From NCBI RefSeq assembly GCF_007679345.1, contig NZ_VEGH01000001.1, positions 186,001 to 250,000 of the forward strand: a DNA stretch of 64,000 nt, in the 5' to 3' direction. Under the pieces are notes generated by a model. That model was not told the DNA's origin. It saw only the letters and a list, made by a program, of their open reading frames with translations, and did not search any database. The DNA comes from Cellulosimicrobium cellulans. GTDB taxonomy: Bacteria > Actinomycetota > Actinomycetes > Actinomycetales > Cellulomonadaceae. This document shows, piece by piece, positions 1 through 64,000 of this stretch. Position numbers and translations under genes: made by a program. Position 1 is the first letter of the stretch. Each line of letters opens with the position of its first letter.

Positions 1-406
1 GGTAGGACTCGCGGTCGTGCACCCGGACGGTGAGGTCGGCCCGCATCGACGCGAAGAAGGGGTCGACCTCGGCCGCGCCGATCCCGGTGCGGCGCGCGGT
101 GCGGGCGAACGCGTGCACCACGAGGTTCGTCGAGTACCCCGAGGCCATCGCGCGGGCGGTCTGCGCCTCGAGCTCGTCGAGCAGCGCCGCCGCGTCGTCG
201 CCGCCGCGGGTGTCGACCACCTCGTCGGCGATCCGGACCAGGGCGTACACGGCCTCGATGTCCCGGCGGGCGCGCGGGCCGAGCAGCCGGGTGCCCAGGC
301 CGAACGACGTCGAGTAGCCGGCCAGGACGGCGCGGCTGGCCCGGGCGGCGGTGCGGTCGTAGAGCGCGGCCGACGCGACCCGGACGGGCGGGCGCGTGGC
401 GGTCAC
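1..406 (-). CDS. crtB: phytoene synthase, N-terminal part (runs off window)
   Basis: Joins two GGPP molecules to phytoene, the first committed carotenoid step. Only the first 135 codons are present. Reading from GTG at 406 gives a squalene/phytoene synthase start: YDRTAARASRAVLAGYSTSF near residue 16, then RRDIEAVYALVRIADEVVD, which holds the first Asp-rich substrate-Mg motif, and FFASMRADL near residue 120. The GTG overlaps the TGA of the upstream crtE (GTGA at 403-406), so translation is probably coupled. The assignment is firm; the C-terminal half and the second Asp motif lie outside the window. Confidence 0.9.
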   Translation of the reverse strand, partial: MTATRPPVRVASAALYDRTAARASRAVLAGYSTSFGLGTRLLGPRARRDIEAVYALVRIADEVVDTRGGDDAAALLDELEAQTARAMASGYSTNLVVHAFARTARRTGIGAAEVDPFFASMRADLTVRVHDRESY

Positions 407-1560
407 GCCGTCGCCCCGGCGACCGCGTCGAGCAGGTCGGTGAGGTAGCGGGCCAGCGGCTCGGGCAGCCCCTCGGCCGCGGTGGTCCGCGCCGTCCGCA
501 CGGCGTCCGCGCGCACCAGCCGCGCCTCGTCGAGCGCACCGGACGTGGCGATGACCTCGCGCACCCGGGCGGCGTCCGCCTCGGTCAGGTCCGGGCGTCC
601 CACGGCGGCGTCCAGCACGGCGCGGTGCCCGGCGTCCGCCCGCAGGTACGCGAGCCGCAGCAGCTCCGTCCGCTTGCCCTCACGCAGGTCCGACAGCACC
701 GACTTCCCGGTGAGCCGCGGGTCGCCGAACACCCCGAGCTCGTCGTCGAGCAGCTGGAACGCGACGCCGAACGCGGTGCCGAACCGGTCGAGCACGCCGA
801 GCACGCCGTCGTCCGCCCCGGCGAGCACGGCGCCCGCGCCGAGCGGGCCGCAGCACGAGTACACCGCCGTCTTGAGCTCGGCGACGCGCAGCGCGTCCAC
901 CGCCGTGGGGCCGTGCAGGGCGCCGGTGACGTCGAGCAGCTCCCCCGCGACGGTGGTGTCGACCGCGCGGGCCAGGGACCGGACCACGCGCAGCGCGACC
1001 TCGGGGGGCACGGGCGCCGAGGCGGCGAGGTCGAACGCGGCGGCGATCGCGACGTCCCCGCCGAGCAGGCCGGCGGCGAGCACCGGGTCGTCCGCGGCGG
1101 CCCCGGACACCCCCCGGGCCGCGAGCCGGCGCCGCGCGGTCCCGGTGACGTTCGGCCGGCCGCGGCGGGTGTCGTCGTGGTCGAGGACGTCGTCGTGCAC
1201 CAGCATCGCGGTGTGCAGCATCTCCTGCGCCGCGGCGACGGGGGCGACGGCGGCGAGGTCGGTCCCGCCCAGGCCGAGGTACGCGGCAACCGTCAGCCGC
1301 GGGCGCATCAGCCGGCCGCCACCGAGCTGGTCGCCGACCGCGCGCCACAGCGCGGCGTGCTCGACGGCGAGCTCCCGCGCGCGGGACCGGCGGGCGGCCA
1401 CGTCGTCGACCAGGAGCAGCCGGACGGCGGCGAGGCCGTCGTCGACGCGAGCGGCCAGGTCGGGCGCCGGGCGCGACGGCACGTGCGCGCGCGCGTGCGA
1501 CGCCGGGGCGTCGGCCACGAGACCGCCGCCCGCGTCCGCTCGGGTGCGGGCACTGCGCAC
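403..1560 (-). CDS. crtE: geranylgeranyl diphosphate synthase (polyprenyl synthetase)
   Basis: Trans-prenyltransferase that would make the C20 precursor for the phytoene synthase encoded directly downstream. About 385 residues. The first Asp-rich motif is LVHDDVLDHDDTRRGRP near residue 120 and the second is LLDDELGVFGD near residue 270, both with the spacing normal for the family. Start GTG 1560 has GGGAGG just upstream. A dyad overlapping a TATGCT -10 box lies about 25 nt upstream (separate entry). It is the first gene of a crtE-crtB operon. Other chain lengths cannot be excluded, but the neighbour makes GGPP the likely product. Confidence 0.88.
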   Translation of the reverse strand: MRSARTRADAGGGLVADAPASHARAHVPSRPAPDLAARVDDGLAAVRLLLVDDVAARRSRARELAVEHAALWRAVGDQLGGGRLMRPRLTVAAYLGLGGTDLAAVAPVAAAQEMLHTAMLVHDDVLDHDDTRRGRPNVTGTARRRLAARGVSGAAADDPVLAAGLLGGDVAIAAAFDLAASAPVPPEVALRVVRSLARAVDTTVAGELLDVTGALHGPTAVDALRVAELKTAVYSCCGPLGAGAVLAGADDGVLGVLDRFGTAFGVAFQLLDDELGVFGDPRLTGKSVLSDLREGKRTELLRLAYLRADAGHRAVLDAAVGRPDLTEADAARVREVIATSGALDEARLVRADAVRTARTTAAEGLPEPLARYLTDLLDAVAGATA

Positions 1561-1584
1561 GCGTCCTCCCTGGGCTCGAAGAGA

Positions 1585-1602
1585 TGCTCAGCATACTGAG
1601 CA
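1585..1602 (-). promoter_or_regulatory. crtE promoter with operator-like dyad
   Basis: A perfect inverted repeat, TGCTCAG-CATA-CTGAGCA on the plus strand, has 7-bp arms. On the minus strand its centre reads TATGCT, a good -10 hexamer for crtE, so a bound protein would block the promoter. Carotenoid promoters in actinobacteria are known to be repressed by MarR-type CrtR or by MerR-type LitR/CarH proteins; which would bind here is unknown, and no such regulator gene is in view. Confidence 0.55.
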
Positions 1603-1695
1603 CCTGGCGCGTCGCCACCGGGGCGCCGGCCACGCCGCCGACCGCCGCAGGACCGTCGCCCCCGCACCGCGCGCCCGCCTGCGGTGCACTCTGCC

Positions 1696-2304
1696 TCATC
1701 GCGCGCGCGAGCGCACCACTCGCGGGCGCATCGCCGGCCCGGAGCCCGGGCGGGCGGGCAGCGCCGCCAGCAGGACCAGGGCCCCGGCGCCGACCGTCAG
1801 CACCGTCCCCGGGACCCCGGTCAGCAGCCGCCCGACGCGCGGCACGTGCACCACGGCGCGGCGCGTCCCGTCGGGCAGCGCGTACTCGCCCGGGTCGTCC
1901 GCGGCGTTCGCGTCCCCGCGCAGCGTCGCGAGGACGCGCCCGTCCGCGGTCGGCCGCAGCGCGGCGACCCGGTGCGTCACCGGGGTCGCGCTCCCGGCCA
2001 GCGGCACGGTGACCACGTCGCCCACGCGCACCGCGGTGGCCGGGACCGGGCGGGTCACCACCAGCGTGCCGGCGGGCATGCCCGGGGCCATCGACCCGGA
2101 CAGCAGCACCACGGGCCGCCAGCCGGCGAGCAGCAGCGCGACGACCGCCGCGGCGCACAGGACGCCCACCACGGCGGCGACGTCGACCACGCGACGGGCG
2201 AGGCGCTCGACGGCCGCCCCGGTGTCCCCCCGGCACCCCGCACGGGTGCGGCCGGCGTCCGGGCGCGCCGTGCACGGCCGCGCGTGCAGCGGCCGCAGCC
2301 TCAC
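1696..2304 (-). CDS. SipW-type signal peptidase I (S26B family)
   Basis: Membrane serine protease predicted to cut the signal peptides of the TasA-like and RCC1 proteins encoded upstream. About 202 residues. A transmembrane segment near residue 35 (VVDVAAVVGVLCAAAVVALL) is followed by the catalytic-Ser box LLSGSMAPGMPAGTLVV and then by THRV. The His in place of the usual Lys is the mark of the SipW/archaeal/ER branch. A second hydrophobic segment lies near the C-terminus (LLTGVPGTVLTVGAGALVLL). The start is GTG 2304, which overlaps the RCC1 stop codon (GTGA); the frame stays open upstream but would overlap that gene. It is the last gene of the cassette. Confidence 0.82.
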   Translation of the reverse strand: MRLRPLHARPCTARPDAGRTRAGCRGDTGAAVERLARRVVDVAAVVGVLCAAAVVALLLAGWRPVVLLSGSMAPGMPAGTLVVTRPVPATAVRVGDVVTVPLAGSATPVTHRVAALRPTADGRVLATLRGDANAADDPGEYALPDGTRRAVVHVPRVGRLLTGVPGTVLTVGAGALVLLAALPARPGSGPAMRPRVVRSRAR

Positions 2305-3560
2305 GGCGGGGCGTCCCCGCCGGCCGTCGGGGGCCACCCCGCGATCGGCACCTCGATCCGGAACGCGGTGCGCGGCGTCGTCGTGCCGTCGCCGAGCTGG
2401 CCCTGCTCGTTGCTGCCGGCCGCGGCGAACGTCCCGGAGCCGGCCTCGTACAGGGCGTGCGCCCCGCCCCCCGCGACGGCCGCGGCCGTCGACCCGGGCG
2501 CCAGCTCCACCGGCTGCGGCGTGCCGTAGACGCCACCGGGCTCGCCGATCCCGAGCTGACCGCCCGCGTTCGACCCCCACGCCCACAGCCGGCCCGCGCC
2601 GTCCCACGCCCACTGGCCGGGCTCGCCGGCGACCGGCGACGACACGACCGCCCCCGCGACGTCGACCAGGCCGGCGACGGGCTCCGCCTCCCACGCCGTC
2701 GTCGTCAGCAGCCGCCCGGACGCCGTCCACAGGAGCGTCCTGCGGGCGCCCGCCGACACGCCGACCACGGGATCGTCGTCCGGCAGGCCGGCGACGGTGC
2801 CGCCGGCCGTCCCGCCGACGTCGTCACCCCACGCCACCACGCCGTCGAGCGCCACGGCCACGCCGTGGAACCGCCCCGCGGACGCCGCGACCACGGTGCG
2901 CGCGTCCAGCCCCTGGGCGGTGACCCGCGCCGGCGGATCCCGGTCGGTCGAGGACGGCCGGCCTAGCCGGTTCCCGACCACGCCCCAGGAGTACAGCGCC
3001 CCGCCGGCGGTCCAGGCCAGGTAGAAGTACCCGCCGGCGTCCACCCCGACCACCTCGTCGTCGAGGTCGTCGAAGAACGTGGCTCGCTGCGGGACCCCCG
3101 TGTTGATCCAGATGTCCGGGTTGCCCCACGTCCACACGCCCCCGTCACCGGTGAGCGCGATGCCCAGGTCGACGCCGGCCGACGCCTGCACCACCGGCAG
3201 CCCACCCGGCACCGGCACGTGCGCCGGGCGGGTCCCGAAGGGCGTGCCGGCCCCGGAGCCGAGCTGGCCGACGTCGTTGCTGCCCCACGAGAACAGCCGC
3301 CCGTCCGAGTCCCAGCCGAGCGACCAGGCGTCGCCCGCCCCGATCCCGCCGCGGAGCAGCTGAGGCTCCGCGTCCACGGCGCCGAGGACCGTACGGGCGG
3401 TGCCGTGGTCGGCGAGCAGCGCCGTCGACGGCCGGATCGCCGGTGCCGCGAGCAGGGCGGCCACGGCGCAGCACGCCACCACCATGCGGAGCGGGGCGCG
3501 GCGGTGCCCGGCCCGGCCGCCGCCGCGGACCCACCGGGCGCCGCTCAGGCGGCCGCGCAC
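2301..3560 (-). CDS. secreted RCC1-repeat beta-propeller protein
   Basis: About 419 residues. A basic N-terminus precedes a hydrophobic core (RMVVACCAVAALLAAPAI) and then TALLADHGTA. That ending resembles the SipW-dependent signal of the neighbouring TasA protein (YALFSDSGTV), so the same peptidase may process both. RCC1 blades follow: RLFSWGSNDVGQLGSG, GGVWTWG, ALYSWGVVGNRLG, RLWAWGSNAGGQLGIG and AAAGSNEQGQLGDGT. RCC1 propellers usually bind proteins; no enzymatic motif is seen. GTG 3560 has GGGAGG six bases upstream and overlaps the previous gene by 16 nt. The ligand and the exact cleavage site are unknown. Confidence 0.72.
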   Translation of the reverse strand: MRGRLSGARWVRGGGRAGHRRAPLRMVVACCAVAALLAAPAIRPSTALLADHGTARTVLGAVDAEPQLLRGGIGAGDAWSLGWDSDGRLFSWGSNDVGQLGSGAGTPFGTRPAHVPVPGGLPVVQASAGVDLGIALTGDGGVWTWGNPDIWINTGVPQRATFFDDLDDEVVGVDAGGYFYLAWTAGGALYSWGVVGNRLGRPSSTDRDPPARVTAQGLDARTVVAASAGRFHGVAVALDGVVAWGDDVGGTAGGTVAGLPDDDPVVGVSAGARRTLLWTASGRLLTTTAWEAEPVAGLVDVAGAVVSSPVAGEPGQWAWDGAGRLWAWGSNAGGQLGIGEPGGVYGTPQPVELAPGSTAAAVAGGGAHALYEAGSGTFAAAGSNEQGQLGDGTTTPRTAFRIEVPIAGWPPTAGGDAPP

Positions 3561-4138
3561 CGGGACCTCCCTCGCAGCGCGCCACGCACCAGCAGCACGC
3601 CGGCGGCGAGCAGGACGGCCGCCGCGAGCGCCAGCGCACCCACCTCGCCGCCGGTCGCGCCGAGCGCACCCGCGCCGGGGTCGGCGGCGGTCGCCCCGGA
3701 GCCGCCCCCGGCGCCGGTACCACCACCGCCGCCACCGGGGCCCGCGCCGGCCCCGGGCCCACCAGGTCCGGCGCCGGACGGGCACTCCCCGCCCGGCAGC
3801 GCGGTCGCGGTCCACGCGAGGGTCGACGCGCCGGTGGCACCCTGCAGCTCGTCGCCCGCCGCCGCCGGCAGCGCCACCTCGACGCGCACCCGGAGGATCT
3901 CACCGGCGGGCACCACGGGACGCCCCTCGCAGGCGGCGGCGCCGTCCCAGCCGTACCCCACGTCGAGCGGCACCGCGGCCTCGAACAGCGCGCCCTGGTC
4001 GTGCTGGGTCCAGGCGAGCAGCACCGGGACCCCGGAGTCGTTGCGGACGGTCACCTCGCGCACGACCGCCGCACCCGGAGAGATCCCGGTCACGTCGAGC
4101 ACCGCCGGGTCGACGACCACCGACCCGGCCGCGCTCAC
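3545..4138 (-). CDS. cassette protein with C-terminal sorting-like tail
   Basis: About 197 residues, no recognised family. The N-terminal two thirds look like an extracellular beta-sandwich (SPGAAVVREVTVRNDSGVPV). Next comes a Gly/Pro-rich linker, then LGATG, a hydrophobic stretch (ALALAAAVLLAAGVLLV) and a basic tail (RGALRGRSR). That resembles an LPXTG-type sortase signal or a simple membrane anchor. Oddly, no signal peptide is visible. GTG 4138 overlaps the TasA-like stop (GTGA), and the frame upstream of it is Arg-rich shadow of tasA. Either a start is missed, the protein is made by frameshifting from the preceding gene, or it leaves the cell another way. Confidence 0.6.
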   Translation of the reverse strand: MSAAGSVVVDPAVLDVTGISPGAAVVREVTVRNDSGVPVLLAWTQHDQGALFEAAVPLDVGYGWDGAAACEGRPVVPAGEILRVRVEVALPAAAGDELQGATGASTLAWTATALPGGECPSGAGPGGPGAGAGPGGGGGGTGAGGGSGATAADPGAGALGATGGEVGALALAAAVLLAAGVLLVRGALRGRSRCAAA

Positions 4139-4716
4139 GTCGACGCCTGGCCCGCGGTGAACGGCAGGTCCACCTGCACGGACTGCCCCGCGACGCCGAC
4201 GCCGGCGCCCGCGTCGACGGTGACGACGAACGTGAGGGTCAGCCCGGTCGCCGCCGTCCCGCCGGAGCCGAGCTCGAGCCCGGTGAACGCCGCGGCGGTC
4301 AGCGGGCCGTCGTAGAGCGTGCCCGCGGTGGTCTCGCTGATCCGGACGGACATCACGTCCTGCAGCTGCTCGTCGCCCGGGTCGTCGTTGACCACGACGG
4401 GGGTGCCGAGCGCCAGCGTGGCGGGCACCGAGCCCGAGTTGTACGCCACCAGGTCGCGGGTGACCGAGACGCCGGGCGCGAGCGCGTCCCCGCCGTCGAA
4501 CGTCACGACGTACGGCTCCGGGGCACCGTCGACGTCCGCGTCGAACTTCAGGTCCAGCGTGCCGGCGGTGAACGTCGTGCTGACCGTCCCGCTGTCCGAG
4601 AACAGCGCGTACGAGCCGACCGCCGCCATGACCGCGACGACGCCCGCCGCCCCCAGCATCCGCGCCCGCCCCGTGATTCCCCTGCTGCGGCCGGAGCCGC
4701 ACCCTTCCTGGACCAT
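4135..4716 (-). CDS. TasA/CalY-like protein with SipW-dependent signal
   Basis: About 193 residues. The N-terminus has a basic patch, a hydrophobic core (MLGAAGVVAVMAAVGSYALF) and the SDSGTVSTTFTAGTLDL segment typical of TasA/camelysin-type proteins cut by SipW peptidases. The remainder is a predicted beta-rich domain (SVTRDLVAYNSGSVPATLAL). Family members form matrix fibres (Bacillus TasA) or surface proteins. It is the first of four overlapping genes, the last being the peptidase. ATG 4716 is preceded by GAGGAG. Peptidase M73/camelysin annotations belong to the same superfamily; protease activity is not implied here. Confidence 0.75.
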   Translation of the reverse strand: MVQEGCGSGRSRGITGRARMLGAAGVVAVMAAVGSYALFSDSGTVSTTFTAGTLDLKFDADVDGAPEPYVVTFDGGDALAPGVSVTRDLVAYNSGSVPATLALGTPVVVNDDPGDEQLQDVMSVRISETTAGTLYDGPLTAAAFTGLELGSGGTAATGLTLTFVVTVDAGAGVGVAGQSVQVDLPFTAGQAST

Positions 4717-4880
4717 CGTCGCTCCTCGGACTCCAGCGGCTGAATGTGCTGATGAGACAGAAATTAGGCGCCGCCGGCACCACCCCATCCCGTTCCGCGT
4801 ACCTACGGAGATCCACCACGAACGATCGCGATCGAACACGAAGCACCATGACCGGCCGCTGACGGCGCTACGCTGACCCC

Positions 4881-5843
<963 letters not shown>

Positions 5844-5850
5844 CCGCCCC

Positions 5851-6792
5851 TCACCGCCCCAGGCGGGAGAGCCCCTCCGCGAGCACGCCCTCGGACCCGG
5901 CGTAGATCCCCTCGGCCCGCGGCCAGTGCACGACGACGTCCGTGAACCCCAGGTCCGCCGCGCGCTCCACGCCCTCGACCAGGGTGCCGGCGGACTCCAG
6001 CGAGAACACCGGCGCGCCGTCGAGGCTCAGGTACAGGTCCGGGACCCGGCCGCCGGGCGCGAGCCGCCCGGCGATCTCCCGCAGCTGGTCCACCTGCTCG
6101 GCGACCCCGGCCCACCACGCCTCCTGGGCGGCGGCCGGAGTGGCCGGCTGCTCGTCGGGCGCGAGCACCGGGCCGTAGGTCGCCCAGCCCTGCCCGTACC
6201 GGGCGGCGAGCGCCATCGTCCGGGGACCGGCCGCCGCGACGACGAACGGCGTGCGCGGCCGGGCGATCGTGCCCGGGTGCATCCGGGCGCCGTGCGCCTC
6301 GTAGAACGTGCCCTCGTGGTCGGTCACCGGGTGGGTGAGCAGCCGGTCCAGCAGCTCGACGAACTCCTCGAACCGCCGGGTCCGCTCGCCCCGGGTCGGC
6401 GCCGGGCCGAGGACGCCCGCGTCGAACCCCTCGCCGCCGGCGCCGAGCCCGAGCAGGAACCGGCCGCCGGCGACGTCGTCCAGGCCCATGACGTCCTTCG
6501 CGAACGGCACCGGGTGCCGGAAGTTCGGCGACGCCACCCACGTGCCCAGCCGGATCCGCTCGGTGACCGCGGCGGCCGCCGCGAGCAGCGGGACGGTGGC
6601 GAACCACGGCTCGTCGGCCAGCGACCGCCACGCGAGGTGGTCGTACGTCCAGGCGTGGTCGAACCGGTACTCCTGCTCGGCCCGGCGCCAGGTGTGCCGG
6701 GCGTCCGCCCAGCGCTGCTGCGGCAGCAGCACCACCCCGAGGCGCGGGCGGCCGGGGCGCGGGGCGGCGGTGGGTGCGGTCTCGGAGGTCAC
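5851..6792 (-). CDS. LLM class flavin- or F420-dependent oxidoreductase
   Basis: Luciferase-like TIM-barrel oxidoreductase of about 313 residues. Typical elements are RLGVVLLPQQRW at the start, GTWVASPNFRHPVPFAKDVMGLDD in the N-terminal half (split here only for description), FLLGLGAGGEGFDA and the late FVVAAAGPRTMALAARYGQGW. The substrate cannot be read. The start is taken as GTG 6792 because TACGCT lies seven bases upstream (6800-6805, minus strand), a leaderless arrangement, whereas upstream codons give low-complexity sequence. No flavin reductase gene adjoins it, so an F420-type cofactor is a fair guess. Confidence 0.75.
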   Translation of the reverse strand: MTSETAPTAAPRPGRPRLGVVLLPQQRWADARHTWRRAEQEYRFDHAWTYDHLAWRSLADEPWFATVPLLAAAAAVTERIRLGTWVASPNFRHPVPFAKDVMGLDDVAGGRFLLGLGAGGEGFDAGVLGPAPTRGERTRRFEEFVELLDRLLTHPVTDHEGTFYEAHGARMHPGTIARPRTPFVVAAAGPRTMALAARYGQGWATYGPVLAPDEQPATPAAAQEAWWAGVAEQVDQLREIAGRLAPGGRVPDLYLSLDGAPVFSLESAGTLVEGVERAADLGFTDVVVHWPRAEGIYAGSEGVLAEGLSRLGR

Positions 6793-6824
6793 GGACCCGA
6801 GCGTAACCACGCCGCGCGCGCCCC

Positions 6825-8735
6825 CTACAGGTGCAGCGGCGTCAGCTCCTCGTACGCCTCGACCGGCGCACCGGCCAGGCACAGCTCAACGATCTGCCGG
6901 CCCAGCGGGTCGAGGTCGTCGGTGAGGAACTGCTGCAGCTCGCTGGCGAAGAACCCCTGCAGCACCGCGGCCCCGGTGTCGTAGGCCTCGGGGCCGACGT
7001 GCGACTGGTACTCCGGCTGGAGCAGGGTCGGCCGGATCTGCTGCCCGTCGAGCTTCATCTCGGTCGGCCGGTAGCCGAACAGGGCGCAGCGGGCCGGTGC
7101 GAGCTGCTCGCGCCGGATCCGGCCGCCGCCGCGCCGGGCCAGGTACTCGCGGGTCAGCCACTCGGCGGAGAAGCCCACGTGGTACGCCCCGATGTGCTGG
7201 TTGGGCGTGAGCACGTACCGGGTGCGGTCGTGGGTGACGAGCTGGCGCAGCAGCAGGTTCGCGGCGGCCACCTTGGTGCCCGTCGAGAACGGCCAGTACG
7301 ACCCGACGCCCTCGGCGACCATGCCGCCGTGCGCGAGCGCCGAGGTGACGTCGGCGCTCTCGCCGATCGAGGGGTTCTTGTCGCCGCGCGGGGCGATGAG
7401 CCGCCAGATCCACGCCAGCGCGGGCGGCACCACGTGCATCATGCCCATGATCCCGTAGGTGGGCGCGTCCCGGGTGCACAGCGGCATCCGCACGCCGAAG
7501 GTGCGGACGTCCACCTGCTGCGGCTCGTCGACGACGTGCCTGACCGACGACCGCGGGATGACCACCCGCGGGTTCGGGCACCGCCGCCCGGTGGAGTCGA
7601 GGGTGTGCTCCCAGGGCAGGGCCGTGGCGCCGGGGACGCCGTCGATCGACAGGAACACCAGCGGCTGCTCCGGCTCGATGATCGCCCGCTCCAGGGCGGC
7701 GTCCTCGCCGTACGACGTCAGGTTGTCCACGCGGACGAACCAGCCCGCCTCGGCGTCGGACACCGTGAGCCGGCCGTCCCCGACCTGGACCGACGGGTGG
7801 CACAGCGTCATGTCGTCGGTGACCGGGGCCAGCGCCGACGTCTCCCCGAGGGTCAGGTGGTACGGCTCGTCCCGCACCAGGTTGGTCCCGACGAGGATCC
7901 GCCCGTCGTCCTCACGCCGGATCTCCTGGCACATCTCGGACTTGCCGCCGCCCGAGGCGCCCTCGTGCATGATCACGGTCTCGTTCTCGTACGGGGTCGT
8001 CACCCGGACCGAGGAGGCGTGCGCGGTGAGCCAGCCCTCCTGCTCCCCGATGTCGAGCAGCACCGAGAACACGCCCTTCTTGGCGCTCGGCCCCGGGTAC
8101 AGGTTGTACGCCCAGACCTCGTGCAGCCGCTCGGAGCGGTCGTGCACCACGACCTGGCGGCCGCCGAACCGGGTGTGCCGGAACGGCGGGGCCACGTAGA
8201 GGATCGACCGCGGGTCGAACGGGCCGAGCTCGGCGAAGGTGACCCAGCCCTGCAGGTCGACGAGCGTGAGGGCGAAGAAGGCGGCGTTCGCCGGGCAGAT
8301 CGCCAGCGACGGGTACCCGACGGCGGGCCCGCCGGCCCGGAACGGCACCACGACGAGCTCCTGCGTCCCGAGCCACGCGAGCGTCTCCGCGCGGACCGGG
8401 TCGAAGTCCTCGCCGTAGACGTCCCGGTACCGGGGCTTGTCCGTCGGCAGACCGTCCGCGATCCGCATGCAGTCCGGGTCCCGGCGGCGCATGTAGTCCT
8501 CGGGGTAGTTCACCGCCAGGCCGTTGCGGCAGCGCGCGACGTCGGCCTCCCGGTAGGGCGCGCCGTCGACGTCGTACTCGACCGCGAAGGTCGGGCCACC
8601 GTCCGGGCCGAGCGCCAGCTCGTACAGCTCGGCCCGGGAGCGCGGCACGATCACGCGCGGGCTGGCGTCGAGGGCGGCGCGGACGTCCCGCGCGAGGTGG
8701 ACGCAGGACAGGTCGAGGGTCAGGTCCGCGGTCAT
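6825..8735 (-). CDS. DUF4914 family protein with PEPCK-like P-loop
   Basis: 636 residues, matching the length of the uncharacterised DUF4914 family. A Walker-A-like loop HEGASGGGKSEM sits near residue 255 and resembles the kinase loop of ATP-dependent phosphoenolpyruvate carboxykinases and HprK-like folds. Further family-like blocks are VNYPEDYMRRRDPDCMRIADG near residue 75 and NPSIGESADVTSAL plus YWPFSTGTKVAAANLLLRQL in the C-terminal half. No signal peptide or membrane segment is seen, so it should be cytosolic. ATG 8735 has GGGAG eight bases upstream. The reaction is unknown; a nucleotide-using small-molecule kinase or lyase is an inference from the P-loop only. Confidence 0.72.
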   Translation of the reverse strand: MTADLTLDLSCVHLARDVRAALDASPRVIVPRSRAELYELALGPDGGPTFAVEYDVDGAPYREADVARCRNGLAVNYPEDYMRRRDPDCMRIADGLPTDKPRYRDVYGEDFDPVRAETLAWLGTQELVVVPFRAGGPAVGYPSLAICPANAAFFALTLVDLQGWVTFAELGPFDPRSILYVAPPFRHTRFGGRQVVVHDRSERLHEVWAYNLYPGPSAKKGVFSVLLDIGEQEGWLTAHASSVRVTTPYENETVIMHEGASGGGKSEMCQEIRREDDGRILVGTNLVRDEPYHLTLGETSALAPVTDDMTLCHPSVQVGDGRLTVSDAEAGWFVRVDNLTSYGEDAALERAIIEPEQPLVFLSIDGVPGATALPWEHTLDSTGRRCPNPRVVIPRSSVRHVVDEPQQVDVRTFGVRMPLCTRDAPTYGIMGMMHVVPPALAWIWRLIAPRGDKNPSIGESADVTSALAHGGMVAEGVGSYWPFSTGTKVAAANLLLRQLVTHDRTRYVLTPNQHIGAYHVGFSAEWLTREYLARRGGGRIRREQLAPARCALFGYRPTEMKLDGQQIRPTLLQPEYQSHVGPEAYDTGAAVLQGFFASELQQFLTDDLDPLGRQIVELCLAGAPVEAYEELTPLHL

Positions 8736-8931
8736 GTGGGGGCTCCCTACGCGTCGAGGCCTCGGGGCGCCGCGGGGGCGTCACCCGGGGCGCGCCGCGG
8801 CACCGGGGCGGCGGTGCGGGCGCGCTTGACCGAGACATTACGAGCGCAGGGGTCGCCGCAGACGGGACCTTGGCCCCCTACCCAGGCGCGGTCGCGCGGC
8901 ACGGGACCGGCGCGGGGCGGCGCGGCGCGGG

Positions 8932-9285
8932 TCAGGCCCAGCCGAGCTCGTGCAGCCGCTCGTCGTCGATGCCGAAGTGGTGCGCGACCTCGTGCACGAC
9001 CGTCACGGCGACCTCCTCGGCCACCTCCTCGCGGTCCGCGCAGATCGCCAGGGTCGGCCGGCGGAAGATCGTGATCCGGTCCGGCAGCGACCCGGCGGCC
9101 CAGAACTCGCCGCGCTCGGTGAGCGGCACCCCCTCGTACAGCCCGAGCAGCTCGGGGTCGTCGGCCGGGGCGTCGTCCTCCACCAGCACCACCACGTTGT
9201 CCATCCGGGCGGCGAGCTCGGCCGGGATGAGGTCCAGACCGTCCCGGACGGCGTCCTCGAAGTCCTCGCGCGACATGTCGATCAC
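8932..9285 (-). CDS. minimal zincin metallopeptidase-fold protein
   Basis: 117 residues, the size of the small actinobacterial metallopeptidase family (Zincin_1/DUF1025). The C-terminus carries HEVAHHFGIDD, an HExxH motif with a downstream His/Asp able to bind zinc. The N-terminus (REDFEDAVRDGLDLIPAELA) and the middle (LGLYEGVPLTERG) also match. No export signal is visible. The substrate is unknown. The GTG at 9285 gives this length; an internal ATG three codons later is an alternative. It lies tail-to-tail with nothing and just upstream, in opposite orientation, of the tRNA cluster. Confidence 0.75.
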   Translation of the reverse strand: MIDMSREDFEDAVRDGLDLIPAELAARMDNVVVLVEDDAPADDPELLGLYEGVPLTERGEFWAAGSLPDRITIFRRPTLAICADREEVAEEVAVTVVHEVAHHFGIDDERLHELGWA

Positions 9286-9303
9286 CGGCCCATCCTCGCC
9301 GAT

Positions 9304-9333
9304 TTGGCGGATCAGCAGACCTGCCCGTAGAGT
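9304..9333 (+). promoter_or_regulatory. predicted promoter of tRNA cluster
   Basis: TTGGCG and TAGAGT are separated by 18 nt, a good housekeeping sigma promoter about 40 nt before tRNA-Glu. It could drive all three tRNA genes, which have gaps of 38 and 41 nt and no terminator until after tRNA-Phe. Confidence 0.55.
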
Positions 9334-9372
9334 CTTCCTCGGTCTGAAGACGCCTCGACGTCAGGGGCGCAA

Positions 9373-9445
9373 GCCCCCATCGTCTAGCGGCCCAGGACCC
9401 CGCCCTTTCACGGCGGTAGCACGGGTTCGAATCCCGTTGGGGGTA
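9373..9445 (+). tRNA. tRNA-Glu (TTC)
   Basis: 73 nt with a full cloverleaf. The acceptor GCCCCCA pairs with TGGGGGT (one G-U), the anticodon loop is CTTTCAC with TTC at 9407-9409, and the T-loop is TTCGAAT. CCA is not encoded (discriminator A, then CGA). Confidence 0.96.
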
Positions 9446-9483
9446 CGAGCTCCGTGCATGTGGAAGAATAGGTCTCACAACGA

Positions 9484-9557
9484 GGCCCCGTAGCGCAGTT
9501 GGTTAGCGCGCCGCCCTGTCACGGCGGAGGTCGCGGGTTCAAGTCCCGTCGGGGTCG
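9484..9557 (+). tRNA. tRNA-Asp (GTC)
   Basis: 74 nt. The acceptor GGCCCCG pairs with CGGGGTC, the discriminator is G, and the anticodon GTC is at 9518-9520 in loop CTGTCAC. The T-loop is TTCAAGT. CCA is not encoded. Confidence 0.96.
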
Positions 9558-9598
9558 CTCGATCACACCGGTCCACTGGGCCGGTGTCGTCGTATCAA

Positions 9599-9671
9599 GG
9601 CTCTGTAGCTCAGTTGGTAGAGCGTTCGACTGAAAATCGAAAGGTCACCGGATCGACGCCGGTCGGAGCCA
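9599..9671 (+). tRNA. tRNA-Phe (GAA)
   Basis: 73 nt. The acceptor GGCTCTG pairs with CGGAGCC (one G-U), and GAA is at 9632-9634 in loop CTGAAAA. The T-arm is ACCGG-ATCGACG-CCGGT, so the T-loop has A where nearly all tRNAs have T54 (see findings). CCA is not encoded. Confidence 0.95.
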
Positions 9672-9678
9672 CCGAGGG

Positions 9679-9709
9679 AGCCCCGCATCGCCCCAGGCGA
9701 GGCGGGGCT
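9679..9709. terminator. hairpin terminator between tRNA-Phe and kinase gene
   Basis: AGCCCCGC at 9679-9686 pairs with GCGGGGCT at 9702-9709. An inner TCGCC-CCA-GGCGA stem makes it nearly continuous, and TCGTCGTT follows. It sits between the end of the tRNA cluster and the convergent histidine kinase gene, so it may serve both strands. Confidence 0.8.
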
Positions 9710-9734
9710 TCGTCGTTCCCCGGGCCCGACGCCC

Positions 9735-11420
9735 TCAGCCCGCGGCCGGCTCGCGCCGCCGGCGCGGGAGCACCGCCGTGAACGTGGTCCCCTCCCCCTC
9801 GGTGCTCGTGACCTCCATCACCCCGCCGTGCGCGACGACCACCGACCGGGTGATCGCCAGCCCGAGCCCGACGCCCGGCACGGCGTTCCGGGTCGCGGTG
9901 GTCGTCCGGAAGAACCGGGAGAACAGCCGGTCGACCTCGTCCGCCGGGATGCCGAGCCCGGTGTCGGCGACGGCGAACCGCAGATGGTCGACCGTCGCCG
10001 TCACCCGCACCGTCACCGTGCCGCCCGCCGGGGTGAACTTCACCGCGTTCGACAGCAGGTTGTCGCCGACCTGCGCCAGCCGGACGGCGTCGGCCGGCAG
10101 GACCACCGGCGCGTCCGGGACGTCGAGCGCCAGCACGACCCCGGCCCGGTCCGCGGCCGGGCGCGCCGACTCCACGGCCGCGCGGGCGACCTCCGCCACG
10201 TCGACGTCCGCGAGCGCCAGAGGGAACCGGCCCGCGTCCACCCGCGCCGTGAACAGCAGGTCGTCCACGAGACGCAGCAGCCGGGCCGCGTTCCGCTCCG
10301 CGACCTCGACGGACCGCAGCTGGTCGGGCGTGAGAGGGTCGTCCCGGAGCAGCTCCAGGTGGCCGACGACCGCGCTCACCGGCGTCCGCAGCTCGTGCGA
10401 GATCATCCCGGTGAACTGGTCCTGTAGGCGACCCGCCTCGTGCACGGCGGACGCGTCCGTCGCCACGAACAGGTAGCCCACCGGCCGGCCCTCCCCGTCC
10501 AGCCGGACCGTCGTCGACACCTGCACCGGCACCGGCGAGCCGTCCGCCCGCAGCCACGTCCACTCCGACGCCTCGGCGCGGCCCGGCGCGACGTCGGCGA
10601 CCAGCGCCGCGAACGGGGTCGTGGTCCCGGCCCGCCGCCAGCGCTCCTGCAGCTCGCCGGGCGCGACCAGGGCGTCGGCCCGCAGCGTCCCCTGCGCCTG
10701 CGCGGCGCTCCGGCCGAGCAGCCGCTCCGCTCCCGGGTTCCACACGTCGACCACGCCGTCGGGGCCGGTGCCCACCACCGCCTGCTCCGTGACGGCGTCC
10801 AGCACGCTGCGGGTGAGCCGGTCGGCGTCGCGCAGCCGCGCCAGGTGCCCGCGCAGGCGGCGGGCGAGCTCGTTCACGGTCAGCGCGGCGAGGGCGTAGA
10901 CCGCGGGCGCGAAGGCGGCCCGCCACCAGGCCAGGTCGTCGGGCGACCCGCCCGCCCCCGGCAGCGCGGGCAGCAGCAGCGCGAGGCAGGACGCCGCCGC
11001 CGCGAGGAGCACGGACCAGCGGCCCGGCTCCGCGCCGACCCAGATGACGGGCAGCACCAGGACCACGCCGAACAGCGAGCCCGCGTCCCCCGTGCCGGCG
11101 CGCAGCAGGCCGACCGCCAGGATCGAGAGCAGCGGCACGACCACCGCCCAGCCGTCACCGGCCGACCAGGGGTCCGCGGCCCGGCGGGTGGCTGCGGGCG
11201 GGCGCAGCGCGGCGAGCACCGCGAGCACGGTGGCGGCCACGAGCAGCACCGCGCCGACGAGCACCGCGCCCGGGTCGGTCACGGCGGCGCCCGGTGCGGC
11301 GGCCGCGAGGACGGCGCCGAGCAGCACGGCCGCGAGGGTCGGGGCGTGCTTGAGCAGGACGGTGCGGTCGCGCGGCCGGGGGGCGGCGGCGCGCCGGCCG
11401 CGCGACCCGGGGGTGGTCAC
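9735..11420 (-). CDS. membrane PAS-domain sensor histidine kinase
   Basis: About 561 residues. Roughly six hydrophobic segments fill residues 20-170, followed by a PAS region (SVLDAVTEQAVVGTGPDGVV, then VWNPGAERLLGRS). Next are HisKA with the H-box MISHELRTPVSAVVGHLELL, the N-box DNLLSNAVKFTPAGG, the G1 box ADTGLGIP and the G2 box GVGLGLAITRSVVVAHGG. It would phosphorylate the receiver domain of the upstream protein. GTG 11420 overlaps that gene's TGA (GTGA), so the two are coupled. The input signal is unknown; the membrane domain could also sense within the bilayer. Confidence 0.88.
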   Translation of the reverse strand: MTTPGSRGRRAAAPRPRDRTVLLKHAPTLAAVLLGAVLAAAAPGAAVTDPGAVLVGAVLLVAATVLAVLAALRPPAATRRAADPWSAGDGWAVVVPLLSILAVGLLRAGTGDAGSLFGVVLVLPVIWVGAEPGRWSVLLAAAASCLALLLPALPGAGGSPDDLAWWRAAFAPAVYALAALTVNELARRLRGHLARLRDADRLTRSVLDAVTEQAVVGTGPDGVVDVWNPGAERLLGRSAAQAQGTLRADALVAPGELQERWRRAGTTTPFAALVADVAPGRAEASEWTWLRADGSPVPVQVSTTVRLDGEGRPVGYLFVATDASAVHEAGRLQDQFTGMISHELRTPVSAVVGHLELLRDDPLTPDQLRSVEVAERNAARLLRLVDDLLFTARVDAGRFPLALADVDVAEVARAAVESARPAADRAGVVLALDVPDAPVVLPADAVRLAQVGDNLLSNAVKFTPAGGTVTVRVTATVDHLRFAVADTGLGIPADEVDRLFSRFFRTTTATRNAVPGVGLGLAITRSVVVAHGGVMEVTSTEGEGTTFTAVLPRRRREPAAG

Positions 11421-12457
11421 GCGGGCCACGCGCCGGCCCCGCCCCCCGCGGCCGGGCCGACGCCGCCGGTGTCCCGCACGATCTCCAGCGGCTCCACCGC
11501 CCGACCCGACCCGAACCGCGACCAGTACCGCGCCGTCGCCCGCACGAAGTCGGGCTCCAGGTAGTCCCGGATCCCGACCTGGGACGCGAAGCACGCCAGC
11601 ATCGCGAGCTTCGTGCCGAGGTGGTCGTCGATCGCGACGAACCGGTTGGGGCGGAAGTCCACCGTCGCCGACGGGCTCTGGTAGCAGGCGACCGTCCCCA
11701 GCCCGCGGGTGCCGACCATCGTCGCGTCGTGCACCGCGCGGTGGTCCTGGTGCCGGTCGTTCGCGCTGTGCGTGTAGACGACCGCCGGCCGCACCTCGTC
11801 GACCACGCGCTCCACGATCTCGAGCGTCGGCCCGGCGACCGGGATCCGGGTGTCCGGGAGGTCCTCCAGGACCAGCCGCGCACCGATCAGCGCGGCCGCC
11901 GCGCGCGACTCGCCCTGCCGGTCCGCGACGTCCCCGCCGCGCGCGCCCCGGGACAGGGTCAGCACCACGACGGTGTCGCCGGCCGCCCGGTGCGCGGCGA
12001 GGATGCCGCCGGCCCCGATCTCCACGTCGTCCGGGTGCGCGCCCACCGCCAGCACCACCGGCCGGGCCGCCAGCGCCGCACGGCGCCGCTCGCCGAGCCG
12101 GCGCACGACCTCGACCAGCTGGCCGGCGGCGACGGGCTTGGTGAGGAACTCGTCGGCGCGCTGCCGCAGGGCGCCCACCGCGTACTCCACCGACACGTGG
12201 GCGGTCATCACGACCACGCCCACGTCCGGCGCTCGCTCGCGCAGCAGCCCCGCCAGCTCCAGGCCGGAGGTGCCCGGCATCTCGATGTCCGTGACCACGA
12301 CGTCCGGGTCGAACCGCGCGAGGATGCCGGCGACGTCCGAGGCGTCGTGCAGCACCACGACCTCGCAGCCGGCCCGCCGCTCCAGCACGGTGCCCGTGTA
12401 CGCCGCGACGTCGGGGTCGTCGTCCAGGACGACGACCCGCAGCGCAGAGCCGGTCAA
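11417..12457 (-). CDS. response regulator with PIG-L (LmbE) deacetylase output
   Basis: About 346 residues with two domains. Residues 1-120 are a receiver: acidic pair in VVVLDDDPD, phospho-acceptor Asp in DVVVTDIEMPG, Thr in VVMTAHVS and Lys in FLTKPV. Residues 130-330 are a PIG-L zinc deacetylase with AVGAHPDDVEIGAGG and HSANDRHQDHRAVHD supplying the metal ligands. PIG-L enzymes remove N-acetyl groups from sugar conjugates (MshB, LmbE). Phosphorylation would thus switch an enzyme rather than a DNA-binding domain. TTG 12457 has GGGGGGAA upstream; ATG 12529 is an alternative start. It is coupled to the downstream kinase. The substrate is unknown. Confidence 0.82.
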   Translation of the reverse strand: MTGSALRVVVLDDDPDVAAYTGTVLERRAGCEVVVLHDASDVAGILARFDPDVVVTDIEMPGTSGLELAGLLRERAPDVGVVVMTAHVSVEYAVGALRQRADEFLTKPVAAGQLVEVVRRLGERRRAALAARPVVLAVGAHPDDVEIGAGGILAAHRAAGDTVVVLTLSRGARGGDVADRQGESRAAAALIGARLVLEDLPDTRIPVAGPTLEIVERVVDEVRPAVVYTHSANDRHQDHRAVHDATMVGTRGLGTVACYQSPSATVDFRPNRFVAIDDHLGTKLAMLACFASQVGIRDYLEPDFVRATARYWSRFGSGRAVEPLEIVRDTGGVGPAAGGGAGAWPA

Positions 12458-12595
12458 GCGGTTCCCCCCAGCGTGGATCGGGTGCCGGGCGGCCCCTGCG
12501 GCGCGCCCCGGCCATGCTCGCAGATTCACCCGTCCGGCGGCGGGCAGGACGCGAGGGCCGCGCGCATGATGCCCTCATCGGACGGGGAGGCGATG

Positions 12596-12910
12596 ATGCC
12601 GCACCACTCGGACCTGCCGCGCCTGGCAGCGCTCGACGAGACGACGCTCGCGCGGGCCCGGACCGTCCTGGTCCACTCGCCCGACCCGTCCGGGGACGGC
12701 GACCTCGTCTGGACCCTGACGGTCCTGGACGGCTCCGGCGACCCGCTCGGGCGCGAGCGGCTCAGCGCGCCCGACTGGCCCACGCCGCTGGCCGAGATCA
12801 TCGCGCCGCACCTCGACGTCGCCGGGCTGCGCGTGGTCGGCGGGTGGCGCACCGACCTGGGCGAGGACGACCTGCCGCGGCACCAGGCGCGGGTCCGCCC
12901 CGACGCGTGA
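12596..12910 (+). CDS. hypothetical protein, about 104 aa
   Basis: I do not recognise this family. It is acidic and soluble, with the core RARTVLVHSPDPSGDGDLVW and GLRVVGGWRTDLGEDDLPRH and no signal or membrane segment. GGGGAGG five bases before ATG 12596 supports the start; ATGs at 12593 and 12566 are alternatives. It diverges from the response-regulator gene and precedes the STAS gene. It is called real from codon use and ribosome binding site, with modest certainty. Confidence 0.55.
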   Translation: MPHHSDLPRLAALDETTLARARTVLVHSPDPSGDGDLVWTLTVLDGSGDPLGRERLSAPDWPTPLAEIIAPHLDVAGLRVVGGWRTDLGEDDLPRHQARVRPDA

Positions 12911-13033
12911 CCTCCCCCGGGGCGAGCGCCGGGGGTCGCAGCACCTGGACGCGGGCGGCGGGGGCGCGCGCGGTTGCCTAGGGTGGGGGCGGACCGGCGG
13001 GTGGACGCCGGCGGGCGTGGGGAAGGGGCGGAC

Positions 13034-13372
13034 GTGGAGATCGCGGTGCAGCGGATCGGGGGGCCCGTGGTGGTCCTGCGGCCCCGGGGGCGGCTCACCG
13101 CCGGCGACGCCCCGGAGCTGCGCGCGGTCGTGGCCGACCTGGTCGAGCAGGGCCGCACGAAGCTCGTGGTCGACCTGGAGGAGACGACGTTCCTCGACTC
13201 GTCCGGCCTCGGGGCGCTCATCGCCGGGCTGCGCGCGACCCGCACCGCGGGCGGGGACCTCACGATCGCCCGGCCGACCGGTCAGGTGCTCGACGTCCTC
13301 ACGCTGACGACGATGATCCGGGTGCTCCCGCCGCACGAGACCGTCGCGGACGCCTTCGCCGCCCTGGCCTGA
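13034..13372 (+). CDS. STAS anti-sigma-factor antagonist
   Basis: About 112 residues, a single STAS domain of SpoIIAA/RsbV type. The phosphorylatable Ser region is FLDSSGLGALIAG near residue 60, after the usual strand VVVLRPRGRLTAGDAPELR. Such proteins are phosphorylated by an RsbW-like kinase and dephosphorylated by PP2C phosphatases to free an alternative sigma factor. No kinase gene lies beside it; the phytochrome-PP2C protein at 24.8-27.0 kb is a conceivable partner, by inference only. GTG 13034 follows GGGGAAGGGG. TAGGGT at 12975 may be its -10 box. Confidence 0.82.
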   Translation: MEIAVQRIGGPVVVLRPRGRLTAGDAPELRAVVADLVEQGRTKLVVDLEETTFLDSSGLGALIAGLRATRTAGGDLTIARPTGQVLDVLTLTTMIRVLPPHETVADAFAALA

Positions 13373-13384
13373 GCGCCCGGCCGG

Positions 13385-13690
13385 TCAGAACGGGTCGAAC
13401 TCCGTCACCCGGGTCCGCCAGTACTCCGCGCCGTCCCGGGTGCGGGTCACCAGGCCGGCCTCGACCAGCTCGCGCCGCAGACCCACCGGGTCCCGGGCCA
13501 GGTCCGCCAGCCGGTCGGTGAGCGCGCGCTCGCCGACCGGCTCCTCGAGCGGCAGCACGCCCTGCGCCACCCAGCGGAGCACGAGGTCGCGGTCGGCGCG
13601 CCGGCGGGGCAGGTGCTCCAGCCGCCCCCGTACGAGGAACCGCTCGGGGGCCGCGGGGCAGCCGCCCGCTGGCGCGTCGTCGTGTGCCAT
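13385..13690 (-). CDS. DUF2087 domain protein
   Basis: 101 residues. RDLVLRWVAQGVLPLEEPVG through LVTRTRDGAEYWR matches the DUF2087 domain, a small winged-helix-like module often found on ArsR or acetyltransferase proteins; here it stands alone. TACGCT ends six bases before ATG 13690 on the minus strand, so it is probably leaderless. It converges on the STAS gene with a 12-nt gap and leaves no room for a terminator. DNA binding is possible but unproven. Confidence 0.7.
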   Translation of the reverse strand: MAHDDAPAGGCPAAPERFLVRGRLEHLPRRRADRDLVLRWVAQGVLPLEEPVGERALTDRLADLARDPVGLRRELVEAGLVTRTRDGAEYWRTRVTEFDPF

Positions 13691-13715
13691 CCCGGCAGCG
13701 TAGGCACCGAGCAGC

Positions 13716-13783
13716 CCTCGTCCCCAGCCGATTGTCGCGGGCCCACCCGATCGACCGGCTGGGGACGAGGCGACCGGGTGGGC
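13716..13783. repeat. interleaved inverted repeats A-B-A'-B'
   Basis: A perfect 15-bp pair, CCTCGTCCCCAGCCG at 13716-13730 with CGGCTGGGGACGAGG at 13756-13770, is interleaved with a second pair at 13741-13753 and 13771-13783 (12 of 13 matched). It lies between divergent genes at 13690 and 13933. As RNA the two stems could only form together as a pseudoknot. Confidence 0.75.
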
Positions 13784-13932
13784 ACCCGGCGGGTGCGCGC
13801 GGTGGCGGGCGGCTGGGCGGCCGGTGATCCTGGCGGGAGTGACGCGGGCGCTCGGCGACCCACGCGAGCGGGGGGAACCCGGCCGGGGGCCGGGGCGTTC
13901 GACCCGGGTACCGACGACGAGAGGTGACGACC

Positions 13933-14595
13933 ATGGGCTTCCTGGACCGCCTGCTGGGCCGCGAGGCCCGCCCGCAGCAGCCGCACCGGCAGCCGTACCC
14001 GGCGTACCCCGCCGACGCGCGCCCGGCCGACCCGGACCAGGCCGCGATCGAGCGGTACCGGTACCTGCTGCGCACCGCTCCGCCGGACGCGATCGAGCAG
14101 GCGCACGCCGAGGCGTTCGCCCAGCTGACGCCCGAGCAGCGCCGGCAGGTGCTCGACGGCCTCGCCGCGGAGGTCCCGCCGGGCGAGCGCGCCACCGACG
14201 ACGACCCGCGCTCGCTCGCCCGCATGGCCACCCGCGCCGAGCTGCGGCAGCCCGGCACCCTGGAGCGGTCGTTCGGCCGGGGAACGGCCGGCGTCGGGAT
14301 GGGCGGCGGCATCGGGATGGGCGGGATGATCGCCGGCTCCCTGCTCGCCAGCGTCGCCGGGGCGTTCGTCGGCACCGCGATCGCCGACAGCCTGTTCGAC
14401 CTGTCCGACTCGGGCGACGCCGCCGACGCGGGGGCGGAGGGCGCGGACGGCGGCTCCGAGGCCGACGCGGGCGGCTACGACGGCGGCGACGTCTCCGCGG
14501 ACGGCGGCGGCTGGGGCGGGGACGGCGGCTGGGGCGGCGGGGACTTCGGCGGGGGCGACTTCGGGGGCGGCGACTTCGGGGGCGGCGACTTCTGA
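13933..14595 (+). CDS. hypothetical protein with Gly-rich GGGDF tail
   Basis: About 220 residues. The N-terminal half is soluble (RYRYLLRTAPPDAIEQAHAE, FAQLTPEQRRQVLDGLA). A Gly/Met-rich hydrophobic segment (GMIAGSLLASVAGAFVGTAI) comes next, and the acidic Gly-rich tail ends in four GGGDF repeats built from a 15-bp tandem unit at about 14535-14594. Family not recognised; similar proteins are common in Micrococcales. ATG 13933 has GAGAGG eight bases upstream; GTG 13924 is in frame. The repeat tail may vary in length between strains. Confidence 0.65.
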   Translation: MGFLDRLLGREARPQQPHRQPYPAYPADARPADPDQAAIERYRYLLRTAPPDAIEQAHAEAFAQLTPEQRRQVLDGLAAEVPPGERATDDDPRSLARMATRAELRQPGTLERSFGRGTAGVGMGGGIGMGGMIAGSLLASVAGAFVGTAIADSLFDLSDSGDAADAGAEGADGGSEADAGGYDGGDVSADGGGWGGDGGWGGGDFGGGDFGGGDFGGGDF

Positions 14596-14709
14596 GACGG
14601 CGCGGCACCCGCCGGCGCCCCGCCCCGCACCCCGCGGCCCTCACCCGGCGGGGATGACTCCCCCGGCGCCCGGGCGCGACCTGCGTCCGCACGCCCTACC
14701 GTGGCGCAC

Positions 14710-17101
14710 ATGGCACCCGGCAGGGGTCGCACCGCACGGCGCATGACCGTCACGAGGGCGGTCGCGCTGGTGCTGGCGTTCGTCCTCACGGCGGTCCTGG
14801 GCGGGGTGCTCACCGCCGGCCTGGTGCTGCCCACGGTCGCCGTCGCCGACGGCACGACGGACCTCGCGGTCGAGGCGTTCCAGGACCTGCCGACCGAGCT
14901 CGAGCGGCAGCCCCTGTCCGAGCGGTCGACGGTCCTCGCGGCCGACGGCACCACGGTGCTGGCGACGTTCTGGGCGGAGAACCGGGTGGTCGTCCCGCTG
15001 GCGGCCGTCGCCGAGCCGCTGCGGCAGGCGGTCGTCGCCATCGAGGACAAGCGGTTCTACCAGCACGGGGGCATCGACCCCGAGGGCATGGTCCGGGCGC
15101 TGGTCCGCAACCTGCAGTCCTCGGGCCGCACCGAGGGCGCCTCGACGCTGACCCAGCAGTACATCAAGAACGTCCTGATCGAGCAGGCCGTCCGGTCGGG
15201 CGACCCCGCCGGGGCGGAGGCGGCGCGCGAGGCCGACGGGGCGGAGGGCTACGCGCGCAAGCTCCGGGAGGCGAAGCTCGCGATCGCGCTCGAGAAGGAG
15301 ATGACCAAGGACCAGATCCTCGAGGCGTACCTGAACATCGCCCAGTTCGGCGTGAACACCTACGGGGTCGAGGCAGCTGCGCAGCGGTACTTCAGCAAGC
15401 CGGCGTCCCAGGTGTCGTACCTGGAGGCCGCGACGATCGCCGGGATCACCCAGAGCCCGACCGCCTACGACCCGGTGCGCAACCCGGCCACCGCCCAGGA
15501 GCGGCGCGACCTCGTGCTCCGGCTGATGCACGAGCAGGGCTACCTCGGCGCCGACGAGCTCGCCGCGGGCCTGGCGACGCCCCTCGCCGACACCCTGCAC
15601 GTCGACACCCGGCCGGTCGGCTGCATGGCGGCGGAGGTGACGGTGCCGGGCTCCGGCTACTTCTGCGACTACGTGACCAAGGTGATCCGGGACGACCCCG
15701 CGTTCGGCGCGACGGAGGCGGAGCGGGTCGACCGGCTGTACCGCGGCGGGCTGACCATCACCACCACGCTGGACCCGCGGGAGCAGGCGCTCGCCGCCGA
15801 CGCCGTGCAGGGCGGCGTGCCGGCGGACGACCCGTCGGGCGTCGCGACCGCGCTGGTCACGGTGGAGCCGGGCACGGGCAAGATCACCTCGATGGCGCAG
15901 AACCGCCGGTACAACAACACCGAGGAGCACGGCGACCGGGAGACCGCCGTCAACTACAGCACCGACTTCGCGTACGGCGGCGGCAGCGGCTTCCCGCCGG
16001 GCTCCACGTTCAAGCCGTTCACGCTGGCCCAGTGGCTCAAGGAGGGGCACAGCCTGTCCGAGCGCGTGAACGCGACCCGGTTCTCGTACCGGTTCAGCGA
16101 GTTCCGGACCTCGTGCACGCGCCTGGACCCCCGCACGGAGTACCGGTTCGCCAACGCCGAGGGGCCGCGGTCCGGCGGCGTGATGACCGTGCTCGACGCG
16201 ACCCGGAACTCGGTCAACTCCGGCTACATCGCCATGGCGTCCCAGATCGACATCTGCGGGGTGTTCGACACGGCGACCGCTCTCGGGATCCACAAGGCCG
16301 GCGGCTCGTCCGGCGACGGCCCCTTCGACCCGCTACGTGCTCGGCTCCAACTCGGTGTCGCCGCTGTCGATGGCGGCCGCGTTCGCCGCCTTCGCGAACG
16401 GCGGCACGTACTGCACACCGGTGGCGATCCTGGCGGTCACGGACACCGACGGGCAGGCGCTGCCGGTGCCGCCGGGCGGGTGCACGCCGGGGGCGCTGGA
16501 GCCGCGGGTCGCCAACGCCGTGACCTACGCGCTGCAGAACGTCTGGAGCGGCACCGCCGCCACCGACCCGCCGCCGTTCGCGTCCGCCGGGAAGACCGGG
16601 ACCACGTCGCACAACGAGCACACCTGGTTCGTCGGGTACACCCCGCTGCGGGCGACCGCCGTGTGGGTCGGCTTCGCCGACCGGATGGTCCCGATGCAGC
16701 GCATCACGATCAACGGGCGGTACATCCGGAACGTGTTCGGGTCCTCGGTCGCGGTGCCGATCTGGAAGTCCTTCATGACCCGCACGCTGGAGGGCCAGGC
16801 TGTCCCCGGGTTCGCCGCGCCCGGGCAGGACGAGGTGCTCGGCAAGCAGGTCGCGGTGCCGTGGGTCGTCGGGCGGGACCTGGGCGCCGCGCAGGCCGCG
16901 CTGCAGCGGGCGGGGTTCCGGGTGTCCGTGGGGCCGGCGGCACCGGACCCGGCGGCGGCGGGGACGGTGCTGCGGCAGAGCCCGTCCGGGACGGCTGTCG
17001 TCGGGTCGACCGTCACGGTCGTCCCCTCGGCGGGCCCGGCCGCGGCGGCGCCGCCCGCCGCGCCACCGGCCGCGCCGCCGGCACCGCCCGCGCCGCCCTG
17101 A
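14710..17101 (+). pseudogene. class A penicillin-binding protein, frame broken near 16333
   Basis: Bifunctional peptidoglycan synthase. A signal anchor (VALVLAFVLTAVLGGVL) precedes a GT51 domain with the catalytic EDKRFYQHGGID and EGASTLTQQYIKNVL. The transpeptidase has SxxK in PGSTFKPF, SxN in RNSVNSGYIAM and KTG in SAGKTGTT, then a PASTA-like repeat and a Pro/Ala tail. The frame changes by one base after GPFDP at about 16333: the second half (YVLGSNSVSPLSMAAAF to 17101) is in the next frame. One extra C or two lost bases would explain it. Read straight, the first frame runs to 17316 as nonsense. Sequencing error or a real mutation cannot be told apart. TACCGT seven bases before ATG 14710 suggests a leaderless start. 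Confidence 0.85.
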
Positions 17102-17219
17102 TCGCGCGCCGCCCGCCCCGGGGCGGACGGGCCGTCCCCCCGCGGGATGACCGTCGGCGGGGCGCGACCGTCCCGGGAGCCGACGCGCACCCGGGGGCAC
17201 CGTCCGTAGCGTCGAGGGC

Positions 17220-17738
17220 ATGGACCGCACCCCGCTCACGAGCACCCCGCCGCGCACGCCCGAGCGCCGGCTGCTGGGCGTCCTGTCGCTCGGCGCGGCG
17301 GCCGTCCTGCTGCTGAGCGCGTGCGGCGGGGCGGTCGCGGACGCGCTCGGCCGGCAGCCCGAGCCGCAGGCGACGACGTTCGCCACCGGGGCGGACGCGA
17401 AGGCCGACGCCGCGCTGCCGGACTGGGCGCCGGACGGGGCGACGGACGTCCGGGTCAAGCAGCGGCCCGGCGGTGCCGAGCGGATCGTCTCGATGCGCGC
17501 GCGGATCGACGACCTGCCGGACGACTGCGTCCCGGTCTCCGCGGAGCGGCCGCTGGCGCCGCACCCGGCGGACGGCGACCCGGCGGACTTCCGCTCCGTC
17601 TCGACGCTGGCGGCGGACTGGTGGCCGGCGGAGGCGGAGCAGGACGCCACCGTCATGTGCGGTGCGTGGTGGGTGGGCGAGCGCGACGGCGTGCTCTACG
17701 CGTTCACGCCCGAGCGGCGCACCGTCCCGGTCGGCTGA
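17220..17738 (+). CDS. putative lipoprotein, 172 aa
   Basis: The N-terminus has a basic patch, a hydrophobic core and the lipobox LLSAC, so Cys near residue 38 should be lipidated and the protein tethered outside the membrane. The mature part (RIDDLPDDCVPVSAERPLA, TLAADWWPAEAEQDATVMC, GAWWVGERDGVLYAF) has no family I recognise. Two cysteines beyond the lipobox may form a disulfide. TAGCGT seven bases before ATG 17220 points to a leaderless mRNA. It follows the PBP gene by 118 nt, in the same direction. Confidence 0.72.
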   Translation: MDRTPLTSTPPRTPERRLLGVLSLGAAAVLLLSACGGAVADALGRQPEPQATTFATGADAKADAALPDWAPDGATDVRVKQRPGGAERIVSMRARIDDLPDDCVPVSAERPLAPHPADGDPADFRSVSTLAADWWPAEAEQDATVMCGAWWVGERDGVLYAFTPERRTVPVG

Positions 17739-17757
17739 GCCCGACCGGGCGCGGGCC

Positions 17758-17922
17758 TCAGGCGGAGACGGCCAGCTGTGCCGGCTCCTCCACCGTCGCC
17801 ACCACGACCAGCTCGCCCGTCTCCTCGTCCACCACGGCCACCGCGCGGGTGCCGCAGGCGCACAGGAGCTCGACGCCGTCGCCGTCGTCGAACCAGATGC
17901 ACACGTGCCGCTGACTCCTCAT
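17758..17922 (-). CDS. small hypothetical protein, 54 aa
   Basis: RHVCIWFDDGDGVELLCACG is followed by a two-strand motif (RAVAVVDEETGELVVVATVE). Three cysteines, two of them in a CAC pair, could bind metal but no known motif fits. The start is ATG 17922 because TACCGT lies exactly seven bases upstream on the minus strand; a longer frame to 17952 lacks support. It converges on the lipoprotein gene with a 19-nt gap. Confidence 0.6.
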   Translation of the reverse strand: MRSQRHVCIWFDDGDGVELLCACGTRAVAVVDEETGELVVVATVEEPAQLAVSA

Positions 17923-18032
17923 GCCCACGACGGTACGCACGAGCACCGACACGGCCGGTGCTCCGCACCCCGCGTGTCGCGATCTCCCGCACGATCACGC
18001 GGGACCGCGCTCCCCGCGGGCCGCCCTCGGGC

Positions 18033-18060
18033 CTCAGATCCGGCGCGGCGCTGCCGATCG
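18033..18060 (+). promoter_or_regulatory. sigma-28-like promoter of M15 peptidase gene
   Basis: CTCA at 18033-18036 and GCCGATCG at 18053-18060 are 16 nt apart, close to the flagellar sigma-28 pattern (TAAA-N15-GCCGATAA). The same spacing and core occur ahead of the chemoreceptor gene at 20476-20503 on the other strand. Confidence 0.5.
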
Positions 18061-18094
18061 GGAACGGTGCACCCCGGGGGAGGAACCGCACCGC

Positions 18095-18706
18095 ATGAGC
18101 CTCGACGGCATCGCGTCGATCAACCAGCGCATCGCCGCCATCCAGGCGACGATCGGCACGCTGGCGCCGACGCCCACGACCACCACCAGCGGCACCGCGT
18201 TCGCCCAGGCGCTCGCCCAGGCCGTTGACGGCTCGTCGACCACCGCGGGCACCGCCGCCTCCGGCACGGCCGGGACGACCGCGAGCACCGCCGCGAGCAC
18301 CGCCCGGGACGCCGACGGGGTCCCCGTCGCGCTCGCCGGCTACGGCAACGGGAAGATCCCGGCCGAGGCGCTGCACGAGGTCGGGAGCACCGGCCACCGG
18401 CTGTGGGCGCCCGCGGCCGACGCCCTGGAGCGCCTGATCGCCGACGCCGCGCGGGACGGCGTGACCGTCGGCATCACCGACTCGTACCGCTCGTACGAGG
18501 CGCAGGTCGACGTCGCCGCCCGCAAGGGCCTGTACTCCCAGGGCGGCCTGGCCGCGGTGCCCGGGACCAGCGACCACGGCTGGGGCATGGCCGCCGACCT
18601 GAAGCTGGACGACGCGGCCCAGTCGTGGATGCGTGCGAACGGCGGCCGGTACGGCTTCGTCGAGGACACCCCGCGCGAGCCCTGGCACTGGGCCTACACG
18701 GCCTGA
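18095..18706 (+). CDS. M15 family D-Ala-D-Ala carboxypeptidase-like protein
   Basis: About 203 residues. The C-terminal VanY-like domain has SYRSYEAQ, the zinc ligands in TSDHGWGMAADL, and EPWHWAYT at the end. The N-terminus (MSLDGIASINQRIAAIQATI) and a Thr/Ala-rich linker resemble proteins of actinobacterial flagellar clusters, and there is no classical signal peptide. With the sigma-28-like promoter this suggests peptidoglycan trimming for flagellum assembly, though no flagellar structural gene lies in the window. ATG 18095 follows GGAGGAA. Confidence 0.75.
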   Translation: MSLDGIASINQRIAAIQATIGTLAPTPTTTTSGTAFAQALAQAVDGSSTTAGTAASGTAGTTASTAASTARDADGVPVALAGYGNGKIPAEALHEVGSTGHRLWAPAADALERLIADAARDGVTVGITDSYRSYEAQVDVAARKGLYSQGGLAAVPGTSDHGWGMAADLKLDDAAQSWMRANGGRYGFVEDTPREPWHWAYTA

Positions 18707-18763
18707 CCCGCCCCGCCCCGTCCCGTTCCGCCCCGCCCCGGCTCCTCTCGCCCCCGAGACTCT

Positions 18764-18838
18764 CGCCGAGATAGGGGCTCCGCACCGAGGTAGGACCGTC
18801 GGACGCCCTATCTCGGCGCGGCGGCCCTATCTCGGCGC
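18764..18838. repeat. four-armed intergenic inverted repeat
   Basis: Two units in one orientation (CGCCGAGATAGGGG at 18764-18777 and a degenerate CACCGAGGTAGGAC at 18783-18796) are followed by two exact inverse units (CCCTATCTCGGCG within 18805-18818 and 18823-18838). It lies between the convergent M15 and chemoreceptor genes, so a bidirectional terminator role is possible; there is no T-tract. Confidence 0.7.
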
Positions 18839-18890
18839 ACGGGAGGGCGGGGCGGGGGGCGGGAGGGCGGTGCCGACCCCCCGCGGGCGG

Positions 18891-20438
18891 TCAGTCGAGG
18901 ATCGCGCGGGTGACGGCGACCTGCTCCGTCAGGACCCCGCCGATGGTCTGCTGCGTCTCGTTGATCCGCTCCACGACGCCGCCGATCTGCGCCAGCGACG
19001 CGATCACCCCGTCGACCTGCTGCTGGATGGTCCGCACCTTCTCGCCGACCTGGGTGGTGGCCGCCGCGGTCTCGTTGGCGAGCTCCTTGACCTCGTGCGC
19101 GACGACGGCGAAGCCGCGGCCCGCCTCGCCGGCGCGCGCCGCCTCGATGGTCGCGTTGAGCGCGAGCAGGTTCGTCTGCGCGGCGATGCCCTGGATGACC
19201 GTGACGACCTGGCCGATCTCGGCGCTCGACACCCCGAGCCCGGCGACGTCCCGGTTCGCGTCCTCGGCGATCCGCTGGCCGTCGGTGGCGACGGTCGTGG
19301 CGGCGAGCACGTTGCGCTCGACCTCCTGGATCGAGGTCACGAGCTCCTCGCCGGCGCTGCGCAGCCGGGCCGCGCCCGCGTGCCGCTCGAGCGCCTGCGC
19401 CACCAGGAACGCCGTGTTGCGCAGCGCGTCCGCGCGGCGCTGCGAGAGCTGCAGCGTGCTCGTCGCGAAGAAGTCCATCGTGCCGACCACCCGGCCCGCC
19501 ACGACGATCGGCAGGCAGACCCCGGACCGCACGCCGGCGCGCTGCGCGGCGGGCGCCCGCACGCAGTCCGTGAGCTCGCCGAGGTCCGGCACGAACACCA
19601 TGTCCCGCGCGCGCCAGGCGCGGCCCGCCAGGCCCACGCCCTCCTGGAACGAGGCCGCGCGGGTGACCTCGCGGAACTCGGCGCCGGCGTCCCCGGACTC
19701 CTGCACGAAGACCAGCGCACGCTGCTGGTCGTCGAGGCGCCAGTACGACCCGTAGGCCCAGCCGAACCCCTCGCGGATGGCGGCGAGCGCGCGGCTCAAC
19801 GCCTCCTCGGCGGCCGGGGCGTCGGTCACCTCGTGGATCACCCGGTTCACGGCCTCGATGTCCTGCAGCGCCTCGGCCTGGCGCTCGGCGGTCGCGACGC
19901 GCTCGATGGCCTGGCTGACCAGGACGCCGATGCTGCGCAGCGTCGCGAGCCGCTGCGGCGACGGGGCCAGCGTCTCGGTGGTGAAGAAGTCCATGGTCCC
20001 GGCGACGACGCCGTTCTCCAGCAGCGGGAAGCAGATGCCGGACCGGACCCCGGCGCGCTGCGCGGCGGGGGCGCGCACGCAGTCGGTGAGCTCGCCCAGG
20101 TCGGCCACGAACACGAGGTCGCGGTCCCGCCAGGCCCGGCCCGACAGCCCGACGCCCTCGGTGAACGACGCCGAGCGGGTCACCCGGCGGAACTCCTCGC
20201 CCGCGTCGCCGGACTCCTGGACGAAGTGCAGGGCGCGGTTGGCCTCGACCCGCCAGTAGGAGCCGTACGCCCAGTCGAACCGCTCCCGGACGACGTCGAG
20301 CGCCGCGCGCACCGCCTCCTCGGAGGTCGACGCCCCGGCGAGCGCGTGCACGACCGCGGTGACGGCGTCGATGTTCGCGCGGGACTCGGACAGCTCGGTC
20401 GCCGCGGTCGGCGGCTGCGGGCGGGTGCGGGTGAACAC
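18891..20438 (-). CDS. soluble methyl-accepting chemotaxis protein, double GAF
   Basis: About 515 residues, no membrane segment. Two GAF domains (about residues 35-175 and 220-360) are close copies: both contain [36 protein letters not shown] and GTMDFF. The C-terminal signalling domain has the conserved hairpin [20 protein letters not shown] followed by [14 protein letters not shown], which contacts CheA/CheW. It ends soon after, shorter than in most receptors. As a cytosolic receptor it should sense an internal ligand. GTG 20438 has GAGGAG upstream. A sigma-28-like promoter precedes it. Confidence 0.85.
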
Positions 20439-20475
20439 GTGGCTCCTCGTGGGTCGGTACCCCCTGGTGAGGAAC

Positions 20476-20503
20476 CCATCGACGCGCACCGGGCCCGCGT
20501 GAG
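20476..20503 (-). promoter_or_regulatory. sigma-28-like promoter of chemoreceptor gene
   Basis: On the minus strand CTCA (20503-20500) and GTCGATGG (20483-20476) are 16 nt apart, the same layout as ahead of the M15 peptidase gene. It lies about 40 nt upstream of GTG 20438. Confidence 0.45.
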
Positions 20504-20554
20504 CGGATCGCGCGCCACGAACCGGGTGATTCGGGCAAACGCGGCCGTTCGGAC

Positions 20555-21136
20555 TCAGGCGCCGGGCGAGTCGTCCGCTGCGTCGTCGTCGGGGACGACC
20601 ACGCGCGCCCCGAGGTCCCACGGCTGGAACACCCGCTCGCCGTCCATCCGGAACCGCAGGGTCCGCTGCGTGCGCACCCGCGGGACCGGCGCGGCGTCGG
20701 CGTCGTGCTCGACGACGTCGCCGACGGCGGGCGGGACGGGCCGTGCGGGAGCGGCGGGCTGCGGCGGCGTGGCCCGCTCCGCGGCGGCGGCGCGGGGCCG
20801 CACGTCCTCGGGCCGGTCCGCCGCCTCCCCCAGCAGGACGTCGTCCAGCCGGCGGTAGCGGAACTCGGCCTCCCGCCGGTTCCGCTCGATCCACATCGTC
20901 ATGAGGTCGAGCACCTCGGTCTCCAGGTGCGCCGGCCGGCGCTGCGCCTCACGCCGCCGGCTGACGAGCCCCGCCCCCTCGAGCACGCGCAGGTGCTTGG
21001 ACACCGCCTGGGGCGTGACGTCGTACGGGGCCGCGAGCTCGCCGACGGTGGCGTCCCCGGACGCGAGCCGCGCCACAAGGTCCCGGCGGAGCGGGTCGGC
21101 GAGGGCGGCGAACACCTGGGAGAGCGGGTCGGCCAC
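20555..21136 (-). CDS. ArsR family transcriptional regulator
   Basis: About 193 residues. The N-terminal winged helix-turn-helix ([20 protein letters not shown], then [31 protein letters not shown]) is typical of ArsR/SmtB proteins of the type linked with SRPBCC domains. There is no metal-binding Cys pair in the DNA-recognition helix. The C-terminal 80 residues are Pro/Ala-rich and end in a short folded-looking stretch ([20 protein letters not shown]) of unknown role. GTG 21136 follows GGAGG. A 14-bp palindrome upstream probably is its operator. It diverges from the APC permease, a likely target. Confidence 0.78.
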
Positions 21137-21199
21137 GGGTCCTCCAGACGGGTGGGTGGGTGACGCCGCCGTAGCGTGCCACGCGCCGGGGCAGGACGA

Positions 21200-21213
21200 C
21201 AACCGTACGGTTG
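21200..21213. promoter_or_regulatory. palindromic operator between arsR-type gene and permease
   Basis: CAACCGTACGGTTG is a perfect 14-bp palindrome centred 70 nt upstream of the ArsR start and about 88 nt upstream of the permease start. Such ACAACCGTACGGTTGT-like sites commonly precede actinobacterial ArsR genes, so autoregulation is likely. Confidence 0.6.
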
Positions 21214-21294
21214 CACAACCGCCGCGTCGGGTCGACCGCGGTGCCGCGCGGCGCTCGCCGCGCGCGCCCGGCCGCCCGCGCCGATACTCGCCCG

Positions 21295-22632
21295 GTGACC
21301 ACCGACACCACCACCGAGAAGCCCACCGGCCTGCGCCGGGCCGTGACCGGGCCGCTGCTGTTCCTGTTCATCCTCGGCGACGTGCTCGGCGCGGGCGTGT
21401 ACGCCCTGGTCGGCGAGCTCGGCGCCGAGGCGGGCGGCGCGATCTGGCTACCGCTGCTCGTCGCGCTCGGCATGGCGCTGCTGACGGCGTCCTCCTACGC
21501 GGAGCTCGTCACCAAGTACCCGAAGGCGGGTGGTTCCGCGGTGTTCGCGCAGCGGGCGTTCGGCAGCCCGCTGGTGTCGTTCCTGGTCGGCTTCTGCATG
21601 CTCGCGGCGGGGGTGACGTCGGCGGCGGGCCTGGCCCTGGCGTTCGGCGGCGACTACCTGTCGGTGTTCCTCGACGTGCCGCCGGTGCTCACCGCGATCG
21701 TGTTCCTCGCCCTGGTGGCGGCGCTGAACATGCGCGGGATCAAGGAGTCGCTGCGCGCCAACGTGGTGATGACCGCGGTCGAGCTGTCGGGCCTGGTCCT
21801 CGTCGTGATCCTCGGCGCCGTCGTCCTCGGCCGCGGCGAGGGCGACCCCGCCCGGGTGCTCGAGCTGCCCGCGGAGACCTCGTGGGCCGCCGCGATCCTG
21901 GGCGGCGCGCTGATCGCGTTCTACTCGTTCGTCGGCTTCGAGACGTCCGCGAACCTCGCCGAGGAGGTCACCGACGTCCGCCGGGTCTACCCGCGCGCGC
22001 TGTTCGGCGCCCTGCTGGCCGCCGGCGTCGTCTACCTGCTGGTCGGCCTGGTCGCGCCGGCCGTGGTCGCCCCCGAGGACCTGGCGGCGTCGAGCGGCCC
22101 GCTGCTCGAGGTGGTGCGCGCGGCGGGCGGGGTGCCGCTCGAGGTGTTCTCCGCGGTGGCGCTGGTCGCCGTCGCGAACGGCGCGCTGCTCACCATGATC
22201 ATGGCCAGCCGGCTGACCTACGGCATGGCGCAGGAGGGTCTGCTGCCGCCGGTGCTGGGGCGCGTGCTGCCGGGGCGCCGCACCCCGTGGGTGGCCATCG
22301 TCGTGACCACGGCCGTCGCGATGGTCCTGGCCGCGACCGGCGAGCTCGTGGACCTGGCGTCGACCGTGGTCCTGCTGCTGCTGTTCGTCTTCCTCAGCAC
22401 CAACGTCGCCGTGCTCGTGCTGCGGCGCGACCGCGTCGACCACCCGCACTTCCGGGCGTGGACCGCCCTGCCGGTGCTGGCGGTGGTCACCTGCCTGGTC
22501 CTGCTGACCCAGCAGGAGGCGCGGCACTGGGCGCTCGCCGGGGTGCTGCTCGCGGTCGGCCTGGTGCTGCACCTGCTGACGCGCCGGTCCAGCCGGCGGC
22601 CGCAGGACGAGGCGGCCCGGCCGGCCCGCTGA
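21295..22632 (+). CDS. APC family amino acid permease
   Basis: About 445 residues with 12 probable membrane helices. The family start signature is LGDVLGAGVYALVGELG, followed by SSYAELVTKYPKAGGSAVF and FYSFVGFETSANLAEEV, as in APC amino acid/polyamine transporters. The substrate cannot be read. GATACT lies six bases before GTG 21295, so the transcript is probably leaderless; the frame continues upstream to 21211 without a better start. It diverges from the ArsR regulator with a shared control region. Confidence 0.8.
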   Translation: MTTDTTTEKPTGLRRAVTGPLLFLFILGDVLGAGVYALVGELGAEAGGAIWLPLLVALGMALLTASSYAELVTKYPKAGGSAVFAQRAFGSPLVSFLVGFCMLAAGVTSAAGLALAFGGDYLSVFLDVPPVLTAIVFLALVAALNMRGIKESLRANVVMTAVELSGLVLVVILGAVVLGRGEGDPARVLELPAETSWAAAILGGALIAFYSFVGFETSANLAEEVTDVRRVYPRALFGALLAAGVVYLLVGLVAPAVVAPEDLAASSGPLLEVVRAAGGVPLEVFSAVALVAVANGALLTMIMASRLTYGMAQEGLLPPVLGRVLPGRRTPWVAIVVTTAVAMVLAATGELVDLASTVVLLLLFVFLSTNVAVLVLRRDRVDHPHFRAWTALPVLAVVTCLVLLTQQEARHWALAGVLLAVGLVLHLLTRRSSRRPQDEAARPAR

Positions 22633-22722
22633 CCCCACGGACGCACCGCGCCGCCGAGCTTGGGACGATGGTCCCGGCGGCGCGGAATAGATCGGCGCAC
22701 GCCCTCGTTGGGGCGCAAGTAC

Positions 22723-22734
22723 ATGCAAACGCAT
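22723..22734. promoter_or_regulatory. operator-like dyad before monooxygenase gene
   Basis: ATGCAAACGCAT (ATGCR-NN-YGCAT) is a short dyad 18 nt upstream of the CE1758-type gene. MarR-type regulators often bind such sites; no regulator gene is adjacent. Confidence 0.3.
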
Positions 22735-22752
22735 CGACTTGAGGAGCGCGAG

Positions 22753-23952
22753 ATGCAGTTCGGAGTCTTCACGGTCAGCGACATCACACCTGACCCCCAC
22801 ACGGGCCGCGCGCCCGACGACACCGAGCGCGTCCGGTCGATCCTGACGATCGCCCAGCACGCCGAGGACGTCGGCCTCGACGTCTTCGCGACCGGCGAGC
22901 ACCACAACCCGCCGTTCGTCGCGTCGTCCCCCACGACGATGCTCGGCTACCTCGCCGGCCGCACCAAGGACATCGTGCTGTCGACGGCCACCACGCTGAT
23001 CACGACCAACGACCCGGTCCGGCTGGCCGAGGAGTACGCGATGCTCCAGGTCATCTCCGACGGCCGGATGGACCTCATGATGGGCCGCGGCAACACCGGC
23101 CCGGTCTACCCCTGGTTCGGCCAGGACATCCGCCAGGGCATCCCGCTGGCGATCGAGAACTACGCCCTGCTGCGCCGCCTCTGGACCGAGGAGGTCGTCG
23201 ACTGGGAGGGCAAGTTCCGCACCCCGCTGCAGGGCTTCACGTCGACCCCGCGGCCGCTGGACGGCGTCCCGCCGTTCGTGTGGCACGGCTCGATCCGCAG
23301 CCCCGAGATCGCCGAGCAGGCCGCGTACTACGGCGACGGCTTCTTCCACAACAACATCTTCTGGCCGATGAGCCACACCAAGCAGATGGTGCAGTTCTAC
23401 CGCCAGCGGTTCGAGCACTACGGCCACGGCCGCGCGGACCAGGCGATCGTCGGCCTCGGCGGCCAGGTGTTCATGCGGAAGAACTCGCAGGACGCCGTGA
23501 CCGAGTTCCGGCCGTACTTCGACAACGCGCCGGTCTACGGCCACGGCCCGTCGCTGGAGGACTTCTCCGCGCAGACGCCGCTGACCGTCGGCTCGCCGCA
23601 GCAGGTCATCGACCGGTACGCCGCCATGCGGCACGACGTCGGGCACTACCAGCGCCAGCTGTTCCTCATCGACCACGCGGGGCTGCCGCTCAAGACGGTC
23701 CTCGAGCAGCTCGACATCCTGGGCGGCGAGGTCGTCCCGGTGCTCCGCAAGGAGATGGAGTCCGACCGGCCCGCCGACGTCCCGTCCGGCCCGCCGACGC
23801 ACGCCGAGCGCGTCGCGAAGGCCCGCGCCGCCGGCCAGGTGCACGAGCAGACCGTCGCCGCCGCCGACCACTGGACCGGGAAGACGGCCGAGGACGACGC
23901 CGCGGCCGCCGACGCGGTCGCGGGGCGCCAGGGCGCCGCGTTCGGCCTCTGA
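22753..23952 (+). CDS. LLM flavin-dependent oxidoreductase, CE1758 family
   Basis: About 399 residues. The N-terminus (MQFGVFTVSDITPDPHTGR) and FATGEHHNPPFVASSPTTML, then HGSIRSPEIAEQAAYYGDGF, match the CE1758 group of luciferase-like monooxygenases. A charged C-terminal extension past residue 330 is also typical. It is always found with the CE1759 FMN reductase, as here 119 nt downstream, which would supply reduced FMN. The substrate is unknown. ATG 22753 has GAGGAG upstream. A palindromic repeat lies between the two genes. Confidence 0.82.
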   Translation: MQFGVFTVSDITPDPHTGRAPDDTERVRSILTIAQHAEDVGLDVFATGEHHNPPFVASSPTTMLGYLAGRTKDIVLSTATTLITTNDPVRLAEEYAMLQVISDGRMDLMMGRGNTGPVYPWFGQDIRQGIPLAIENYALLRRLWTEEVVDWEGKFRTPLQGFTSTPRPLDGVPPFVWHGSIRSPEIAEQAAYYGDGFFHNNIFWPMSHTKQMVQFYRQRFEHYGHGRADQAIVGLGGQVFMRKNSQDAVTEFRPYFDNAPVYGHGPSLEDFSAQTPLTVGSPQQVIDRYAAMRHDVGHYQRQLFLIDHAGLPLKTVLEQLDILGGEVVPVLRKEMESDRPADVPSGPPTHAERVAKARAAGQVHEQTVAAADHWTGKTAEDDAAAADAVAGRQGAAFGL

Positions 23953-23965
23953 GCCCGGAACAACC

Positions 23966-24027
23966 ACCTCGGGTGGAAGGTTCTGCCGGACACGCCGTCG
24001 GCGGGTCCGGCCAGACCTTCCACCCGA
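23966..24027. repeat. intergenic hairpin repeat, family with 47329-47387
   Basis: Left arm 23969-23990 pairs with 24006-24027 (22 bp, two mismatches). The first 31 bases (23966-23996) are identical to 47329-47359. It sits inside the monooxygenase-reductase pair rather than at its end, so if it slows transcription it would lower reductase relative to monooxygenase. Confidence 0.8.
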
Positions 24028-24071
24028 CCCCCGGTACCACCCGCACCACCCCAGCACGAGGAGCACCTCCC

Positions 24072-24692
24072 ATGACCGAGCGCCACATCGTCGCCCTGTC
24101 GGCCGGCCTCGGCCAGCCGTCCTCCACCCGCCTGCTCGCCGACCGGCTCGCCGAGGCGACCGCCACCGAGCTCGCCGACCGCGGGCAGCGCCCCGAGGTC
24201 CGGGTCGTCGAGCTGCGCGACCACGCGCACGACATCGTCAACGCGATGCTCACCGGCGTGCCGAGCCCGGCGCTGGCCGAGGTGATCGAGGCCGTGACCG
24301 GCGCGGACGCGCTGATCGCCGTGACCCCGCTGTTCACCACGACCTACTCGGGTCTGTTCAAGTCGTTCGTCGACATCCTGGACAAGGACTCGCTGACCGG
24401 GATGCCCGTCCTGCTCGGCGCGACGGGCGGCACCGCCCGGCACTCGCTGGCCATCGAGTACTCGATGCGGCCGCTGTTCACCTACCTGCGGGCCGACGTC
24501 TCCACGACGTCGGTGTTCGCCGCGACCGACGACTGGGCCGCCGGCACCACCGCCGACGAGCCGAGCCCGCTGCCCGCCCGCATCCGCCGGGCCGGCGCCG
24601 AGCTCGCGACCACGGTCGCCGCCCGCGGCCCGCGCGGCCCGCAGGACCCGTTCGCCGACGCGCCGTCCTTCGCGGACCTGCTGGGCGGCTGA
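24072..24692 (+). CDS. FMN reductase, CE1759 family
   Basis: About 206 residues with a flavodoxin-like fold. VALSAGLGQPSSTRLLADRL is the FMN phosphate loop, and ADALIAVTPLFTTTYSGLFKSFVDIL matches NADPH-dependent FMN reductases. It should feed reduced flavin to the CE1758-type monooxygenase upstream. ATG 24072 follows GGAGCACCTCCC, a weak ribosome binding site. The gene ends before a nested inverted repeat that separates it from the convergent phytochrome gene. Confidence 0.82.
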   Translation: MTERHIVALSAGLGQPSSTRLLADRLAEATATELADRGQRPEVRVVELRDHAHDIVNAMLTGVPSPALAEVIEAVTGADALIAVTPLFTTTYSGLFKSFVDILDKDSLTGMPVLLGATGGTARHSLAIEYSMRPLFTYLRADVSTTSVFAATDDWAAGTTADEPSPLPARIRRAGAELATTVAARGPRGPQDPFADAPSFADLLGG

Positions 24693-24713
24693 CGGCCGCG
24701 GGCCGCTCCACGC

Positions 24714-24783
24714 CCGAGCGCGGCAGATCCAGCCCAGCGCGGCAGCGGGAGCGACCGCGCTGGGCGCGAACGCCCGCGCTCGG
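24714..24783. repeat. nested four-armed inverted repeat, possible terminator
   Basis: The outer pair is CCGAGCGCGG at 24714-24723 with 24774-24783; the inner pair is GCCCAGCGCGG at 24732-24742 with 24755-24765, both perfect. The outer and inner arms resemble each other, so alternative pairings exist. It lies between convergent genes. Confidence 0.72.
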
Positions 24784-24794
24784 CGTCGCGCGCG

Positions 24795-27044
24795 TCAGTC
24801 CCGGGCGAGCAGCACCACGGTGGCGTCGTCGTCCGAGGCCGGGTCCCGCAGGCGCGCCACGAGCGCGTCCAGCTCCCCCGGCACCGGGCGGCCGACCGCC
24901 GCCAGCGTCCGGTCCAGCGCGACGCGCAGCGACTCCCGCCGCCGCTCGACGACGCCGTCCGTGACCAGCAGGAGCGCGTCGCCGGGGTGCAGGGTCGTCC
25001 GCCCGGAGGCGGGCTCCCCCGTCAGCAGCCCGATCAGCGGCGAACCCAGCACCGGCTCCCACGCCGCGGTCCCGTCCGCGCGCACCACGAGCGGCGGCAG
25101 GTGCCCGGCGCCCGCGTACTCGACCGCGCCGGACGCGGGGTCGAGCACGGCGACCGCCATCGTCGCCATCTGGCCCGGCAGGGTCCACCGCGCCAGGGCC
25201 GCGACCCGGGACAGCACGACCGCCGGCGGGGCCGCGTCCAGCAGGTACGCGCGGGTGGCGTTGCGCAGCTGGCCCATCGCCGCGGCCGTCGCGAGCCCGT
25301 GGCCCGTGACGTCGCCGATGGTCAGCGCCAGCCGGCCGTCCGCGAGCCGCAGCACGTCGTACCAGTCGCCGCCGACCTGCCCGGTGCCGGCGGGCTCGTA
25401 ACGGGCGTCGACCGACCAGCCCGGCACGAGCGGCAGCGACGTGGGCAGCAGCGTGCGCTGGATCGCGCGCGCGGCGTTCACCTCCGCCCGGCCCCGGTGG
25501 AACAGCGCCTCCACCAGGTGGGCGCGCAGGTCGACGGCGTTCTGCACGTGCCGGTCGTCCCACGGCAGCGAGCGGCCGCGGACCTGCTCCCGCCAGAGGT
25601 CGAAGGACTGGCGGGGGCCGAGCCGCACCCCGTCGCCCTCCGGGACCGCGATCATCTTGTGGTGCGGGTCGCCGCCCCAGTCGACGGTGCGCACCACCTC
25701 GCCGCGCAGCCAGACCACGGTGCCGCCGTCGGGCAGCGCCAGGGCGACCGCGCCGGCGACGCCCGGGACGTCGGGCGCCCCCGGCTCGTCGGCCAGCCGG
25801 TCGGTCGCCAGCACCTCGCCGAGCGACGACGCCCACGCCGCGACCTGCGCGCACGCCGCGTCGCCCGGGACCTCGCCGAGCGTCAGCACGTCGGGCCCGA
25901 CGCTCACCACGACGCCGTCGGCAGGCACGAGCGCCAGCAGGTCGCCGGTGCGGGTGAGCGCCTGCGCCAGCCGCACGTCCTCGTCGCGGCTCGCGCCGAC
26001 CAGTCGGGCGAGCACGCCGGACGCCCGCCGGGTCTCCGCGAGCGCGTCCTCCTCGACCTGCGCGACCAGCCGGGCGGACAGTGCGACCCCGAGGAACTCG
26101 GCCGCGGCACGGACGCCGTAGGACGGCGCGTGCGGGCCGCTGTAGTGGTGGCACGCCACCATGCCCCAGAGCTTGCCGTCCCGGAGCAGCGAGATGGACA
26201 TCGACGCCCGGACGCCCATGTTGCGCAGGTACTCGCAGTGGATCGGCGAGACGGAGCGCAACGTCGCGTAGGTGAGGTCGAGCGGCCGGCCGGACAGCGG
26301 GTCCGCGGCGGGGACGACCGGGACCGGGGTGTAGTCGACGTCGGAGATGAGCCGGATCCAGCTCTTCTCGTACATCGCCCGCGCCTGGGCCGGGATGTCG
26401 GACGCCGGGTAGTGCAGCCCGAGGAACGGCTCCAGGTCGGCCCGCTTCGCCTCCGCGACGACCTCGCCGTTGTACTCGGCGTCGAACCGGTAGATCATCA
26501 CGCGGTCGAACCCGAGCAGCCGGCGCGCGTGCCGGGCGGCGATGTCGTACAGCTCGGTGAGCTCGCCCGCGCGGTTGAGGTCGGCGATCGCGTCGCGGAC
26601 GCTCTCGTAGGTGCTGCCGTAGGTGAGGGGGCGCGGCCCGTCGGCGGGCTCGAGCTCGACGACGAACACCGGGCCCGGGTCCGCGAGGGTCGCGGGCGGC
26701 GGGCGGTGCACGACGACGTCGAGCTGCACCGTGCCGTCGGCGGTCGCGACCTCCACCAGCCCTGGGTTGCGGGTGCGGTGGTCCGGCACGGCGGCGAGCT
26801 GCTCCAGCACCACGCGCGCGGCGGGGACGCCGAGCACGTCGCCGAGCGGCGCGCCCAGCACCGCCTCGACCGGCCGGCCCAGCACCGTCTGGACGTTGGT
26901 GGAGGCCTGCAGGACGACGCCGCCGTCGTCCTGGACCACCAGGAGGACCCCGCGCGGCTGCACCGAGCCCGGGATGTGGATCGGCTCCCGGGCGCAGTTG
27001 TCCAGGTCGATCGGCGCACCGGGCGGCAGGAGGGTCTCGCTCAA
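24795..27044 (-). CDS. bacteriophytochrome with PP2C/SpoIIE phosphatase output
   Basis: About 749 residues. The PAS domain has NCAREPIHIPGSVQPRG, whose Cys is the biliverdin attachment site of bacterial phytochromes. The GAF domain has HYPASDIPAQARAMY, and the PHY domain has PRQSFDLWREQVRG (tongue). Residues 510-749 are a PP2C/SpoIIE phosphatase: RTLLPTSLPLVPGW, GGDWYDVLRLADGR, IGDVTGHGLATA and SDDDATVVLLAR. Red/far-red light would thus control dephosphorylation, probably of a STAS antagonist. TTG 27044 has GGAAGGA upstream, held in a perfect 12-bp hairpin. No heme oxygenase gene is in the window. Confidence 0.88.
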   Translation of the reverse strand: MSETLLPPGAPIDLDNCAREPIHIPGSVQPRGVLLVVQDDGGVVLQASTNVQTVLGRPVEAVLGAPLGDVLGVPAARVVLEQLAAVPDHRTRNPGLVEVATADGTVQLDVVVHRPPPATLADPGPVFVVELEPADGPRPLTYGSTYESVRDAIADLNRAGELTELYDIAARHARRLLGFDRVMIYRFDAEYNGEVVAEAKRADLEPFLGLHYPASDIPAQARAMYEKSWIRLISDVDYTPVPVVPAADPLSGRPLDLTYATLRSVSPIHCEYLRNMGVRASMSISLLRDGKLWGMVACHHYSGPHAPSYGVRAAAEFLGVALSARLVAQVEEDALAETRRASGVLARLVGASRDEDVRLAQALTRTGDLLALVPADGVVVSVGPDVLTLGEVPGDAACAQVAAWASSLGEVLATDRLADEPGAPDVPGVAGAVALALPDGGTVVWLRGEVVRTVDWGGDPHHKMIAVPEGDGVRLGPRQSFDLWREQVRGRSLPWDDRHVQNAVDLRAHLVEALFHRGRAEVNAARAIQRTLLPTSLPLVPGWSVDARYEPAGTGQVGGDWYDVLRLADGRLALTIGDVTGHGLATAAAMGQLRNATRAYLLDAAPPAVVLSRVAALARWTLPGQMATMAVAVLDPASGAVEYAGAGHLPPLVVRADGTAAWEPVLGSPLIGLLTGEPASGRTTLHPGDALLLVTDGVVERRRESLRVALDRTLAAVGRPVPGELDALVARLRDPASDDDATVVLLARD

Positions 27045-27052
27045 CGCCGTGT

Positions 27053-27081
27053 CCTTCCGGTCGGAGGACCCGACCGGAAGG
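27053..27081 (-). promoter_or_regulatory. 12-bp hairpin holding the phytochrome ribosome binding site
   Basis: CCTTCCGGTCGG and CCGACCGGAAGG, 5 nt apart, form a perfect stem. The 3' arm on the mRNA contains GGAAGG, the Shine-Dalgarno of TTG 27044. Folding would hide it. An operator or attenuator function is the alternative. Confidence 0.6.
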
Positions 27082-27153
27082 GCCGAGCGGCCCACGCGCG
27101 GCGACGCGGTCCCCGGCGACCCTCGCAAACCGGGACGACCCGTGGCAAGTGGG

Positions 27154-27531
27154 TCAACCGGCCCACAGGGCGGTGAGGCCGAGCCCGGCGGCCGTGGCGG
27201 CCACCGTCAGCACCATCGTGCCCAGCAGGTTCACGAGCGCCCGGCCCCGCTCGCCGGCCTGCGCCAGCCGGACGGTCTCGACGGCCGCGGCGGAGAAGGT
27301 GGTGTAGCCGCCGCAGAACCCCGTCGCGAGCAGCAGCTGCCAGGTCGGTGCCAGACCGAGGTACAGGTGCGCGCCGGCCACCAGCCCGATCAGCAGCGAT
27401 CCGGTGACGTTGATCGCGATGGTCGCGACCGGCAGGACCGTCCGTCCCCGCGCCCGGATCGTGCCGTCGACCCAGAACCGGGTCGCGGCGCCGAGCCCGC
27501 CCATCACCGCGACCAGCAGCGCGTCCGTCAC
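27154..27531 (-). CDS. crcB: CrcB/Fluc fluoride channel subunit
   Basis: 125 residues, four membrane helices. GGLGAATRFWVDG, NVTGSLLIGL and TGFCGGYTTFSAAAVE are the CrcB/Fluc signatures, including the pore Asn and the Phe-box strand. Fluc channels export fluoride as dual-topology dimers. The preceding gene encodes a second subunit, so the pair may form a heterodimer. GTG 27531 overlaps that gene's TGA. No fluoride riboswitch is visible upstream of the pair. Confidence 0.88.
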   Translation of the reverse strand: MTDALLVAVMGGLGAATRFWVDGTIRARGRTVLPVATIAINVTGSLLIGLVAGAHLYLGLAPTWQLLLATGFCGGYTTFSAAAVETVRLAQAGERGRALVNLLGTMVLTVAATAAGLGLTALWAG

Positions 27532-28043
27532 CTCGCACCCCCGGCCCCGCGGGAGCGGCGGCCCGCGGCGGCAGACACCGCCGCGACGCCGGCCGCCGCG
27601 CACAGCGTCCCCGCCACCAGCGACACCGCCGCGTAGGCCAGCGCGGTCCCGACCGCCCCCGAGGCGAGCAGCCGCTCGACCTCCAGCGCCAGCGAGCTGA
27701 ACGTCGTGTACCCGCCGAGCACCCCCGTGCCGAGGGCCAGCCGCCCCCGCTGCACACCGGGCGTCTCCGCGCCGCGGCGACCCAGGACCTCCAGCAGGAC
27801 GCCCAGCAGGAACGCCCCGGTCAGGTTGGCGGTCAGCGTCCCGACCGGCCAGCCGTCCTGCGGCGGCAGCGCCCGGGCCAGGCCGTAGCGGCCGAGCGAG
27901 CCGACGGCGCCGCCCGCCGCGACGAGCAGCGCGAGCCCCGCGCGGTGGTGCGCCGGGCGCGGGGCGGGCAGGGGTGCGGGCGGAGTGCTCGTGCGGGCCT
28001 CCGGGGCAGGTGGGGGTGCGGGCCGCCGCTCATCCTGCCGCAC
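27528..28043 (-). CDS. crcB: CrcB/Fluc fluoride channel subunit (second copy)
   Basis: 171 residues. A Pro/Ala-rich N-terminal extension of about 35 residues precedes four helices with GGAVGSLGRYGLA, NLTGAFLLGVLLE and TGVLGGYTTFSSLALE, the Fluc signatures. It pairs with the overlapping downstream copy. The start is GTG 28043, which overlaps the end of the LuxR gene by 14 nt; a start after the extension is possible. Coupling to the regulator gene upstream suggests one transcript. Confidence 0.86.
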   Translation of the reverse strand: MRQDERRPAPPPAPEARTSTPPAPLPAPRPAHHRAGLALLVAAGGAVGSLGRYGLARALPPQDGWPVGTLTANLTGAFLLGVLLEVLGRRGAETPGVQRGRLALGTGVLGGYTTFSSLALEVERLLASGAVGTALAYAAVSLVAGTLCAAAGVAAVSAAAGRRSRGAGGAR

Positions 28044-28674
28044 CGGGTGCCGTGCCCGTGCGGTAGGCCAGCGCCGCCAGCACCCGCGGGCTCACGTCCG
28101 GGCCCGCCGCGCCGAGCGCGCGGTAGACCACGGCCAGGTGGTTCTCCACCGACCGGGGCGACAGCCCGAGCGCCCGCGCGGCCGCCCGGTTGGACAGGCC
28201 CTGGGCCACCAGCGCGAGCACCGCGCCCTGCGCCGCGGTCAGCCCGGCCACCGGGGTCGCCCCCGCTCCCGGCCCCAGGACCGCCTGACCGTCCGCGGTC
28301 GCGACGACGGCACGGGCCAGCGCGCCCGGGTCCGGGCACGCCCGCCGGGACACGTGGCTCCACGGCCGCGGGGTCCGGCCGCGCAGCGCCAGCACCACGT
28401 CGGACGCGTCCCGCCCCGAGAGCAGCAGCACCGCCAGGTCCGGGTCGCGCTCCTGGAGCCGCAGCCCGAGCTCGACGCCGGTCCCGTCCGCCAGGGCCTC
28501 CTCCACCACGAGCACGTCGACCGTGCGCGGGTCCACCCGGTCGAGGGCCTCCCGGCGGCCCGCCAGCCGGTGCAGGACCGCCACCCGCGGGTCGGTCTCG
28601 AGCCCCTGGGCCAGGGCGGCGCGCGACAGCGCCTCGTCGACGACGAGGGCCACCCGCACGATGCGCCCGACCAC
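28030..28674 (-). CDS. LuxR-type regulator with degenerate receiver
   Basis: About 214 residues. The C-terminal helix-turn-helix (GLTAAQGAVLALVAQGLSNRA, then ARALGLSPRSVENHL) is NarL/LuxR type. The N-terminus folds like a receiver (VRVALVVDEALSRAALAQGL, RTVDVLVVEEALADGTGVEL). The expected phospho-Asp is replaced by Glu in VVEEAL and no clear switch Lys is seen, so it is probably not phosphorylated normally. TACCGT lies six bases before GTG 28674 on the minus strand (leaderless). It overlaps crcB downstream. Targets are unknown. Confidence 0.78.
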   Translation of the reverse strand: MVGRIVRVALVVDEALSRAALAQGLETDPRVAVLHRLAGRREALDRVDPRTVDVLVVEEALADGTGVELGLRLQERDPDLAVLLLSGRDASDVVLALRGRTPRPWSHVSRRACPDPGALARAVVATADGQAVLGPGAGATPVAGLTAAQGAVLALVAQGLSNRAAARALGLSPRSVENHLAVVYRALGAAGPDVSPRVLAALAYRTGTAPGAAG

Positions 28675-28821
28675 GGGGGCACGGTACGCCCGGCGGCACG
28701 CCGCGCACGCGCGCCGGGGACCCGTGCCGGTGGCTAGGGTGGTCCCACCGGGCGAACCAGGTGGGACCGGACCGCCGCGACGACGCGGCGCGCCGTCCGA
28801 CGCCGTGAGGAGGAGGGCACC

Positions 28822-29250
28822 GTGACCGACGCCGAGGAGCCGCGGCGGGGCCTGTTCGGCCGGCTGGCGGAGCCGCTCGCCGAGCGCACCCGGGAGCGGA
28901 TCGAGCAGGTCGAGGACCGCGTGCGCCGCTCGGTGCAGGCGGAGATCGACGCGGTCACCCGCTCGGTGCGCGCCCGCGCGGTCGAGGTCCGGCCGAGCGC
29001 GCTCGCGTTCGCGTCCGCGCTGCTGCTGACCGTCTTCGGCCTCGCGCTGCTCGTCACGGCGGCGGTGGTCGGGCTGGCGGAGGTCGTCGACCTGTGGCTG
29101 GCGGCCGTCCTCGTCGGCGTGGTGCTCATCGGCGCGGCCGCGGGCCTGGCCGCCTGGGGCCGGCACCGGCTGCCGGAGCGGGTGCGGGCCACGCCCCCGC
29201 CGCCCGGACCGGCGCGCGACGCCGACCTCGTCCACCCCTGGACCGACTGA
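28822..29250 (+). CDS. hypothetical membrane protein, 142 aa
   Basis: The N-terminal 45 residues are charged and helical (ERIEQVEDRVRRSVQAEID), followed by two membrane helices (LAFASALLLTVFGLALLV and LAAVLVGVVLIGAAAGLAAW) and a basic Pro-rich tail. The layout resembles Holin-X type proteins such as the next gene product. GTG 28822 follows GGAGGAGGG. TAGGGT at 28736 may be the -10 box of this three-gene envelope group. Confidence 0.65.
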   Translation: MTDAEEPRRGLFGRLAEPLAERTRERIEQVEDRVRRSVQAEIDAVTRSVRARAVEVRPSALAFASALLLTVFGLALLVTAAVVGLAEVVDLWLAAVLVGVVLIGAAAGLAAWGRHRLPERVRATPPPPGPARDADLVHPWTD

Positions 29251-29351
29251 CCCGCACCACCCACCGCGCGGATCCCCCCGTCCCACCTGCGCAGATCACG
29301 CGGACGGGCCAGACTGGGGCGGAACGCCTCCCGTCCACGAAGGAGCACCGG

Positions 29352-29780
29352 ATGACGACGACATCGGGCAGCGGGTCCGGCCCGGACCAGCAGTCGATCG
29401 GCCAGCTCATCAGCCGGCTCAGCGAGCAGGCCGCCCGGCTGGTGCGCGCGGAGATCGACCTGGCCAAGGCCGAGCTCGCCGAGAAGGCCAAGGCCGCGGG
29501 GATCGGGATCGGGCTGCTCGCCGGCGCCGCGTTCTTCGGTTTCTTCACCTTCGCCGTGCTGATCACCACCGTGATCCTCGCGATCAGCGAGGGCCTGGCA
29601 CCCTGGCTCGCGGCGCTCATCGTGCTGGTCGTGCTCGCGATCATCACGGGGGTCCTCGCGCTGGTCGGCGTGAAGAGCCTGCAGAAGGGCACCCCGCCGA
29701 CGCCCGAGAAGGCCGTCGCCGGCCTGAAGCAGGACGCCGAGACCGTCCAGAAGTCCGTCAAGGAGGGCCTGAGCCGATGA
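29352..29780 (+). CDS. phage holin family / Actinobacterial Holin-X protein
   Basis: 142 residues. QSIGQLISRLSEQAARLVRAEIDLAKAEL and then two hydrophobic helices (GIGLLAGAAFFGFFTFAVLI; LAALIVLVVLAIITGVLALV) match PF07332-type proteins. Despite the name these are chromosomal envelope proteins with no shown lytic role, usually encoded beside a DUF3618 gene, as here. ATG 29352 has AGGAG upstream. Its TGA overlaps the next ATG. Confidence 0.8.
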   Translation: MTTTSGSGSGPDQQSIGQLISRLSEQAARLVRAEIDLAKAELAEKAKAAGIGIGLLAGAAFFGFFTFAVLITTVILAISEGLAPWLAALIVLVVLAIITGVLALVGVKSLQKGTPPTPEKAVAGLKQDAETVQKSVKEGLSR

Positions 29781-30055
29781 GCGACTCCCCCACGCCGAAG
29801 CCGACCATCACCGCGCTCGAGACCGAGGTCGCGCTCACCCGCGCCGAGCTCGCGGGGACCGCGGACGCGCTCGCGGAGCGGCTGAGCCCCAAGCGGCAGG
29901 TCGCCGACGCGCGGTCGGCCGCGGAGAAGCTCTGGCGCGACGCGGTCGGCAGCGACCCCGCCGCCGACCCCGCCAACCGGAACCGGGCGCGCGGGATCCT
30001 GGCCGGGGCCGTCGGGGCGCTGGCCCTCGTGGTGGTGCTCGCCGTCCGCCGCTGA
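29777..30055 (+). CDS. DUF3618 domain protein
   Basis: 92 residues. TALETEVALTRAELAGTADALAERLSP is the DUF3618 signature helix, and one C-terminal membrane helix (GILAGAVGALALVVVLAV) tethers it. It overlaps the Holin-X gene by ATGA, the standard pairing. The function is unknown; it is likely a membrane-associated partner of the preceding protein. It ends 11 nt from the convergent ogt gene. Confidence 0.82.
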   Translation: MSDSPTPKPTITALETEVALTRAELAGTADALAERLSPKRQVADARSAAEKLWRDAVGSDPAADPANRNRARGILAGAVGALALVVVLAVRR

Positions 30056-30066
30056 CGGGGCGGGGC

Positions 30067-30636
30067 TCAGCCCCCCGCCTCGTGCGCGAGGAGCACCCGC
30101 TTGGCGTCGAGCCCGTAGTAGTAGCCGCCGAGCGTGCCGCCGCTGCGCAGCACCCGGTGGCAGGGGACGAACGGCGCCACCAGGTTCCGCGCGCACGCGG
30201 ACCCCGCGGCGCGCACCGCCGTCGGGCTCCCTGCCGCCGCCGCCAGCTCGGCGTACGTCGCCGTCGAGCCCGGGGCGATCGCACGCATCGCCGCCCACGC
30301 GCGCTGCTGGAACGGACCGCCCGGCTGCGCCACCGGCACCGTGTCCAGCGCACCCACCTCGCCGGCGAGGTAGCGGGCGGCCGCGTCGGCGACGAGCGCG
30401 GGGCCGGCGCCGCGCGCCGCCAGGCCCGCGGGGTCCACGCGCTCGTGGCCGCGCGCCGCGAGGTCGAGCGGGAGGCGGGCCGCCATCGCCGCCACCGGGC
30501 CGAAGCCGGCCGCGCGGACGACGCCGTCCTCGGTGAGCAGCACGGCCAGGTCACCGGCCGGGGACGGCAGGACCGCCGCGAGCAGGGGCGCGGCGGGGTC
30601 GAGCAGGGGGGACGCGGCGGTCGCGGTGTCGGTCAT
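30067..30636 (-). CDS. ogt: methylated-DNA--protein-cysteine methyltransferase
   Basis: 189 residues. Repairs O6-alkylguanine by suicide transfer to the Cys of VPCHRVLRSGGTLGGY. The wing region FQQRAWAAMRAIAPGSTATYAEL is also typical; the N-terminal domain is shortened and Ala-rich. ATG 30636 has CAGGAT six bases upstream on the minus strand, a possible leaderless start. Single gene, no ada-type regulatory domain. Confidence 0.88.
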   Translation of the reverse strand: MTDTATAASPLLDPAAPLLAAVLPSPAGDLAVLLTEDGVVRAAGFGPVAAMAARLPLDLAARGHERVDPAGLAARGAGPALVADAAARYLAGEVGALDTVPVAQPGGPFQQRAWAAMRAIAPGSTATYAELAAAAGSPTAVRAAGSACARNLVAPFVPCHRVLRSGGTLGGYYYGLDAKRVLLAHEAGG

Positions 30637-30885
30637 GGCACCATCCTGCGCCCGCCGGCGTCGAGGCCACCGGCGGTGATCGGACACGGCGACGCGCACG
30701 CGCGGCGCCCGCGTCGGGCGGGCGTCGGCAGGCCGCCGTCGGCGGACGCGGACGGCCCGGGCACGCGGTCGGCGGACGCGGGCGCCCCGAGCCGCCGTCA
30801 GCGGGCGCGCACGGGCAGCCGGGGGCGCGGGCGGTCGCCGGGGCCGCCGGGTGGGCGGCGGCCCGGCCGGGCCGCCTCGGTGGCC

Positions 30886-31095
30886 TCAGACGTCGTCGCC
30901 GCGCTGGCCGGGGATGCCGCCGAGCAGCTCGCGGACCTCGGTCTCGCGGTAGCGGCGGTGACCGCCGAGCGTGCGGATCGACGACAGCTTGCCGGACTTC
31001 GCCCAGCGGGTGACCGTCTTCGGGTCGACCCGGAACAGGCTCGCGACCTCGGACGGGGTCAGCAGGATCTCGTTCTCGGTGTGGGGGGCAGACAC
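30886..31095 (-). CDS. bldC: BldC-type MerR-like DNA-binding protein
   Basis: 69 residues, the size of BldC. LLTPSEVASLFRVDPKTVTRWAKSGKL forms the winged helix-turn-helix and RTLGGHRRYRETEVRELL the wing, nearly as in Streptomyces BldC, which binds direct repeats cooperatively and delays development. In non-sporulating actinobacteria the role is less clear. GTG 31095 follows GGAGG. A long upstream region holds a predicted promoter at 31284-31311, which would give a leader of about 180 nt. Confidence 0.88.
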   Translation of the reverse strand: MSAPHTENEILLTPSEVASLFRVDPKTVTRWAKSGKLSSIRTLGGHRRYRETEVRELLGGIPGQRGDDV

Positions 31096-31842
31096 GTCAG
31101 ACCTCCGGGGTGCCCTCGTGGCGACGACCGGTCGGGTGACCCGCCGTCATGACAGACAGAAACGTGGTCATCGGTACCGCTGCCCGGCCGCGGCCGGGCT
31201 GCATCGGCATCGGTGACGTCATCGCGCTCGACCCCCCTTGCGCCCCCACCGTGACCACGGTGTCACGTGCGACCTTCCGACAACTAGTACCAACGTCCCA
31301 TTCCGGGACAAGCGGTAACTATGGGGACAATCTAGGTCGAACCCGACATGACTGCGCGTCGACGCCGTGCGCCGAACGGGCGGTCCCCGAGCGTGCACGC
31401 GCCACTCGTCCGGGTGGGTGACGGCCGGCGCGCTCCCCGCGAAGCGCTGCGACCGGGACGTTCGTCCCAGTTCGCGGCACCGGCGATCGAGCGTGCCCAC
31501 CACCCGCACCACCCATCGTCCCGACCGGCAACTGCGTTCGCCAGTGGCGAAGATCACATCCGACGCGTCTCCCTCACCCCGGACCTGGGTCCCACGCAGC
31601 CGCGTTCGCGGGACTGCGCCGTCGGAGCACGTCGGACCCGCCGGGGCGCGCGGGTGCGCACCGGTGCGCGTCGGCCGCGGGCGCCCTCCCGAGCGGCCCG
31701 GGGCGCGCACGACCTCCCGGGCGAGTGGTCGGAATGCCGGGGGACCATGTACCGTTGCGTCACGAACAGACTATTCAGCATCCCGGGGCCGCACGTGTGA
31801 GCACGGAGCCGCCCCGCTTCCACGTTAGAGGGGGTCGATGCC
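31096..31842. other. 747-nt gene-free region between bldC and DUF3073 gene
   Basis: No convincing coding frame. The bldC side holds an 18-bp perfect palindrome at 31182-31199 (GCCCGGCCGCGGCCGGGC), a CACCGTG-AC-CACGGTG repeat at 31247-31262, and two GGGACAA copies at 31305-31311 and 31324-31330 in an unusually AT-rich patch. The remainder (31340-31840) is rich in Arg/Pro-coding shadow frames; near 31750-31840 it probably carries the DUF3073 promoter, which I could not fix. Confidence 0.6.
31284..31311 (-). promoter_or_regulatory. predicted bldC promoter
   Basis: On the minus strand TTGTCC (31311-31306) and TACTAG (31289-31284) are 16 nt apart in the AT-rich patch. Transcription would start near 31276. 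The -35 box is part of a GTCCC-N5-GGGAC inverted repeat. Confidence 0.4.
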
Positions 31843-32034
31843 ATGGGGCGCGGCCGTCAGAAGGCTAAGCAGACGAAGGTGGCGCGGGAGCTGAAGTACT
31901 TCAGTCCCGACACCAACTACCGGGCGCTGGAGCAGGAGCTCACCGGCCACCGGAACGACCTCGTCACCGACAGCCGACAGGACTCCGACGACGAGGGTGA
32001 CGACTACCCCCCTCGATGGGCGGACGAGCGCTGA
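31843..32034 (+). CDS. DUF3073 protein
   Basis: 63 residues, highly polar. MGRGRQKAKQTKVARELKYF then SPDTNYRALEQELTG is the conserved actinobacterial DUF3073 signature; the C-terminus is acidic. The basic N-terminus could bind nucleic acid, but the function is not established. ATG 31843 follows GAGGGGG. It is divergent from bldC with a 747-nt gap, unusually long for this window. Confidence 0.85.
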   Translation: MGRGRQKAKQTKVARELKYFSPDTNYRALEQELTGHRNDLVTDSRQDSDDEGDDYPPRWADER

Positions 32035-32102
32035 ATACCCGGGTCGGCAGCCGCCTCGCGCGGCACCGGCCCCGCCGCTGACACCCAGCGGCCACCCGCA
32101 CG

Positions 32103-32157
32103 ACGAGCCGGGCCTCCTCGCACCGTCAGCGACGGTCGCAGGGCGGGCCCGGCTCGT
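32103..32157. terminator. branched hairpin between DUF3073 gene and purM
   Basis: An outer 12-bp perfect stem (ACGAGCCGGGCC at 32103-32114 with 32146-32157) encloses a perfect ACCGTC-AGC-GACGGT hairpin at 32122-32136. It lies in the 296-nt gap between the convergent DUF3073 and purM genes, otherwise empty. Likely a terminator, though there is no T-tract. Confidence 0.6.
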
Positions 32158-32330
32158 GCGCTGCCCGGGGGGGTTGCGGACGCGGCGTCGTGGTGCGCCC
32201 GCTGCGCGCGCACGTCGCCACGTCCGGGTGCACGCGCTGCGTGCGGAGACGCTGGCGCGCCCGGCTCGTGCACCGCGCCACGCGGGCGGGCCCGCCCGAC
32301 GCGCGGCAGGTGACCGTGCCACCCGGGCGC

Positions 32331-33446
32331 TCAGGCCGTGCGGTACACCCCGCTGAGCCGCACCGCGCCGCCCTGCACGCCCTTGGTGCCCGCGACCAGG
32401 TCCGGCCCGCCCTCGGCGTCCGCCGCGGTCAGGTCCCGCACCTCGCCGAGCCGCCAGGCGGTCAGCCCGAGCTCCGCCGCGTGCCGCTCGACCGCGTCCG
32501 CTCCTGCGGCGTCGACGATGGCGACCATGCCGACGCCCAGGTTGAGCGTCCGCTCCAGGTCGGTCCAGGGCACCGCACCCGCGGCCTGCACCAGCGAGAA
32601 CACCGGCGGCAGCGTCCAGGACCCGCGCGGCACGTCCGCGACCAGGCCGGCGGGCAGCACGCGCGCGACGTTGGCGGCGAGGCCGCCGCCGGTGACGTGG
32701 CTGAACGCGTGCACCGCGCCGTCCGCGCGCTCGACCAGCGCGAGGCAGTCGGACGCGTACACCCGGGTCGGCTCCAGCAGCTCCTCGCCGAGCGTGCGCC
32801 CGAGCTCCGGCACGTGCCGGTCGAGCGACCAGCCGGCGTGCGCGACGACCCGGCGCACCAACGAGTAGCCGTTCGAGTGCAGGCCGCTCGACCCGAGGGC
32901 CACCAGCACGTCGCCGGCCCGGACCCGCTCCGGGCCGAGGAGGGCGTCCGCCTCGACCACGCCGGTCGCGGCGCCGGCCACGTCGTACTCGTCGGGGCCC
33001 AGCAGCCCGGGGTGCTCGGCGGTCTCGCCGCCGACCAGCGCGGTGCCGGCGACCGAGCAGGCCGCCGCGATCCCCCGGACCACGTCGGCGATGCGCTCCG
33101 GGACGACCCGGCCGCACGCGATGTAGTCGGTCATGAACAGCGGCTTGGCGCCCACCACGACGATGTCGTCCACGACCATGCCGACCAGGTCGGACCCGAT
33201 GGTGTCGTGCACGTCCAGGGCCTGCGCGATCGCGACCTTCGTGCCGACGCCGTCGGTCGAGGTGGCGAGCAGCGGCCGGCGGTAGCCGACCAGGGCCGAG
33301 GCGTCGAACAGCCCGGCGAACCCGCCGACGCCGCCCAGCACCTGCGGCCCGTGCGTCGCGCGCACGGCGTCCTTCATCAGCTCGACGGCCTTGTCGCCCG
33401 CCTCGGTGTCGACGCCGGCGGCGGCGTAGGTGATGCCCTCGGTCAC
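32331..33446 (-). CDS. purM: phosphoribosylformylglycinamidine cyclo-ligase
   Basis: AIR synthase, fifth step of purine synthesis. 371 residues, of normal length. TYAAAGVDTEAGDKAVELMK, STDGVGTKVAIAQALD and VGGETAEHPGLL are family signatures, the second forming the ATP/substrate loop of the PurM/PurL superfamily; GSSGLHSNGYSLVRRV also matches. GTG 33446 overlaps the purF TGA (GTGA), so the two are coupled. It is the last gene of a purF-purM operon. Confidence 0.95.
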   Translation of the reverse strand: MTEGITYAAAGVDTEAGDKAVELMKDAVRATHGPQVLGGVGGFAGLFDASALVGYRRPLLATSTDGVGTKVAIAQALDVHDTIGSDLVGMVVDDIVVVGAKPLFMTDYIACGRVVPERIADVVRGIAAACSVAGTALVGGETAEHPGLLGPDEYDVAGAATGVVEADALLGPERVRAGDVLVALGSSGLHSNGYSLVRRVVAHAGWSLDRHVPELGRTLGEELLEPTRVYASDCLALVERADGAVHAFSHVTGGGLAANVARVLPAGLVADVPRGSWTLPPVFSLVQAAGAVPWTDLERTLNLGVGMVAIVDAAGADAVERHAAELGLTAWRLGEVRDLTAADAEGGPDLVAGTKGVQGGAVRLSGVYRTA

Positions 33447-34993
33447 GGGTGCTCCAGCGCGTTCGAGCCACCGGTCCCCGGGACCAGGGTGGCGAGTCCG
33501 TCCTCCGGAGCGCCGAGCGGCAGCTCGTTCTGCTCCAGCAGGTGCTTGCCGAGCCGGTCCTGCGACGGCAGCTCGATGGGGTACTTCCCGGTGAAGCACG
33601 CGGTGCACAGCTGCGCCGCGGGCTGCTCGGTGGCGGCGATCATCCCGTCCATGGAGATGTAGCCGAGCGAGTCGGCGCCCAGGGAGGACCCGATCTCCTC
33701 GACCGCGAGGCCGTTGGCGATCAGCTCCGCCCGGGACGCGAAGTCGATGCCGTAGAAGCACGGCCACTTCACCGGCGGGCTGCTGATCCGCACGTGCACC
33801 TCGGCCGCGCCCGCCTCGCGCAGCATCCGGATCAGCGCGCGCTGGGTGTTGCCGCGCACGATCGAGTCGTCGACGACGACCAGCCGCTTGCCGCGGATGA
33901 CCTCCCGCAGCGGGTTGAGCTTGAGCCGGATGCCGAGCTGGCGCAGCGTCTGCGACGGCTGGATGAACGTCCGACCGACGTAGGCGTTCTTGGTGAGGCC
34001 CTGCCCGAACGGGATGCCGGACGCCTGCGCGTAGCCGACCGCCGCGGGCGTGCCGGACTCGGGCACCGGGATGACCAGGTCGGCCTCGACCGGGTGCTCC
34101 TTCGCCAGGCGGCGGCCCATCTCGACGCGCGCGGCGTGCACGGAGCGGCCGGCGATCGTCGTGTCCGGGCGGGCCAGGTACACGTACTCGAACACGCAGC
34201 CGGCGCGCTGCTGCGGCTCGGTGAACCGCTGGGTCCGCAGGCCGTCGGCGTCGATCGCGACGAGCTCACCCGGCTCGATCTCCCGGACGAACGACGCGCC
34301 CACGATGTCGAGCGCCGGCGTCTCCGAGGCGACCACCCAGCCGCGCTCCAGCCGGCCGAGCACCAGCGGGCGGACGCCCTGCGGGTCGCGGGCGGCGTAC
34401 AGGGTGTGCTCGTCCATCCAGACCAGGCTGAACGCGCCGCGCAGCCGCGGCAGGACCTCCAGCGCCGTGGCCTCGAGCGTGTGGTCCTGGTCCCCCGCGA
34501 ACAGCGCCGTCACCAGCGCGGTGTCGGTCGTGTTGCCGCGCGCGAGCTCCCCGCGCCGCTGGGCCCCGTACCGCTCGGCGACCAGGTCGACCAGCTCGGC
34601 CGTGTTCGTGAGGTTGCCGTTGTGCGCGAGGGCCACGGTGCCGCCGGCCGTCGCGCCGAGCGTCGGCTGCGCGTTCTCCCACGTGCTGCCGCCGGTCGTC
34701 GAGTACCGCGCGTGCCCGACGGCGATGTGGCCGTGCAGGGCGTTCAGCGCCGTCTCGTCGAAGACCTGGGACACGAGGCCCATGTCCTTGTAGACGAGCA
34801 GCTGCTCGCCGTTCGACGTCGCGATGCCCGCCGACTCCTGGCCGCGGTGCTGCAGCGCGTACAGCCCGAAGTAGGTGAGCTTCGCGACCTCCTCGCCGGG
34901 AGCCCAGACCCCGAACACGCCGCACGCGTCCTGGGGTCCCTTCTCGTTCGGCAGGAGGTCGTGGTTCAGCTTGCCGTCTCCGCGGGGGGCCAC
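33443..34993 (-). CDS. purF: amidophosphoribosyltransferase
   Basis: Transfers glutamine ammonia to PRPP, the first committed purine step. GPQDACGVFGVW places the N-terminal nucleophile Cys after a propeptide of about 25 residues, to be removed. HGHIAVGHARYSTTG and HNGNLTN belong to the glutaminase, and RLVVVDDSIVRGNT is the PRPP motif. LCTACFTGKYP near the end matches Fe-S-type enzymes. GTG 34993 is preferred because CACCAT lies six bases upstream; an in-frame ATG at 35011 would add six residues. It is coupled to purM. Confidence 0.94.
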   Translation of the reverse strand: MAPRGDGKLNHDLLPNEKGPQDACGVFGVWAPGEEVAKLTYFGLYALQHRGQESAGIATSNGEQLLVYKDMGLVSQVFDETALNALHGHIAVGHARYSTTGGSTWENAQPTLGATAGGTVALAHNGNLTNTAELVDLVAERYGAQRRGELARGNTTDTALVTALFAGDQDHTLEATALEVLPRLRGAFSLVWMDEHTLYAARDPQGVRPLVLGRLERGWVVASETPALDIVGASFVREIEPGELVAIDADGLRTQRFTEPQQRAGCVFEYVYLARPDTTIAGRSVHAARVEMGRRLAKEHPVEADLVIPVPESGTPAAVGYAQASGIPFGQGLTKNAYVGRTFIQPSQTLRQLGIRLKLNPLREVIRGKRLVVVDDSIVRGNTQRALIRMLREAGAAEVHVRISSPPVKWPCFYGIDFASRAELIANGLAVEEIGSSLGADSLGYISMDGMIAATEQPAAQLCTACFTGKYPIELPSQDRLGKHLLEQNELPLGAPEDGLATLVPGTGGSNALEHP

Positions 34994-35099
34994 GACTCCA
35001 TGGTGACACATGCCACGCGCACCACCGTCCGGCGTCCGGGACCTCGGTCCCGGACGGGCGAGGGCCGGGCCGTGCCGGCGCGCGGGGGCCGGCGGCGGG

Positions 35100-35561
35100 T
35101 CAGCGGCGGCTGCGCCGGTCCGCCACGAGCGCCGCCAGCGCCCCCACGAACGCCCCGATGATCGCGCCGATCAGCGCGGACGCCGCACGCGCGCCGCCCT
35201 GGCCGCCGAGCACGCCGATGAACGCCTGCGGGTCCGACCCCGCCAGACCGCTCGACGACCCCGCGAGCAGCGCCGCGACCAGGCCGACCAGCGCTCCGAG
35301 CAGCACCCCCGCGGTGATGAACGCGCCGATCTTCGGGGCGCGGCGGACGCGGGCCGGCTCGGCGACGCGGGCGAGCGTGGCCTCGTCCGGCACCTCGGGC
35401 ACCGTGGGGGCCGCGGGGTCGGGGGCGGCCTCACCGGGCGCCGCGTCCGCCGGACGGGGCGCGGGGGCCGTCCCTGCCGCGTCGGCCGGCGCGGGCGCGG
35501 GGTCGGTGGGGGCGGTGCCCCGCTCGTCGTCGGGTCGCCCGGGTTCGGTCGTGTCGGCCAC
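35100..35561 (-). CDS. hypothetical membrane protein with disordered N-terminus
   Basis: 153 residues. The first 75 are Pro/Ala/Asp-rich and probably disordered. A short motif ATLARVAEPARVRRAPKIGAF comes next, then two hydrophobic helices (FITAGVLLGALVGLVAALLA; ALIGAIIGAFVGALAALVA) and a basic end. Similar proteins adjoin purF in related genomes, so the link may be conserved; the function is unknown. TAGGAT lies six bases before GTG 35561 on the minus strand (leaderless). It diverges from the YigZ gene. Confidence 0.7.
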   Translation of the reverse strand: MADTTEPGRPDDERGTAPTDPAPAPADAAGTAPAPRPADAAPGEAAPDPAAPTVPEVPDEATLARVAEPARVRRAPKIGAFITAGVLLGALVGLVAALLAGSSSGLAGSDPQAFIGVLGGQGGARAASALIGAIIGAFVGALAALVADRRSRR

Positions 35562-35606
35562 CCGCAGATCCTAGGTCGTCCCCGCCGACGCCCTAGGCTC
35601 GGGTCG

Positions 35607-36266
35607 ATGCAGACCGCCGCCGACCCCGCGCCGCGGTACCCGTCCACGATCGCCGCGCCGGTCGAGCACGAGCTGGTGATCAAGAAGTCCCGGTTCCTCG
35701 CCCTGGTGCAGCCGGTGTCCTCGGTCGCGGAGGCGGACGCCGTCGTCGCGGCGGTGCGGAAGCGGTACTGGGACGCCCGGCACCACTGCGTGGCCCTCTC
35801 CGTCGGGCCGCTCGCCGAGCAGCAGCGGTCGACCGACGACGGCGAGCCCTCCGGCACCGCCGGCGTGCCGATGCTGGAGGTGCTGCGGCGCCGGGAGCTC
35901 ACCGACCTGGTCGCCGTCGTGACCCGGTACTTCGGCGGCGTCCTGCTCGGCGCGGGCGGCCTGGTGCGGGCGTACTCGACGGCCACCTCCGAGGCGCTGG
36001 ACCGCGCGCGCCTGGTCCGGCGCAGCGCCGCGGTGCGGGTGACGGTCGACGCCCCGCACGCCGACGCCGGCCGGCTGCACGGCGTCCTGCGCGACTGGGC
36101 GGACGCGCATGAGGCCTCCCTGGACGACGTCGCCTACGCCGCGGAGGCCCGCTTCACCCTGCTGATCCCGCCGGCCGCCCTGGACGCCTTCGACGCGGCC
36201 CTGGCGGCGGCCACCGCAGGCACCCTCCGCGCCGCCCGCGGCCCCACGGTCATCCTCTCCCGCTAG
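35607..36266 (+). CDS. YigZ/IMPACT family protein
   Basis: 219 residues. The IMPACT N-domain has KKSRFLALVQPVSS, DARHHCVALSVG, DDGEPSGTAGVPMLEVL and TRYFGGVLLGAGGLVRAY, all diagnostic, followed by a C-terminal DUF1949-like ferredoxin fold. The bacterial function is unsettled (nucleic acid or translation related). TAGGCT lies exactly seven bases before ATG 35607, a clear leaderless start. It ends before a multi-armed inverted repeat at the convergent junction with the SCP gene. Confidence 0.88.
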   Translation: MQTAADPAPRYPSTIAAPVEHELVIKKSRFLALVQPVSSVAEADAVVAAVRKRYWDARHHCVALSVGPLAEQQRSTDDGEPSGTAGVPMLEVLRRRELTDLVAVVTRYFGGVLLGAGGLVRAYSTATSEALDRARLVRRSAAVRVTVDAPHADAGRLHGVLRDWADAHEASLDDVAYAAEARFTLLIPPAALDAFDAALAAATAGTLRAARGPTVILSR

Positions 36267-36277
36267 CCCTCCCTCGG

Positions 36278-36349
36278 CGAGGTCGAGGCTTTGCGGGCTC
36301 AGCGCCGCCGCAACCGCTCGACCTCGTAGGGAAACCCTCGACCTCGGCG
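36278..36349. repeat. three-armed inverted repeat at convergent gene ends
   Basis: CGAGGTCGAGG at 36278-36288 can pair with CTCGACCTCG at 36317-36326 or with CCTCGACCTCG at 36336-36346; flanking bases extend both. It lies between the YigZ stop (36266) and the SCP stop (36353). A terminator role is likely; the duplicated right arm is unexplained. Confidence 0.65.
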
Positions 36350-36352
36350 GGG

Positions 36353-36733
36353 CTACGGGCTGGGGCGGGGGCGGGTGGCCTGGAGGGGGAGCCAGTCCGC
36401 CAGGTCGGCGCGCTCGCCCGAGGCGTGCACCCGGCCCGCGGCCAGCGCCTCGTGCCACGACTCCGCGCCGGTGGCCAGGGCGAGCCAGGTCTGCGGGTCC
36501 GTCTCCACGACGTTCGGCGGGGTGCCGCGGGTGTGCCGGGGACCCTCGACCGCCTGGACGGCGCCGTCCGGCGGGACGCGGACCTCGACGGTGTGCCCGG
36601 GAGCGACGTCGGCGAGCTCCTCGAGCGTGAACCGGACGGCGGTGCGGCGGGCGGTCAGGTCGGTCGGGTCGGCGCGCCAGGCGGCGACGGCGGCCCGGCC
36701 GACCGCGGGGTCGGTGCGGCGACGGGGAGGCAT
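36353..36733 (-). CDS. sterol carrier family protein (SCP-like)
   Basis: 126 residues. [22 protein letters not shown] and [17 protein letters not shown] match the short SCP-like family common in actinobacteria (a domain also found fused to other proteins). The closing [15 protein letters not shown] fits. A lipid- or small-molecule-binding role is assumed from the fold only. ATG 36733; GATGAT six bases upstream on the minus strand allows a leaderless start. Confidence 0.72.
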
Positions 36734-36816
36734 GGCCCCATCATCCCCGGTCGCGGCGACGCGCACCCGTCGCGACCGCGGCCCCGGGCGTCCGGCCCGG
36801 GGCAGGATCGACGCCC

Positions 36817-36987
36817 ATGAGCCGCACCCCCGCCGAGCCCATCACGACCGAGGCCGGCACGGCCCAGCCCGCGACCGAGCCGCGCCCGCGGGCCACGCGG
36901 GCCGCGCTGCGGGGCGCACTCGCGGCGACGGTCGCGGGGCTCGCCGCCACCGGCACCGTGGTCGCGCTGGCGGTCCGCGCCGGCTGA
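36817..36987 (+). CDS. small single-pass membrane protein, 56 aa
   Basis: The frame ATG 36817 to TGA 36987 encodes a Thr/Pro/Ala N-terminus, a basic patch ([13 protein letters not shown]) and one hydrophobic helix ([20 protein letters not shown]) ending in RAG. CAGGAT eight bases upstream suggests a leaderless start. It diverges from the SCP gene and converges on rsgA with an 8-nt gap. The function is unknown; it is called real because it fills the gap exactly and has a plausible membrane topology. Confidence 0.5.
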
Positions 36988-36995
36988 GCCCGGCG

Positions 36996-38096
36996 TCAGC
37001 GGGCCGGGCGGCCCTGCTGGAACCGGTGGTACGCCGCCGTCGCGCGCCGGACCCGGTTCCGCTCCGCCGCGGCGAGCGCGGCGTCCGCCCGACGCTCCTG
37101 GTACGCCGCCTCGCGCGCCAGCCGACGCCACGAGTCGAGCCGCCGCGCGGGCAGCGTGCCGTCCTCGACGGCCGCGAGCACCGCGCAGCCCGGCTCGGTG
37201 CGGTGCGCGCAGTCGGCGAACCGGCAGCCGGCGGCGAGGTCGGCCACGTCGGCGAACGTCGCGTCCAGCGCCGCCGGGTCCGCGACCAGACCGACGCCGC
37301 GCAGACCCGGGGTGTCGATCAGGCACGCGCCCCCGGCGAGCGGGACGAGCTCCCGGTGCACGGTGGTGTGCCGTCCGCGCCCGTCGGCCCGGCGGTCGCC
37401 GGTCGCCATCACGTCGGCGCCGGCCAGCGCGTTCACGAGCGTCGACTTCCCCGCGCCCGACGGCCCGACGACCACCAGCGTCCGCCCGGGCCCGAGCAGG
37501 GCCCGCACCGGCTCCAGCCCGGTGCCGGCCGCGACGCTGACCGCGTGCACCTCGGCGCCGATCGCGAGCGCCCGCACCTCGTCGGCCATGCCGTCGGGGT
37601 CCGGCACCAGGTCCGCCTTGGTCAGCACGACGACCGGCGTCGCCCCCGACCGCCAGGCCAGGGTCAGCAGCCGCTCGACGCGCCCGGGGCTCGGGTCGGG
37701 GTCCAGGTGCTCGACGACCAGCACGACGTCGACGTTCGCCGCGAGCACCTGGGCGCGGGACGTGCGGTCGGCGCCGTCCCGCACCACGGCGGTGCGGCGC
37801 GGTCGGAGGGCGACGAGCAGCGGGGCCCCGTCCGGGCCGGCACCCAGCACGGCGTGGTCGCCCACCGCCGGCGGCACCGCGTCCCCGGGGACGCCGTCGG
37901 CGTCGAGCAGCGGCACCAGCCCCTCGCCGGGCAGCGGCACGCGCACGGCCTCCTCGGCGGCACCCGCCGGGGCGTGGTCGCCCGGGGCGTGGTCGCCCGG
38001 CGCACCGCCGCCCGGGGGCAGCACGAGCACGGCCCCGCGGTCGACGCGCACCACGCGCCCCGCGGCGCCCGGGAAGACGGAGCCGGAGGAGGACAT
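36996..38096 (-). CDS. rsgA: ribosome small subunit-dependent GTPase A
   Basis: Checks late 30S maturation. 366 residues. GTPase motifs appear in permuted order: TKADLVP (G4), GPSGAGKSTLVNAL (G1), DTPGLRG (G3). The C-terminal zinc site is CRFADCAHRTEPGC. Residues 30-45 carry a short direct duplication (GDHAPGDHAPAG) from a 15-bp tandem repeat, probably a surface loop in the OB domain. TACCGT lies seven bases before ATG 38096 on the minus strand, so the mRNA is probably leaderless. Confidence 0.93.
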   Translation of the reverse strand: MSSSGSVFPGAAGRVVRVDRGAVLVLPPGGGAPGDHAPGDHAPAGAAEEAVRVPLPGEGLVPLLDADGVPGDAVPPAVGDHAVLGAGPDGAPLLVALRPRRTAVVRDGADRTSRAQVLAANVDVVLVVEHLDPDPSPGRVERLLTLAWRSGATPVVVLTKADLVPDPDGMADEVRALAIGAEVHAVSVAAGTGLEPVRALLGPGRTLVVVGPSGAGKSTLVNALAGADVMATGDRRADGRGRHTTVHRELVPLAGGACLIDTPGLRGVGLVADPAALDATFADVADLAAGCRFADCAHRTEPGCAVLAAVEDGTLPARRLDSWRRLAREAAYQERRADAALAAAERNRVRRATAAYHRFQQGRPAR

Positions 38097-38240
38097 GCCG
38101 ACGACGGTACTTTTTCGCGCCCGTTCGCACCGCTCCCCCGGCCGCCCGTGCCGCGGAGGGCAGGGGCGCCGGGAGGGGTGACGCGGCCCGGTCGCCGGGG
38201 GGTGCTGCCGCCGGCGACCGGGACGACCCGCGGTCCGGCG

Positions 38241-40652
38241 TCAGCCGAAGTGGCGCGGGAGCGTCGCCTCGTGCGCCGCGCGGGCCTCGGCCAGCGGCAG
38301 CGTGAACAGGCCCGTGACCTCGACGGCCGGCGCGTGCACGTGCTGCTCCGGCGCGTCCTGCGTCGGGGCGCCCGCGCCGGGGCTGCACGTCTCCGCGGTG
38401 GCACCGATGGCGAGCGCGGGGACGCCCTGCGCCGTGCACAGGTCCTCGAACCGCACGGCCTCGGACCGCGGCACCGCGACGACGGCCCGGGCCGCCGACT
38501 CCGAGAACAGCGCCTCGAACGGGGTCACGCCGTCGCGCTCGCACAGCGCCGCCAGGTCGACCTGCACACCCACGCCGTACCGCAGCGAGGACTCGACCAG
38601 CGCCTGGGCCAGCCCGCCCTCGGACAGGTCGTGCGCCGCGTCGACCAGGTCGTCCCGCGACGCCCGGACCAGCACGGTCGCGAGCCGGCGCTCGGCCTCG
38701 AGGTCCACCTGCGGCGGGGTGCCGCCGAGGTGCGCGTGCGCGACGTCGGCCCACGCGGAGCCGTCGAGCTCGGGCCGCGTCGTGCCCAGCAGGTAGACCG
38801 ACTGCCCCGGGGTGGTCCAGCCCGACGGGGTGGCCTCCGCGACGTCGTCGATCACGCCGAGCACGCCGACGACCGGCGTCGGGTGGATGGCGGAGTCGAT
38901 CTTCCCCGGCTCGCCGGTCCCGTTGTAGAGGGAGACGTTGCCGCCGGTGACCGGAACGCCGAGCACGGCGCAGGCGTCGGCCAGGCCCTCGATCGCCTGC
39001 ACGAGCTGCCACATCGACGCCGGGTCCTCGGGGCTGCCGAAGTTCAGGCAGTCGGTGACGGCGAGCGGCTTCGCACCCGAGGCGGCGACGTTCCGGTACG
39101 CCTCGGCGAGCGCGAGCTGCGCGCCGGCGTACGGGTCGAGCTTGGCGTACCGGCCGTTCGCGTCGGTGGCGAGGGCGACGCCCAGGCCGGTCGACTCGTC
39201 GACGCGGACCACGCCGGCGTCGTCGGGCTGGGCCAGCGCGGTGTTGCCCTGCACGAACCGGTCGTACTGGTCGGTGACCCAGGACTTCGACGCGAGGTTC
39301 GGCGACGCGAGCAGCTCGAGCACGGTGGCGCGGAGCTCCTCGGGCGACGCCGGCCGGGCGTACCGCTGCGCGCCCTCGGGGGTGCTCACCGAGTCGGCGA
39401 CCAGGCCGTCCTGCCACTCCGGGCGGGAGTACGGGCGGTCGTAGACGGGCCCCTCGTGCGCGACGGTCTTCGGGTCGACGTCCACGATCCGCTGCCCGTG
39501 GTGGTCGATCGTCAGGCGGCCGGTGCCGGTGACCTCGCCGATGACGGCGGTCTCGACGTCCCACCTGCCGGTGATCGCCAGGAACTCGTCGAGCTTCTCC
39601 GGCGTGACGACCGCCATCATCCGCTCCTGCGACTCCGACATGAGGATCTCGCCGGCGGTCAGGGTGGGGTCGCGCAGCAGCACGTTCTCCAGGTCGACGT
39701 GCATGCCGCCGTCGCCGTTGGACGCGAGCTCGGAGGTCGCGCAGGAGATGCCCGCCGCACCGAGGTCCTGGATGCCCTCGACCACGCGGGCCGCGTACAG
39801 CTCCAGGCAGCACTCGATGAGCACCTTCTCCATGAACGGGTCGCCGACCTGCACGCTCGGCCGCTTGGAGGGCTTGGTGTCGTCGAACGTCTCGGACGCG
39901 AGGATGGAGGCGCCGCCGATGCCGTCGCCGCCCGTGCGCGCGCCGAACAGGACGACCTTGTTGCCGACGCCCGAGGCGTTGGCCAGGTGGATGTCCTCGT
40001 GCCGCAGCACCCCGAGGCACAGCGCGTTGACCAGCGGGTTGCCCTGGTAGGAGGCGTCGAACACCAGCTCGCCGCCGATGTTCGGCAGGCCGAGCGAGTT
40101 GCCGTAGCCGCCGACGCCCGACACGACGCCGTGCACGACGCGGGCGGTGTCGGGGTGGTCGACCGCGCCGAACCGCAGCTGGTCCATGACCGCCACCGGC
40201 CGCGCGCCCATCGAGATGATGTCGCGGACGATCCCGCCGACGCCGGTCGCGGCGCCCTGGTACGGCTCGACGTACGACGGGTGGTTGTGCGACTCGACCT
40301 TGAAGGTCACCGCCCAGCCGTCGCCGATGTCCACGACGCCGGCGTTCTCGCCGATGCCGACCAGCAGGTGCTCGGTCATCTCCGGCGTGACGCGCTCGCC
40401 GAACTTCCGCAGGTGGGTCTTGCTCGACTTGTACGAGCAGTGCTCCGACCACATGACGGAGTACATCGCGAGCTCGGCGGCCGTGGGACGGCGGCCGAGG
40501 ATGTCGCGGATCCGCTGGTACTCGTCCGGCTTGAGGCCGAGCTCCGCGAACGGCTGCTCCTGGTCGGGGGTCGCCGCGGCGTGCTCCACGGTGTCGGACT
40601 GCCCCGACGACGAGGGCTCGGCGGTGTGCTGCGAGGTGGGCGCGCTGGTCAT
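38241..40652 (-). CDS. purL: phosphoribosylformylglycinamidine synthase subunit PurL
   Basis: Catalytic subunit of FGAM synthase, working with PurQ and PurS encoded at 61.5-62.5 kb. 803 residues, the small-PurL type with an N-terminal extension of about 40 residues. [36 protein letters not shown] and [20 protein letters not shown] are conserved ATP/FGAR motifs, and [17 protein letters not shown] lies in the second half. ATG 40652 follows CGAGGGATTCG. It stands alone; the 377-nt divergent space upstream holds a covarying repeat. Confidence 0.95.
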
Positions 40653-40841
40653 CGAATCCCTCGGGCTGGGCGCCCGCGCGTGCGGCGGTCGGTGGACCGG
40701 GCCGGCGGCGGCGGGCGGGCATCGGCAGACGTGACCCAGGTTACCCGCGCGCCGGGCGCGCCCCGTACGCCCGCCCGGCGGGCGGACCGCGCGCCTCCGG
40801 CGCCGGCCACCGGGCGGGCGGCGTCGGGCCGGCCGGCATCG

Positions 40842-40915
40842 CCGAGCGGGTACTCGACGCGTCGAGCGAGCAACCGGCGACTGCTCGCTCGACGTGTCGG
40901 TTGCTCGCTCGACGG
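40842..40915. repeat. covarying multi-armed repeat, copy 1
   Basis: A 74-bp element, 61 of 74 bases identical to 61315-61388. Arm 40862-40876 pairs perfectly (15 bp) with 40898-40912, or (12 bp) with the nearer arm 40883-40894. A partial forward arm lies at 40843-40860. It is in the 377-nt divergent gap between purL and the DUF2599 lipoprotein gene, 115 nt before the latter; the rest of the gap is G/C-rich sequence in which I see nothing. Confidence 0.85.
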
Positions 40916-41029
40916 TGGGGCGGGCCGGGGGCGGGCGGGCCGGGGGCGGGCCGGAGGGGCCGGGCGGGGCGGGCGGGCGGGGCGGGCGGGCGGCGGTGGG
41001 TGGCGGGTGCGTGCCGTCACAATGGCGCG

Positions 41030-41860
41030 GTGACGCGACGCGCCCTCCTGGCCCTGCCGGCCGCCGCCCTGCTCGTGTCGCTGCTGCTCGCCGGGTGCAC
41101 CGCGGACCGCGCCCCGGGTCCGACCGCGCCCGCGCCGGCCACCACCGCGTCCTCCCCCGACGGCGGGGCCTCCCCCGACGCCGCCGCGGTCCGTGCCGAC
41201 GGCACCCCCGTGCCCTCGGGCCCCGTCACGCTGTCCGTGCTGGCCCCGGCCGGCCCGCCCACGGCGACGCCCGCCGAGGACGACGCCGTGCTGCTGGCGG
41301 TCGCCGTCCCGGCCGACGACGCCGCCGCGACGCTGGTCACCGTCGCGACGCTCGCGCCGCCGGAGGGCGGGACCGTCGACGTGCTCGACGACCTGTCGGC
41401 CGTGGTCCGGGACGCGGACGGCGGCGTGCTCGCCGGGCTCACCGCGCCGCTGCTGGACGACCCCGGCGGCCGCACGGTCCGGGTCCGCGCCGCCGGCGAC
41501 GGCGCCGTCACCTGGCTCGCGGAGGGCGCCGCCGGGTCGGGGGCGGCCGGCGGCACGGTCACGGCGACGTTCGCCGCGACGGCCGTCCTCGACGCCACCT
41601 GGCGGGACCTGGCCGACGAGGGCGGCCGCTCGCTCGCCGTCGAGCCCGCGGCGTGGGCCCGGCACGGCAGCCTCGCCGCCGAGGAGGCGGTGTGGTCCGC
41701 GCTCGTCGCCGCCGAGCCGGAGGCGGACGCGCAGAACGTCCGGGACCAGCTCACCTGCCACCTGATCGGCGCGCCCGACAAGGCGACCTGGAACCTGGAG
41801 CCGTGGCGGCCCGACGTCGGGCTGCTGGAGACCATCGGGGCGCTCTGCAACCCGTCCTGA
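41030..41860 (+). CDS. lipoprotein with DUF2599 domain
   Basis: About 276 residues. The signal peptide ends in the lipobox LLAGC near residue 20. An Ala/Pro/Thr linker precedes a weakly defined middle region and a C-terminal DUF2599 domain ([46 protein letters not shown]) with two conserved-looking Cys (QLTCH and ALCNPS). The domain is found in secreted actinobacterial proteins of unknown role. CACAAT six bases before GTG 41030 suggests a leaderless start. Confidence 0.75.
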
Positions 41861-41931
41861 CGACCCGCGCGCCCGCATGCCGGACCGCCCGTCCCGGTCC
41901 CTGGTCGGTTGTTGCTACAGTCATCCGCATC

Positions 41932-42009
41932 ATGCGCCACACGACCACCTCCGCACGCACCCGCGCCTGTCGACCCGCGTCGACCGCCGCGTGCTGTTGT
42001 CGCCGCTGA
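41932..42009 (+). CDS. polycysteine leader peptide of peptide-importer operon
   Basis: 25-residue frame, MRHTTTSARTRAC then RPASTAACCCRR and stop, with codons TGC TGT TGT just before the end and one earlier Cys. TACAGT lies ten bases before the ATG and there is no Shine-Dalgarno, so initiation is at or near the 5' end. It closely matches the known class of leaderless actinobacterial small ORFs whose polycysteine run makes ribosomes stall when charged tRNA-Cys is scarce, raising downstream expression. Competing hairpins follow at once (next entry), then the importer genes 278 nt on. Confidence 0.75.
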   Translation: MRHTTTSARTRACRPASTAACCCRR

Positions 42010-42287
42010 GCGCCCCGCGTCTCTGACGCCCGCGCGTCCCTGACGCGCCCGGCGAGCCGCCGCACCCGCGCCGGCGCCGCCGACCGGAGCCCGCTCCGTC
42101 CTCACGCGCCCGCCGCGCCGCCCCGTCCCGGGAATTCCCGACCCGCCGGTCTGGTTCCGGTCCACCGGGGAGCCGTGGCGCCGACGCACGCACCCGGCCG
42201 CGGGCAGCCCGCCCGCCGCCCGGACGCACGCCCACCCCCCCCCACGCGCGGCACACCGCCGCGCGGCCCTCCCGGAAGGACACCCCC
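42010..42287 (+). promoter_or_regulatory. attenuator-like leader between Cys peptide and importer
   Basis: Right after the leader stop, GCGTC-TCT-GACGC (42017-42029) and GCGTC-CCT-GACGC (42034-42046) are two equal hairpins, while the GACGC of the first can pair instead with the GCGTC of the second. A perfect 12-bp palindrome CGGGAATTCCCG lies at 42129-42140. The other bases up to the ribosome binding site (GGAAGGA) are C-rich with no gene. Confidence 0.5.
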
Positions 42288-43817
42288 GTGAGCACCCGTC
42301 GCTCCCGCCGCGCCCCGCTCGGCGCCGCCCTGGCCGTCGCCGCCGCCCTGGCGCTGGCCGCCTGCGGCTCCGGCTCGGGCTCCGGCGGCGACTCGTCCGC
42401 CGCCTCGGGCACGCCCGACGCCTCGGCCGAGATCGTCATCGGCTCCACCAACGAGCCCACCGGGCTCGTCCGCAACGTCGGCGGCTCGTCCGGCGTCTCG
42501 CAGACCATGACCCGCAACGTGTTCGAGGGCCTGACCTCGGTCGACGTCGACGGCCAGGTCATCCCGACGCTCGCCGAGTCCTGGGACGTCTCCGAGGACG
42601 GCCTGACGTACACGTTCCACCTGCAGCCGGACGTCACCTTCCACGACGGCACCCCGCTGACCGCGGACGACGTGGTGTGGAGCATCTCCGAGGCGATCGG
42701 CCCGGAGTCGAAGTCCGCCCGCAAGAGCGACCTGCTCGTCATCCAGCAGGCCACCGCGGTCGACGACGCCACCGTGCAGCTCGACCTGTCGCGGCCGTCG
42801 CAGGGCCTGACGTTCTACCTCGCGTCCGTCACGATCGTGCAGGACGGGGACAAGGAGCTGACCAGCGACAACGGCACCGGCCCCTACCGGTTCGTCGAGT
42901 GGGTGCAGGGCGACCACCTCACCATCGAGAAGTACGACGGCTACTGGGGCGAGCCCGCGAAGAACGCCGGCGTCACGTTCCGGTTCTTCCAGGACACCAC
43001 CGCGCTGAACAACGCGCTGCTCACCGGCGACCTCGACCTCGTCATCGCCGAGGACTCCCCGGACCAGCTGGTCCAGTTCGAGGACAACCCGGACTTCACG
43101 ATCACCGAGGGCACCTCGACCACCAAGCAGATCTGGGCGTTCAACGACCGCGAGGCGCCGTTCAGCGACGTCCGCGTCCGCCAGGCGCTCTACAAGGCGA
43201 TCGACCGGGACGCGATCCTGTCGGCGGTGTGGGACGGCTACGGCCAGGTCATCGGCTCGATGGTCCCGCCCACCGACCCGTGGTTCGTCGACCAGGCCGA
43301 CGTGCACGGCTACGACCCGGAGGCCGCCGAGGCGCTGCTGGCGGAGGCCGGCGTCACCGACCTGGAGATCTCCGTGGACTACATCCCGGACGACACCACC
43401 GAGGCGATCCTCGCCCTGCTCACCAAGAACCTCGCCGACGTCGGCGTCTCCCTGACGCCGAACCCGATCGACGACGCCACCTGGTACCAGAAGGTCTACA
43501 CGGACCACGACTTCCAGTCCACGCTCATGGGCCACGTGAACCCGCGCGACGTGCTCTGGTACGCGAACCCCGAATTCTACTGGGGCTACGACAACCCGCA
43601 GGTTCAGGAGTGGGTCGCCCAGGCCGACGAGGCGAGCACCGAGGCCGAGCAGGTCGACCTGCTGAAGCAGGTCAACGAGACCATCGGCGAGGAGGCGGCG
43701 TCCGCCTGGCTGTACCTGGACCCGCAGATCCGCGTCGCCCGCTCGGACGTCACCGGCTTCCCCGTCGACCAGGTGACCGAGTCGTTCTACGTCGCCGACA
43801 TCGTCCGGGAGTCCTGA
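42288..43817 (+). CDS. ABC importer substrate-binding lipoprotein (Dpp/Opp family)
   Basis: 509 residues. The signal peptide ends in the lipobox ALAAC near residue 25, then a Gly/Ser linker and a full SBP_bac_5 domain: NVFEGLTSVDVDGQVIPTLAESWDVS, YTFHLQPDVTFHDGTPLTADDVVWS and RVRQALYKAIDRDAIL are family motifs (given in part). Family members bind peptides, nickel or glutathione. The Cys leader peptide suggests the ligand supplies cysteine. GTG 42288 follows GGAAGGA. First of five importer genes. Confidence 0.85.
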   Translation: MSTRRSRRAPLGAALAVAAALALAACGSGSGSGGDSSAASGTPDASAEIVIGSTNEPTGLVRNVGGSSGVSQTMTRNVFEGLTSVDVDGQVIPTLAESWDVSEDGLTYTFHLQPDVTFHDGTPLTADDVVWSISEAIGPESKSARKSDLLVIQQATAVDDATVQLDLSRPSQGLTFYLASVTIVQDGDKELTSDNGTGPYRFVEWVQGDHLTIEKYDGYWGEPAKNAGVTFRFFQDTTALNNALLTGDLDLVIAEDSPDQLVQFEDNPDFTITEGTSTTKQIWAFNDREAPFSDVRVRQALYKAIDRDAILSAVWDGYGQVIGSMVPPTDPWFVDQADVHGYDPEAAEALLAEAGVTDLEISVDYIPDDTTEAILALLTKNLADVGVSLTPNPIDDATWYQKVYTDHDFQSTLMGHVNPRDVLWYANPEFYWGYDNPQVQEWVAQADEASTEAEQVDLLKQVNETIGEEAASAWLYLDPQIRVARSDVTGFPVDQVTESFYVADIVRES

Positions 43818-43821
43818 CACC

Positions 43822-44778
43822 GTGCGCGCTGCACTGCTGCGGATCGGCGCCCTGCTGATCTCCCTCGTCCTGGCGAGCGTCGTCGTGTTCGTCGTGCTCC
43901 GGCTGCTGCCGGGCGACGCCGCGGGCGCGACGCTCGGCGTGGGCACCACCACTGACCAGCTCGACCAGCTCCGCTCGGAGCTCGGGACGGACCAGCCGGT
44001 GGTGACGCAGTACGTGCAGTGGCTCGGCCAGATCGTCCGCGGGGACCTGGGCACGTCGTTCGTGTCCCGGCTCCCCGTGGCCGACCTGATCACGCAGAAG
44101 CTGCCCATCACGGTGCCGCTCAGCCTGTCCGCGTTCGTCCTGGCCGTGCTCGTGTCGGTGCCCCTCGGCGTGATCGCCGCGGTGCACCGGCGCGGGCCGG
44201 TCGGGGTCGCGGTGTCGGCCGTGTCCCAGCTCGGCGTCGCGGTGCCGGTGTTCTGGGTGGGCGTGCTCCTCGTGCTCGTGCTTGCCCTGCAGGCCCGGTG
44301 GCTGCCGGCCGGCGGGTTCCCGCGCACCGGCTGGGACGACCCCGCGGCCGCGGTGCGGTCGCTGGTGCTGCCGGTGGTGACCGTGGCGATCGCCATGTCG
44401 GCGGTCATGGTCCGGTACGTGCGGTCCGCGACCCTCGACGTGCTGGACCAGGACTACCTGCGCACCGCGCGGTCCCTCGGCTACGGCCGGTGGCACGCGC
44501 TGGCGCGGCACGGGCTGCGCAACGCGGCCGTGCCGGTCGTGTCGATCCTCGGCATCGAGCTGGCGACCTCGCTGCTCGGCGCCGTGGTAATCGAGAACGT
44601 GTTCGCCCTCCCGGGGCTGGGCACGCTGCTGCTCGACTCGGTGACCTCCCGCGACCTGCCGGTGGTCCAGGCGCTCGTGCTGGGGCTCACCGCGATCGTG
44701 CTGATCATGAACGCGCTGGTCGACCTCGGGCAGCGCGCCATCGACCCGCGGCTGCGGACGGCGGAGGTGACGGCGTGA
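43822..44778 (+). CDS. ABC importer permease, DppB type
   Basis: 318 residues, six membrane helices. RIGALLISLVLASVVVFVVLRLLPGD is the usual first helix of DppB/OppB proteins, and VRSATLDVLDQDYLRTARSLGYG is the EAA loop that docks on the ATPase. It follows the binding protein by four bases and overlaps the next permease (GTGA). It forms the pore together with that DppC-type protein. Confidence 0.86.
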   Translation: MRAALLRIGALLISLVLASVVVFVVLRLLPGDAAGATLGVGTTTDQLDQLRSELGTDQPVVTQYVQWLGQIVRGDLGTSFVSRLPVADLITQKLPITVPLSLSAFVLAVLVSVPLGVIAAVHRRGPVGVAVSAVSQLGVAVPVFWVGVLLVLVLALQARWLPAGGFPRTGWDDPAAAVRSLVLPVVTVAIAMSAVMVRYVRSATLDVLDQDYLRTARSLGYGRWHALARHGLRNAAVPVVSILGIELATSLLGAVVIENVFALPGLGTLLLDSVTSRDLPVVQALVLGLTAIVLIMNALVDLGQRAIDPRLRTAEVTA

Positions 44779-45689
44779 CCGGCGAGCTGACCACCACGAC
44801 CCCGGTCGCGCGGGACGTCGGGGCGCCCGGCGCCGCGCCGGGGACGCCCGCGACCGGGCGGGTCCGCGGCGCCCGCCGCCTGCCCCCGTCGCTCGTCGTC
44901 GGCGCCGTCCTGGTCGGGATGGTCGCCCTGGTCGGGCTGGTGTCGCTGTTCTGGACCCCCTACGCCCTCGACGACACCGGCACCGGCGAGCGCCTGGCGG
45001 GCCCGAGCGCCGCGCACTGGGGCGGCACCGACCGCCTCGGCCGCGACCTGCTGTCCCAGCTGATGACCGGCGCGGGCAACGCCCTGGTCGTCGCGGTCGC
45101 CTCGATGCTCGTCGCCGGGGTGCTCGGCGTCGCGGTCGGCGTGCTCGCCGGCGCCACCCGACGCTGGGTCGACGTCACGCTGCTCTCGGCGGTCGACCTG
45201 CTGATCGCCTTCCCCACGCTGCTGCTCGCCATGCTCATCGTCACGGTGCGCGGCGCCTCCCTGTCGTCGGCGATCTGGGCCATCGGCATCTCCGGGTCCG
45301 CCGTCATCGCGCGGGTCACCCGGGTCAACGTCGCCCGGGTGCTGCGCGAGGACTACGTCACCGCCGCGCACGCCGCGGGCACCGGCTGGTGGGGCACCGT
45401 GCTGCGGCACGTCGTCCCGAACGTCTGGCCGACCCTGCTGGTGCAGCTGATGCTGCTCGGCGGCGGCGCCGTGCTCGCCGAGGCGTCGCTGTCGTACCTC
45501 GGCCTGGGCGCCCCGCCGCCCAACGCGTCCTGGGGCCGGCTGCTCCAGGAGGCGCAGTCGACGATGCTGGTCCAGCCGTGGGGCGCGATCCTGCCCGGCG
45601 TCGCGATCGTCGTGGCCGTGCTCGGGCTGAACCTGCTCGGTGACGGCATCCGCGAGCGCACCGACCCGAACCTGAGGGGGGACCGATGA
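44775..45689 (+). CDS. ABC importer permease, DppC type
   Basis: About 304 residues. A Thr/Pro/Ala N-terminal tail precedes six helices. HWGGTDRLGRDLLSQLMTGA is the DppC/OppC signature and REDYVTAAHAAGTGWWGTVLRHVVPN the ATPase-docking loop. GTG 44775 overlaps the upstream stop and its own TGA overlaps the next ATG. It partners the DppB-type permease. Confidence 0.86.
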   Translation: MTGELTTTTPVARDVGAPGAAPGTPATGRVRGARRLPPSLVVGAVLVGMVALVGLVSLFWTPYALDDTGTGERLAGPSAAHWGGTDRLGRDLLSQLMTGAGNALVVAVASMLVAGVLGVAVGVLAGATRRWVDVTLLSAVDLLIAFPTLLLAMLIVTVRGASLSSAIWAIGISGSAVIARVTRVNVARVLREDYVTAAHAAGTGWWGTVLRHVVPNVWPTLLVQLMLLGGGAVLAEASLSYLGLGAPPPNASWGRLLQEAQSTMLVQPWGAILPGVAIVVAVLGLNLLGDGIRERTDPNLRGDR

Positions 45690-46519
45690 CCGCGCTGCTG
45701 TCCGTCGAGGACCTGACCGTCACCACCTCGACCGGGCGCCGGATCCTCGACAGCGTCTCCTGGTCGCTGGACGCCGGCGGCCGGCTCGGCGTCGTCGGCG
45801 AGTCGGGCTCCGGCAAGTCGATGACCGCCCTGGCCGTGCTCGGCCTGCTGCCCGAGGGGATGCGGGCCACCGGCCGCGTCCTGCTCGACGGCGAGGACCT
45901 GCTGACCCTGCCGCCCCGCCGCCTGGCCCGCGTCCGCGGCGGCCAGGTCGCGATGGTGTTCCAGGAGCCCCTGACCGCGCTCGACCCGCTGATGACCGTC
46001 GGCCGGCAGATCACCGGCCCGCTGCGGCTGCACCGCGGGCTGCGCGGCGCGGCGGCACGCGACGAGGCCGCCCGGCTCGCCCGGCTCGTGCACCTCGACG
46101 ACACCGAGCGCATCCTCGGCTCCTACCCGTGGCAGCTGTCCGGCGGGCAGCGGCAGCGGGTCGCCCTCGCCATGGCCCTGGCCTGCGAACCGCGGGTGCT
46201 GCTGGCGGACGAGCCGACGACCGCGCTCGACGTGACCGTCCAGGCCGAGGTGCTCGACCTGCTCGACGACCTCGTGGACCGGACCGGCGTCGCGCTGGTC
46301 TTCGTCACGCACGACCTGCCCGTGGTGGCCCGCGTCGCGCGGGACCTGGTGGTCATGCGCGACGGCCGGGTGGTCGAGCACACCTCGGTCGCCGCGGCGC
46401 TGGCCGGGGGCGAGGCCGCGTACACGCGGGAGCTCGTCGGGGCGGCGCGGGCGGTCACGGGGCTGCCCGGCGGCGGTCCGGCGGCCGGTCCCGCGACGCA
46501 CGAGGAGGCGGCCCGATGA
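45686..46519 (+). CDS. ABC importer ATPase, DppD type
   Basis: 277 residues. Walker A GESGSGKSMTALAVLGL, signature LSGGQRQRVALAMALA, Walker B VLLADEPTTALDVT and the switch His in FVTHDLPVV are all present. A DppD-like C-terminal stretch (YTRELVGAAR) follows. It couples ATP hydrolysis to the permeases. ATGA overlap upstream and downstream keeps it in the operon. Confidence 0.87.
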   Translation: MTALLSVEDLTVTTSTGRRILDSVSWSLDAGGRLGVVGESGSGKSMTALAVLGLLPEGMRATGRVLLDGEDLLTLPPRRLARVRGGQVAMVFQEPLTALDPLMTVGRQITGPLRLHRGLRGAAARDEAARLARLVHLDDTERILGSYPWQLSGGQRQRVALAMALACEPRVLLADEPTTALDVTVQAEVLDLLDDLVDRTGVALVFVTHDLPVVARVARDLVVMRDGRVVEHTSVAAALAGGEAAYTRELVGAARAVTGLPGGGPAAGPATHEEAAR

Positions 46520-47316
46520 CCGCGACCGTCCCGACCCCCGCCGGCGCGCCGGACGCCCCTGCCGCGCCCGTGCTCGAGGCCGTCGACGTGGTCCGCACCT
46601 TCGGTGCCACCCGCGCCCTCGACGGCGTCTCCGTGCGCGTCGAGGCCGGCCGCAGCGTCGGCATCGTCGGCGAGTCCGGCTCCGGGAAGTCGACCCTGCT
46701 GCGCCAGCTGCTCGCCCTCGACTCCCCCACCGCGGGCGAGGTCCGGTACCGCGGCGAGCCGCTGGCGCGCCGCGACCGCCACCTGCTCCGCCGGCTCCGC
46801 GCCGACGTCCAGCCGGTGTTCCAGGACCCGCGGTCCTCGCTCGACCCCCGGATGCGGGTCGGCGCCGTCGTCGCGGAGCCGCTGCGCTCGCTCAAGGTCC
46901 CCGGCGACCACCGGGAGCGCGTCGCCGAGGTGCTGGGCGCGGTCGGCCTCGACCCCGACGTCGCGGCCAGGTACCCGGCGCAGTTCTCCGGCGGGCAGCG
47001 GCAGCGCATCGCGATCGCGCGGGCCCTGGCGCCCCGGCCGTCGGTGCTGGTCGCCGACGAGCCCGTCTCCGCGCTCGACGTGTCCGTGCGCGGGCAGGTC
47101 GTCGACCTGCTGCAGCGGCTCGCCGCGGAGCAGGGGCTGACCCTGGTGCTCGTGTCGCACGACATCGCCATCGTCGGGCGGCTGTGCGAGCGGACCGTCG
47201 TGCTGCACCACGGGCGGGTCGTCGAGGAGGGGCCGACGGCGTCGGTGCTGGCGGACCCGCAGGAGGCGTACACGCGCCGGTTGCTGGCGGCGGTCCCGCA
47301 GCTGCCGGCGGTCTGA
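46516..47316 (+). CDS. ABC importer ATPase, DppF type
   Basis: About 266 residues. An Ala/Pro N-terminus precedes Walker A GESGSGKSTLLRQLLAL, the Q-loop VQPVFQDPRSSLDPRM, signature FSGGQRQRIAIARALA, Walker B VLVADEPVSALDVS and LVSHDIAIV. It pairs with the DppD-type ATPase. ATG 46516 overlaps the upstream stop. Transcription probably ends at the strong hairpin 12 nt downstream. Confidence 0.87.
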   Translation: MTATVPTPAGAPDAPAAPVLEAVDVVRTFGATRALDGVSVRVEAGRSVGIVGESGSGKSTLLRQLLALDSPTAGEVRYRGEPLARRDRHLLRRLRADVQPVFQDPRSSLDPRMRVGAVVAEPLRSLKVPGDHRERVAEVLGAVGLDPDVAARYPAQFSGGQRQRIAIARALAPRPSVLVADEPVSALDVSVRGQVVDLLQRLAAEQGLTLVLVSHDIAIVGRLCERTVVLHHGRVVEEGPTASVLADPQEAYTRRLLAAVPQLPAV

Positions 47317-47328
47317 GTCTCGGGCACG

Positions 47329-47387
47329 ACCTCGGGTGGAAGGTTCTGCCGGACACGCCACGGGCGTCTCCGGCAGAACCTTCCACC
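47329..47387. repeat. intergenic hairpin repeat, likely bidirectional terminator
   Basis: 19-bp perfect stem: 47335-47353 with 47369-47387, loop 15 nt. The first 31 bases are identical to 23966-23996. It lies between the convergent ends of the importer operon (47316) and the acyl-CoA dehydrogenase gene (47433). Confidence 0.85.
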
Positions 47388-47432
47388 GTGGGCGGGCACC
47401 CGGGGCGGCCCGGCGGCCCGCCCCGCCCCGCC

Positions 47433-49565
47433 TCACCGCCGCGGCTTCGGCTCCGGCACCGGCTCCGTCCCCGACGCCCGGGCGGCGCGCTGCGCCTCCC
47501 GCGCCTCCGCCTGCCGCGCGGCCTCCGCCCCGGACGCGATCTCGGCCCGCACGTGCTCCGGCCCGTACCCGAACGCGTCGACCAGGTCCTGGGCGTGCGG
47601 CCGCAGCCGGACGAGCAGCCGCTCGATGTAGGAGGTCACGGTGCGCGCCCGGCCCGCGGACAGCCGGCCGTTCACCAGGTACCAGGCCAGGTTCCGCTCG
47701 ATGACGGTCAGCCCGAACAGGTCCCGCAGCCGGGTCAGCACCTGGCGGGTGCCGGCGTCCGGCACCGCGTCGAGCGCCCGGGTGAACGCCTCCCACTGCA
47801 GCAGCTCGGCGTGCGCGCGGGCGGCCTCGACCAGCTCGTGCTGGTGGGCGTCGAACAGCTCGGCGGCCACCTCCGGCGTCGCGCGGCGGGCCGGGCGGAG
47901 CGCCTGGGCGAGCTCGGCGACCATCGTCGCCACCCGGTCGGCGAGCAGGTCCCGCTGGGTGTGCGGGTCCCGGAGCTGGCCGGCCGACCGCCGGGCGTCG
48001 CCCGCGTCGACCAGCGTCTGCACGGCGCGGGCCAGCGGCATCCGGTGCAGCGCGGCGTCCGCCGCCTTGCCCGCCACCAGCCGGGCCATGACCGCCGGGT
48101 CCCCGCCGACCTGCGCGGCGTAGCGGGCGAGCAGCCGCTTGCCGACGAGCTGGTAGAGCACGGTGTTGTCGCCCTCGAACGTCACGTACACGTCGAGGTC
48201 GGCGCGCAGCGAGCTCAGCCGGTTCGCGGTGAGGAAGCCGGCACCACCGCACGCCTCCCGGCAGGTCTGCAGGGTCCGCAGCGCGTGCCACGTCGACGTC
48301 GGCTTCAGCGCCGCCGCGAGGGTCTCGAGCTCCTCGCGCGACTCCGCGGTGTCGTCGCGGCCCGAGAACACGTCGTCGAACGCGGCGAGCAGGTGCTCGT
48401 GCGCGAACGTGGCGGCGTAGGTCTCGGCCAGCAGCGGGAGCAGCCGGCGGCGGTGCTCGCCGTAGTCGAGCAGCACCACCTCGTCGGTCGGCGACGCCCC
48501 GGCGAACTGCCGGCGCTGGTTGCCGTAGGTCACCGCGACGACCAGGCCGAGCTTCGCCGCGTTCACCGCCGCGCCGTCGAGGGACACCCGCCCCTGCACG
48601 AGGGTGCCGAGCATGGTGAAGAACCGGCGGCCGGGGCTGGCGATCGGGGACGAGTACGTCCCGTCCGCGGCCACCGAGCCGTACCGGTCGAGCAGGTCGG
48701 CCCGCGGGACGCGCACGTGGTCGAACCACAGCCGGCCGTTGTCGATGCCGTTCAGGCCGCCCTTGAGGCCGTCGTCCTCGCCGCCGACGCCCGGCAGGAA
48801 CTCCCCGGTCGCGGCGTCCCGGATCGGCACGTGGAACGCGTGCACCCCGTGGTTCACCGGCCGCGGGTCGTCCGGACCCTGCGACACGAGCTGCGCGAAC
48901 ACCACCGCCGCGGTGCCGTGCTGGCCCGCGTTGCCGAGGTAGTCCTTCCACGCCGCGCGGAACGGCGTGTGGATCACGAACTCCTCGGTGGCGGGGTCGT
49001 ACGTCGCGGTGGTGCCGATGCTGGCGACGTCCGAGCCGTGGCCCGTCTCGGTCATGGCGAACGCGCCGGGCACGTCGACCGACATCGCGCCGGGCAGCAG
49101 CCGGTCGTGGTGCCGCTCGGTGCCGAGGTGCAGGATCGCGGACGCGTACAGGCCCCACTGCACGCCCGCCTTGATCTGCAGCGACGGGTCCGCCGCGACC
49201 AGCTCCTCGAACCGGGCCAGGCTGCCGCCGTGGTCGTCGGCGCCGCCCAGCCGCTCGGGGAACGCGCGCAGCACGTCGCCCTCGCGCGCCAGCGTCCGGA
49301 GCTGGTCGAGGACGCGGGCGCGGTGCTCGGGGACCGCCAGGCCCTCGACGCGCTGGAACCGCGGCTGGGCGACCACGTCGCGCGCGCCGCGGCGCAGGTC
49401 GGCGTACCGGCCGAGCAGCACGTCGGTCAGCCGGGGCACGTCCACGCGCGGATCCGCGTGCCGGCTGCCGTGCGGGTGGCCGGCGCCCGTGGGCCGGACG
49501 GTCGCCGTCGGGTTCGTCACCGCCGGGCCGGGGGTGGTGGCCGGGGTCGGTGCGGTGGTCGTCAT
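47433..49565 (-). CDS. acyl-CoA dehydrogenase/oxidase family protein
   Basis: 710 residues, the long form related to acyl-CoA oxidases. FAMTETGHGSDVASIGTTATYD and WFDHVRVPRADLLDRYG are FAD/substrate motifs, and CREACGGAGFLTANRLSSLR with TFEGDNTVLYQLVGKRLL follows in the C-terminal part. It would introduce the trans-2 double bond in fatty acyl-CoA. ATG 49565 follows AGGGGAGA. The TetR gene lies 50 nt upstream in the same direction and beta-oxidation genes diverge from it, so the set is probably one regulon. Choice of electron acceptor (O2 or ETF) is unclear. Confidence 0.85.
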   Translation of the reverse strand: MTTTAPTPATTPGPAVTNPTATVRPTGAGHPHGSRHADPRVDVPRLTDVLLGRYADLRRGARDVVAQPRFQRVEGLAVPEHRARVLDQLRTLAREGDVLRAFPERLGGADDHGGSLARFEELVAADPSLQIKAGVQWGLYASAILHLGTERHHDRLLPGAMSVDVPGAFAMTETGHGSDVASIGTTATYDPATEEFVIHTPFRAAWKDYLGNAGQHGTAAVVFAQLVSQGPDDPRPVNHGVHAFHVPIRDAATGEFLPGVGGEDDGLKGGLNGIDNGRLWFDHVRVPRADLLDRYGSVAADGTYSSPIASPGRRFFTMLGTLVQGRVSLDGAAVNAAKLGLVVAVTYGNQRRQFAGASPTDEVVLLDYGEHRRRLLPLLAETYAATFAHEHLLAAFDDVFSGRDDTAESREELETLAAALKPTSTWHALRTLQTCREACGGAGFLTANRLSSLRADLDVYVTFEGDNTVLYQLVGKRLLARYAAQVGGDPAVMARLVAGKAADAALHRMPLARAVQTLVDAGDARRSAGQLRDPHTQRDLLADRVATMVAELAQALRPARRATPEVAAELFDAHQHELVEAARAHAELLQWEAFTRALDAVPDAGTRQVLTRLRDLFGLTVIERNLAWYLVNGRLSAGRARTVTSYIERLLVRLRPHAQDLVDAFGYGPEHVRAEIASGAEAARQAEAREAQRAARASGTEPVPEPKPRR

Positions 49566-49615
49566 GCGTGTCTCCCCTGTGTCGGTGCGTCGCCGTCGGC
49601 GCACGCTCGGGTGGA

Positions 49616-50305
49616 TCAGCCGGGCTGGTCGCCCGGGTCCCGCTGGTCCGGTGCCGGTCGCCCGGCCTGCTCGCGGGAGCGGACGCCGACCGGCCCCGCC
49701 CACAGCCACGCCGCGACCCGGGTGGCCACGTCCTCGCGGTCGGCATCCGACCCGCCGGCCTCCGCGAGCCACCGCTCGCCCGCGCCGCGCACGAACCCCA
49801 CGGCGCCCGCGGCCCACAGCCGGGTCCACGCGGCCCCGTCGCCCTCCGACGCGTCCGGACCGAGGGCGCGCACGAACGGCGCGGCGACGAGCTCCGTGAC
49901 GGAGTCCAGGAAGTGCCCCACCGAGCCGCCGCGGGTCACGAACGCGTACACGTGCGGCGAGGACTCGATCATCGACAGGTAGGTGTCGACCATCCCGCGC
50001 AGTGCGTCCCGCGGCGTGCTCGCCCCCGCCGCCGCGGCGTCCAGGGCGTCCCGGATGTCGGCGACGACGGCCGCGGCGACCGCGAGCTGCAGCCCGTCCT
50101 TGTCGGTGAAGTACCGGTACACGATCGACTTCGACGTGCCCCCCGCCGCCGCGATGTCGTCCATCGACACGTCGGGCCCCTGGTGGTGCACGACCCGGCG
50201 CGCGACGCGCACGAGCTCCGCGCGGCGGGCCTCGCGGTGGTCCTCCCACCGCGTCGACCGGCCGTCGTCCGTCGTCGTCGACGGTGCACGCGTGACCGGG
50301 CTCAC
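49616..50305 (-). CDS. TetR family transcriptional regulator
   Basis: About 229 residues. The N-terminal helix-turn-helix is VSMDDIAAAGGTSKSIVYRYFTDKDGL; the C-terminal ligand domain is helical and unclassified. It lies between the acyl-CoA dehydrogenase gene and the divergent thiolase operon, so acyl-CoA-responsive repression of both is likely. TACCGT sits seven bases before GTG 50305 on the minus strand (leaderless), next to a dyad at 50319-50331. The C-terminus is Pro/Asp-rich and may be disordered. Confidence 0.82.
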   Translation of the reverse strand: MSPVTRAPSTTTDDGRSTRWEDHREARRAELVRVARRVVHHQGPDVSMDDIAAAGGTSKSIVYRYFTDKDGLQLAVAAAVVADIRDALDAAAAGASTPRDALRGMVDTYLSMIESSPHVYAFVTRGGSVGHFLDSVTELVAAPFVRALGPDASEGDGAAWTRLWAAGAVGFVRGAGERWLAEAGGSDADREDVATRVAAWLWAGPVGVRSREQAGRPAPDQRDPGDQPG

Positions 50306-50318
50306 AGAACCGACGGTA

Positions 50319-50331
50319 TCAAGTACTGTGA
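50319..50331. promoter_or_regulatory. operator-like dyad in tetR-thiolase control region
   Basis: TCAAGTACTGTGA has an AGTACT core with near-symmetric flanks and abuts the tetR -10 box (50313-50318). It is the only dyad seen in the 121-nt divergent region, a candidate TetR site. Confidence 0.4.
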
Positions 50332-50426
50332 GTTTCGGGCACCGCGCAAGGGACCGAGGTCCCAACACCGGCGACCCGGGACAGCACCACCCAGCGACAT
50401 CGACGACGATGCGGGAGGACCCCCAC

Positions 50427-51764
50427 ATGGCAGCGACCCCCACCCCGACGGCCGGCGCCACGCGCGCCGTGGTCGTCGGCGGCAACCGGATCCCGTTCGC
50501 GCGGGCCGGCGGGCCCTACGCCCGGGTGAGCAACCTCGACATGCTCACCGCGGCGCTCGACGGGCTCGTCGCCCGGTTCGGGCTGCAGGACGAGGTGCTG
50601 GGTGAGGTGGTCGCCGGCGCGGTGCTCAAGCACAGCCGCGACTTCAACCTCACCCGCGAGGCGGTGCTCGGCTCCCCGCTGTCGGCCCGCACCCCGGCGT
50701 ACGACCTGCAGCAGGCGTGCGCGACCGGCCTCGAGGCGGTCGTGTCGATCGCCAACAAGATCCGGCTCGGGCAGGTCGAGTCCGGCGTCGCGGGCGGCGT
50801 CGACTCCGCCTCCGACGTGCCGATCGCCGTCAGCGAGGGCCTGCGCCGCACGCTGCTGGCGCTCGCCCGGGCCAAGACGGTCCCGCAGCGCCTCCAGGCC
50901 GCCGCGGCGCTCCGGCCCGGCGACCTCAAGCCGGCCACCCCGCGCACCGACGAGCCGCGCACCGGGCTGTCGATGGGCGAGCACCAGGCGCTCACCACCG
51001 CGCAGTGGGGCATCAGCCGGCAGGCCCAGGACGAGATCGCGTTCGCCAGCCACCAGCGGCTCACCGCGGCCTACGAGGACGGCTTCTTCGACGACCTCGT
51101 CACCCCGTACCGCGGCCTCGTGCGCGACCAGAACCTGCGCGCGGACACCTCGCTGGAGAAGCTCGGGAAGCTGAAGCCGGTGTTCGGCACCCGGCTCGAC
51201 ACCCCCGCGACGATGACGGCCGGCAACTCGACCCCGCTCACCGACGGCGCGTCCGCGGTGCTGCTCGCCTCGGAGGACTGGGCGCACGCCCGCGGCCTGA
51301 CCCCGCTCGCCGCCGTGGTCGACGCCGAGACCGCCGCCGTCGACTTCGTGCACGGCGAGGACGGGCTGCTGATGGCCCCGGTGTACGCGGTGCCGCGGCT
51401 GCTCGCGCGGCAGGGCCTCGGGCTCGGCGACCTGGACTACGTGGAGATCCACGAGGCGTTCGCGTCGACCGTGCTCACCACCCTCGCGGCCTGGGAGGAC
51501 AAGGAGTTCTGCCTGTCCCGCCTCGGCCTGGACGACGCCCTCGGGTCCGTCGACCGCGAGCGCCTGAACGTGCACGGCTCGTCCCTGGCGGCCGGGCACC
51601 CGTTCGCCGCGACCGGCGGGCGCATCGTCGCGACCGTCGCCAAGACGCTGCACCGGCGCCGCGCGGAGCTGCTGGCCGCGGGCGAGGACCGGCCCGTCCG
51701 CGCCCTGGTGTCGGTGTGCGCCGCCGGCGGCCTGGGCGTCGCCGCGATCCTGGAGGCGGTGTGA
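50427..51764 (+). CDS. acetyl-CoA C-acetyltransferase (thiolase)
   Basis: 445 residues. Catalytic residues are visible: Cys in LQQACATGLEA, His in VEIHEAF, Cys in SVCAAGGLGVA, with AAGHPFAATGGR. It is the FadI/FadA-like type with a longer N-domain, suited to beta-oxidation. ATG 50427 follows GGGAGG. It overlaps the next gene (TGATG) and heads a thiolase-FabG-MaoC operon. Confidence 0.9.
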   Translation: MAATPTPTAGATRAVVVGGNRIPFARAGGPYARVSNLDMLTAALDGLVARFGLQDEVLGEVVAGAVLKHSRDFNLTREAVLGSPLSARTPAYDLQQACATGLEAVVSIANKIRLGQVESGVAGGVDSASDVPIAVSEGLRRTLLALARAKTVPQRLQAAAALRPGDLKPATPRTDEPRTGLSMGEHQALTTAQWGISRQAQDEIAFASHQRLTAAYEDGFFDDLVTPYRGLVRDQNLRADTSLEKLGKLKPVFGTRLDTPATMTAGNSTPLTDGASAVLLASEDWAHARGLTPLAAVVDAETAAVDFVHGEDGLLMAPVYAVPRLLARQGLGLGDLDYVEIHEAFASTVLTTLAAWEDKEFCLSRLGLDDALGSVDRERLNVHGSSLAAGHPFAATGGRIVATVAKTLHRRRAELLAAGEDRPVRALVSVCAAGGLGVAAILEAV

Positions 51765-53128
51765 TGGCCACCGACACCTACCTGGACCTGGTGAACAGCG
51801 GGTTCACCGCGAAGGTCGCGAAGCAGCTCGGCCTGCCCCGCCCGGCGCGGCTGCGCCGGTACCGCGCGGGCGCGCCGCTGGTCGACGGCCCGGTGCTGGT
51901 CCTCGGCGAGGGCGGCGACGCGGACACGCTCGCGCAGTTCCTGTCCGGCACCTCGCCGGAGCACAAGGGCTGGGACCTGGACGTCCGCCGGCACGCCGGC
52001 GAAGGCACCCGGTTCGCGGCCGTCGTCCTCGCACTGACCGAGGTCGCCCACCCCCGGGACCTGGCGGAGCCGCTGCTGGCGCTGGCGCCGGTGCTGAAGA
52101 CGCTGGCCCCCGGCGGCCGGGTCGTCACCGTGTCCCGCGCGGCCACGCCCGACCAGGCGCCCGCGCTCGCCGCCGCGCGGCAGGGCGTCGACGGCGCGCT
52201 GCGGTCGATCGCGAAGGAGCTGCGCGCCGGGGCGACCGGCAACGGCGTGGTCCTGGCCGACGACGTGCCGGTCACCGCGCCCGCCGTGCTCGGCGCGCTC
52301 CGGTTCCTCCTGTCCGCACGGTCCGCCTACGTCGACGGCCAGCTGCTCCCGGTCGACTCCGCAGCCGGCGCGCTGCCCGCCGACTGGGAGCGGCCGCTGG
52401 ACGGCCGGGTCGCCGTCGTGACCGGCGCCGCGCGCGGCATCGGCGAGGCCATCGCGACCACGCTCGCCCGGGACGGGGCGACCGTCGTGGCCGTCGACGT
52501 GCCGGCGGCGGGCGAGGCGCTGGCCGCCGTCGCCAACCGGGTCCGCGGCACGGCGCTGCAGCTCGACGTCACCGCCGACGACGCGGGCGCCCGGATCCTC
52601 GAGCACGCGCTCGGGCGGCACGGGCGGCTCGACGTCATGGTGCACAACGCCGGGATCACCCGCGACAAGCTGCTCGCCAACATGACGCCCGACCGGTGGG
52701 AGTCCGTGATCGCGGTGAACATCGCCGCCCAGCTCCGGATCAACGAGGCCCTGCTGACCTCGGGCGACTTCGCCGACGCGCCGCGGATCGTGGCGCTCGC
52801 GTCGACGTCGGGGATCGCGGGCAACCGCGGGCAGAGCAACTACGCCGCGTCCAAGGGCGGGGTCATCGGCATGGTGCAGGCCACCGCGCCGCTGCTCGCC
52901 GCGTTCGGCGGCACCGCCAACGCCATCGCGCCGGGGTTCATCGAGACCGAGATGACCGCGCGGATGCCCGCGCTCACCCGGCAGGTCGCACGCCGGCTCT
53001 CGTCGCTGCAGCAGGGCGGGCTGCCGGTGGACGTGGCGGAGGCCGTGGCGTTCCTCGCGTCGCCGCAGGCGGGTGGGGTCGTCGGGCAGGTGCTGCGGGT
53101 GTGCGGGCAGAGCATGGTGGGCCGGTGA
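51764..53128 (+). CDS. fabG: 3-oxoacyl-ACP/CoA reductase, long FabG type
   Basis: 454 residues, twice the usual FabG length. Residues 1-200 are a flavodoxin-like N-domain without catalytic motifs (LVLGEGGDADTLAQFLSG), as in mycobacterial FabG4. Residues 210-454 are an SDR domain: VTGAARGIGEAIA, HNAGITRDKLLANM, catalytic Ser in ALASTSGIAG and Tyr/Lys in NYAASKGG. Such proteins use NADH and can act on 3-oxoacyl-CoA. Coupled to both neighbours. Confidence 0.88.
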   Translation: MATDTYLDLVNSGFTAKVAKQLGLPRPARLRRYRAGAPLVDGPVLVLGEGGDADTLAQFLSGTSPEHKGWDLDVRRHAGEGTRFAAVVLALTEVAHPRDLAEPLLALAPVLKTLAPGGRVVTVSRAATPDQAPALAAARQGVDGALRSIAKELRAGATGNGVVLADDVPVTAPAVLGALRFLLSARSAYVDGQLLPVDSAAGALPADWERPLDGRVAVVTGAARGIGEAIATTLARDGATVVAVDVPAAGEALAAVANRVRGTALQLDVTADDAGARILEHALGRHGRLDVMVHNAGITRDKLLANMTPDRWESVIAVNIAAQLRINEALLTSGDFADAPRIVALASTSGIAGNRGQSNYAASKGGVIGMVQATAPLLAAFGGTANAIAPGFIETEMTARMPALTRQVARRLSSLQQGGLPVDVAEAVAFLASPQAGGVVGQVLRVCGQSMVGR

Positions 53129-54216
53129 CGGCCGCCGAGGCTCCGGCGCGGGACGCCGCGACCCCTGACGGGCCACGTCCGGGCGGCGGAGGGGCGGACG
53201 GGTCGGCACGGCCCGGCGGTCGGCGCGTGCTCACGCTGGCGCAGTCCCCGTCGCTCGCCGGGCTGTACGCGCGGGCGGGGCTGGCCTCCGGCCGCGCGGC
53301 GGTGGGCGGGCCGGTGCGCCGGGCCGTGGACCGGCGGCGCGCGGGGCCGGCCGGGGAGGCGGGGCCGGACGCGGGGTCGGGGCCGGCCGGGGGGTCCGGG
53401 GCGGCGTCGGACGGGCCCGCGGCCACCACGCTGCCCGCCGTCGAGCACCGCCTCGGCGGGGTGGTCCCCGACCCGGCGCAGCTCACGGCGTACCAGCACC
53501 TGGTGGGCGAGCCCGCGACGGACGTGCTGCCCGCCGGCTACGTGCACGTCCTCGCGTTCCCGGCGGCGATCGCGCTCATCGTGCGACCCGACTTCCCGAT
53601 GCCGCCGCTCGGGATCGTCCACCTGGCGAACCGGGTCGAGCAACGGGCCCCGCTGCGCGTCGGGGACACCCTCGACATCCGCACGTGGGCGCAGGACCTG
53701 CGGCCGCACCGCAAGGGCGCGCAGGTCGAGCTGGTCGCCGAGGTGTGCCGAGCGGGCGCGCCCGCCGACGAGCCGCCGGCCTGGCGCGGGTTGTCGACCT
53801 ACCTGGCACCGGGGGTGCGGGTGCCCGGTCCCGCGCCGGACGAGGCCGAGCGGCCGGAGTTCGTCGCGCCGGTCCCCACCGGCCGGTGGGCGTTCGACGC
53901 CGGGGCGGGGCGTCGGTACGCCGCCGTGTCGGGCGACGCCAACCCGATCCACTTGCACCCCCTGACCGCGCGGGCGCTCGGGTTCCCGCGGGCCATCGCG
54001 CATGGGATGCTCACCGCCGCGCGGGCGCTCGCCGCGGTCGGCGCCCGGCGCGGGGACGCGTACGACTGGGACGTCGAGTTCGCTTCCCCGGTCCTGCTGC
54101 CGTCGACGCCGGTGGTGCGGGTCGCCGCGGCCGGCGACGGGGTGTGGTCGGTGACGGCGTGGGACGCGAAGCGCCGGAAGCCGCACCTGACGGCGGAGGT
54201 GCGGGCGCGGGGGTGA
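53125..54216 (+). CDS. MaoC-like hydratase/dehydratase
   Basis: About 363 residues. After an Ala/Gly-rich N-terminal 90 residues come two hot-dog halves. The second carries the hydratase-2 motif YAAVSGDANPIHLHPLTA with GFPRAIAHGM, holding the catalytic Asp and His. Hydrates trans-2-enoyl-CoA, matching the reductase and thiolase encoded upstream, so the four enzymes with the acyl-CoA dehydrogenase give a full beta-oxidation cycle. GTG 53125 overlaps the fabG stop. Confidence 0.87.
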   Translation: MTAAEAPARDAATPDGPRPGGGGADGSARPGGRRVLTLAQSPSLAGLYARAGLASGRAAVGGPVRRAVDRRRAGPAGEAGPDAGSGPAGGSGAASDGPAATTLPAVEHRLGGVVPDPAQLTAYQHLVGEPATDVLPAGYVHVLAFPAAIALIVRPDFPMPPLGIVHLANRVEQRAPLRVGDTLDIRTWAQDLRPHRKGAQVELVAEVCRAGAPADEPPAWRGLSTYLAPGVRVPGPAPDEAERPEFVAPVPTGRWAFDAGAGRRYAAVSGDANPIHLHPLTARALGFPRAIAHGMLTAARALAAVGARRGDAYDWDVEFASPVLLPSTPVVRVAAAGDGVWSVTAWDAKRRKPHLTAEVRARG

Positions 54217-54246
54217 GGCCGGCGCGGTCCGGCGGACGGGGGCTGC

Positions 54247-54513
54247 CTAGGTGAACAGGGCGCGGAGCATCCGCCGGACCGGGCCGCCGCGGGTCAGGCG
54301 CCGGTGCTCGGCCTCCCAGTACGCGACACCGTCCCGCGCGCGGCGGATGTCCTCCTCGAGCTCCTCGTACCTCGCGCGCTCGCGGTCGCGGGCCCGCTGC
54401 CACAGGTCGCCGCCCTCGGAGAGCCGGGCGATGTACTCGTCGACCTGGGCCTGGACCTCCGGCGGCCACCCGCGGCGCGGCCGAGGCGTCGTCGATTCGG
54501 GGTCAGGCGTCAT
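54247..54513 (-). CDS. hypothetical protein, 88 aa
   Basis: A charged, helical protein: PPEVQAQVDEYIARLSEGGD, then RARDRERARYEELEEDIRRA, which could form a coiled coil, and a basic end (RRMLRALFT). No family recognised, no membrane segment. It converges on the MaoC gene and is in the same direction as the small membrane protein gene upstream. Codon use looks real. Confidence 0.55.
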   Translation of the reverse strand: MTPDPESTTPRPRRGWPPEVQAQVDEYIARLSEGGDLWQRARDRERARYEELEEDIRRARDGVAYWEAEHRRLTRGGPVRRMLRALFT

Positions 54514-54555
54514 CGCAGCGCTCCTCGCTCGTCCGGCCCCGGCTCAACGCTAGCG

Positions 54556-54921
54556 TCACGAGCGCCGACCGGACACCGTCGTCGCGCAGCCACCGAGCGC
54601 CCCCAGCACCCCCGATGCCGGGACGGTCCCGTCCGGGTCGTCCTGCGCCGCCACCCAGCAGAACACCGACCACCACTGCGCGAGGTCCCGGTCCTCCACC
54701 TGCCCACGCCTGGCGACGGCCGACCGGAGCGCCGCGTCCTGACGAGCCTTCTCCGCCGCCGCCCGGTCCGCCCGGATCCGCGCCCGCGTCGCCGCGAACC
54801 CGACCACCGCCGCGAGCACCGCCGCGAGCGCCGCCGGCCCCGGGGACAGCAGGAACTCCGCCAGCCACTCGGCCGTGCCGAGCGCCGGCGCCGCCTGCGT
54901 CACCGCCGCTCCCGCCGCCAT
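54556..54921 (-). CDS. hypothetical membrane protein, 121 aa
   Basis: One strong N-terminal hydrophobic segment (PAALAAVLAAVVGFAATRARI) precedes a charged helix (RADRAAAEKARQDAALRSAVARR) and a Trp-rich stretch (DLAQWWSVFCWVAAQDD). Unknown family; the layout is that of a membrane-anchored helical protein. TACCGT lies seven bases before ATG 54921 on the minus strand, so the start is taken there rather than at the longer frame to 54945. Confidence 0.55.
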   Translation of the reverse strand: MAAGAAVTQAAPALGTAEWLAEFLLSPGPAALAAVLAAVVGFAATRARIRADRAAAEKARQDAALRSAVARRGQVEDRDLAQWWSVFCWVAAQDDPDGTVPASGVLGALGGCATTVSGRRS

Positions 54922-54998
54922 GGCGACCACGGTAGGGGCGCCCAATCCCCCGATCGCCGTCGTCCACAGGCCGGGTTCCGAGGTGCCACCCTGGACCC

Positions 54999-55622
54999 AT
55001 GCCCGCGCCGCGCACCGACCTCCTCGATCCGTACTCCGGCCCCCTCCAGCCCGAGGGCGACTACGACCGCCTCCTGCTCGACGGCCTCGACCTGGTCGGT
55101 GCCGACGCGGAGAGCGCCCGGTTGATCGAGTGCCTGCTGCGGGCGTGCGACCTGGACGGGGCGGAGCTCGACCACGCGCACCTCGTGGACACCACGCTCG
55201 CAGAGTGCCGGGCGGGGATGCTGCGCGCGCGCTCCGGCACGTGGCGGGACGTCACGCTCCAGGGCTGCCGGCTCGGCGCGCTCGAGGCGTTCGGCGGCTC
55301 GTGGGACCGGGTGACGGTCGAGGGCGGCAAGATCGACTACCTCAACCTGCGCGACGCCCGGCTGCACGACGTGCGCCTCGTCGGCTGCACCATCGGCGAC
55401 CTCGACCTCGCGGGCGCCCGCGCGGCGACGGTGCGGCTGGAGGACTGCCGGGTCGGCCGGCTCGACGTCACCCGGGCGCAGCTCAAGGACGTCGACCTGC
55501 GCGGCGCGGACCTCGCGGGCATCGACGGCACCGCCGGGCTGAAGGGTGCGACCATCAGCCCGGCGCAGCTGCTCGACCTGGCGGGCGCGCTGGCGGCGCA
55601 CCTCGGGGTCACCGTGCGGTGA
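54999..55622 (+). CDS. pentapeptide-repeat protein
   Basis: 207 residues of repeats with the A(D/N)LXX rhythm, for example LIECLLRACDLDGAELDHAH and VDLRGADLAGIDG, which fold as a right-handed quadrilateral beta-helix. Such proteins can mimic DNA and bind gyrase (Qnr, MfpA), but many have other roles. Length is close to MfpA; nothing here proves gyrase binding. CACCCT six bases before ATG 54999 fits a leaderless start. Divergent from the membrane protein gene. Confidence 0.8.
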   Translation: MPAPRTDLLDPYSGPLQPEGDYDRLLLDGLDLVGADAESARLIECLLRACDLDGAELDHAHLVDTTLAECRAGMLRARSGTWRDVTLQGCRLGALEAFGGSWDRVTVEGGKIDYLNLRDARLHDVRLVGCTIGDLDLAGARAATVRLEDCRVGRLDVTRAQLKDVDLRGADLAGIDGTAGLKGATISPAQLLDLAGALAAHLGVTVR

Positions 55623-55750
55623 TGCCGCGGGCGCCCGCCGGCACCCCGCGGGCCCGACCGACGCCGCGACCGCGGCCGCGGCTGCGCGGATCCGGGCCGC
55701 GTGCTCGCGGCCAGTGCACCACAGGGTCCCGGCTCGGAGGAACCCCGGAA

Positions 55751-55795
55751 CCGGCGACGGGCGACCCGCCCCCTGCGCGGGCCGTCCGTCGCCGG
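55751..55795. terminator. hairpin between pentapeptide and class V genes
   Basis: CCGGCGACGG at 55751-55760 pairs perfectly with CCGTCGCCGG at 55786-55795, with a CCCGC/GCGGG stem inside. It is in the 176-nt gap between convergent genes, ending four bases before the class V stop. Confidence 0.6.
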
Positions 55796-55798
55796 GGC

Positions 55799-57178
55799 TC
55801 AGTCCTCGACGGCGGGGCCGCAGGCCGCGGCGGCAGTCGCCGCGATCGCGTCGATGCCGGTCACCGCCGGGCGCGGCCGGTTGTCGTCGGCGACCGTCCA
55901 GCAGCCGTCGACGACGTCGTACGCGGCGGCCGGGCCCTCGCCGACGTACGCGCGCAGTCCGGCGAGCAGGCGGTCGACCGTCTCGGTGGTCGTCCCGACG
56001 CCGACCGACGCGCGGATGGCGCCCCCGGTGACGCCGACCCGCGCCAGCAGCGGGTGCGCGCAGAACCGGCCGTCGCGCACGCCGATGCCGTGCTCCGCGG
56101 ACAGGTAGGCCGCCACCAGCCCCGAGTCGTGGTCGCCGAGCGTGAACGCGACGACGCCGACGGGGTCCGCGGAGTCGGACCACAGCTGCAGGACCCGAGC
56201 GCCGGGGATGGTGGCGAGCCCCTCGACCAGCCGCTCCCGCAGCACCCGCTCGTGCTCGACGAGCGCGCCGGCGGGCAGGGCGGACAGCGCGTCGCACGCC
56301 TCGGCCAGCGCGACCGCGCCGAGCACGTTCGGCGACCCGCCCTCGTGCCGCGCGGGCGCCGGCTGCCACAGCGTCCGGTCGGTGCGGACGTCGCGGACCG
56401 CACCGCCCCCGGCCAGGTACGGCGTGCCGGCGTCGAGCCAGTCGCGCCGGCCGACCAGGGCGCCCGCCCCGAACGGCGCATAGGTCTTGTGGCCCGAGAA
56501 CGCCACGTAGTCGACGCCGCTGTCCGCGAGCGAGAACGCCCGGTGCGGGACGAGCTGCGCGCCGTCGACCGCGACCCGCGCGCCCGCCTCTTGCGCGAGC
56601 GCCACGACCGAGGCGATGGGCAGCGCCTCACCCGTGACGTTCGACGCCCCGGTCAGCGTGACCAGCGCGTACGGCTGGCGGGCGAGCTCGTCGCGGAGCG
56701 CGGTCAGCGTCTCGGCGACCGTCGGGGCCGACGGCAGGATCGTCGCCGTGCGGCCCGAGCCGCGCACCGAGCGCACCCACGGCAGCAGGTTGGCGTGGTG
56801 CTCGACGTCCAGCACGAGCACCCGGCCGCCGTCCGGCACGCAGCCGGCCAGCAGATTGAGCGCGTCCGTGGTGTTCCGGGTGATGACCGCGACGTCGTCG
56901 GGGCGGGCGCCCACGAACCGGGCGACCGTGGCGCGGGACGCCTCGTACAGCGCCGTCGACACCTGGGACAGGTACCCCGCCCCGCGGTGCACGGAGGCGT
57001 ACAGCGGTAGCACCTCGACGACCCGCGCGGCGACGGACTCGAGCGCCGGCGCGGACGCGGCGTAGTCGAGGTTGGCGTACGGCACGGACCGGCCGTCGAC
57101 CAGCGGGACGCGCGTGTCCCCGCCGACGACGGGCAGCAGGGCGGTCTCGGCACACGAGGTGGTGACGGTGACGGACAT
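55799..57178 (-). CDS. aminotransferase class V / cysteine desulfurase-like enzyme
   Basis: 459 residues, PLP fold type I. PYANLDYAASAPALESV at the start, HRGAGYLSQVSTALYE, and the PLP Lys in DYVAFSGHKTYAPFGAGAL match the SufS/CsdA-like class V group. The desulfurase active Cys cannot be placed with certainty. ATG 57178 follows GGGGGTAGTCCC. A SAM-IV riboswitch precedes it, so it is repressed when SAM is plentiful and its job is in sulfur amino acid metabolism, not Fe-S assembly. It diverges from the metZ operon. Confidence 0.8.
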   Translation of the reverse strand: MSVTVTTSCAETALLPVVGGDTRVPLVDGRSVPYANLDYAASAPALESVAARVVEVLPLYASVHRGAGYLSQVSTALYEASRATVARFVGARPDDVAVITRNTTDALNLLAGCVPDGGRVLVLDVEHHANLLPWVRSVRGSGRTATILPSAPTVAETLTALRDELARQPYALVTLTGASNVTGEALPIASVVALAQEAGARVAVDGAQLVPHRAFSLADSGVDYVAFSGHKTYAPFGAGALVGRRDWLDAGTPYLAGGGAVRDVRTDRTLWQPAPARHEGGSPNVLGAVALAEACDALSALPAGALVEHERVLRERLVEGLATIPGARVLQLWSDSADPVGVVAFTLGDHDSGLVAAYLSAEHGIGVRDGRFCAHPLLARVGVTGGAIRASVGVGTTTETVDRLLAGLRAYVGEGPAAAYDVVDGCWTVADDNRPRPAVTGIDAIAATAAAACGPAVED

Positions 57179-57224
57179 GGGACTACCCCCGAGCGGATCG
57201 GTGGGGGCCCGGTCGCCGACCGGG

Positions 57225-57342
57225 CGACCCCGCGCTTGCCGGCCACCGGTCGGTGGACGGCCAGGTCGTCACCCGGGGCACCCCGCCGCGGTGGGAGGGT
57301 TGCCGGCCAGCGAGCCGGGGCTTCGCGCTGGCGCTCATGACC
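57225..57342 (-). ncRNA. SAM-IV riboswitch
   Basis: On the minus strand the RNA starts GGTCATGAGCGCCAGCG, continues AAGCCCCGGCTCGCTGG, CCGGCAACCCTCC and GCGGCGGGGTGCCCCGGGTG, closes the first stem with ACGACC, and ends with the pseudoknot segment GGCAAGCGCGGGGTC. This is nearly the published SAM-IV consensus of actinobacteria. TTGACA (57379-57374) and CATCCT (57355-57350), 18 nt apart, form a good promoter. A perfect 7-bp hairpin (57208-57224) follows, and CCCCC at 57203 could pair with the GGGGG ribosome binding site at 57185-57189. Confidence 0.9.
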
Positions 57343-57432
57343 TCGTCCGAGGATGCGGCCCTGTGCGCGGAGGTGTCAATCGTGGTCCACGGTGCGACAC
57401 GGGTTCACCCGGGCGCGGGAGGACGTCCATCC

Positions 57433-57466
57433 TGGTGCCGGCGATGGCGTAGCATCGCCGGCACCA
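57433..57466. promoter_or_regulatory. 14-bp dyad around -10 box of metZ operon
   Basis: TGGTGCCGGCGATG-GCGTAG-CATCGCCGGCACCA is a perfect inverted repeat with 14-bp arms. The centre reads TAGCAT on the plus strand, a good -10 hexamer for the SAM-I riboswitch transcript. A repressor bound here would block the promoter; the right arm also forms the first bases of the RNA. Confidence 0.65.
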
Positions 57467-57560
57467 TCCAGAGCGGCCGAGAGATCTGGCTCGTCGACGC
57501 CGCAGCAACCCGCGGACCCCCACCGGGGCCGGCCGAGGGTGCTTCCGCCAGATCCGATGG
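57464..57560 (+). ncRNA. SAM-I (S-box type) riboswitch
   Basis: The stem CCATC at 57464-57468 closes with GATGG at 57556-57560. Between are AGAGCGGCCGAGAGATCTGG, GACGCCGCAGCAACC and GGTGCTTCCGCC, the S-box core. The ribosome binding site GGAGGAGAGG starts inside the closing stem, so SAM binding probably blocks translation of the downstream DUF1737-rhodanese-metZ operon. Confidence 0.88.
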
Positions 57561-57569
57561 AGGAGAGGC

Positions 57570-57779
57570 ATGACCGACACCGACGACCGCCTGCGCTACC
57601 GCCTGCTGACCGGACCGGACGACCGCTCGTTCTGCGAGCGGGTCAGCGCCGCCCTGGCCGAGGGCTACGAGCTGCACGGCGGGCCCGCCGCCACCTTCGA
57701 CGGGGAGCGCGTGATCGTCGCGCAGGCCGTCGTCCTGCCGGCCGCGACGGCCCCGGGCACCCCGGTGCGGCCGCTGTGA
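57570..57779 (+). CDS. DUF1737 domain protein
   Basis: 69 residues. RYRLLTGPDDRSFCERVSAAL, then EGYELHGGPAATFDGERVIVAQAVV, fits DUF1737, a tiny alpha-beta fold of unknown function. First gene after the SAM-I riboswitch; it overlaps the rhodanese gene (GTGA). The location argues for a part in methionine or sulfur transfer, but no catalytic residue is seen. ATG 57570 follows GGAGGAGAGG. Confidence 0.78.
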   Translation: MTDTDDRLRYRLLTGPDDRSFCERVSAALAEGYELHGGPAATFDGERVIVAQAVVLPAATAPGTPVRPL

Positions 57780-58201
57780 CCGCGCCCTACGCGGGTGACC
57801 TGACCCCGCAGGAGGCCTGGGACCTGCTGCTGTCCGACGAGCGCGCCGTCCTCGTGGACGTCCGCACCGAGGGCGAGTGGCAGACGATCGGCGTGCCGGA
57901 CACCGCCGACGCCGGGGAGGGCCGCACCGCCTTCGTCGAGTGGGTCGACGCGTTCGGCCGCCCGAACCCCGCGTTCCTCGACGGCCTCGCCGCGGCCGGC
58001 GTCACGGCGGACGACCCGCGGCCCGTGGTGTTCCTCTGCCGGTCCGGCGTGCGCTCGGTGGCGGCCGCCGTGACCGCGACCGCCGCGGGCCTCGGCCCGG
58101 CGTACAACATCCTGACCGGGTTCGAGGGCGACGTGGGCCCGGACGGCCGCCGCGGGCACCAGGGCTGGCGCGCCGCCGGCCTGCCGTGGCGGGAGGCGTG
58201 A
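57776..58201 (+). CDS. rhodanese-like sulfurtransferase
   Basis: 141 residues, single rhodanese domain. The active loop is LCRSGVRS with catalytic Cys; VLVDVRTEGEWQTIGVPD is the entry motif and NILTGFEGDVGPDGRRGHQGW the end. It can carry persulfide sulfur. Rhodanese genes of this type often precede metZ, which uses sulfide, so delivery of sulfide-level sulfur to MetZ is a fair inference. Overlaps both neighbours (GTGA each). Confidence 0.87.
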   Translation: MTAPYAGDLTPQEAWDLLLSDERAVLVDVRTEGEWQTIGVPDTADAGEGRTAFVEWVDAFGRPNPAFLDGLAAAGVTADDPRPVVFLCRSGVRSVAAAVTATAAGLGPAYNILTGFEGDVGPDGRRGHQGWRAAGLPWREA

Positions 58202-59457
58202 CCGGCCCGGCCGCGCCCGGACCGGCCGCGTGGCGGGACGACCGCCTCCCGCTGGAGCAGCTGCGCCCCGACACGCTCGCCGTGCGCGGCGGCTCGGTGC
58301 GCACCCCGTTCCAGGAGACGTCCGAGGCGCTGTTCCTCACCCAGGGCTACGTCTACTCCCGCGCGGCCGACGCCGAGGCGGCGTTCGCCGGAGAGGCCGA
58401 CCGGTTCCTGTACTCGCGGTACGGCAACCCGACGGTGTCGACGTTCGAGGAGCGGCTCCGGCTGCTCGAGGGCGCCGAGGCCTGCTACGCCACGGCGTCC
58501 GGCATGTCGGCGGTGTTCACCGCGCTCGCCGCGCTCGTCCGGTCGGGCTCGCGGGTCGTCGCGGCGCGCGCGCTGTTCGGGTCGTCGGTGGTGATCTTCG
58601 ACGAGATCCTCGCGAAGTGGGGCGTGCGCACCGACTACGTCGACGGCCACGTGCCCGCGCAGTGGGAGGAGGCCCTGTCGACCCCCGCGGACGTGGTGTT
58701 CTTCGAGACGCCGTCCAACCCGATGCAGGACCTGGTCGACATCGCCACGGTCAGCAGGCTCGCCCACGCCGCGGGCGCGGTCGTCGTCGTGGACAACGTG
58801 TTCGCGACGCCCGTGCTGTCCCGGCCGCTCGACTTCGGCGCCGACGTGGTCGTGTACTCGGCGACCAAGCACATCGACGGCCAGGGGCGGGTGCTCGGCG
58901 GGGCGATCCTCGGCACCGACGCGTTCGTGCACGGGCCGGTGCAGACGCTGATCAGGAACACGGGGCCCTCGCTGTCGGCGTTCAACGCGTGGGTGCTGCT
59001 CAAGGGGCTGGAGACGCTGTCGCTGCGGGTGCGGCACCAGACCGCGTCCGCGCTGGTGGTGGCCACCCGGCTCGAGGAGCACCCCGCGATCGCGCAGGTC
59101 CGGTACCCGTACCTGCCGTCACACCCGCAGCACGCGCTCGCGCTCGCGCAGCAGTCCGGCGGCGGGACGGTGGTGACGTTCGATCTGCGGGTGCCGGAGG
59201 GCTCGACGCCCGCCGAGGCCAAGGCGCTGACGTTCGGGGTCCTGGACGCGCTGCGGGTGGTCGACATCTCGAACAACCTCGGCGACGCGAAGTCGCTGGT
59301 CACCCACCCGGCGACGACGACGCACCGCAAGCTCGGCCCCGCCGGGCGGGCAGCGGTCGGCATCGCGGAGTCGACGGTGCGGCTGTCCGTCGGGCTGGAG
59401 GACGTCGACGACCTGGCCGACGACCTGGAGCAGGCCCTGGGGACGCTGGGCGGCTGA
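58198..59457 (+). CDS. metZ: O-succinylhomoserine sulfhydrylase
   Basis: Makes homocysteine from O-succinylhomoserine and sulfide in methionine synthesis. 419 residues. RYGNPTVSTFEERL, ASGMSAVFTALAAL, and the PLP Lys in YSATKHIDGQGRVLGG are Cys/Met-metabolism PLP enzyme motifs, and ISNNLGDAKSLVTHPATTTH is typical of MetZ. O-acetylhomoserine use is possible. Third gene of the SAM-I controlled operon. Confidence 0.9.
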   Translation: MTGPAAPGPAAWRDDRLPLEQLRPDTLAVRGGSVRTPFQETSEALFLTQGYVYSRAADAEAAFAGEADRFLYSRYGNPTVSTFEERLRLLEGAEACYATASGMSAVFTALAALVRSGSRVVAARALFGSSVVIFDEILAKWGVRTDYVDGHVPAQWEEALSTPADVVFFETPSNPMQDLVDIATVSRLAHAAGAVVVVDNVFATPVLSRPLDFGADVVVYSATKHIDGQGRVLGGAILGTDAFVHGPVQTLIRNTGPSLSAFNAWVLLKGLETLSLRVRHQTASALVVATRLEEHPAIAQVRYPYLPSHPQHALALAQQSGGGTVVTFDLRVPEGSTPAEAKALTFGVLDALRVVDISNNLGDAKSLVTHPATTTHRKLGPAGRAAVGIAESTVRLSVGLEDVDDLADDLEQALGTLGG

Positions 59458-59485
59458 TCGGTCCGGCCTGTCGACCCGGCGGCGG

Positions 59486-59968
59486 TCACGTCGCCGGGTC
59501 GTCCTCCCACGGGCTCGGCACCGGGGGCAGCGGGGTGATGCGGTCGCTCCGCCGCCACGCGGCGACGGCCGCCACCATGAGGGGAGCACCGGTCGCCGCC
59601 GCGGTCGCGAGCACCTTCGGGCCGAGCACGAGGTCGAACGGTGCGGCGCGCAGCGCCTGCGGCCACAGCGCGGTGCCGGTGGCGACCGCCGCCACCGTGA
59701 TGGTGCCGATCGACACGGCCACGGCTCGGACCCGGGACCCGGGCGGCGGCAGCCGACGACCCACGGCCAGCACGCCGGCCCCGACCAGCAGCGCGACGGC
59801 GACGCTGAGCACCAGGACGGGTCCCAGGGTGAGCACGGTCCCGAAGGCGACGAGCACGAGCCAGTCCGCGAGGCCGGCGTGCCACCCGAGGACCTCGGCG
59901 GCGTTCACGACCGCGAGCCACAGCGGCAGCAGGACACCGAGCAGCGCCCAGTGCCGGAGCCTCGTCAC
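59486..59968 (-). CDS. hypothetical membrane protein, 160 aa
   Basis: Four probable helices: ALLGVLLPLWLAVVNAAEVL, DWLVLVAFGTVLTLGPVLVL with the following segment, AVAVSIGTITVAAVATGTAL and ATGAPLMVAAVAAW. The C-terminal tail is acidic and Pro-rich. No family recognised. TAGCCT lies six bases before GTG 59968 on the minus strand (leaderless). Convergent with metZ, gap 28 nt. Confidence 0.6.
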   Translation of the reverse strand: MTRLRHWALLGVLLPLWLAVVNAAEVLGWHAGLADWLVLVAFGTVLTLGPVLVLSVAVALLVGAGVLAVGRRLPPPGSRVRAVAVSIGTITVAAVATGTALWPQALRAAPFDLVLGPKVLATAAATGAPLMVAAVAAWRRSDRITPLPPVPSPWEDDPAT

Positions 59969-59997
59969 GCGTCGAGGCTACGGGCGCGGCGCGGCCG

Positions 59998-60213
59998 TCA
60001 GAGGTCGTTCGCCCCGGCGATCACGAAACCGACACCGACCAGCACGAACATCCCCCCGCCGAGCCGCTGCAGGACCACGTGCTGGCGCCGGGTCGGCTCG
60101 CCGTGGCGCCGGTAGAGCGCGAACCGCGTGCGGTCGAAGCGGCCGAGCACGCCCGCCAGCCCGGCGACCGCCGCGACGACACCGATGACGACGAGCGGCC
60201 AGCCGTTCAGCAT
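59998..60213 (-). CDS. small membrane protein, 71 aa
   Basis: Two helices (WPLVVIGVVAAVAGLAGVL and LGGGMFVLVGVGFVIAGA) flank a basic loop (RFDRTRFALYRRHGEPTRRQ), a hairpin topology. No family recognised. The start is ATG 60213; longer frames upstream look like shadow. It lies 29 nt upstream of the 160-aa membrane protein gene, in the same direction. Confidence 0.55.
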   Translation of the reverse strand: MLNGWPLVVIGVVAAVAGLAGVLGRFDRTRFALYRRHGEPTRRQHVVLQRLGGGMFVLVGVGFVIAGANDL

Positions 60214-60314
60214 GCCGCCGAGACTGCCCGACCACCCGCACCCTCGCACGTCGGGCCGCGCTCCGGGGTCAGGGGTAGGTGCCCTCCCCGCCGGCGGGTC
60301 ACCTCCGTGCGGGC

Positions 60315-61088
60315 TCAGGCGACCAGGGCGCGGAGCTCCGCCTCGACCCCGGCACCGCCGGCCAGCGGGTGCAGGACCACGCCGTCGACGCCCGCGCGCC
60401 GGGCCACCTCGCCGACCTCCGCCACCAGCCGGTCGGCCGTGGTGACCACGCGGGTGTCGGCCGGCGCCCACGACAGACCGGCGAGCGCGTCCAGGTACTC
60501 GAGGTGCGAGCGCTTGCGGCGGGCCGTGCGCTCGTCGCCCGCGAGGACGACCTCCAGGTCGAGCAGCACCCGGACCTCAGTGCGGTCCCGGCCGGCCTCG
60601 GCGAGCGCGTCGTCGACGAGCGCGGCGACCCGCGCCAGCGCCCCGACGGAGGGCACCGCGACGGAGAACCCGAGCCGGATGACGTCGGCGGTGCGGGCGG
60701 CGACGGCGATCGCCGACTCCGACCCCGGCCGGTGCTCGACGGTCCGCACGCCGTAGGCGGGCGCCCCCACGTGCACGACGACCGCCCGGTCGGCTCCGGT
60801 CGCAGGCGCGAGGGGCGCGACGGCGGGCCGCTCGATCGTGATCTCCACCGGATCGTCGCGCCACCCGCTGATCGACCGGGTGGCGGCGAGACGATCGGCG
60901 GGGGACGCGGGCACGGGCGAGGGGGGCACGGCCGAGGCAGGCGCGGGCGAGGTCGGCGCAGGCGCCGCGGACGCGACCGAGGCCGGCGCCGGCGGCACCG
61001 GTGCGAGACGGGCGGGGGCCGCACGGCGGGCGGCGGGGACGTGACGGGTGGCGACCGCGAGCGCGCGGTCCAGCACGGGCTGAGCCAT
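60315..61088 (-). CDS. hypothetical protein with LLM-like C-terminal part
   Basis: 257 residues. The first 75 are Pro/Ala-rich. The remainder resembles only the C-terminal third of NtaA/SnaA-type luciferase-like monooxygenases: RPGSESAIAVAARTADVI, ERTARRKRSHLEYLDALAGLSW (in part), and TTADRLVAEVGEVARRAGVDGVVLHPL. The N-terminal half of the barrel, with flavin contacts, is absent. It may be a non-enzymatic relic or a new use of the half-barrel. ATG 61088; no clear ribosome binding site. Confidence 0.55.
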   Translation of the reverse strand: MAQPVLDRALAVATRHVPAARRAAPARLAPVPPAPASVASAAPAPTSPAPASAVPPSPVPASPADRLAATRSISGWRDDPVEITIERPAVAPLAPATGADRAVVVHVGAPAYGVRTVEHRPGSESAIAVAARTADVIRLGFSVAVPSVGALARVAALVDDALAEAGRDRTEVRVLLDLEVVLAGDERTARRKRSHLEYLDALAGLSWAPADTRVVTTADRLVAEVGEVARRAGVDGVVLHPLAGGAGVEAELRALVA

Positions 61089-61513
61089 GTCGGTGGTGTC
61101 CTCGGGGTGAGGCGGGTGCGCGACGAGGGCCGTCCGGCCGCGGGCGCGCGGGGTCGTCAGCTCAGCGACAACACACCCGGCTCAGGAACACGCGGGCAGC
61201 CTAGCCGCGCTCCGCCCGGCACGGCAGCACCGTGTCCACATCCCGGGCGCCGGTGACGCGCCCCGGCCGCGGCCCCGACCCGGCGGCCGCCGCCCGCCGA
61301 CCCGGCGGCCGCCCGCGAGCGTGCACTCGACACGTCGAGCGAGTATCCGCCGACTACTCGCTCGACGCGTCGGATACTCGCCCGACGCCCGACGCCCGAC
61401 GCCCGGCGCCCGACGGCCGCAGCCCGACGGCCGCAGCCGGCGGCGGGGCGCCGCGGGCGGGGACGCGGCAGCGCCCCGGACCCGTGACGGGTCCGGGGCG
61501 CTCGGCGCGCGGG
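61089..61513. other. 425-nt gene-free region upstream of hypothetical gene
   Basis: Holds the second covarying repeat (61315-61388) and a run of imperfect 7-11 bp direct repeats of the GCCCGAC type (about 61380-61440). Before purQ's end there is GCCCCGGACCCGTGACGGGTCCGGGGC at about 61473-61500, a strong hairpin and probable purQ terminator. No coding frame is convincing. Confidence 0.6.
61315..61388. repeat. covarying multi-armed repeat, copy 2
   Basis: 74 bp, 61 of 74 bases identical to 40842-40915. Arm 61335-61349 pairs with 61371-61385 (one mismatch) or with the nearer 61356-61367. Three of the changed bases (61344, 61356, 61376) keep both alternative pairings intact. Confidence 0.85.
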
Positions 61514-62209
61514 TCAGGAGACGAGCGCGCGCATCACCGAGGTGAAGAACCGCAGGCCGTCCGTGCCCGAGCGCGGGCCGCGGGCGCCGTCCGGGCCGAA
61601 GCCCGCCTCGACGGCGTGCTCGGGGTGCGGCATGAGGCCGACGACGTTGCCGCGCGCGTTGCTGATGCCGGCGATCCCGCGCCGCGACCCGTTGGGGTTG
61701 ACGTCCTCGTAGCGGAACACGACCCGGCCCTCGCCCTCGAGCTCGTCGAGGGTGTGCTCGTCGGCGACGTACTGGCCGTCCTGGTTCTTCAGCGGGATCG
61801 TGATGCGCTCGCCCTGCGCGTACTCGCTCGTCCAGGCGGTGTCGGCGCGCTCGACGGACAGCACCTGCTCGCGGCAGACGAAGTGCAGGTGGTCGTTCTT
61901 GATCATCGAGCCCGGGAGCAGGTGCGCCTCGGTGAGGACCTGGAAGCCGTTGCAGATGCCGAGCACGGGCATGCCCTTGCCGGCGGCCGCGACGACCTCG
62001 CCCATGACGGGCGCGAACCGGCTGATCGCCCCGGCGCGCAGGTAGTCGCCGTAGGAGAACCCGCCGGGCAGGACCACGGCGTCGACGCCGCGCAGGTCCG
62101 CGTCGGCGTGCCAGAGGGCGACGGGCTCGGCCCCGGCGAGGCGCACGGCGCGCGCGGCGTCGCGGTCGTCCAGGGTGCCCGGGAAGGTGACCACGCCGAC
62201 CTTCGTCAT
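61514..62209 (-). CDS. purQ: phosphoribosylformylglycinamidine synthase subunit PurQ
   Basis: Glutaminase subunit of FGAM synthase. 231 residues. [20 protein letters not shown] at the start, nucleophile Cys in [12 protein letters not shown], and the catalytic His/Glu of MPHPEHAVE. It hands ammonia to PurL (38-41 kb) through PurS. ATG 62209 overlaps the purS TGA. A hairpin at about 61473-61500 follows the gene. Confidence 0.95.
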
Positions 62210-62496
62210 CAGGCCAGGCCCTCCGACAGCACGGTGCCGGCGGCGTCGGCCTCGGAGTCGGCCACGCGGACCACGTCCTCGATCACCGGGTTCGACAGCA
62301 CCTGGGTCGCGGCCTCGGCGGCGGCGGCCAGCACCTCGGGGGTGACCGGGCCGTCGACCTCGAGCTCGAACCGCTTGCCCTGGCGGACGGAGGTGAACTG
62401 GCCGAACCCGAGCCGCGGCAGCGCCCCGGCGACGGCCTTGCCCTGCGGGTCGAGGATCTCCGGCTTGGGCATCACATCGACGACGACTCGTCCCAC
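62209..62496 (-). CDS. purS: phosphoribosylformylglycinamidine synthase subunit PurS
   Basis: 95 residues. Small structural subunit bridging PurQ and Pur[39 protein letters not shown] and [12 protein letters not shown] are family motifs. GTG 62496 follows GGGAGC. TACGCT at 62535-62540 (minus strand) is a likely -10 box for the purS-purQ operon. Confidence 0.94.
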
Positions 62497-62574
62497 GGGT
62501 GAGCTCCCTGGTTCGCGGCGGTGGGGATGGTCACAGCGTACCGACCCCGCGGGGCCCCTCCGCGCGCGCGTCCG

Positions 62575-63012
62575 TCAGGCGGCCCGGACCACCCCGACGT
62601 GCGCGTTCCCGCCGCCGGTCAGATAGGCCATGATCGCCGGGTTGTCCGAGGTGGCGAGGTCGGTGGAGTACCCGACGACCACCACGGCCCAGCCGCGGTC
62701 GAGCAGCGCGTCCAGCCACGCGTCGTCGTGCTCGGCCGCGAGCTCGACCTCGTCGCCGACCCAGAGCGTCGCCCAGCCGCCGGCCGCGGTCAGGGACGCC
62801 CGGTAGTCGTCGACCTCGCGCAGCGCCGCGTCGTCGGTGTCGGACAGGCCGAGCGCGGCGGCGTACCGCTCGAGCCGCGGCACCACGCCCGGCTCGCGGC
62901 GGGTGGGGTGCACGACCCAGCACGCGACCGGGCGCCCGTCGCGGGGGTGGTACCCGAGCGCGGTGCGGCAGCCGATGCCGTGGGGGGCGAGGACATGCAG
63001 GTCAGGGCGCAT
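62575..63012 (-). CDS. hypothetical protein, 145 aa
   Basis: Soluble, alpha-beta pattern: PHGIGCRTALGYHPRDGRPV, ALREVDDYRASLTAAGGWAT, RGWAVVVVGYSTDLATSDNP. No family recognised. ATG 63012 has TAGCGT ten bases upstream on the minus strand, so the leader is very short. It lies upstream of purS in the same direction with a 78-nt gap; its own promoter seems separate. Confidence 0.55.
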   Translation of the reverse strand: MRPDLHVLAPHGIGCRTALGYHPRDGRPVACWVVHPTRREPGVVPRLERYAAALGLSDTDDAALREVDDYRASLTAAGGWATLWVGDEVELAAEHDDAWLDALLDRGWAVVVVGYSTDLATSDNPAIMAYLTGGGNAHVGVVRAA

Positions 63013-63171
63013 ATGTGCCGCGACGCTACGACCCGGTACGGTCCGCTTCCTGGGACGTCTGGGTGCTACCACCCACGCCCCGTTGGACGGACCACCCGAT
63101 CGGTCGACGCCGCCCGGGTGGGTGGGTGTCACCCCCGACCGCGTGACCCGTCCGGCCACCACCGGCCCTCG

Positions 63172-64000
63172 TCAGAACCCCCGGTGCGTCCACCGCCCGC
63201 CGAGCAGCGTCCCCGCGACCGGCATCACGCGCAGCGGCGCCCCCGCGGACAACGGGTCCGCGTCGAGCACCGCGAGGTCGGCCGGAGCCCCCACCGCGAG
63301 CGTCAGCGGCTGCCCGTCCACCGAGGACCGCAGCGCGGTGAGCAGGTCGAGCCGCTGCTCGGGGTGCCACGGCTCGCGCCCGTCGCGGGCCCGCTCGACG
63401 GCCGCGGAGATCGCGACCCACGGGTCGAGCGGCGCCACCGGGGCGTCCGAGCCGAGCACCAGCTCGACGCCCGCGGCGGCGAGCGACGCCAGGGCGAAGG
63501 CGCGATCGGTGCGGCCGGCCCAGTGCCGGTCGGCGACGTCGCGGTCGTCCATCGCGTGCTCGGGCTGCACCGACGCCACCACCCCGAGCGAGGCGAACCG
63601 CGCCACGTCGGCGTCGGTGAGCAGCTGGGCGTGCTCGACGGACCCGCGCGCGCCGGAGGCCGCGAACGCGTCCAGGGCCAGGGTGTTCGCGTGGTCGCCG
63701 ATCGCGTGGATCGCGCAGGTCAGGCCCTTGCGGGTGGCGTGCGCCATGAGCGGCACCAGGTGCTCGGGCGGCACGGACAGCACGCCGTGCGCGTCGGCGC
63801 CGGACAGACCGGGGTACGGGTCGTGGCAGAACGCGGTGCGGGTGTTGAGGGACCCGTCCGTCACCACCTTGAGCGGGCCCTGCTGGAGCAGCCCGCCGGT
63901 GCCGACGACCACGTCACCGGACCGGAGCTCCTCGGCCAGCACCCGGTCCAGGTACGGCTCCCACACGCCCGCGCGGACCCGGAGCGCGTCGTTGCCCGCG
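63172..64000 (-). CDS. amidohydrolase, YtcJ-like, C-terminal part (runs off window)
   Basis: The last 275 codons of a metal-dependent hydrolase. KVVTDGSLNTRTAFCHDPY, HAIGDHANTLALDAF with metal His, VEHAQLLTDADVARFASLG, QPEHAMDD and LGSDAPVAPLDPWVAI (catalytic Asp) match YtcJ/ExoQ-type amidohydrolase family 3; the end LGGRWTHRGF is typical. The substrate is unknown. The N-terminal part lies beyond 64000. Confidence 0.88.
   Translation of the reverse strand, partial: AGNDALRVRAGVWEPYLDRVLAEELRSGDVVVGTGGLLQQGPLKVVTDGSLNTRTAFCHDPYPGLSGADAHGVLSVPPEHLVPLMAHATRKGLTCAIHAIGDHANTLALDAFAASGARGSVEHAQLLTDADVARFASLGVVASVQPEHAMDDRDVADRHWAGRTDRAFALASLAAAGVELVLGSDAPVAPLDPWVAISAAVERARDGREPWHPEQRLDLLTALRSSVDGQPLTLAVGAPADLAVLDADPLSAGAPLRVMPVAGTLLGGRWTHRGF

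Follow-up and report, generated by a model that had tools for sequence, protein, structure and literature searches.

SAM-I riboswitches are characterised, in PMC7270179, by a P4 helix in the core, the lack of an additional pseudoknot, a kink-turn in P2 and a diagnostic uridine (position 121 of the RNA described there), and SAM-IV riboswitches, in PMC6890682, by a core without P4, a P5 hairpin outside P1 and a pseudoknot (PK-2) between the P3 loop and the 3' tail. Members of the SAM-I/IV class are described in excerpts of PMC6890682 and PMC2864571 as having P4 and lacking both the P2 internal loop and the pseudoknot PK-1. Two riboswitches can also share one regulatory region, as in the tandem of a SAM-I and an AdoCbl riboswitch before metE in B. 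clausii (excerpt of PMC2258182). The locus described here resembles such tandems in having two riboswitches in one regulatory region, but the tandem elements are both on one transcript, whereas here each of two divergent transcripts carries one and the same ligand is expected for both. In the literature that we searched, neither a divergent SAM-I/SAM-IV pair nor a P4-less SAM-I was described, although the original SAM-IV and SAM-I/IV structure reports could mention such cases. The word "divergent" is absent from the main text of two articles on contiguous or tandem riboswitches (PMC12452182 and PMC9481103) and of PMC3766115.

Two riboswitch architectures at one sulfur locus

The window, meaning the whole stretch of 64,000 nt that was analysed (Cellulosimicrobium cellulans GCF_007679345.1, NZ_VEGH01000001.1, 186,001-250,000 of the forward strand), was searched in full with Rfam 15 at gathering thresholds. 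Five matches were returned, namely three tRNAs, one SAM-IV element (RF00634) and one SAM element (RF00162), the last two lying back to back between divergent genes. The main features, in window positions, are:

55799-57178, minus strand: class V PLP enzyme of the SufS-like cysteine-desulfurase family, 459 aa (PF00266, 268 bits)
57227-57342, minus strand: SAM-IV aptamer with P1-P2-P3, P5 and PK-2 tail (RF00634, 108 bits against a cut-off of 38, model positions 1-116 of 116)
57343-57460, no strand: divergent promoter region between the aptamers, 118 nt (Rfam boundaries)
57461-57563, plus strand: P4-less aptamer of SAM-I type (RF00162, 46.7 bits against a cut-off of 44.4, model positions 1-108 of 108)
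57570-57779, plus strand: DUF1737 protein, 69 aa (PF08410, E 6.5e-22)
57776-58201, plus strand: rhodanese (PF00581; closest solved relative 2fsx, E 5.8e-42)
58198-59457, plus strand: MetZ, O-succinylhomoserine sulfhydrylase (PRK07810, 717 bits against a cut-off of 618; 3ndn, E 9e-166)

These matches confirm that two SAM-clan architectures stand divergently in a single sulfur locus, one per operon, and the models for SAM-I, SAM-IV and SAM-I/IV that a preliminary description of this DNA had named as its check assign the two RNAs to two classes, neither below its threshold. That description had placed a SAM-IV element leftward before the class V PLP gene, which is what we find, and an element of SAM-I type rightward before DUF1737, rhodanese and metZ, where strand, order, genes and the RF00162 call all agree, but full membership of SAM-I fails for lack of P4. 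The separation of 121 nt that it gave is in fact 118 nt.

The minus-strand RNA fits the whole SAM-IV model, including P5, the tail and the PK-2 complementarity, and in the Rfam alignment it has a core without P4, a P5 hairpin outside P1 and a PK-2 between P3 loop and 3' tail; no difference of the aptamer from the family was noted. The plus-strand element passes the RF00162 cut-off by a narrow 2.3 bits. A permissive Rfam scan of positions 57200-57640 returned the same two elements and one match far under its cut-off. Across the genome (4.58 Mb in 51 contigs) there are two SAM-I and three SAM-IV matches; at E<=0.001 the SAM-I/IV model RF01725 has none, and the plus-strand element is not among the matches of the SAM-IV model. 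Both RNAs are predicted to bind SAM.

The label "class V PLP enzyme" is borne out by PF00266 but is too broad, as the best solved relatives are SufS/CsdB-type cysteine desulfurases (E about 1e-56). Where the window enzyme has FSGHK and VRDGRFCA, the top solved relative has FSGHK and VRTGHHCA in the alignment, and we take the lysine of the first motif and the cysteine of the second to be the PLP lysine and the catalytic cysteine. Since the score against the SufS family TIGR01979 (272.6 bits) lies under its cut-off of 475.1, the enzyme is best called SufS-like only. On the other side, MetZ also exceeds the TIGR01325 cut-off, and 2fsx and 3ndn are presumably the M. tuberculosis proteins Rv0390 and Rv0391.

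Conservation of the divergent pair

To follow the pair beyond this genome, SAM-IV and SAM-I model matches were collected from 98 genomes including our own, 60 of them from its genus, and a pair was defined as divergent matches within 3 kb. Among the matches listed, at least 49 of the 60 genus genomes have a divergent SAM-IV/SAM-I pair, so the arrangement, thought unusual in the preliminary description, is common in this genus. RF00162 undercalls the plus-strand partner, whose SAM-I listing is below the cut-off in 5 of the 49 loci. A tailored covariance model of the P4-less element (R1, with which the window element, itself part of the training set, scores 104.4 bits) adds pairs in G010 and G034 that were detected only in this way, bringing the count to at least 51 of 60. 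Among the matches listed, no pair was found in G004, G011, G026, G031, G033, G035, G045, G047 and G053. Chance is a poor explanation, because this genome has few SAM-I and SAM-IV matches and the pair recurs across the genus.

The pair also occurs outside the genus. A genome of another family in the same order (G089) has two divergent SAM-IV/SAM-I pairs among the matches listed, and in a phylum sample of 296 genomes, where pairs were sought by eye, one more was seen with its elements about 165 nt apart (G146, same class, another family), its SAM-IV preceding a PLP-enzyme relative of 60% identity. In addition, scanning named genomes with a DNA pattern yielded 47 stretches, most of them from Cellulomonas and others from Sanguibacter, Paraoerskovia and Sediminihabitans. 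Three of these (L205, L230 and L236) were rejected as pairs, having no SAM-IV match and, for L205 and L230, no SAM-I match either; in each of the other 44, tblastn detected one or more of the four window proteins, and the Rfam check among them covered five (L199, L208, L213, L215 and L232).

Which class precedes which gene is constant: at all 49 genus pair loci SAM-IV is followed by the PLP gene and SAM-I by rhodanese and metZ, DUF1737 being present at 15 of 51 pair loci. SAM-IV elements away from the pair show a similar preference. Nineteen such loci were tested, of which 11 precede a relative of the PLP gene (5 of the 11 lying outside the order), as in the window, against 6 that precede a distant MetZ relative (34-36% identity) and 2 that precede neither. 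With SAM-IV found before the PLP gene well beyond the pair, also outside the order, our preferred reading of the pair is two operons back to back, and the two classes would stand side by side because either operon came with its own sensor.

Other groupings of SAM riboswitches were seen as well. On contig C15 of the same genome, a second divergent pair (L117) consists of two SAM-IV elements 225 nt apart (2501-2614, minus, and 2840-2943, plus, counted within the locus), the right gene of which resembles an SsuE/MsuE FMN reductase below the cut-off; on the minus strand, 35 nt past the left SAM-IV and before the next gene, lies a 31-codon open reading frame ending in GRCRCRR, which we presume could encode a cysteine-responsive leader peptide. 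Similar SAM-IV/SAM-IV pairs occur in G016, G027 and G040 among the matches listed. In G375, one strand of contig C4 carries three weak SAM-IV matches and a match of the P4-less model within about 4.3 kb (54011-58314).

The distance between the paired elements varies more than the assignment of classes to genes. Among the 49 genus pairs, 31 spacers measure 116-120 nt, 8 more fall within 97-165 nt, one is 245 nt and nine are 725-1452 nt. All nine long-spacer loci keep both elements, and the five inspected have open reading frames in between, by eye four acetyltransferase-like and one luciferase-type enzyme-like. With both elements kept at such distances in 9 of 49 loci, close adjacency is probably not needed for function. 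This persistence fits the view that the pairing is a by-product of local gene order and has no joint regulatory meaning, as does G011, a genome in about 300 contigs, where the elements are on different contigs; the 116-120 nt spacer of 31 of 49 loci speaks against that view, suggesting constraint on a shared promoter region. We regard a by-product as a serious candidate, with a chance of being right that falls just short of even.

Proposed switching and the shared promoter region

The explanation that we favour and consider likely is that two independent SAM-sensing OFF switches, mainly translational, flank a compact divergent promoter. Its parts in the two leaders and in the spacer are:

57186-57190, minus strand: SD-like GGGGG, 7 nt before the PLP-gene start codon
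57203-57207, minus strand: CCCCC, putatively able to pair with tail GGGG or SD GGGGG (from the sequence)
57228-57231, minus strand: tail GGGG, able to pair with CCCC at 57207-57204, two G in common with the PK-2 strand (complement counts)
57230-57234, minus strand: PK-2 3' strand CGCGG, complement of CCGCG in the P3 loop (Rfam alignment)
57379-57374 and 57355-57350, minus strand: putative leftward promoter, TTGACA and CATCCT (by eye)
57433-57466, no strand: inverted repeat with perfect 14-bp arms 6 nt apart, enclosing the presumed rightward -10 (from the sequence)
57450-57455, plus strand: putative rightward -10, TAGCAT (by eye)
57556-57563, plus strand: P1 3' strand GATGG (57556-57560) overlapping SD GGAGG (57559-57563), 6 nt before ATG 57570

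On the right, the P1 3' strand runs into the Shine-Dalgarno sequence, an overlap present in 46 of 51 pair loci, where the first ATG or GTG comes 2-11 nt later; the strand has the form GATGGAGG in 35 of 51 loci and GATGGGAGG in 11 of 51, and the remaining 5 of 51 have an SD without the usual P1 overlap. A start codon this close to P1/SD leaves no room for a terminator. At high SAM, the P4-less aptamer would bind SAM and P1 would close, hiding the first bases of GGAGG, so that DUF1737, rhodanese and metZ would not be translated; no separate expression platform would be needed. This mechanism draws support from the anatomy and from precedent, a ribosome-binding site within P1 having been reported for SAM-I.

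On the left, the CCCC strand could pair with either the tail or the SD, which suggests PK-2 versus a tail hairpin as the switch. At high SAM, the SAM-IV RNA would bind SAM, form PK-2 and thereby block the alternative tail hairpin, and the released CCCC strand would pair with the SD of the SufS-like gene and turn it OFF. In 44 of 51 pair loci, an exact complement of the four tail bases follows at a distance of 18-46 nt, against a mean of 16 and a maximum of 27 of 51 loci in 1000 shuffles. This signal is only partly specific, since complements of one tail type also occur near the other: GGGA tails have UCCC in 14 of 14 loci and also CCCC in 9 of 14, and UCCC lies near GGGG tails in 21 of 34. Computed SD accessibility was obtained for 37 of the 51 loci, the other 14 being dropped because the start-codon rule found none. 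With the PK-2 strand blocked it was lower by more than 0.1 in 11 and higher in 5 of these 37 loci, several of whose starts are wrong; in the same set, with the same wrong starts, the mean was 0.30 when free, 0.27 under the PK-2 block and 0.21 under a control block elsewhere. The leftward platform of the window folds no better than shuffles (z -0.82). The alternation of PK-2 and tail hairpin stands as a candidate switch read from complementarity.

Low SAM would open both switches. The result would be joint repression of the homocysteine-forming step of MetZ and of a presumed sulfur supply through the cysteine desulfurase-like enzyme and the rhodanese.

The two riboswitches might instead be tuned to different SAM levels, giving an ordered shut-off of the sulfur-supply and homocysteine genes for which two classes are kept. 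The assignment of class to gene, which swaps at none of the 49 genus loci, and the differing expression platforms of the two sides are consistent with such tuning. Against it, SAM-IV precedes PLP-gene relatives at the 11 of 19 other loci with no SAM-I within 3 kb (among the matches listed, partly by eye), which inheritance would explain equally well. We hold separate tuning to be possible rather than probable.

The two independent OFF switches that we favour would be served by promoters packed into the spacer. In all 31 spacers of 116-120 nt, GTCAA on the leftward -35 side and TAnnnT at the rightward -10 are at the expected ends, and from the promoters picked by eye both transcripts would start within a few nucleotides of their own aptamers. 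The 14-bp inverted repeat of the window was considered as a riboswitch hairpin and rejected: it spans the presumed -10, and when the 31 aligned relatives are compared by eye, most of them have not retained it in this form.

A different inverted repeat of operator-like appearance, TCTCG-N-CGGGAC and its variants, is located in the inter-promoter spacer of 27 of the 51 pair loci (e.g., L109) and, apart from these, just twice in the pair DNA that was retrieved. This distribution could point to a shared DNA operator whose transcription factor does most of the regulation, the riboswitches only trimming it. The repeat was not found in the other 24 of 51 loci, which include the window and its nearest relatives. 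Of the 60 genus genomes, 59 carry several copies each of its strict form, in most of them more than of the reversed control, so that it is not special to the pair locus. We therefore think it improbable that such an operator is the main regulator here. The repeat is in its own right a candidate site of a sulfur regulator, and one of its matches in G019 is placed some 50 nt ahead of a third SAM-I match that scores below the cut-off.

A SAM-I-type aptamer without P4

The plus-strand element has the following internal features:

57478-57498, plus strand: kink-turn, CGA (57478-57480) and GTCGAC (57493-57498) flanking P2b (sequence and alignment A1)
57485-57489, plus strand: P2b loop strand UCUGG, in a pseudoknot with CCAGA 57548-57552 (two-sided changes at 3 of 5 pairs, 29 sequences)
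57543-57555, plus strand: J3/1, 13 nt, with no room for a P4 hairpin (from the sequence)

With SAM-I (RF00162) the element has in common P1, P2 with its kink-turn, the pseudoknot between P2b and J3/4, P3 and the GCAAC and GGUGC core, but it lacks P4, its J3/1 (measured from GGUGC to the P1 3' strand) being 13 nt as against 24-45 nt. It shares the SAM-binding core of the clan with SAM-I/IV (RF01725) and is otherwise the reverse of that class, having the P2 internal loop and PK-1 and no P4. An additional PK-2 or P5 is likewise lacking in the plus-strand element, where only 6 nt separate the P1/SD strand from the start codon. In a tentative mapping by hand on the T. tengcongensis sequence, 21 of the 23 conserved SAM-I nucleotides of PMC3764141 agree, U4 being a C in a C-G pair and A61 a U. 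A displacement of the J3/4 pseudoknot partner in the 3' direction was considered and rejected: by the T. tengcongensis numbering it is in its usual place and only P4 is missing. With kink-turn and PK-1, and with neither PK-2 nor P4, the element is, as far as its sequence allows it to be classed, a P4-less aptamer of SAM-I type rather than a full member of SAM-I.

The same form is found throughout the pairs. J3/1 is 13 nt in 48, 12 nt in 2 and 11 nt in 1 of 51 pair elements, too short for P4 in any of them, and 8 readable elements from other families of the order are likewise without it. Alignment A1 contains 29 non-redundant elements (one of 30 was omitted) from 64 distinct ones, gathered with a pattern that fixed part of P1 and demanded a short J3/1. 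Within it, the 24 tested pairs are formed in 696 of 696 cells and 7 pairs have two-sided changes, against 1.5 in shuffles. The kink-turn keeps its tandem G.A pairs in the form CGA/NNNGAC, with G18, A19, G35 and A36 invariant, and the five pseudoknot pairs are 100% paired, occurring in C-G, U-A and U-G forms. The compensatory changes fall within P2 and the pseudoknot. As P1 does not vary in A1, covariation speaks neither for nor against it.

In the phylum sample, P4 was surveyed at 60 loci (30 ranked by R1 and 30 by RF00162), J3/1 being readable in 42 and unread in 18. Of the readable loci, 11 have a J3/1 of 12-13 nt and are P4-less by length, 28 have 24-45 nt and form a stem of four or more pairs (counting G-U), and two have 24 and 26 nt without one. 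Our own metF element was read automatically as 19 nt because GGTGC occurs twice, its true J3/1 being 13 nt. P4-less and P4-bearing SAM-I elements therefore coexist in the phylum. RF00162 scores in the genus are 41-59 bits (among the matches listed), and the best 30 RF00162 loci of the phylum sample score 83-94 bits, 23 of them read as P4-bearing; the marginal score of the window element is probably explained by its missing P4. The metF element is the other SAM-I of the same genome (L001, contig C22; 1501-1597, plus, counted within the locus), also P4-less, with a P1 strand, GATGGAG, that runs into the SD region; it precedes a metF-like gene, and the part of the protein that was scored reaches 217.7 bits against TIGR00676 (cut-off 293.7).

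That the element is instead a degenerate SAM-I which has lost P4 and function, as its marginal Rfam score and missing helix might suggest, is very improbable given that none of the counted pairs is broken across 29 diverse sequences, that P2 and the pseudoknot show compensatory changes, and that the element is kept before rhodanese-metZ and, in the same form, before a metF-like gene.

Hence the arrangement is real and conserved, and is built from parts of known kinds, one of them a structural variant. What is new here is that P4 is missing in the plus-strand element and in all 51 pair elements, with the kink-turn and a covarying pseudoknot retained. A bolder and rather doubtful reading is that the P4-less element is a distinct SAM-clan architecture in which a P2 with kink-turn, as in SAM-I, is joined to a core without P4, as in SAM-IV, and that it is present in several Actinomycetota lineages, under-annotated because Rfam places it in SAM-I at or below threshold, and permanently paired here with SAM-IV to give two set points for one sulfur pathway. 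If this were true, two cores that differ in their peripheries and in how they hide the SD would sense one SAM pool. Combining the kink-turn of SAM-I with the P4-free core of SAM-IV, the P4-less form bears on the relation between those two classes, and it poses the question of whether SAM recognition by SAM-I requires P4. The locus itself offers a natural experiment, in which the same ligand, cell and promoter region are combined with two RNA architectures of different switching geometry, kept across most of the genus.
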